Shown: one piece after another, positions 1 through 64,000 of the stretch
Layout: every line of letters starts with the position of its first letter
Position numbering within the stretch: the first letter of the stretch is position 1
Assembly: GCF_041146795.1 (NCBI RefSeq)
Contig: NC_135179.1
Coordinates: forward strand, 15,448,047 to 15,512,046
From: Maylandia zebra
Lineage: Eukaryota; Chordata; Actinopteri; Cichliformes; Cichlidae
Length of the DNA stretch: 64,000 nt
Direction of reading: 5' to 3'
Made by a program: the position numbers and the translations under genes
The notes under the pieces: model-generated
Databases searched by the model: none
What the model was told of the DNA's origin: nothing
Seen by the model: only the letters and a program-made list of their open reading frames with translations

Positions 1-780
1 GCACACACATGCATTATACTGCTGCATGCATGCATGCATGTGAACGTGTAAGCTTTATTTGGAGACAGGAAACATCAGGGCGTGCTCTCACTCTCTTTAC
101 CTCTTTACCTCTTTCTCTCTTTCTTTCACACACACGTACACACACACATACACGGGCATGTAACCGTTATTTAAGGGCGTGGGGACATTCTTGATCATGT
201 GGTTTCAGCGGGTTGCTTTGCAATTGTAAAGTGTGAAAAAAAAAAATCTGGTAGGTCTGGTGTACATGAAGACACAGATGGACTAAATACAAAAGGAAGA
301 GGTTCAAACCAATTAGTTTAAGCCCCACTGAAGCGCTGAGCAAAAGAAAAAAGCTGTCTCTGACTCAGATACGATTACATCGTCATAACTTTGTTCTCCG
401 GGTTCAAAATCAAGGGCCAAGTTCAAACAGAATGCTACTTGTGCATTAAAATCCCCCTTTGTTTCTTCTGTTTTTGTAATTTTCTTTGACACGGCCATCT
501 TCTCTCTGACTCATCCCTCATGTCTCCAGTGTATTGTGGTGAACCGCCGTCAAATTTACTCCACTTTTATGTCCTTTTCCTCTCTCGTATCTCGCTCTCT
601 CCCTCTCTCCATTCCCACTTGCGCTGCATCTGTCTCTCGTTAGCAAAGGTTAACCTCCAGTTCAGTGTAGATACGACTTCAATAATGCATATTTCCCATT
701 AAACATGAATGAGGTGGCTTTTTAAGAAGAAAAAATATTGTAAATTATACAGAGCATGCCAATCTTGTGAGCTGAAATAG
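1..780. other. Non-coding DNA, simple repeats
   Basis: (GCAT)n and (CA)n tracts in the first 160 bases. The rest shows no gene or recognisable repeat. Confidence 0.5.
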
Positions 781-790
781 TTCAATATTT

Positions 791-2124
791 GGACAGCAGG
801 CCCTGATGGCATCCCCGGGCGTGTTCTCAGAGCGTGTTCTGGGGAGCTTGCAGGAGTGCTCACAGACATATTCAATCTGTCCTTGGCCCACGCTGTGGTA
901 CCGGCCTGCTTCAAATCCACCTCCATCGTCCCGATACCCAAAAACTCCAACCCATCTTGCCTCAATGATTACCGCCCAGTAGCACTCACCCCCATCATCA
1001 CTAAGTGCTTAGAGCGACTGGTCCTAGCACACTTCAAATCCTGTCTCCCCCCCACCCTGGACCCCCACCAATTCGCATACCGCCGGAACAGGAGCACAGA
1101 GGATGCAGTCTCCATCGCAATGCACTCTGTCCTCTCACACCTGGACAACAACAACACCTACGCCAGAATGCTGTTTATAGACTTCAGTTCAGCATTCAAT
1201 ACAATCCACCCCTCACAACTCATCAGGAAACTGACAGACCTGGGTATCAGTTCCCTCATCTGCAAATGGTTACTGGACTTCCTGACCAACCGCCCCCAAC
1301 ATGTCCGGCTGGATAACCGCTGCTCATCTACCATCACAATGAACACCGGTGTACCACAAGGCTGTGTGATGAGCCCTTTCCTCTACTCCCTCTTCACCCA
1401 CGACTGCAGACCTGCTGATGGTTCCAACACCATCATTAAGTTTGCAGATGACACCACGGTGATTGGCCTCATCAGTGACAACGATGAGGCCGCCTACAGG
1501 GAGGAGGTGGATCGTCTGGCTGAGTGGTGCGACAGAAACAACCTGCTGCTTAACACCGAGAAGACCAAGGAGCTCATCGTGGACTACAGGAGGAATGCTG
1601 ACCCACATCCACCCATCCACATTAAGGGGACGGCTGTGGAGCGTGTGAGCAGCTTCAAGTTCCTGGGAGTCCACATCTCCGAGGATCTCACCTGGACGAC
1701 CAACTGCTCCAAGCTGGTCAAGAAGGCTCACCAGCGCCTCTTCTTCTTGAGGACTCTGAGGAAGAACCACCTGTCCTCAGACATCCTGGTGAACTTCTAT
1801 CGCTGCACCATCGAGAGCATCCTGACCAACTGTATAACAGTCTGGTACGGGAACTGCTCTGCCTCGGACCGGAAGGCGTTGCAGAGGGTCGTGAAAACTG
1901 CCCAGCGCATCGCCGGAGCACCACTTCCTGCCATAAAAGACATCTACAGGAAGCGGTGTCTGAAAAGGGCTGGGAAAATCATCAAAGACCCCAGTCACCC
2001 ATCACATGGACTCTTCACCCTCCTGCCCTCTGGGAGGCGCCACAGGAGCCTCCGGACTAAGACCACCAGGTACCGGAACAGCTTCTTCCCCACAGCTGTC
2101 AGACTCCTGAACTCTGCCTCCTGA
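791..2124 (+). pseudogene. LINE ORF2 fragment: reverse transcriptase without endonuclease
   Basis: About 444 codons without a stop or frameshift, covering the RT palm and fingers and the C-terminal part of a LINE ORF2. It is not a host gene. It lacks an initiator region and the apurinic endonuclease that would precede it in a full element. The intact reading frame suggests a fairly recent insertion. Confidence 0.85.
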
Positions 2125-2722
2125 CATCTGACCCACGTTAAACTCATGGACTGAACATACACACACCCACAATGGACAACTGTACCCTCAAACACAATAA
2201 TAACATGGACTGAACCACCACTCACAACCACTAGCACTTTATATAGCCTCTGTAGAAACTATCTACACCCTCACTTATCTTAACTGCACTACTGTATAGC
2301 TCTGTGTAAATAATCATTCTGTACATTCGATAATCTTTAATCCTACAACTGTTTACAACTTGCATAGTTCCCATTTCTGTATAGCTGTATATCCCAGATT
2401 CTGTAAAGTTATTTATTTCATATTCTGTATAGTTTTTCATATTTATATCCTGTTCATATCCTGTACATAGCTTGTACTCACTACAGCCTGTACATACTTA
2501 TAGTTATAGAATATTCACAACATACTTCATACCGTGTACATTATAACATACCATAATAGACCCATTTCTGTAATATACTCACATATCTATATTATTGCTA
2601 ATATATATTGTAATATATCTATATCACTAAAGCACTTCTGGATGGATGCAAACTGCATTTCGTTGCCCTGTACCTGTGCATGTGCAATGACAATAAAGTT
2701 GAATTCTAATTCTAATTCTAAA
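791..2722 (+). mobile_element. 5'-truncated non-LTR retrotransposon (CR1/L2-type LINE) with open RT domain
   Basis: From about 791 to 2124 one open frame encodes a LINE reverse transcriptase. Visible motifs are DYRPVALTP, a DFSSAFNTI block, [10 protein letters not shown] and the FADDTTV active site, then a long C-terminal domain ending in LLNSAS and TGA. The frame is open upstream of the first ATG (AGPDGIPG context), so this is the middle of an ORF2 and the endonuclease part is missing. The 3' region is AT-rich and ends at GACAATAAAGTTGAATTCTA followed by short TTCTAA-type repeats, as in CR1/L2-group LINEs. Truncation at the 5' end indicates abortive target-primed reverse transcription. Assignment to L2 versus Rex1 is uncertain. 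Confidence 0.88.
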
Positions 2723-4489
2723 TATGCAGGGAAAATTTGATTTCTTGGCCTTCTGGTGTTTTTAAAAGCAATGGAGAAGACCAGTCATTAACTTCCAGGG
2801 AGCTAATTGTGTGGTTGGTGCTCAAGTTGAAAAGAAATTGAGTAAGAAATCGTGTGTGTCAGCATGTAACAAAAGTCCAAAATGACCTACTCAGTTTGCA
2901 CATGCATGCATAATGTTACAGCAGTGCCATTCTTACTTCAGGTAGTGTTTGTGGTCTACGGGAAAGCCACATTGTGTGTCTTTCTCTTCACACCAGCAGT
3001 TGTGTCATTTTTACCTTATAGATATGCAACAGTTTCCTGTCTTGCTTAATAGCCTGAAATGAATGCGAGTGGAACTGGCATAAGCCTGTGTGTTTATTTA
3101 TCATTGTGCGCAGCCCTCAGTATGTACTATGTGTGTTGTCTCTGGAAGCTGTGGATGGGTACAGCCAATGCACATGCCATAGATGTGGATGATGTGTGTG
3201 TGTGTGCTTGGTGTGTGTTCTCATTTGATGGCTGCCACGCTATCAGTGTTTGTTTGGGGTTAAAAGCCCCTGTCTCTGAGGGTGTTAGCGGGGGTCATCT
3301 AAACCGGATCTGCTGCAGAATCGTTTGAGAGGCAGAAGAATAATCTGTAGCTGGCTTTGTGCTCCCAGATTAAAGTGATGATGTTTTAAACCTTTCTCAC
3401 GGCCACAATATGCCTTTGCTTCCCTCCCTGCTACTCACTGAGTGTGTGTGTGAGACAGCAGATCCACACGGCCGGGTTCAAAAAAAGGACACCTTCCACA
3501 CTATTTATGAAGCGAGGAGCTTTAGCACTTTATCTGAGACGACGCACGCATGTTCTATTCATCTATTAATTTGCCATCAGCGTGGCGTAGCTATAGCGTA
3601 TCTTCTCTACTGTTTGAGGGGAAACAGCTGCTAATCCTAATCCCCTGCATCTCCCCCCACGGGATTCTGTCAAATCACAGACCCTTTAAAAAGCTCTGGC
3701 TTGCTGGTTTCAGGGCTGGTTGAGTAGCTGGCTGACTGGCAGACTCTAAATGAGAGGATGGACCACGCTTAACCCACTCCCGTGACTGACACCCACTAGG
3801 CCTCCAGAAAGTATGTCACTTGTTTGTACATACAAGCACGTAGACACACACACACTCACACTAGAAATTTCCATTGCTCACGGCTCCTCTAGAGGTATCA
3901 TCCAATACGATGAAAATAACTTCCCTCGTAAACACTGGCAGGCGAGTAGTTTACAGGTATGTCAGAACGTTTAAATAAATGCATACCAAGCTGCAACAGA
4001 TTAGAAAAAGGGAACTTTTGGTTTACACAAGATATTTGCCGCTGTAAAAGATGTTCTGAAAAACAACCACCGATACCATCGTCTAAAAGGAAACTGGCTT
4101 TCTGTGTGGTGCTGTGACCACTTTCTTATGTTTATGGCTGTCCTTTTAGCATACATGGACTGGATCATGCTTTGAAGTGTTACTTTTGGCATTTTAAACC
4201 ATATCTGCATGAAATCACAGCTTGGGTAGTAAGGTTCACCGATAATTGACTCTGATATTAAATGGGATGTTATTTTTTTATCTAAAAACGAATTGCACTT
4301 TTAGAAAAATGTATTTATTTTTTTACACAATTGCCCCACTTACCGGTACATGTTTCACATTCCAAGGAAATATTTTTACTAAAGCATCTTGATAATCACT
4401 GAAACTTTTGAGAAAATTTTCTGTGGACTGTGGAGATACAAGTTTAACTTTTTAAATGGCTAGCATCCCGTTACATCTTGTGTAAAACT
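2723..4489. other. Non-coding DNA, nothing recognised
   Basis: Short frames only, with none of coding character. Scattered TG-rich stretches. Confidence 0.5.
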
Positions 4490-4870
4490 AACACAGCATT
4501 TAGAAAAGAACATCATACCAACAGTCAAACATGGTGGTGGTGGTGTCATTGTCTGGGGCTGCTTTGCTGCTTCAGGATCCGGAGGACTAACCATGAATTC
4601 TGCTCACTACCAGAAAATCCTGAAGAGGACTGTCTCTCCATCATTTTGTGCCCTGAAACTTAAGCGCATTTGGGTACTGCAGCAGGACAATGATCCAAAA
4701 CACACCACCAAGTTCACCTCTGAATGACTTTTTTTGGAGTGGCCTAAGTCAAAGTCTTAATAAAAACAATTCAGCAAAGAAAAACACACAAAATTGCTCC
4801 AGGGTGATGTGAATGATGGGGTGGCACGATCAGTTATTGGGTTTAGGAGGCAATTACTTTTTTTAGACAG
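4490..4870 (+). mobile_element. Tc1/mariner transposase remnant
   Basis: In one plus-strand frame the DNA around 4515-4720 encodes a VKHGGGGV.VWGCFAASG-like block and a QQDNDPKHTTK block. These are the conserved catalytic-domain signatures of Tc1-family transposases. The frame is interrupted and both ends are lost. The downstream GGAGGCAATTACTTTTTT is typical of the 3' part of such elements. Confidence 0.7.
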
Positions 4871-4873
4871 GAG

Positions 4874-4880
4874 CAATAAT

Positions 4881-4933
<53 letters not shown>
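4874..4933. repeat. (AAT)n microsatellite followed by a SINE/LINE tail relic
   Basis: About 60 bp of AAT units. The next 75 bp (4936-5010) carry TTTATATATCACATTTCAAA and ACAAAGTGCTTCACAG, the usual 3' end of fish LINE/SINE families in antisense. The microsatellite is therefore probably the tail of a lost element. Confidence 0.65.
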
Positions 4934-4934
<1 letters not shown>

Positions 4935-5010
4935 TGTATTTATATATCACATTTCAAAACACACAGCTACAAAGTGCTTCACAGTTCAAATAAAAGTCAC
5001 ACACTGAAGA

Positions 5011-8000
5011 TAAGTGTACACATTCAAACATACAGACGCACAAACACACACAAGCAGCCATACCATTTTGCCAGTTCGATGGGGAGGATGGAGTGCACAG
5101 AGGAGCCTTTTTTGCTGGAGGAGTCGTGAGACAACTGTTACAGATGGTTAAACTCAGATACACCCATGAAACAACAGCATGTTCTTGGTAAAGAGAAAAA
5201 AGAATTGTATTTGCGTAGAAACTTATTCACCAGAACATTTAACAATAAAGTTTCAAGGAATGTGCAGTCATGTGACGTGACTTTTTGCAGGCCTCTAACT
5301 CTCAGAAGACCCTATTGCTCAAGTAAATGCAAATATTGCCAGTTTTGCCAGTGGGTTCCCTCCCTCTATGCTGTAAATATAAATTGACTGGGGAAACACT
5401 TGGGGGTTAGATGGGGGATGGAGGGTACATACACCACACATGGAGATTTGTTTTTTGCTGTCCGAGTATAGAAAGTATACTTAAGTAAGTTTAACTATCA
5501 TTACATCATCATCACTAGAATTTAATTGATCAAAACTGAAGCACCAACTTCTGTGATGGTCTATACCTCGGATGAAGCTGTAATATTAGTCAGATTATTA
5601 AAAATGCTCCAAAAGGCACACACAGGGAAGAGGTGCAGTTTAATGATTGGAAGTAGTGAAGGTGAGGCTTAGCAGACACTGATTTTACTGATCAGCTGCC
5701 AGTTAATGTGGTCATGCTCCTAGCATAACTAACCAGGTGAATGAGTTATAGCATTTATTTGACCCCACTCAGTATTGTTATAAAGGGGAAAGTTATCCAT
5801 AGATGTGAAAGCTATATTTTCTGGCAGGGTGTAAAAATGCTTTTTAATGCCATGGAGTTGGCCATTTTAACATGGAAGTCTATGGAGACTGACTTTGTAA
5901 ACTGCTACGCTACAGAACCAATGAAGACAAAAATCAAGTGTGGAAGTGGGGGTAACCACTAATTCTGCATCTGTCTTGCAGTGGGACAGTTTGCTGGTTT
6001 TATAATTTGCATCATTAATATCTAATTAAACATTTTTTTAGCAGCCTAATACGCCATTGGCTATCATCTGATGGCCATTGTTGGCACCAACTACTGTTTG
6101 GGGATTTCATTGTAGCCAGTGCATATCCAGAAAATGGATTTAAAAAATCTGGGCCCAGATTTCCTGTTTGGTGCATGCTTACAGTGCAGTTGTTAATGTT
6201 GTCAAAACATAGCTTGAGGTTTTGACACTGTAATAGAGCCAGTGCTCTGCACATGGACTGTTTACCTGTGTGCAGATGAAGCCAGCTGGAAGATGAGTGA
6301 TCACCGTTCGGCAATGGAAACCAGAAAGTTTACGGTCCTTTCACTAAAGATTTAGCATATTCATATACATCTGTGTTTGTAGAGAGTGTGTTTATTATCG
6401 AGAGACCTTTACAAACTATTAGAGCTTGTGGGTGTCAGGGTTTCCACTACATCATTACAACCTGTCAAGATGTACAGTATTTACATACCCCCTCCCCCGC
6501 ATATCTCATGTACCGTGAAGCAGTTTCTCTTCTCTGGAACTCCGAAAGTCTGAACTCTGAAGCACCATTTCCAACTTTCACTCTCCAGCACAAACACTAA
6601 TATCGCTCTTGTCCATCAGCCCTTCTCACATCAGTCATTTCAGATAATGACTCTCAGCTGGGAGAGACACAGAGTGGAGAGACGGTGAGGCTGAGCAAAG
6701 AGTATCAGCAGACGTGCTTGCATCTCCCTCCCTTGTTCTTGGTGTATAAGGATGAGATGGGGATGAGGAGCGTGCGAGTAACTATCAGTTATCAGCGTGA
6801 GGATTAGGGACTGTCATCAGCAGCCATATGCCTCATATTACCCTCCTGATGACACTAGATGGAGAGAGAGAAAAGAGCAAGGATGAGGCTCGGGGGAAGG
6901 ATTGCGCCTGCTCTAAGATTTCAGGGTAAAAGTCAGGTAGAGAACAGAGCCTGTCAAAGTAAAGTTTGATATATGCATATACTCTGGCGTACGAACGCAC
7001 AGTTTCACATGCACAAATTCACACAGATATATGAAGAAGCCCTGCAGCGCGAGCACTTTTCACTGCTGGGTTCCTAAGTGACACACAATGCAAGTTCCTG
7101 TTGCAGGGATTTGTGTGTGTGTGTGTAGCTCATGGTAAAGCTGATACGCTTCCTTTCATGTTTTTTTTCTGCTGCAGGCTATGAATGTTGACTCTCATTC
7201 AGTACACTGGACACATGTGTGCTCTTCATTGATCACAGAAGAAATAAGTATGAGTGTGTGTGTGAGTGTGTATGCATCTTAAGGAAGGGGGAGGGGTCAG
7301 TGGCGACAGCAATACAGTAAGTGTTTCCATGTGCTTCTCTTATTCATGAAGACGCACATAAACAGACACACACACACACACAGGCTAACAAAGCATGCTG
7401 GCACATCCATGTCAACAAAAACTCTCCCTCAGACACACACAGACACACAAGAGCAGGGCTCGTGTGACTCATTAGGTGACTCAGGTCTTGACAGTAAAAA
7501 TTACATCTGAAAACATTTACCGTATATTCATTAACAGCTGGTCCAAACTCATGACGAGAAGCACTTTAATGGATTTCACTGTTTCCTGCTAAGTCGTGCT
7601 GCTCCATACGTTCCTACAGCTACATGTTTCCAAACGTCTCCTTCTTCCTAATTCCACTTCCTCATTCACCATAGTTCCTGTGTGCTATCGGAGGGGCTAT
7701 TTTGGGGCATTCACAAGAAGAAGAAAAAAAGAGAAACCAGGCACAGGATTTGCTGAAAGTGAGACGGCAGAAGTTCACAAACGAGAGAAATAATGACAAA
7801 AAAATATATTGAGTTTTATGGTGTTCGGAAGGCCCTTTCCCTACTTTGAACGAGTAAAAAGGACAATATAGGTTTAATCATATGCTGACGAATGCAGTGT
7901 CTGTTGTGATATTTGTCTTAATCTCCTTTCAAAGAAAAGCTGGATGGGATTCCAGCTTTAATGTGGCGGATTAATTAAAAAAATGGGAGAAGGGAGCCAG

Positions 8001-9210
8001 CTCGAATAATAATCAGAGTGAATGCATAAGTAATCGGAGCAACTTATGTTGTCTTTATCTCATTCGTACCCATTTGCGCGATGTATGTGGGCTTATATTG
8101 TTTACGTGTCATCTCATGAGAAAGAAAAAAATACTTTGATATTGGCACTTACAGGATAGATTTGGGGGAGTTTCGACTCACAGCAGACCACCATGAAGAG
8201 GCAATAAGGATGCAGACAGACCATAGGTGTGAGCATGAGCTTGTGGTCTGGCCTGGGCTCATGTTAGTTTGTTGGAGGCAGTGTGTGACTTTTTCATACT
8301 GCAGTCATTGTGTACATATAAATATACATATATACACACACACATATATGTATATGTGTGTGTGTGTGTATTTGAGATTGTGATGGTCCACACGTGTGAG
8401 TATGTGTATTCTTTCCATAGCCTGTCACTCGTGCTGCTGCTGAGTCTTTGGTAACTTACAGCGCCTGTGTGTGTGTGTGTGTGTGTGTGTGTTTAAGCTT
8501 TTGTTTAATTTCTACTTCCTGTTTTATTCTTGGCCTAATCCAAACGCAACACAGCTGTGCAGTCAGCCAGAGAAAGAGGGCTTGGGGGATGGGTTGCCAG
8601 GTCCTGGTGAGTGCAGCCATGCTCTACAACTGCTACCAACAGATGGAAGGGAAATGGGGTTACCAGCTTGGACTTAACTTCTCTTTGTAGGCCAAACTGA
8701 CCCCCACCCTCCCCTCTGTCATTTCATCATAATACTATGCTTAAATCTCTGTATTTTGGTGTTAGCTTCTTTACCTCCCCCTTTTTTCACAGTAGTTAGA
8801 GGCTTAGACTGTGGAAGGCCATACATGCCACAAAATAAATATAATTAAATGTCAATTAAAAAAAAGAAAGACATAATACACGGTCTTATTGAGTCAATAT
8901 TGTGACAGCCTGAAAAAAACCCAAAAGGTTCATGAACATTTGATGTATAATTCTGATTCAGTATCATCGTTTAGACACATCTCGGTGCAGAAGTATTCAC
9001 CTGGTTGTCATTTTGCAGGTTCTGGGGTCTATCACAAGAGCTCCCAGAGATTTAAGCTGTTTTTTCCCGACTTTTCTCTTTAGGTCCTCCCTGTAACATT
9101 TTTATTCACCATTGTACACCATTTTTATTGGTTAAAATGAGTACTGAAGAGCAAAGTTCACTGAATGAATTCCTTAATTAGTCACTAATTATCTAATCTA
9201 GGAAGTAAAA
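5011..9210. other. Non-coding DNA with a possible MITE fragment
   Basis: At 5,850-5,960 the words GCCATTTTAACATGGAAGTC and TATGGAGACTGAC match a widespread fish short repeat, but its ends are not clear. At 6,600-6,960 a complex, non-repetitive stretch could be conserved regulatory DNA. Otherwise only TG/CA microsatellites. Confidence 0.4.
8463..8492. repeat. (TG)n microsatellite
   Basis: About 14 TG units. A second TA/TG-rich stretch lies at 8320-8370. They create spurious Cys/Val frames. Confidence 0.9.
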
Positions 9211-9794
9211 TATAAATTAGGTACATCTGTTCAACTGCTTGTTATCGCAATAACTAATCAGGGACTCACATGGCAGCAACAGCAGGCAGACATCGTTAAT
9301 ACGACCTGCTGAAGTTTAAACCAAGCATCAGAATGGAGAAGAGAGATGATTTAAGGTGGCATTGTCAGTGACGCCAGCTGTGCTGGTATGAGTATTTTAG
9401 AAACCACTGATCTGCTGGGATTTTCCCACACAACCATCTCTAGATTTTACAGAAAATGGTCCAAAAAAGAGGAAATATTCCGTGAATGGCAGTTCTCTGA
9501 AATGAATGAAAATGCCTTGTTGATTTCAGAGGTCGCAGGGGAACGGGCAGATTGCTTCGAGGTAAAAGGAAGGCACCTGATACAACCAAGGTATGCATAG
9601 GAGCATATCTGAATGCACAGGATGTCAAACTTGGATGGGCTACAGCAGCAGAAGACCACAAAGCTCAAATCATCTCACAGTGATTTCTTGAACATGCCTA
9701 TGGCAAATCTGCACCAACTAGGTGATGCTATCAATACGGACCAAAATCTCTGGAGACTTTTTCCAGCACCTTGTTGAATCTAAGCTATAAAGAG
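9211..9794 (+). mobile_element. Internally deleted Tc1-like transposon
   Basis: Starts with a worn TATAAATTAGGTACATCTG terminus, then the N-terminal transposase region (words for CTGCTGGGATTTTCCCAC, ACAACCATCTCTAG). A short frame at 9388-9600 covers the decayed helix-turn-helix part. After a deletion it resumes with the C-terminal words (TTTCTTGAACATG, CCAGCACCTTGTTGAATCTA). It belongs to the same family as 53,302-53,906. Confidence 0.7.
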
Positions 9795-9798
9795 TTAA

Positions 9799-10158
9799 AG
9801 GTACAGTGTGTAAAGTCTCACAACTAGATCTCAGTAAATTGCAGAGTCAACCGCATTCTCTTTTCTTGCCCTTCACAATTCAAGTGCACAGTGTTTTGAC
9901 ACTGTTAGTGGCCATCAGTGAAACCTTCCTTAAAGTGGATTTAACATCGTTGGAAACTTGAGCCTGAAATTATAGGCTATAATAAAACTATAATAAAATA
10001 AACTACTGCCCACGCCTTACTTTTAATGGATTAATTCTGAGTTTATGAGAACACATCATGTGTTAGAAGATGTAATTATACACTAATCAATGCATATTTA
10101 TGAGTACAGCAATCACTTCTTTCTATCACGTAACCTGAAAAAAATACTTACTGTACCT
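9799..10158. mobile_element. TTAA-flanked MITE (piggyBac-like)
   Basis: AGGTACAGTGTGTAA on the left and TTACTGTACCT on the right are inverted. Both are bordered by TTAA (9795-9798 and 10159-10162), the target of piggyBac-type elements. It is 360 bp with no coding capacity. It sits directly against the right end of the deleted Tc1 copy. Confidence 0.62.
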
Positions 10159-10162
10159 TTAA

Positions 10163-12235
10163 GACAGCTCTAAAGGCAAAATGGGGTTCAACCCAGGATC
10201 TTAACATCAAGCCATTAAGCTACATTTGAGATTAACATCTTTATACTATTAGGATAATATATTCAGTTTAATCAAACAACTTACACACACACACCTTTTA
10301 TCTAAGTAGTAAAAAGATTGTACTTCTATAGATTAAAATCAGTTTTTCTCGGGTATGTGAGACAAATATTTTTTGGGCAGCTGGGATTTCTATTTTCATT
10401 GCAATACTGGAAGTGACCACCTGGAAAAATTAGCACCAAGGTGTACAGATCTCTTAATTATTCTTAATTAATTAGTCTTAGGTTCAGGATAAGCATAAAC
10501 ACATCCATCAATACGGCTAGTTATCCAACTTTGGGAGTCTTTACCAGCTGATTCTAACTGTAACAAACCAACACCTCCGTTTTTCCACATCATATCCGCA
10601 AACGCTGTATCATCTTCCATCTTTGTTCTGCTGGATGTATAATGTACTGTTTAATCCACATGTCGGAAGGAAAATTCACGTTATGCAAAGCAAACATTCC
10701 TCCAAATCTCCTGCTTCTCCATTGGTGCCTCACCTCTTGAGAGATGGTAATGTGGGGGAAATCAAACATTTTTTTCTGAGGAGCCAGCCCTCAAGACATT
10801 CAAATGAGGCAATACATTTCGATTCATATTTCAGGTGCAGTTTCTGGAGTGTTTAAGTGATGAGAGTAGCAATCAGAAGCAAAGAGCTGGACTCTCAAAC
10901 TTGGCTGAAGTCACGGCTCTTGGTTCGCTTCAGTCTTGTGTGCCTGTGGAGAGCTGAGGCATCTCTCTGGTCTCTCAGCCCAGCACAGCACATTCATTAT
11001 TAATCTACCAGAGTCTCTCCCTCCTTCTCGGCTCAGCCAATTACAGTTGGGCCCCTGCGACTGCTGCCTGTCTCATTTGACGCTGCGCTGGTTGGCTTTG
11101 ATGTCTCTATCAACACGAAAGAGCCGGGCACCGAGTCTTAATAGAGCAGAAGGGGATTATGCGACTCCCAGCCCCCGGGGGTGGAACAATTTTTAAAATA
11201 TATGTTTAATTCATACTTTATTTTATTATCAGGAGACTTTGGGCCAAGCTTTAGCCAGGGTCTTGCCACTTTCTGCACTGCTATCACAGCAACATGCTTG
11301 TTAATCCTATTACCCTTTCATTTGGGGAACCACACAAGCCTGCAAGCAGAGCAGGCTCGACTACCAGAGGCCTCGCACACCTCCCTCCTGGGCTGGCAGC
11401 CTTTCCTTCCTCTGCTCATTTCATATGGAGAACGCCTTTATTAACCAGCAGAAGCCACTCCACATGCAGCGCTGATACTCTGGTATGAAGTCGGGCTGCT
11501 TTGGCTCATAAATGTTAATGTTGTTATTAGGGTTCAGAGGTCAGTTTGCTTCTCAGAAAAATCTACTGGTACTTGGCAAAAATGTAAAAACCACGAAAGC
11601 GAGGTTGCACAAACTCCAATCGGCAGCAATGTTTCCAAATATAATCAACCAATTTCTGCTTTTTCTCACCACTACACTGCCATTAGATGCTCGCAGCTCC
11701 CTGGTTCCACTCAGTGTTATTTGTTTAAAGTGGGCTTTTCGCCATCAGTTGAACTTCTAACAACAATCGTTCCATCACTTCCCTAACTCAGGTCCCACTC
11801 GCTATTTGCAGCACTGACCTTTAAAGCAGGAAGTTACTGTTAACACAGCTCCAACGACAACCTGCTTTACAGCATTTTTTTCCCTCCCCCTTCTCACCAG
11901 GGACAGCGCTCTGCACTAAAGTCCCGTCTCACACATGCTAAAAATTTAGATTACAGGGTCTGGGTACCGTCATTTAAAATTACAACTTCATTTGACAGCA
12001 GCGGTGTCAAGTTAGAAGACCGCACTAGCCGCGACGCCCAATGACAAAAATTCACTTTGGAAATTCATTTTCATTCTGCATGATTTTCATTAACGGAAAA
12101 CAGCAGCTCTATTACATAAAGCTGTGATGTAATTTTGTGAGCATGACTCAAAGCAGCGGGAAACCCCACGCAGAAGAATCTCAAAGCTGCTTTCATTATC
12201 AAAAAGAAAAAAAAAAAAAAAAAGACAACATTGCA
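10163..12235. other. Non-coding DNA, candidate conserved non-coding block
   Basis: 10,860-11,470 is complex, GC-moderate and free of repeats, with short frames that do not resemble any protein I know. The rest is ordinary AT-rich DNA ending in a poly-A run near 12,206-12,222. Confidence 0.35.
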
Positions 12236-13127
12236 TACATTTATTAGGGATGGACGCCAATTCTAATACATGCAAATTCACCATTGTCCTTGAAATGTAG
12301 TGTCAACATTATTGCAAACACTTGTCTCCCTGCTGTTTTGTGTATTATATTTTTATTATCTTAGGATAAAAAAAACATTAACAATTACATGGGATGCCTT
12401 GTTCTGCATAATTTAACATATACACAGTGGGAACAGGAATGGCAATGCTTTAGACATCATCACAGCCTCTTTATAACCCCCGCCCACCCCCAACCCACTG
12501 CCCGCATGCAGTTTGCACTGCACAAAGGCCAAAAGTCACGTGAGACAGCCTGCAAAGAGCACAAGAAGCATTCACAGTAAAGGAATATAGGAAGGAGGAG
12601 AGGATGGAGGGTGGGGGAGAGTAAAAGATGAGAGGAGAAGAGAGGGAGTGAAACAAAGTGACTGCAGCACTGGCCTTGGTTTAGACAGGAGAAGAGCAGC
12701 ATAGTCCTCGTATATCATTCTAGCTTCTCCCACACTTCAACTCCCATCTCCTGATTGTGGTACTCTTTCCATTGTCTTTGACACGAAAAAGTTTGTTATA
12801 TATGCATGTATATATGTATATACATATATGTATGTATATATATATAAACACAGTTTTATAGCTACAGCACCTTTTCCCATGGGGCAACAGTGTCAATACC
12901 TCGCACATGGTTCATGGTCGTGCCAGAGAGAGAAAAAAACAAAACAAAACAATATATTGGTCAGGATATTTCATCTTTTTTCCCCCTAAAATTGGCATTT
13001 GACATGATGATATTCTATTGCCGTCTGGGGGAGGGAAGGGACAAAGGTTCTTCTTTTGAGTTTATATTCAAGTTTTCTCCTTTTTTTCTGCTGTATAATT
13101 TCTTCCTTTTTCTTGTTTAAAAAGAGT
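12236..13127 (-). other. pten 3' UTR (probable extent)
   Basis: Follows the pten stop codon. A poly-A signal candidate (AATAAA on the minus strand) lies at about 12,239-12,244. Vertebrate pten 3' UTRs are long, so transcription may continue further left. A TA/GT-rich imperfect repeat lies at 12,800-12,845. Confidence 0.35.
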
Positions 13128-23520
<10,393 letters not shown>

Positions 23521-24285
23521 TAGAGTATGTATCACGCCGCCTTCATCGTTATAGTCCCACCCGCTTAATGAAACCTGACAAACGCACACGTCTCTAATAT
23601 GCTTCTACTAATTACGAATACGCGCTGAAAAGCAAAATGCCTACACGAGTAATCGTTCTGACCCCGAAAAGCGAGATAATAGAATTATTTCGTGCTTGTG
23701 GCGGAAGGATAAAATGTGTTCGCTTACGACGCTCCCTTCTGTCAGTGATCACGTGTGATGTAATTAGGGAAGTTTCCAACATAATGTCACTTTTCGCGGT
23801 TTAAACTGTCATTTCGGGTATGGCAAGTATATCAGTGCAAACTGTCGACCACGAGTTTGCACTGCATTTGCTTTTACAGAGGAAATGCTTATGTGTTGAC
23901 AATATCTCCATCGGTTCCTTTGTTTTTTCAGTCTTCTCAAAGCAAGTAATTTATACCCAGGTTAATTGCATGATCATGCACTTTGTTTGCAATGACGAAC
24001 ACCACCATAAATAAATAAATAAATGAACAGGATTAAATCTGCATGATATAATTGCGGACATAATAAACACAGGTGTGCGCAAACTGTGAAGTTAAATTCA
24101 CAGTTAAATTTAGGGTGCATCCTTCACAATATCGTGTACAGTAGTTATTTATTGTATTTAGAGTTAGAGATGAAACGATCGATCAATAATCCATAGTAAG
24201 GAGGGAAATCCAGCCAGGATTTTCTGCTGGTTCCGCTTGCTAAAATGTCACATACAGGCCTATTTACTGGGTTGTTATTCTCAAT

Positions 24286-25928
24286 CAGGGACGTGCAGAG
24301 GGGGGGGGGGGCTAGAGGGGCTTGAGCACCCGCCCCTTTCCTGATGAGTGCCCAAAGTGCCCTTTTGTTGAGGCAACTTTTAAATTTTATTTATTTATTT
24401 ATTTATTTATTTATTTTATGTGTGTGTGCGTGCGGAGTCCTGTCTGTGCCCCTCAACAATAATATTTAACTATTAATCATAGTTTTGCTAAATAAAAGGA
24501 TCTGGCTTGCATCAGTCACATGATCACATTTAACCAATGATCGCCCTCGACGGCAGAACGCGCTGGTTATGAGCCGGGAACGAGCTCACAAAGAGCACGC
24601 GCATTTTTTGCGGTCCGGAGCTGTAGGAGAAACACAAGTTAACTCAGAGACACAGACTGATGCGACAAAACCAGTAAGTAGGTGTACAGCGTACCCTGTA
24701 GTGTGTAGCACACAGGAGTATTAGCTTATTACATACACGTTGGTAAGCTGTCTTGTTGCAACTGACTAACTGAAACAAACGAGCGTGCTGTGTGTGCAAC
24801 AGCGCGACAAACATTACCTGTCCTTTTATTAACTGCACAAGTAGTGCTGGTCATAGCTGCTGGCTACCTGTGTAAGGCTGTCATGGGTCTGTAGCTCTGT
24901 CACCGTTTTAGGGAACATATTTAGTTTTAAAGTAAGTTTCTGGGCATTTCCTGCCTTTCTGGAGGGATTATATTTCACTAAAAAACGATCTAATATGCAT
25001 GTCCACATAATAATTATTATAATTATAATATATTAAAAAACACACGCTGTATTTTAAAGAACATACATTAAGAAGCAGATTATATTAGATTTATATTTTA
25101 AATAAGACAAAAGTTGGATTTTACAGCAGTAAAATGATTGTATCTCTACAGTTTAAAAATGTAATAAGCTTTGCCCTGCACAGAGTGGATAGTGAAACAA
25201 ATGGAATCATCATAAATACATTATTTCATATTTATTACTTCCCCCTCCTCATTGCTTTATTATTGTAGCTCTAGTAATAAATAATAATGTAAGGATGCCC
25301 ATAGTATATACAGTATTCTGAAGAAGGTCTAAAATGTCACTGTGTGTGCATGTGTGTGTTTTATTTAGCTGGATTTAAAAAAATATTACTCATGATATAA
25401 CATTGTGCAGACATGGCTGGTAAGGACATGAGGAGGAAACAGTAGGAGCTGTATGAGGCTACTAAAGGCAGTGCTATAACATTTTTCTGTCATCATTTTA
25501 TTTTAGATTAAGTGCTGGAGTTGTTAGGTGTGGATAATTAGATTATAGTTTATTGCAATAGCAAATTGTGCCTTGTTCTCAGATAGACAGCAAGTGGAGA
25601 GTGATATATGAAATGATGGGAAGGAAGGAAGAAGAGAAGCAAAGAGTGATTCACAGGCAGAGCCGAGTTTATGTCACAGTTTTTCGTTGCCTTATGGTTC
25701 CAAGCGCTGTCACCAATCTTTGCATTTTGTTATTATCTCATGACACTTGTTTAATCAGCTACCATCTCTCCTGTGGACTTTTTAATGTCTACAGTCTCAG
25801 ATCAACACAGCCCTGCCCTTCCCATATTAGATTCTTGATGAATGTGTGTTGTTGTTATTCAGCATGGTTCAATGTGCCCCTTTTTAACTTTGAGCACCCG
25901 CCCCTTTAAACCTCTCTGCACGTCCCTG
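24286..25928. mobile_element. Non-autonomous hAT transposon with perfect 8 bp TSD
   Basis: Terminal inverted repeats start CAGGGACGTGCAGAG on the left and end CTCTGCACGTCCCTG on the right. They are flanked by the identical 8 bp target duplication TTCTCAAT (24278-24285 and 25929-25936). The shared sub-terminal GAGCACCCGCCCCTTT is also inverted. The 1643 bp interior has no transposase frame that I can recognise. It contains a short GC-richer segment (about 24530-24670) followed by AT-rich DNA. TIR and TSD type point to the hAT superfamily. Confidence 0.88.
24377..24418. repeat. (TTTA)n microsatellite inside hAT element
   Basis: Ten TTTA-like units followed by a short TG run. Confidence 0.85.
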
Positions 25929-25936
25929 TTCTCAAT

Positions 25937-25989
25937 AATGGCTTTGAACAAACAAACAAAATCAAGTTGTCATCTGGGACATTCCGCGC

Positions 25990-26073
<84 letters not shown>

Positions 26074-27369
26074 ATACAGTCAGACGACTAATGAACAACA
26101 AAAACAGCAGCTCAATATGCGATGTATTTCATTCATACCAACAGAAGGCACCTTACCTCACTGTGTTTTAAATTTCATGAAAGCTAGAGACAGTTAAATG
26201 GATTCTTTGGTCACAGAATGCAACACCCATAAAATGATCACTTAATGTAAGACTGTGTGTCAACATCAGTCAGCATCTGGAAACAAGGAGGCTGGGCTTA
26301 GTCCATGTAACCTGACAGCTGTGCAGCTGATAGTCATTTTAAATTAGCAGCCTTGCAATGCGGAACATCTGAGTGGGAATGTGACTTCTGCTCTTAGAGT
26401 AGTGCATCCGATTTGGAGTGTTACTGCAGCCTGTATTTAGGAATATGCAGGTCTGTAGGACACCGGAGATTTACATGTGGTCATTTCTCAGTGACATGAC
26501 ATGCTAGAGTAGTTGGGAGATTTTATAAAGTAGTGAGGGTACAGTTCAGCAGATTTAAATGGGTTTACCTGGAACATCGCAGATTAAATGATCTGATCCC
26601 ATGTAAGGCTAATTAGGAATCTCCTTCTTATAGCGAAGACTAGTTCTCCCCACTGAAGAGCACTTATCTTGTAGCGCTGTAAGCCCTCACAGCTTAATGA
26701 GAAGCGAAATGAATCAGTCCTCCAACTTCGCTCAACCATCTCTTAAGTGTAATTTGAAAGCGTCTCATGTTCTCCTTAATCTGTTATAGAAGATCTAGTT
26801 AGCAGAGTCAATCCAGAGCCAAAACCTGAGCTCTCTTAATGCACAAAGTGACAGTGTGACTGTTGTTAGTCCGGTTTATTCCTATAAAAAGAACAGCTGG
26901 AAGTTTTAGGATAACATGCAGGGATAATTGACTGTCTTTGTGTCCATCTCAGTAAGTAAATACAATATGCTGTCACTGAGTTTAGCTGTTAAGTCGGAAA
27001 CCAAAACTCGATTGTGCCCTTTTACACACATTTACGTTTTTTTCTCGCCTCTCCACATTTCTGCCAGCAGATGGCGGCATTGCACTTTTGGCTTCGCAGC
27101 TCCGGCCGCACCTGGTACCGGACTTTTTTATACCCCCTCACCCCACCCCCAATCCGTTAAATGGAGTTATCCGGCAGACCTTTAACCTTATACAGCACTG
27201 ATAAACATGCACTCTGTACAGACAGAAGAGGTAAGTATTGTTGCACAACCAGGGCCACACAGTCACAGTCGGGCCAGAGGTACTGCAGAAAACATTTAAA
27301 TCATCTTGTTCAAAGTACATATCATCTCTGTGCAATGTAGTCGCTAAATAGTCATATAACAAATAAGTG
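25937..27369. other. Intergenic DNA between pten and papss2
   Basis: After the (TG)40 repeat, 26,180-26,880 is complex single-copy-looking DNA and a candidate conserved element. No ATAD1 or other protein frame is seen. Confidence 0.45.
25990..26070. repeat. (TG)n microsatellite, about 40 units
   Basis: Perfect TG run starting about 55 bp to the right of the right TSD of the 24.3 kb hAT element. Confidence 0.97.
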
Positions 27370-28030
27370 TTTTTATTATTTCATTTTACATTTATTTTCC
27401 TACGAGCAAAGATCCTATAATATGAATGCATATGCACAATTTATGAAGTCACAGAAATCTTAAAGACAAAAAACAACAACAACAACAACAACAAAAAAAA
27501 TCAGTTTTATAGGACTGAAATTGACCACAAAGACACATTTTATATATATAAATTCCTGTAGTACTTCATAATAATATAAAAAGATTAACATGAGGGATTA
27601 ACACAATGACATCTATAACATGTAGGCACTGTGTGCAATGATAAGACTACGGCTTTCATTCAGGTGATACAAATACAGTGATACAGTTGTCATGTTAAAA
27701 AGGTAATAAAAACTTCAATATGCATGTTTTTTGTCGTGCGCCCTTCAGTGTCTCATGTATGCATATATATAAAGATTTCCTTGTCTTGGAATGTGCTCCT
27801 ATGTGTACAGTCATACAAAAAATTCTAGTTAGATTTAATTTATTAAAACACATAGCTTAAGGTAATATGCATATAATCACAAAATCTCCCCATTGTTTTA
27901 CAGGAATGAGATTCATATTTTGATTTGGTGAAGATAAAACTCCCACCGCTGCAGTTTGCACCAATAAAAATCCATCCCACCTTAAATAATCCTAAAGAAT
28001 AAACTGGATAGTTGCTCATGAGCTTGTTGA
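27370..28030 (-). other. papss2 3' UTR (probable extent)
   Basis: AT-rich DNA after the papss2 stop. AATAAA-type signals on the minus strand occur near 27,374 and 27,392. It includes a (CAA)n run at 27,473-27,495. The exact cleavage site is unknown. Confidence 0.3.
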
Positions 28031-42435
<14,405 letters not shown>

Positions 42436-42900
42436 TTCGCTCTAGTGTTATGCCGCCAAAGGACTCCTGGACGCCGGACTCGGACCGCTGCACACACGCA
42501 GGCCTGGATGTTCGTCGGATGCTGGATCGACTTTTAAAGCAAGAAACTTTGGGCTGTAGTAATCGAAAGAGGCAACGGAGGGGGGTGTTTAAAAGGGACT
42601 TTCAAGACACGTAGCACTCCACTGGCCCTGCCTCTCCTCCTGGCCCTCCTCCTTCAACGTTAGAAAAAAAAGCGGATACCGGCAAACTTCAAGAAAAACG
42701 GCACTAGCAACCTAAACCGAGGTAAAACCGGGTAAAGCTGGATATATCGACCCAATGCCACAAACTGGCAAGCGTTGGAGTAAAAATCACTCTTACTGAG
42801 GCGTCGAGGAAGTCGCTGGTGTCTTCCCATTTCCCCCCACACGTCCAGACGCCACTGGCTCACACCACACCTCACCCCATATGAAAAAAACCTCTTTAAA
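42436..42900 (-). promoter_or_regulatory. papss2 5' UTR and promoter region (inferred)
   Basis: Upstream of the proposed papss2 ATG (42433-42435). It is moderately GC-rich (42,440-42,650) and lacks repeats until about 43.19 kb. Assignment rests on position only. Confidence 0.35.
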
Positions 42901-43193
42901 AAATCCAGTCATAAAACAAGCAAGTAGAAAGTTTCTCCTGGATGGAAATCTATTTTGTCCCAAAAATGGGGCAACAAGGGGTTAAATGTAGCCCACGTTT
43001 AATGATTAAATGTAGGGCACAGTAAGGAAGCACCAATGGGAGAATGAGCCTCTCCTTAGAAGGGGTCTTTCAAAGGAGTCTTTCAAAGTTTAGAAGTATC
43101 GATAAGTGAGTTCATAAGTTTGTTTAGCAACAGAAAAAGATGTGTAATCAACTAGCCAGACATTTCTAAACCTTACAAAATATAAGCGTTAAT

Positions 43194-44465
43194 TCAATTT
43201 TATTTATTTAGCGCCAAATCGCAACAACAGTCACTTTAATATCGTAAGAATACAGAGAAAACAGAGATAACCCCAACAAAGCAGATGTCCTACTATGAGC
43301 GAGCACTCTGCAACAGTGGGAAAGAAAAACTACATTTTAACAGGAAAAAAACTCTGGCATGCCAGGTTCAGAGAAGGGCAGCAATCTGCCACAACCGTTT
43401 TGGGGTGAGGGCAGGGAGACAGGACAAAAGACAACTTATCTAGCCATTACTATAAGCTTTATCAAAAAAGAAACTTTCAGGCTTAACCAGAGGCTGTATA
43501 TCTGCCAAACCCAAAGTAGGAGCTGATTCCACAGAAGATGGGCCTGAAAGCTCGAGGCTCTGCCTTCACTCTACTTTTAAATACCCTAGAGTGAAGTGCT
43601 CTGTTGGAGTGATATGGTAATATGAGGTCCTTAATATAAGGTGGGACTTGACTATTCAAGATCTTTTATGTGAGAAGAAGGATTTTAAATAGATTCTAAA
43701 GTTCGCAACAACTAACTTTAGAAAAGAGTCGGTGAAGGGAAACCAGCATGGAAGAAATATGCTTTCTCTTTCTAGTCTCTGTCACTACTCTTGCTGCAGC
43801 ATTTTGGATCAACTGCAGTCTTTTAGGGAGCTTTAGAACAACCTGATAATAGTGAATTTCTGTAGTCCATTTTAGAAGTAACAAATGTGGAAAGTAGTTT
43901 TAAAGCATCACTCTGAGGAAGGATGTTTTTATTTTAGAGACACTGCAAATGGAAAAGAGCAAGCATACCTATTTGTATAACATGCACACTGAAGGACATA
44001 TCCTGATCATAAACAACTCCAATATTCATCTCAGTGTTAGTGGAGGTCAACGTAATCCCATCCAGAGTAAGTATCTAAGTAAGGAAGTTTCTAAGATTTT
44101 TAGGGTGAGTAAAATAACCTCAGTTTTATCTACATTTAGACACTGAAATATCCATGTCATTCAGGCCTATATGTCATTAAGACATTTCTGCAGTTTAACT
44201 AATTGTGTGTCATCTGGTTTCATGGATAGATAAAGCTTTATATCATCTGCATAACAATGAAAATGTATGCTATACCTTTAAATGATACTGTGTAAAGGAA
44301 ACAAATATAATGTAAATAGAACTGGTCCCAGCATGGAATCCTGTGGAACTCCAGATTCAACAAAGTGCTGGAAATATTCCTGAGAGATTTTGGCCCTGAT
44401 GGAGTTGTTGCACATCCATGATGCAAATCTCTTGTTCTACTACATTCCAAAGGTGCTCTATTAGA
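43194..44465 (-). mobile_element. Degenerate LINE 3' fragment (CR1/L2-like)
   Basis: On the minus strand a short frame at 43696-43884 contains LPKRLQLIQNAAARV, the conserved post-RT segment of fish CR1/L2 LINEs. Near 44320-44350 the complement encodes a decayed GVPQ(G/D)S-like RT block. The left edge (43194-43240) has the AT-rich 3' end that often terminates such elements. Many stops and frameshifts are present. The fragment lies between papss2 and minpp1 copy A. Confidence 0.7.
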
Positions 44466-45198
44466 TTACAAATAGACTATATTAACCAATAAATTTACAA
44501 GATTAGTGACATTCTGCTAGCACAATATTGCATTTTGTGTATCTTTCTTCAGTCTCAGATGACTGCAGGTTTCACCCAATCTTATAAAAAGTACATTTGC
44601 ATAATGACAACTCACCACGTCCAGATGAACAGAATCAACTTTTGGGGATGCATGATTGAACCTGCATCAAGACGTAACATGTAACTTGGTCAAGAGCAGT
44701 TTATGTTTAGCGTTTCAGTTTAAAATAGTCCTTTTTATTTTTCAGTATGGTCAAAGTACAGAATAAATTAAATTTATCATGAGAATGTTTAGGAAGTCAA
44801 ATTAATGTAACTTTGATCTGGCAACAAACTAAAGTAACTTCCACGTCCCCTTCGTTAGAGCAAATTAGATCATATCTAAATTTAGACCGCGTTTAAAATT
44901 TAAAAGCAGGAATGTTGTTTGAAACTTTAATCAATCTAAACAATCTTTTTTACCTGAAATGTTAGTGAAAGATCAAAAGCAAATAAAATATTTTAACTAA
45001 TGTATTTACAAGATTAATGATTTTTGCTAGCACGATGTTAAATATGGTTTGCCATACCTGCATTCTCTGACTGGGCGTTTAGATTTTGTTGTAAATTTAT
45101 AGTACACCTATAAGATGAAACATTCCTTTAAACTGAATGCTTAAAATCAATGCTGAAATGATCCCCAGTTATTGCTATTTTAAGTAACAGTTTTGATC

Positions 45199-45525
45199 AT
45201 TGCTTTTAATGTTATACTATGGATAATAAAGAAAAACATAATAGTCACTATATATTTAAGGTGTGTTCACTGATTTACACTTTTAACCTGTGCTCCAAAG
45301 AACAAGCAAGACCATGTTCCATTTTTAAAACTGCTGTTAGCTTCTGATTATGTTGAGTGGCACAGTTAATTTAATTTCCCTTTATTAGTCTGTTTTCACT
45401 TGTAAATTAGCTAGTTTTATTTCTGTTTATTTTATTTGTTTTTGTGGTCTGCAGGCTGGATGTGGCACCAAGGAAGTTAATCGCTGATATTAAATAATAA
45501 TCCCAGTTATTAAAAAAATGTGCCA
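45199..45525. repeat. Unclassified dispersed repeat, copy 1
   Basis: The blocks ACTATATATTTAAGGTGTG, the GTTAGCTTCTGATTATG word, TTTCCCTTTATTAGTCTG and GGTCTGCAGGCTGGA recur in the same order at 52,455-52,855. Identity is high by eye. No TIR, poly-A or coding sequence is seen, so the class is unknown. Confidence 0.6.
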
Positions 45526-47300
45526 CCACTTCATTGTCCATTCACAAAACCAAAAAGCATTTTCTGTACATTTGTATTTTCCTTATTTCATTGCTTAGAT
45601 GAGTGCTACAGTATAGTTATTAGCAGATGCATCAGATGTCAGCAGAATGAGGCAAAAAATGAGAGCGACAGTAGGTTTGGCTAACAGCAGACTACTTGTT
45701 GAATACCAGTTGTCTTTAATGAGAGTTTGCTGAATGAATCCAAATGAGAAGCCTGTGCTATAGTACAAGTAACAGAGCAGGAAAAACAGATGCTGTTTTT
45801 TTACAGCTCTGTTAGTGGAGATCATCCATTTATATATCATGATAGACTGAAAGACTGAAAGATGGTTGTTGCTTCTGGATCTCAAATGTGAAGCCAGACT
45901 TGCTTAACACATGTATACGTGTATTTAAACATGTATTCTTCTAAATGGCCAGCAGGGAGCACTTCCTCTGGTGGCAAAAAGACTTGCAATTCTGAGAAAA
46001 CAGCCATCAGCCTCCTTGCTCTGTGGCCTAAACACTCTGCTGATGACTGTATGTGTTCATTTGCCAGTTTTAAGCCTTGCTGATAAGATAAAGTTTATTT
46101 TGTAAACTATGGTCATCATTAGAGCAAGAAAAGAGAATAAAACAGCATATGCTCATTGGTGAATGACTTGTCAATCATGATTTCTTGGCCAATGGCTGTA
46201 CAGCGTCCTTCAGTTTTACAGTCTGATCTACCAAACCGTAGATCTAAAGCTCAGACCAAACCGTTGCAATGGGACTTCACTGTTGTGGCTTTGCCCAGCT
46301 TTTACACCGTCTATAGTTTTCCGTTGCAGAAGCATTATGTTGCTTTTCAGTGAAATAAAAATATGGCAATACAACAAAAAACAAACCACATCTGATGCTT
46401 TCCCATCACTAACAAGTGCCATTTTGCTTAATTTTACTGCAGCTGTTTCATTTTGTTTGTTGTACATTTCATGCACTCTTTGCACTTCTGTAATGACTGT
46501 TCCATGGACTGGACTATGACTGGATTGTATTGTAGACAACTTTAGAGAAGCTTTTCCTATGACATTTCCAATAGGCTAATAAGCTATGCCTAACTTTTCC
46601 TTCTGGCTACCCAAACATTCACCTTCTCATTTATGTCACAGTAAATATTTAATGTGTAGCTATCAAAATTACATTTTCCTTTATTTTGTCATTTAGAAAT
46701 AAATTGTGATTTTGAAAAAAAAAAAGATGAACACAGTGTCCAACCTTTTTATTATTATTGTTTTTTGTTGTTGTTGTTGTTGTTTTTTAAATCAAACATA
46801 CAGACATGTTCTCTTTTCATGGACAAGTGAATCTTGGGAGTGACCCCAATCCAAGAAGATGGTTCTTGCCCACAAATGGTAGTGCATTTAAAATAGTTTT
46901 TCACTGCTTTACCTTAAAAATAAGACAGAACACTGAGAAAAGTGAGTGACCTTATCTGCAAGTCATAAATGTTTACACTGGAAAAATGGATTATTTAATG
47001 AAAGCATTAGGTTGTGTAGTGATGATAGCGAATCTTGCAAAAAACAAAAAACAAAAACAAACCAAACCCAAAATGTTATATACTTTATTATAGCAGCGAT
47101 AAAACTGAAATGCTACAGGAACTTCAAATTCACTTTTTAGGTTTGGGTCTTTGGGTGTTTCAGAGACACTGGATTGCTAGAGTGAAAATCCTGTTCAGAA
47201 AGGCCGTGTTGAACAGTGAAATATTCATGGAATAACAGACACATTCTGACTAAGGTAATGCTTGTATAATGCCTTCTTTTCCAGAAAATACTGTGCTTGC
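45526..47300. other. Intergenic DNA between papss2 and minpp1 copy A
   Basis: AT-rich. It includes a T/G homopolymer stretch (46,750-46,790). Short frames at 45,595-45,885 and 46,228-46,539 have no recognisable similarity. It probably includes the minpp1 copy A 3' UTR at its right end. Confidence 0.4.
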
Positions 47301-50300
47301 CTAAACTTCAGCAGGCTGCTTGAACAGCTGACACTCAGTTTCAAAGTCGCAGCCTTGGAGCAGATCCCTGTAGTGCTGCAAGACATCCTGATAGAGCGGC
47401 ATGGAGGCCTGATCAGCCAAACCAGGGAATGTTACAGGCTTCTCATTGAGCAGCGGCTGCAGTCTGAGGTCACCTCCCCCGCAATCATAAAGCACCAGGA
47501 TCAAGTTAGCTGCATAGGGCAACATATGGCTTGTGCGAAAGGAACGGCGGGTCTGTGCAGCGAAGTTAGTTGAAGTCAGCGGTTCGCTGTCATTGAAGAA
47601 GCCCAGAAGGGTAAGCAGAGGCAGGAGGGTCTCTGCATGGCCCACCTGGACTGTCACAGCTTCAGCCACCTGCTGGCCTGACCTACAGAATACACAGTTT
47701 CAGTGTTGAAATATGAGAACTCAAACAGTCAGTTAATTGGTTTGTTGATTGCCACATGGACTCAGCATTTCTGACAGCCTGTGAACACCAGGTATCTATT
47801 AGGGATTGGCTGAGCTTATCAAATATGGGGATTGTGGGGTTATTACCATCTTCAAATACATTGAAGTGATTGACATTAATTTTTAACTGTAAATATGACT
47901 GTAGTTTCTAAATAGTTTTTAGAAATAGCATTTAATTAATTAAAAGTACATATCAGGGAGGAGCAGGAAATAGAAATTCCAGCTAGAAATGAAAACGAGT
48001 CAGAAGCAAAGGCAAGGCAAGGCAAGGCAAGTTTATTTGTATAGCACATTTCAACAACAAGGTGATTCAAAGTGCTTTATATACGACATTAGAAACAAAA
48101 ACAAATAAAAAGCATGATTTAAAATTGATTAAAACAAGCAAACAAACAAACTAATTAACAAACAAACAAAACAGTATATAAAATCAAAACAGATAAAATC
48201 AGAACAATAGATAAAATCAGTAGTTAAATGTAAGTTTTGAAATTTAAGCTTAAAAGTGTGGATTTGGTGCTTTATTCAAATGCAGCTGAGAATAGGTGAG
48301 TCTTCAACCTGGATTTAAATAAACTGAGTGTTTCAGCTGATCTGAGGCTTTCTGGGAGTTTGTTCCAGATATAAGAAGCAGAAAAAGCTGAATGCAGCTT
48401 TTCCGTGTCTGGTTCTGACTCTGGGAACTGATAAAAGACCGGATCCAGATGACCTGAGGGATCTGGAAGGTTCATACTGGGTCAGGAGGTCACTGATGTA
48501 TTTTGGTCCTAAACCATTCAGAGCTTTATAGACCAGCATCAGAACTTTAAAGTCTATCCTCTGACGGACAGGCAGCCAGTGTAAAGACCTCAGAGCTGGA
48601 CTGATGTGGTCCACTTTTTTGGTCTTAGTGAGGACTCGAGCAGAAGAGTTCTGAATGAGCTGTAGTTGTCTGACTGATTTTTTAGGTAGACCTGTAAAGA
48701 TGCTGTTACAGTAATCAAGCCTACTAAAGATGAATGCATGGACTAGTTTTTCCAGGTCCTGTTGAGACATCAGATCTTTTATCCTTGATATATTCTTGAG
48801 GTGATAGTAAGCTGACTTTGTTATTGTCTTAATGTGTTTTTCTAAGTTTAGGTCTGCATCCATCACTACACCCAAATTTCTCGCCTGGTTTGTGGTTTTT
48901 AGATGTATAGATTGAAGTTCTCTGGTGACCTGTAATCGTTTTTCTTTGGCGCCAAAGACTATTACCTCAGTTTTGTTTTTGTTTAGCTGGAGAAAATTGT
49001 GGCACAGCCAGTCATTAATTTCCTCCATGCATTTACCAAGAGCTTGTACAGGGCCTCGGTCTCCTGGTGACATTGTGATATATACTTGTGTGTCATCTGC
49101 ATAGCTGTGGTAGTTTATTTTGTTGTTCTTTATAATCTGTGCCAGTGGGAGCATGTAGATGTTAAACAGAAGGGGTCCCAAGATGGAACCTTGGGGAACT
49201 CCACATGTGATACTTGTCTGCTCAGATGTGAAGTTACCTATTGATACAAAGTATTTCCTGTTTTCTAAGTATGTTTTGAACCAGTTTAGTACAGTTCCTG
49301 AAAGACCTGTCCAGTTCTCCAGTTGTTTGAGTAATATGTTGTGGTCAACTGTATCAAATGCTGCACTGAGATCCAGTAAAACTAAGACTGACATTTTTCC
49401 ACTGTCTGTATTCAGACATATGTCATTGAACACTTTGGTCAGAGCGGTTTCAGTGCTGTGGTTCTGTCTAAAACCTGACTGGAAGGCATCATAGCAGTTA
49501 TTCTGTTTTAAGAAGTAACTGAGCTGTTGAGAAACTGCTTTTTCAATGATCTTACTTAAAAATGGGAGATTTGAGATCGGCCTGTAGTTGTTCATTTGTG
49601 TCTTGTCAAGATTGTCCTTTTTCAGTATAGGTTTGATTACAGCAGTTTTTAGTGATTCTGGAAACACACCTGATAATAAAGAAAAGTTGACGATCTGTAA
49701 CAGGTCTGACTCCAAAGTCTTTGAGACCTTTTTGAAAAAACTTGTTGGCAGGACATCTAAACAGCAGGAGGAGGAGTTCAGTTGACCTAAGATGTCCTCC
49801 AGGTCTTTGCTGTTAATAGGGTGAAACTGTTTCATGGTGTTTAAACAGTTTTTCGGTGGACACAGTACATATTCTGGATCTGCTGTTGATGTACCAATTG
49901 CTTGTCTAATTTTTTGGATTTTTTCTGTGAAGAATTTGGCAAAGTCATTGCAGGCCATGGTCGAATGAAGTTCAGCTGCCACTGACACAGGAGGGTTTGT
50001 TAGCCTGTCAACTGTAGAAAATAAGACCCGAGCATTATGACTGTTTTTAGTGATGATGTCAGAGAAGTAGGACCTCCTTGCACTCCTCAGTTGTAAATTA
50101 TAATTGTGAAGTTTCTCTTTATAGATGTCATAATGAACCTGGAGGTTTGTTTTTCTCCATCTGCGCTCAGCTTTCCTACACTCTCTTTTTTCATTTTTCA
50201 CCAGTGTGGAGTTTCTCCATGGAGACTTTTTCCTTCCAGAGATAACCTTCACCTTAATGGGAGCAATTGGGTCCATTACATTTAACATGTTAGCATTGAA

Positions 50301-53300
50301 GCTATTGACGAGCTCATTGACTGACCCTCCGGAAAGGTCAGGTGTTAATGGGAAGACCTGGTTAAAAATTGCACTACTGTGTTCAGTTATACACCGTTTT
50401 GTGATCACTGTTGTTGATATATTTATGTGGGCTGAGATTTTACTTTCAAAGAAAACACAGTAATGATCAGACAGGCCCACATCAGACACAGTAACCTTTG
50501 AAATGCTCAGGCCCTTGGAGGTCAGTAGGTCAAGAGTGTGTCCTCTATTATGTGTGGCCTCTGTTACATGCTGAGTCAGCCCAAAGTTGCCCAGAGTGTT
50601 ACTCAGGTCTTTAGTCCCTTTGTCCTGAGGGTTGTCCACATGGATGTTAAAATCCCCAACAATAATTACACAGTCAAAATCAACACAGAGCACAGACAGC
50701 AGTTCACTGAGGTCATTAAAAAAAGTCTGTGCAGTATTTGGGAGGCCTGTAAACATTAAGAAACACAACTTTGGATGGGGCCTTCAGCTGTAAAGCCACA
50801 TATTCAAAAGACTGAAAACTTCCAGGAGACAGCTGCTTACATTGAAATGATTCATTAAATAAGACAGCAACCCCCCCTCCTCTCCTGCTCACCCTGACCT
50901 CACTGATAAAACTGTAGTTAGGAGGGGTCGTCTCGATGAGAACAGCTCCACTGTTACTTTGGTCCAACCAAGTTTCAGTTAAAAACATAAAATCAAGGCT
51001 GTGCTCAGTGATTAAATCATTAATTAAAAATGTTTTCCCAGCTAAAGATCTAACGTTTAATAAAGCCAACTTAAGTGTTTTAGAGGTATTACTTGTCCCC
51101 TCGTGTTTGGGAGCAGTCTGTGGCACACAAGGTATGTTTACTATGTTTAAAGATCTTTTAGAGTGCAGCTCTCTGTGTTTTGACCAGGCCACATGTCTCC
51201 TGTCACCTAAAAGTACAGAAATTTTAAAACCTTCTAGTAAACAGGGTCCCAGCTTCTCCTGGAAAAAGTCGCCACTGCCATAATCCTCGCAGCCCGGACC
51301 CTCCACACATCACACATCAGACTGCGGAGACAGGGCATGAAGGTGGTAAGGAGGAACTAAGAGCAATGTGACTTCGATTGCTCTGTTGAGGGTGGGGCTC
51401 GATGGCGAACCTTTGGCCGCTCTGGTGGGGGGTTTATGGGGGACAAAAAGGGATTGGGCCGGGGGGTAGATCTGAGCCCAGCATTGACCCGCTTCATCAT
51501 CTCCTCAGTGAATTTCAGGTGTGGGGAGGAGGGAGAAAGGGAGGGGGAGGAGGGTGATGGCCTGTCAGGGGTTTGGGGGACTGGGGAAGATTGTGGTCCC
51601 TGGTCCTGGTCGTTGGTGTTGTTGAGAGAATTGGAGGCAAATAGGGACCCCTCTTCTTGCCTCAGATGTCTCTCCTTTCTGAGGCTCTTCCCGGGTGGGG
51701 GCAGATGGAGCTCCTCCTCAAGGTTTCTGCTGGGCTTTGTCTGTTCTTGGAGTTCTGTTTGTTCCTCTTTATGAGATAACTCCTCGTTTATCTCAGCCTT
51801 GGCACCAAGCACAGATGGATGACGTATGGAATAAAACAAGTTGGAGGTGAACAGTTTCACCCCTGACTTGTTAAAATCAAATCTATTTGCTTTAAACAGA
51901 TGCCTGCGTTCCCAAAAAATATTAAAGTTGTTGATAAAATGCACTGAGTGGTCCGCACATGCTGATATAAGCCATTTATTCAGTGTAAACAACCTGCTGA
52001 ATCTCTCGTCTCCTCCTCTGACGGGCGGTACAGGTCCACTGATGAATACAGCTGCATTCAGAGAGTTTACAGTATTTAGTAATCTAGTAAAGTCCCGTTT
52101 CAGAACCTCCGACTGTTGTTTGGACACATCGTTTGACCCTGTATGCAGAACAATGTTTGTCACAGTTGGACATTCATCTGCAATTTGAAGAATTCTCTCC
52201 TTCAGGTTGTTGACCATATCGTTAGGAAAGCAGAGGACTTTTCAAAGAGTTGTTAAAGATCTTTAACAACCAGATAATAGATTAGGGTTCATACATCTGT
52301 AACCTTTTTAACAGCTTACTCAAGATGACATTGCAAAAGTCCATTCATTCAAATTCATTGCTAAAAACAAGCCCCAGAAAGGAGGGCAAAGCCTTTGCTC
52401 ACTCTGATGTTTTAAAACTCCCACAAATCTAGCTGGAGAAATACCCAATGTTGTTTTTATTGTCCTATTATCCTATAGATTAGAAAGACAAAACATAATG
52501 GTCATTATATATTTAAGGTGTGTTCACTGACTCACAGCTTTAACCTATGCTCTAAAGAACAAGCAAGGCCATGTTCCATTTTAAAAGCTGTTGTTAGCTT
52601 CTGATTATGCTCAGTGGCACAGTTACTTTAATTTCCCTTTATTAGTCTATTTTCACCAGTAAATTTGCTAGTTTTATTTAAAGAAATCAGTATTATTAGC
52701 CTAATATTTTCCAGTAAAGATGAAAGGCTTACATATATGCAACTCCTAAAAATAAACTTAACAAAAATTAAGAACAATGTTAATATTTTAGCTCATGTGG
52801 TCTGCAGGCTGGACGCCGCTCCAGGAAAGTTTTAATCCCAGTTATTAAAAATTCGAGTTCATAATGATTAAGTGTAACCTTTTCTATAGCTTACTCAAGA
52901 TGACACTGCAAAATCCATTCATTTGAATTCATTGCTAAAACCGAGCCCGGTGAAGGAGGGCAAGGCCAGAATGTTCTAACTTTTACTAACGTTTCTCACT
53001 CTGATGTTTTAAAACTCCCACAAATCTCACTGGAGAACAACAAAATGTTGTTCTGCTGTTTTTTTGGTCTCAGAATTTCTGTGACAGATGACTGCAGTTG
53101 CTCGCACATTGTGCTTGGCTGAAAGGTACAACCCACAATCTGCTCACTCTGCAGTCACATTTTAAACAGTCAGAATCACCCACACACATGCTTTAACGGT
53201 GAGCGTGTAGTAAAGTTGTTCTCTTTTCAAAACGGGAACTTTACGATTGCATCCTTTCAACACATGTAACAACACAACCTGGGTTGGCTCTTCACTACTT

Positions 53301-56300
53301 ACACTCAGTGGCTGGATTATTAGATACATTTGTTGCATTTTAACACCAATATCTAACTGGCCAATCACATGACAGCAACGTATTACATTTAGGTATTTAT
53401 ACATGGTGAATAACTAACCTTGAAGTCAATAAGCTACAGCAGCAGAAGACTACTGTTGCCAGCTAATAAAAAGAAACTGAGGCTACAAGTAATATGGATC
53501 TCAAAAAATGGACAACAGATAATTGGAAAACTGTGGCATGTTCAAATGTCTCTCAGCACAAAGTAAGCATTGTTTAACACCGCAGCCTACCTTAGCCTCT
53601 GTACATATTTGTACATCTGATGGCTGCTCCCAGCCTATCTCAAATAATCTCAGACTAGTTGAATGAACAAGACAACTGGTTCATTCCACTCAAACGCACA
53701 ATCATCAGATCTCAATTCAGTGGAGCAACTGACAAATATGCAGCAGTTGTATGATGCTTTAAGTCAGCATGTTTCCAGCACCTTGTTGAATCTATAGCTT
53801 CAAGGTTTAAGGAATTTCTAAAGGCCAATGGAGATGGGTGGGGGTGGGGGGTGTTCAACTTAACACAGTAAAATAGGAACTTTCCTAATAAAGTGGTCAG
53901 CGAGTGTATGCTAATGAGCCACACTTTTGAAATATAGCGAACACGAGCTCTGCTGTCTTTTGAGCTGATCCCACATACTGTAGTTCAGCTAAAATAATAT
54001 CCAGCAAGTTTTGCTTCTGCCTGGATTCAGGGCTGAGCAGTGAGTCCTTTTCCCCCAAATATGTTTATTAACATGAGAAAAATATAGTGTAACACCATTT
54101 AAGGTTTGCTTACATGTTCTCTTCAGCTGCTTTTTCCAGACGGCTGAAAACATCATGGAAGAGAATGCAGCTTGACTTGCTGTTAATGTCATAACCATAG
54201 CTTCTTTTCCAGAAGTGCTTCAGATCATTTGCATACTCCATTACCTGTTGAATAAGAAAGTCAGCGTCAATGCCAATTTTACTTATATAGCACATTTCAT
54301 TACACATAAGCATGGGCTTATTGTAAAAGTTGAAAAAAAAAAAAGTCTAAGGCAATAAAAACAGCAAAACAAAACTGTAAAAAGGAATGAAATACAAGTT
54401 AACATTTACAGGCATGCAGACACACACACAGTTATTAAGTGTAAGGCTGTTAGAATAAAGAACGTTTTGAGTTTGATTTCGAATGTGAAGCTTTAATTGG
54501 CCTTAGCTTGGTTCACAGGACAGCACTACAGTAACTAAAAGCAACCTCAGCACACTTAGGTGTAGCTCTGGGAACAGTTAACAGATCTGATAACCTGAGA
54601 GATCTAATTGGGTTACAGACAGTGAACAAGTCAGTAATGTCCTGGGGAGTCAAACTATTGAATCCTTCATAAACTAACAGAAGGATTTTAGAGGTAATTC
54701 TATATCAAACTGAGAGCTAATGCAATGACGTCAACGCTGCGGTAATACTACAAACACAAAATTAGTCTATGTGCAAATCTGGCATGACTAAACAAAAAGG
54801 ATAGAAACCTGCTGATCGTTCACTGTGCAGGTGACAGTTCAGGCTTTCTGAGATCAGATTGCAACATAAGACACAGGAATCTCTTTGTGAGGTGAAGTAC
54901 AGGACACATTGGCAGGATCTTTCTCTAATCTGAAGCTTGTCTCTTTATTTGTTTCTACTTATTTATTCATAAAACAGACTGTGCACATGAAATGCAACAG
55001 CTGTGATACAGGGTATTTCATTTAATTTGGCTGGTTTTCTTCTTGTTGTCTAGTTATTTGGTGAATTGGAACAAAATTTGGCAAATTACTGCCACCAACT
55101 GGACAAACTTGTTATAGTTTTATTATTCTAGTAGTTGGGGTGTTTGTCCCTTCAGTTAAGGGTAAGAGAGTCAGCTCACAATAATTTATTTTTAATAAAG
55201 TGACAGAAAGTTTGCACTTGTAAAGAATTTTATTTAATGATGCTCAGGATGATTCTTATGTTGTTCATTATTTTGTTTTCACCTATGCGTACGCTCTTGT
55301 GTGTTTTCAGCCTTGTGTTTTCAGCCTTGGGGCGACCGTGGCTCAGGGGTTGGGAAGCGTATCTGTAACCGGAAGGTCGCCGGTTCGATCCCTGGGCTCT
55401 CTGTCCTCGTCGTTGTGTCCTTGGGCAAGACACTTTACCCTACCGCCTACTGGTGTTGGCCAGAGGGGCCGATGGCGCGATATGGCAGCCTCGCTTCTGT
55501 CAGCCTTCCCCAGGGCAGCTGTAGCTACAACCGTAGCTTGCCTCCACCAGTGTGTGAATGCGAGAGTGATTGAATAGTGGCATTGTAAAGCGCTTTGGGT
55601 GCCTTGAAAAGCGCTATATAAATTCAATCCATTATTATTATTGTGTTTTAGTTTTAGTTGTATTCCCGTGTGGTCCTCAGGTCAGGTTGTCAAATCTCCA
55701 TCTAAGTTTGGTTGTGGTTGTGACTGTGTTACTTCCTGTTTTATTTTGGTAGTGTCTTGTCTCTTGTGTCTGTATTAAGTTTTACTTCCCTGTTTGTTCC
55801 CTATCACCTATAGGGCTATACTAATGAAACTACATGATAAACATTTAGAAAAGTTACAGAAAAGATTCTGTTTAATCATTGCTCAGACTTTCTTGTAATT
55901 ATAAGTTTAGAATATAAAACTTTAATTAATTCACACAAAATTGCCTTGCACTTTGGTGTGGCATGAATGGCAGTGGGTGGAGGTCTTTATTAGTTGGAAA
56001 AGCTGTAAAATTTTATACACTCCTTAATATTTTCCAAAACTGTCCATTGGAGTCTTTCCTGGGCTGATTCTGGCCCTCAAAATGTTTGACACTCCTGTTT
56101 TAGAGTTTTCTGTCAACTTATTCACTGACTGAATTTTAAATATCTTTTAGATTCTTTGGACTTCCTGTACTGAGTGCATTAAAGGCTGATTGCCTGAGAT
56201 TAGGTCCTACATCTGCAACAGAAGCTCTATTCAATCAGTAATACATCATTTATCTCTGTGTGTATGTGCTTGATAGCACCCTTAGTAAGAAAAAAATATG

Positions 56301-58179
56301 GCCTGTAAATAAATTGCCACAGTCTACAAAAATTAAAAGTACTGTGGACATTTCTGAAACTGGAAACATTGTAATCGGGGGTGGGGTGGGGTGGGGGGTG
56401 GGGGGGTCCATCATGCTTTCCCTACTGTGATACACGACTCAAAGTTAATCTGAAGCACATATTACTGCTTTATCACAATGTGCAACCCTATTCCTGTGTC
56501 ACCTGTGCATCGACCTCGTCGTAGAGACGACACCATGGAGAGTTCACAGTCTTGATGGCAAACTCATACGCACACAAATAAAATGCAGCTTCGGCCATAT
56601 CTGCAGGAAAAAGATTAAAACAAAATGTTAACAGTCAGTGAAATCACAGCAGTCAGGAAGCTGTTAGAAAAACAGAACTGAAAGCAGGAAGCGACATATT
56701 AAAAATCTTAGGAGCATGGTATGTGTTGCATTTTCTTTATACAACTTTAAGTATGGAAGAAAATCCTGAAATTAGGTAAAAGTTCCAATTTATTTGGGTA
56801 ATAAAGACAACAAATAATGGAATGGAGAATGGAGTAGTATTTGAAAGACACCATTAAAAGTACAAAAGTACAAATAAACATAATTTAATATATATTACAT
56901 ATATTTTGATAGTTTAATATATATTATATTAGGTAGTTCATTTAAATGGTAACAAATCTAGGAATCAAAGATCATTTCAGAGGTTTAAAAGATTCTCTTT
57001 TTTGTAACAAGATGTATACATATTTGGCTTTTTGGAGCATGTAATAAATTTCTGTTTACAACTCAGAAATATCTGAAAAGAACTCCTAAAATATATAATA
57101 TGATAAAACATGTTAGAGGTAAAAAAAAAAAAAAAGGTTGAAAAGTATTATTTCAGTATTTTCTTTTCACATTTCATGTATAATGAAGATGTGAGAGTTA
57201 AAAAAGCACAACGCTTCTCTGTGAAATATGGAAATGAACTTTCCAACACTCATGCTGTTTCAAAGCCACAGCTGAATGTTGTCGAAAGCTGCACGTTCCT
57301 AAACCGCACCAAGCAGACAAACTTCTACTATCAGCATTAACGCTGAGTGAACTTGCAGTATTATTGTTATTATGTTTGAAAACAGCTCCATCTACTGTGC
57401 AAATATCTGCTGTAAGAAGCCCAGTGACACGCCATAAGCAGAATTTCAGAAGTTTTTATTTTAAAATGTTTGGTAATAATTTAGTAATAATTATTGGTGA
57501 AATGTAGAAAGTGTTCAATTGTTAAACCCGTGAAGCCAAGATGTGACAAAATTATCAAATAAATGTGTTAATAGACCAACTAGAAATTGTAAATAATAAC
57601 ACACCAGCTATTTCACGGATAAATAATAGAGCCTCTGTCTGTCTGTTCTACATCTAACTCAAAAGCTTTCAGCTGATCTACTTTAAAACACAGTGACTTT
57701 AATCCTTGGGAAGTGCACTACTAAGCTGGTGTCATTCTAAGGAGTGACAGATTAATTTTTGTGGCCACACACCTCTGTGGCAATATAAAGATGTCACCAG
57801 CTACAATGAGGGTAGTTTATAAATCAACTTTCACTGACTGTGAGATCTAACTTTGCTGTTAAAGACATGCCTGTAACAGTTAGACCCACAGTGGTAACAC
57901 ATATTAACATAACAAGCGGTAGACTTACGAAACCAAAGCGGCCAACTGATGTTTAAGTTGTGAAATGTGCATCACGTATGGTTTTTGACAGTTTCATTAC
58001 TTGTGAATTCATGTGGGGGAAAAAAAAGTCTACTGCGTCTACTGCAAGTTCTTTGAGCTTGCACTGTGTAACGTGGCACAAAGAAATCCTGCACAATATT
58101 AACCTACTATATAAACATATATCTACTGTCATATTTAGGTGTTCTGTACTCTAATCAGCTGTAATCAAGTGGTACTCTA

Positions 58180-58231
<52 letters not shown>

Positions 58232-59152
58232 GCTTAATCTGATTATATGTAATGCTCTCAAAATGATGGATATGATAATACACCACTAACCATCTGTGAT
58301 TGCACTGTATGGGATGTTGAGGATGTCTGCGATCTTCTGCTGGACCCTCCTCATCTCTGGCCCTTGCTTGAACTTCTCCACCTCTGTCACAGCTGATGGG
58401 TTGTTATCAACTTCCTCCAAAAACCTGGTGCATTTATCAAAAAACCTCATGAGAGCGTCATTCACCGCGTGATCAAACTCCATATCTGCACAGAGGAAAG
58501 CAACAGATTATAATGAGCAACAGGTTATGCATAAAGGGGCCATCATAATAATCATGGTCGTACCTTTAATATGCCACAGTTCTGTTAGTCCTGCCTTGAA
58601 GGACAGTGTGCTGTTGACACACCTGTGCTTTGAGCTGGTTATGAATTTGATGAATCCACCTCGAAGCTTCTCCTCTGAAATCAGTGAGGGGAACAGCTTT
58701 GACAGCCTGACAGCCAGGTGTTTGTGATCATTCACACCTTTCTGGACGAGTCGTCCGTCCATGTCCTCGGTGTACCACATCCTCCACTGGTTTTGCAGTT
58801 CACGCAGCCAGTTCCTGTTGGAAACATTGCTGCCCTGAACCACGTCGTAAAGCTTCTTCATCTTCTTGACGTTTTTTGTGGTCGGGTATCTGGTTCCGTG
58901 CCTTATTACGGCTGTCAGATGGATTTGGCGACATTGTGCAGACGGAGGCTGTAAAATCGATCTGTTTACAGCAAGTATGTCCTCTATGAGATACGGGTTC
59001 ACTTCCTCATACCTTCCTTTCGTGCTGAAATATTTGGCGATTGCTGGGATCTCTGGGTTCTCCTCTGGATTCACGTCGGTACAAAAACAGCTGGAAATAC
59101 CGGTTATGATGGTAAAATAAAAAACTGCGCTTTTCCTCAAAGCGGTCGTCAT
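47301..59152 (-). CDS. minpp1: Multiple inositol polyphosphate phosphatase 1, tandem copy A (5 exons)
   Basis: Histidine acid phosphatase that dephosphorylates InsP6, InsP5 and related inositol polyphosphates, in the ER lumen or secretory route in known members. Exons on the minus strand: 58564-59152, 58291-58485, 56503-56600, 54114-54244 and 47301-47682. They total 1395 nt, or 464 aa, and all introns are GT-AG with matching phase. A hydrophobic N-terminal signal peptide covers about residues 8-24. The catalytic RHGTRYP is at 84-90 and the proton-donor motif GHAETLLP has HAE at 353-355. The protein ends FKQPAEV, without the SDEL retention signal of human MINPP1. The last intron (6.4 kb) contains a sense-oriented LINE of about 4.2 kb, and intron 3 has a LINE relic next to exon 4. 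The 3' part of exon 1, intron 1 and most of exon 2 are identical to copy B. Confidence 0.93.
48272..51306 (-). pseudogene. LINE ORF2: endonuclease and reverse transcriptase, two frameshifts
   Basis: Three overlapping frames together cover one ORF2. The endonuclease N-terminus is 50716-51306, the main endonuclease/RT block 48333-50768, and the C-terminal tail 48272-48475. The first break falls in a run of seven A (plus strand) at 50718-50724 and the second in a run of five A at 48382-48386. Each is explained by one extra base. All core RT motifs remain, including SYADDTQ. The element is therefore a young but inactive copy, unless the breaks are assembly errors. Confidence 0.82.
51357..52235 (-). 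pseudogene. LINE ORF1 with SGNH hydrolase-like domain, N-terminus missing
   Basis: Open frame of about 290 codons. The first ATG is at 52217, but the frame stays open further upstream (CFPND before the Met), so the real start is lost by 5' truncation. The first 130 residues look like an SGNH/GDSL esterase as in CR1-clade ORF1 ([12 protein letters not shown]). I do not see the GDS serine block or the usual block V histidine. The rest is a low-complexity, Pro/Ser/Glu-rich linker. Confidence 0.7.
52300..53060. repeat. Unclassified dispersed repeat, copy 2, with an internal direct repeat
   Basis: 52,455-52,855 matches copy 1. In addition 52,300-52,450 and 52,860-53,050 are direct repeats of each other (shared TAGCTTACTCAAGATGACA type start, GGAGGGCAA, and ACTCTGATGTTTTAAAACTC). 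They bracket the shared block. This may be the long terminal or sub-terminal part of an unknown element. It lies in minpp1 copy A intron 4, just upstream (in gene direction) of the LINE. Confidence 0.55.
53302..53906. mobile_element. Internally deleted Tc1-like transposon in minpp1 intron
   Basis: Starts CACTCAGTGGCTGGATTATTAG and ends CTAATAAAGTGGTCAGCGAGTG, flanked by TA on both sides. Internal words (acagcagcagaagacta, gaaactgaggctaca, caccttgttgaatct) match the coding strand of a common fish Tc1 transposase gene. Most of that gene is deleted and no frame is left. Confidence 0.72.
54268..54740 (-). mobile_element. LINE/SINE 3'-end relic beside minpp1 copy A exon 4
   Basis: Begins with the TTATATAGCACATTTCA type 3' end and continues with lines related in wording to the 3' region of the full LINE (gaggtcact.., cattcagagctttat.. 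equivalents). It is decayed and has no open frame. It starts about 25 bp upstream of the exon 4 acceptor on the minus strand. Confidence 0.5.
55329..55645 (+). mobile_element. tRNA-derived SINE
   Basis: The head resembles a tRNA gene. An A-box-like TGGCTCAGGGG lies at 55339-55349 and a perfect B box GGTTCGATCCC at 55382-55392, spaced as in RNA polymerase III promoters. A 200 bp body follows, with a tail (AAAGCGCTTTGGGTGCC, then GCGCTATATAAATTCAA) that resembles LINE 3' ends, then (ATT)n. It lies in intron 3 of minpp1 copy A, antisense to the gene. It cannot fold as a functional tRNA along its whole length. Confidence 0.8.
58176..58231. repeat. (CTAT)n microsatellite in minpp1 copy A intron 2
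   Basis: About 13 CTAT units, 60 bp left of exon 2. It is absent from copy B. Confidence 0.95.
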
Positions 59153-61133
59153 GATGGGTTACTTGTGAGGCCGTGCGCAGACCCGAGAATGACGTCGATC
59201 ATGTGGGACTGTCCAACCAATGCCTTGTAGGGGGAACGATACGAAAATGACAAGCTCTGCTTGTTTATTAATATTCATGGTGATCGTATAATTTCTGAAA
59301 GTGACTGTCCGTCGGTTTCCAAAAGTTATTTGATACTTTGAGGAATATTTTGGGTTTTTTAAAAAAATTGATTTGATAAAAGTAGCTTACTGTTTCACAC
59401 TAAAGCTTTTGAAGCATGACTACGAGGCATGACTTTTTGGGGCACATCACCCTGATCTGAAGTGCTAGAGTTTTCTCTTCTTGCCACTTAATTAGATTAA
59501 AATTATTAAAATGAAATTCTAAACTCTTCATTAACTCCTTTATTTAGGAATGTAGCAGGAGCAAATGATTAGTAAATAATGGTAATGTGTTAAAAATCTC
59601 TTAACATCATCAATTAAAAAGGGTTTTCTATAAACAAAAGACAGTTGTCTGCACACACAAACCCACAGATTTGCATCATTGTATCTTCCCTCAGCGTTAG
59701 TGCACTGTAATGGAGATCAGAGATTCAGCTTACTGAAAGTCTACACATGTTTTATTGTTTATTGAATTCTTTATTGAGCTTAGCTGATATTTTGGAGGAT
59801 TGTTTAGGTGACAGTTCGTGGTTGGTTGGTGTTGATGTGTTTTTCAGAGAAGCCTGTTATTTATTCATAAAAATCACACAATAGCACGTGGATTTTATTT
59901 ATCAGCTTTTTGCCTCTTTTTCAAAAACTTGATGCCACCTCTAGTCAAATATTTAAGCAGTTTGAATATGATGCAAAACATAGCATGCAAAATAGGTTTG
60001 CCGTGAAATCTCACCTTAAACATTTGCATCATTGAAACTGCATGTTGTAACAACAGCTGTTTGTTTAGAGAAGAACAGTAATTATTAGCTTCACCACTGC
60101 AGTGGTACCTTAAGTCATCAGTCACTATTTAAATGACACTCCACACCAGAGCCGCTTATTCCCAGATTGTGTTGTAATTTAAAAAACAAAAACATAAACA
60201 AATGATGACAACAACAACAACAAAACAAGCTACTTAAGCTGTTAAGTAAGATTTTGGATTTAAGATATAAATTTTTTAATGTGCACACCTCTCTGACTTC
60301 CCCAAATAGCTCTGTGAGGGTGTGACATTACTTGAAATTAAAGTCATTTGTGTCAGTAGTGAGTGAAATATGTGAATGTTTGTCTTCTTGGCAGTGACAC
60401 ACCCACAGCCTTGCACTTTTTTTTTATGTAATATACACTGCCTGTTGCCAATGGCATCAGCAAAGGCAGATGCTGGAGTAAGCAAACAACGGTTATTAAT
60501 TATTGTTGGTGTGTGTCACATCATCTGGGAGTTCACAAATCACTGAAACACAGGCTCTAATCACATAAATCAAGCATGGGAAGCAGAACTGAGACATCAT
60601 TTGCGAAATACTTTCATGTGTGTTGCCAAAATATGTGTGTGTCTGCATGCTAGGTGTGGTGGTGGGGGATGGGGAGAGTGTCTTCTCCCTTGCCAGGGAA
60701 TAAATAAGCAAATAAATAATAAATACATTTTAAAAAAGACATTATCTTCTGCTATTGTTAACCTTTATGCTGGATTTATGACTCCACAGATGCGAACTCC
60801 TCTAATGCAAAAATGTCTTATTATTATTTAGTTTTGAATGAATCATATACCATCGGCAATCATGGAAGCTTATAACTACTTAAAGGTTTTTGGGGGTTTT
60901 TTCTATAAAAGAAGATTTCTTGAACATTTTGTTAAACAAATTAATAGAAATAAAACAGAGCATATTTGTCCATTTATTTCTTTAATGTCAGAGCTTAAGA
61001 AAAGATGGTCATCGCTTCAAGATGGAACACTTAGAAATAAAAGCTTTTTCAGCCAGTTGCGTTTTTACTGTAGGAGCCTATCATTTATTCCACTGTGGAA
61101 AAATGAAATAACAAGACCTCTGTTAATATCTGC
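59153..61133. other. Spacer between the two minpp1 genes
   Basis: 2 kb holding the copy A promoter (right of 59,152) and the copy B 3' UTR (left of 61,134). AT-rich, with no other gene or clear transposon. Confidence 0.55.
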
Positions 61134-63204
61134 CTAAACTTCAGCAGGCTGCTTGAACAGCTGACACTCGGTTTCAAAGTCGCAGCCTTTGAGCAGATCA
61201 CTGTAGTGCTCTAAGACATCTCGATAGAGCGGCATGGAAGACCGATTAGTCAAACCGGGGAAAGTTACAGGCTTCTCATTGAGCAGCGGCTGTAGTCTGA
61301 GGTCACCTCCCCCGCAGTCAGAGAGCACCAGGACCAAGTTAGCTGCATAGGGCAACATGTGAGTGGTGCGGAATGAGCGATGGGCCTGTGCAGCATAGTT
61401 GGTTGATGTCAGCGGTTCGCTGTCCTTGAAGAAGCCCAGAAGGGTAAGCAGAGGAAGAAGGGTGTCTGCATGGCCCACCTGGACTGTCACAGCTTCAGTC
61501 ACCTGCTGTCCCAACCTGCCGCACAGAGGAGAAAGAAAGTTTAAAATTAGCTACAGTTCCTGCTGTAAATCTGAAGATAAACTGTAAAGAAAACACAAAA
61601 GCGGGACTCTGGAGTCCATCCCAATGCCATATAAAATTGTCCTTTGATGAATGGTTTCTAGTTATGTAAACATAATTGTTTCATGTATTTCTTTAATCAA
61701 GGGCATCAAAAACCTACAGGTTATTAAAAGTTCACCTACTTATTCTGAGTGGCCGTCTTGTCCATTCGGCTAAACACGTCATGAAATAGGATACAGCTTG
61801 CCTTGCTGTTAATATCATGACCATAGCCTCTTTTCCAGAATTCCCTTAGGTCACTTGCATACTCAATAACCTGTTAAACCAGATAAATGCTCAAAATTGA
61901 AACAAGATGTTCAACTGTTTAAACCACAAAAGATTCTTCTGGCTTCTCTAACAACCTCATAAACATCTGCACTTAATATATCTGATGGCTATCTCCTACC
62001 TTTGCATCGTCCTCGTCAAAGAGCTCACACCAGGGGGACTTCACTGACCTAATTGCAAATTCGTATGCACACAAGTAAAATGCAGCCTCAGCCACATCTG
62101 CAAGATAAATGTTAAGTGGTTCAGTAACACAGGCTGTTCAAACATGGATTCTTCTCTTCCAGAGAGGTGGCATCCTCACAAAATGAACTAGGAAGCGTTT
62201 AGAGAGCAGCCTTCATCTGACTGCTCAGAATGAAGTTAACACTGAAGCACCTTAGATGTAAGATATATGATATTATAAATAAGGCATTGCTCTGTTAATA
62301 CAGATAATAAGAGTGCAGATAATACACTCAGTCTGGTTTTGTAGATACAACCGTATGTGATGGAACTGTATGGGACGTTGAGGATGTCTGCGATCTTCTG
62401 CTGGACCCTCCTCATCTCTGGCCCTTGCTTGAACTTCTCCACCTCTGTCACAGCTGATGGGTTGTTATCAACTTCCTCCAAAAACCTGGTGCATTTATCA
62501 AAAAACCTCATGAGAGCGTCATTCACCGCGTGATCAAACTCCATATCTGCACAGAGGAAAGCAACAGATTATAATGAGCAACAGGTTATGCATAAAGGGG
62601 CCATCATAATAATCATGGTCGTACCTTTAATATGCCACAGTTCTGTTAGTCCTGCCTTGAAGGACAGTGTGCTGTTGACACACCTGTGCTTTGAGCTGGT
62701 TATGAATTTGATGAATCCACCTCGAAGCTTCTCCTCTGAAATCAGTGAGGGGAACAGCTTTGACAGCCTGACAGCCAGGTGCTTCAGCTCATCCACACCT
62801 TTCTGGACGAGTCGTCCGTCCATGTCCTCAGTGTACCACATCCTCCACTGGGTCTGCAATTCGTGCAGCCAGCTCTGTTCTCCTGAGGCATTGTGCAGGA
62901 TCATGTTATAGAGCTGCTGCATCTCCTTAATATTTTTGGTCGTCGGGTATCTTGTGCCATGTCTTATTATGGCTGTCAGATGAATTTGTTGACATTCATC
63001 CAGTGGAGGCTGTAAAATTGACCTGTTTACAGCAAGTATGTCCTCTCTGAGATACGGGTTAACCTCCTCGTACCTCCCTTTCGTGTTGAAATATTTGGCG
63101 ATTGCTGGTATATTAGCCTCATCTTCGAACGTCACGTAATTAGATAAAAACCCAGAGGTGTAAAAAACATAAAACACTATAAATTTCCAAAGAAAAGTCA
63201 GCAT
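61134..63204 (-). CDS. minpp1: Multiple inositol polyphosphate phosphatase 1, tandem copy B (5 exons)
   Basis: Second, compact copy of the inositol polyphosphate phosphatase, lying about 2 kb upstream of copy A in the same orientation. Exons on the minus strand: 62625-63204, 62352-62546, 62000-62097, 61740-61870 and 61134-61515. They total 1386 nt, or 461 aa. Exons 2-5 have exactly the same lengths as in copy A (195, 98, 131, 382). A signal peptide-like hydrophobic start is followed by catalytic RHGTRYP at 81-87. The acid motif reads HAD at residues 350-352 instead of the family's HAE. The C-terminus is again FKQPAEV, with no SDEL. The donor after exon 2 (GTTGTA) is weak. The donor after exon 4 must be the GTAGGT at 61734-61739, because reading through meets a TAG at once. 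The gene is intact and probably active, but the HAD change could alter catalysis. It could equally be named minpp1b; the ohnolog or duplicate naming is not resolvable here. Confidence 0.92.
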
Positions 63205-64000
63205 GATGCACGTTTGAAGAGAGCAAAAAAATAAAAAATCAATGTGACGCCATCAGAAATAGGACAGAGCAAAGTCCAGTGCAGTTTATTTACCCTGATT
63301 TCCTCAGAACACATGTTCCAATTCCAAGGACTTTCCATTCCCCTTTGACTTCCCGAGTCCCTTCCAGTCATTACTGATGCGTCACTGTTTCTTTGTCTTT
63401 CATAATTATAATTCATTAAATACTCCTCCAGTACTTGTCACTAGATATTTTCATTTCAGTTTTGAACAAACAGGAAATGAAAACATATTTAACGTGAAAG
63501 GTTGGGCATGTTTGTTGATGTTTTTATGACTTCTTGGTGCCCAGTATGCTTTGCATTATACAAATTAGGGTTAGGTCCTAGGAGATGAATAAAAGACATT
63601 CATTAGCTAGAAAGAAAAAGTCACACATTTGTTAATGCAAAGTTCTTTATAAAATTCCTGTTTATGGTCGATCAGGATTTGGATTGATGTCCTGAAGGCT
63701 TTGGTATTACTGATACAGTAAGGTCAATTTTAGAAATAATATAATAATATAATTCATAACTTCAGAAATAATCAAAGACTGACATAGAATTGAAAGTAAG
63801 CGTGGCTTACTAAGTAGAGTCCAGTCTTCACCAATAGATGGCCTCAGATGAAAATGAGTGGGGTTGGCGTGTTCCTGTACAACATTGCATTTTTCTCTCA
63901 CTGTAGTTGTCACTGTTGCTGTGTTTAAATGCTCCGACTTAGCTGGTAAATCATAAATTAAACATGTAAACATTCCTATCTTTTGCTAAAAACAAATATG
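63205..64000. other. Upstream region of minpp1 copy B
   Basis: Contains the presumed copy B promoter and 5' UTR. No further exon or repeat is recognised up to the window edge. Confidence 0.45.

Follow-up and report, generated by a model that had tools for sequence, protein, structure and literature searches.

Identical tract in two diverged tandem minpp1 genes of Maylandia zebra, consistent with recent interlocus gene conversion

Two tandem minpp1 genes of Maylandia zebra, which encode an inositol-phosphate phosphatase and are here called copies A and B, share a tract of 405 identical base pairs, and their sequences argue strongly (probability about 0.92) that it was left by recent, in-place interlocus gene conversion between them. 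We infer that the underlying break repair was non-reciprocal and recent, and that one event would suffice. The analysis covered one genome assembly and, within it, a window of 64,000 nucleotides (contig C13, 15448047–15512046).

The two genes and their shared tract

The exons of both copies were located by tblastn, exon by exon, and their limits were set from GT-AG splice contexts, which also delimit the introns given below.

47301..59152, minus strand: minpp1 copy A, 464 aa (exons 58564–59152, 58291–58485, 56503–56600, 54114–54244 and 47301–47682)
61134..63204, minus strand: minpp1 copy B, 461 aa (exons 62625–63204, 62352–62546, 62000–62097, 61740–61870 and 61134–61515)
58316..58720, minus strand: tract in copy A (3' part of exon 1, intron 1 and most of exon 2), exact match to 62377–62781
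62377..62781, minus strand: tract in copy B, exact match, one of two places found in the genome DNA search
58486..58563, minus strand: intron 1 of copy A, 78 bp, the same as 62547–62624
62547..62624, minus strand: intron 1 of copy B, 78 bp, the same as 58486–58563

An earlier note had read 58316–58720 and 62377–62781 as identical by eye, and the match proved exact (405/405 bp) and maximal, with mismatches at the first bases past it on either side (58315/62376 and 58721/62782). The offset between the copies is 4061 bp and does not vary across the tract or into its two flanks; the tract is therefore free of indels. In agreement with the extent outlined in the same note, it takes in 157 bp of exon 1, the entire intron 1 (0/78 differences) and 170 of the 195 bp of exon 2, so that the identical coding run, intron excluded, amounts to 327 bp or 109 codons. 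A whole-genome DNA search with the tract returned two places, both on C13 (copies A and B).

Both spliced reading frames are intact, and the products match the Pfam family His_Phos_2 (PF00328; copy A, 3e-33; copy B, 3.7e-34) and carry the RHGXRXh motif of histidine phosphatase branch 2 as RHGTRYP. A PDB search at E ≤ 10 with the spliced protein of copy A gave 16 sequences: 15 bear the names phytase, histidine acid phosphatase or MINPP, and one is an isocitrate dehydrogenase (E 0.78). With a read-through translation of copy B exon 1 and the greater part of intron 1, PDB gave nothing at E ≤ 0.001. The HAE triplet is present in copy A (GHAETLLP, 47631–47639) and in a third paralog on contig C8, whereas copy B has Asp for Glu (GHADTLLP, 61464–61472). 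HAD in place of HAE, the presumed proton-donor triplet, may change catalysis in copy B; the triplet is described as frequent in the MINPP group, not universal and not strictly defining, in a passage of PMC7762957. The C-terminal residues are PAEV in both tandem copies (47301–47315 and 61134–61148) and NTEL in the C8 paralog. Human MINPP1 ends in the ER-retention signal SDEL, and given their PAEV ends copies A and B may be secreted.

A LINE-like element (48333–52241, minus strand) lies within intron 4 of copy A. Its open frames have 816, 197 and 294 codons; by eye, the 816-codon frame resembles a reverse transcriptase and the 197-codon frame an endonuclease. A 190-bp sequence recurs in direct orientation (90% identity; 45233–45422 and 52490–52679, spacing 7257 bp), its second copy just past these frames and its first copy outside gene A. 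Just 3' of the copy A stop, a weak exon-4-like translation (47188–47286, minus strand; 33% over 33 residues, E 0.002–0.004) is probably a chance match and possibly a relic exon.

Divergence around the tract and at its edges

Outside the tract the two genes are much diverged, as the earlier note had observed: 217/1056 coding sites differ (839/1056, 79%, identical), with 306/423 identical in the remainder of exon 1 (72%) and 175/229 in exons 3 and 4 combined. Introns 2–4 could not be aligned between the copies, again in line with that note (no blastn hit at E ≤ 0.01); between the upstream regions, nothing scored better than E 0.46. Codon comparison (461 aligned codons, 109 in the tract and 352 outside; Nei–Gojobori counts, Jukes–Cantor correction) gave 0/70.5 synonymous and 0/256.5 nonsynonymous differences within the tract, against 100/243.1 (~41%) and 117/812.9 outside it, where dS is 0.60 and dN 0.16. 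When the 217 differences were shuffled 20,000 times over the 1383 coding sites, the longest identical run averaged 34 and never exceeded 97, compared with the observed 327. Third-position GC (0.615 in the tract; 0.567 and 0.55 outside it in A and B) bears no clear mark of GC-biased conversion.

Identity had been said to drop abruptly on both sides. This holds on the intron 2 side, where five differences fall in the final 25 bp of exon 2 and intron 2 then fails to align; on the exon 1 side it holds only in part, with five differences in 58721–58732, four in 58733–58801 and 33 in 58802–58875. Once the tract is taken out, no run exceeds 36 bp; the one of that length lies in the 58721–58803 shoulder, a marginal excess (P 0.043). 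We considered this shoulder as the remnant of an older, longer tract and set that idea aside, the depletion of differences relative to the C8 paralog being non-significant (p 0.15). Near the exon 2 end of the tract, Tandem Repeats Finder placed one further feature:

58180..58231, no strand: (TATC)13 microsatellite within copy A intron 2, at ~85 bp from the tract

The counterpart region of copy B (62201–62376) contains no TATCTATC. As a conjecture, the repeat could be a break-prone site, in which case copy A would be the copy that broke and received sequence.

The identity could also be an artefact, if assembly or polishing had replaced part of one copy with the sequence of the other. Such an error at homologous positions would likewise preserve frame and register. 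The assembly is contiguous, however (962 Mb in 63 contigs), and the window is without N; reads longer than 4 kb should keep apart copies that differ by ~20% in coding sequence and whose introns 2–4 are unalignable; and no stray haplotig was seen, the DNA search having found the two C13 places. We consider an assembly or consensus error quite unlikely.

A third paralog, constraint on the tract and exon 5

The third minpp1 gene (C8:30324561–30327350) has seven exons by splice reading, an extra intron splitting the counterparts of exon 1 and of exon 5 of the tandem copies, and a third-position GC of 0.82, compared with 0.55–0.57 in the tandem copies outside the tract. A genome-wide minpp1 protein search gave, among the best candidates scored, 17 matches, of which ten belong to the tandem pair on C13 and seven to the C8 gene, and just under 20 kb on each side of the window (four pieces) held no further copy by tblastn at E ≤ 1. 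A genome search with Pfam His_Phos_2, which did not pick up the C8 minpp1 gene, gave 14 matches that, besides copies A and B, lie on C14, C7, C16, C1 and elsewhere on C8; compared with the two minpp1 proteins, these other loci showed no match better than E 0.7. A scan of viral contigs for relatives of the exon 1 part of the tract found none.

The C8 gene serves as an outgroup within the same genome. In the tract, copies A and B share 56/109 residues with it (51%) and differ at 53, and amino acid identity to C8 elsewhere is 54% in exon 1 (58721–59060), 62–66% in exon 3, 50–55% in exon 4 and 53–55% in exon 5; the N-terminal stretch (59061–59152) is poorly conserved, at 16–37%. For the coding sequence from 59060 down, leaving out that stretch, A–B differences set against mean A/B–C8 differences are 0:138 in the tract and 174:398 in the rest (Fisher p 1.4e-19; here and in the other C8 contrasts, p values are descriptive, as site counts are non-independent draws). 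Judged against C8, constraint on the tract is ordinary, yet A and B are perfectly alike there.

This comparison bears on the idea that purifying selection, or an overlapping functional element, holds the tract identical. The tract does encode a conserved SSKHRC, common to the C8 paralog, in which the third of the arginines that bind phosphate in MINPP enzymes may lie, a candidate equivalent of Arg-142 of BlMINPP, the residue assigned that role in a section of PMC7762957. Synonymous sites and intron 1 are nevertheless unchanged as well, and because the C8 paralog has diverged normally in this region, as in others, purifying selection does not explain the identity. An embedded RNA was rejected on the same divergence together with an Rfam scan of 58000–59300 (copy A region, E ≤ 1), which found nothing within the tract; its sole match, at 58849–58974 outside the tract, scored 26.3 of 45 bits, far under the cut-off. 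With 0/70.5 synonymous and 0/78 intron differences, ordinary divergence from C8 and the register kept, the earlier note's preference for local transfer over selection is supported; among the explanations put to a test, a recent transfer of this kind is the one that fits, and we regard selection as having almost no claim to the tract.

The earlier note had also called exon 5 unusually similar, rightly so in view of the values for exons 3 and 4 given above:

47301..47682, minus strand: exon 5 of copy A, candidate older converted segment, 338/379 sites identical to copy B
61134..61515, minus strand: exon 5 of copy B, counterpart of this candidate segment, 338/379 sites identical to copy A

Exon 5 differs at 41/379 sites compared with 54/229 in exons 3 and 4 (p 4.6e-5), and at 26/127 third positions compared with 34/76 (p 4e-4). 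Against exon 1 (58734–59060) the contrast is clear over all sites (41/379 versus 70/327, p 1.7e-4) and weaker at third positions (26/127 versus 35/109, p 0.052). Relative to C8, A–B differences are 41:154 in exon 5 and 133:244 elsewhere (p 4e-4); the corresponding ratios are 0.265 for exon 5, 0.575 for exon 1 (58804–59060), 0.657 for exon 3 and 0.571 for exon 4. Two short stretches adjoining the tract give 0.321 and 0.370. The suggestion that exon 5 is a second tract thus has moderate statistical support, with the amendment that such a tract would be older and partly decayed. The similarity fits an older conversion of this kind, and a locally low mutation rate is a possible alternative.

Probable interlocus conversion between the minpp1 copies

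In the scenario that we favour, an old tandem duplication would have given rise to the two genes, which diverged until introns 2–4 were beyond alignment. At a far later date, one copy would have suffered a double-strand break and been repaired with the other as template, which would have overwritten ~405 bp that begin in the 3' portion of exon 1, take in intron 1 and end within exon 2. Because the tract shares its 4061-bp register with homologous flanks, the sequence was replaced in place and not inserted, and the two genome matches leave no extra copy. Two unequal crossing-over events between the tandem copies, or a mosaic haplotype, would leave the same footprint in one genome as conversion does and would involve no break-repair conversion; this would require two exchanges ~405 bp apart with copy number unchanged, where conversion needs one event, and it strikes us as very improbable.

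The length of the tract lies within the average of ~200–500 bp that PMC3924818 gives for conversion tracts, in the portion of that article available to us. According to the same portion, conversion occurs mainly at >80% identity, though it is possible at lower values (PMC3924818); the ~79% identity of the flanking coding sequence, with introns 2–4 unaligned, is at the edge of this range and counts against conversion. Flanks at 79%, and 72% in exon 1, imply either a rare event between diverged copies or a patch kept alike by earlier conversions. Since paralogs so diverged convert rarely, it is plausible that the conversion was the latest of several rounds that kept the patch alike, exon 5 representing an older round.

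By the rule of three, zero changes in ~130–150 near-neutral sites set a 95% upper bound of ~0.02 on divergence in the tract, ~1/30 of the 0.6 reached at synonymous sites outside it; we claim no age in years. On the assumption that divergence in the tract once equalled that around it, an estimated ~24–28 of 109 residues were probably replaced in the recipient enzyme. More tentatively, the tract may be the core of a long-lived 'conversion island', in which paralogs at or below ~80% identity, a level usually regarded as too low for ready conversion, keep exchanging one patch and exon 5 is a second, decaying one. The most recent round would then have exchanged roughly one residue in four along 109 codons of the recipient at a single stroke, giving a chimaeric MINPP1; we hold this extended version to be doubtful.

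Interlocus (ectopic, non-allelic) gene conversion in tandem duplicates offers the closest known parallel: there, too, diverged paralogs of a single chromosome share in place a short tract that is identical down to its silent and intron sites, and 405 bp is within the lengths reported in the consulted part of PMC3924818. The minpp1 case differs in that its flanking divergence is at the high end and that it is known from one genome. In the account that the available text of PMC3728101 gives of mosaic GOT1 paralogs of the copepod Tigriopus californicus, populations were compared, in contrast to the single genome used here. Duplicated Nav exons and paralogs of toxic newts, as presented in the available text of PMC8476164, are alike in that small segments were copied between tandem duplicates or duplicate exons; a selected benefit was argued there, whereas the minpp1 tract is without known functional consequence. 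In titles and the beginnings of abstracts, the literature on minpp1 duplication in zebrafish or cichlids gave no account of the tandem pair, nor was a published description of the tract found there. In the portion of PMC6752142 at hand, minpp1 has a single mention, a minpp1a expression row for Nile tilapia.

The minpp1 tract, so interpreted, is a new case of a known, ordinary evolutionary process. Its footprint is unusually clean, with no difference in 405 bp, intron included, set against a silent difference of ~41% elsewhere, and with an outgroup in the same genome that speaks against selection. A gene tree or a duplication date drawn from exons 1 and 2 would be misled by the tract, and the minpp1 pair provides a testable case for how far paralogs may diverge and still convert.
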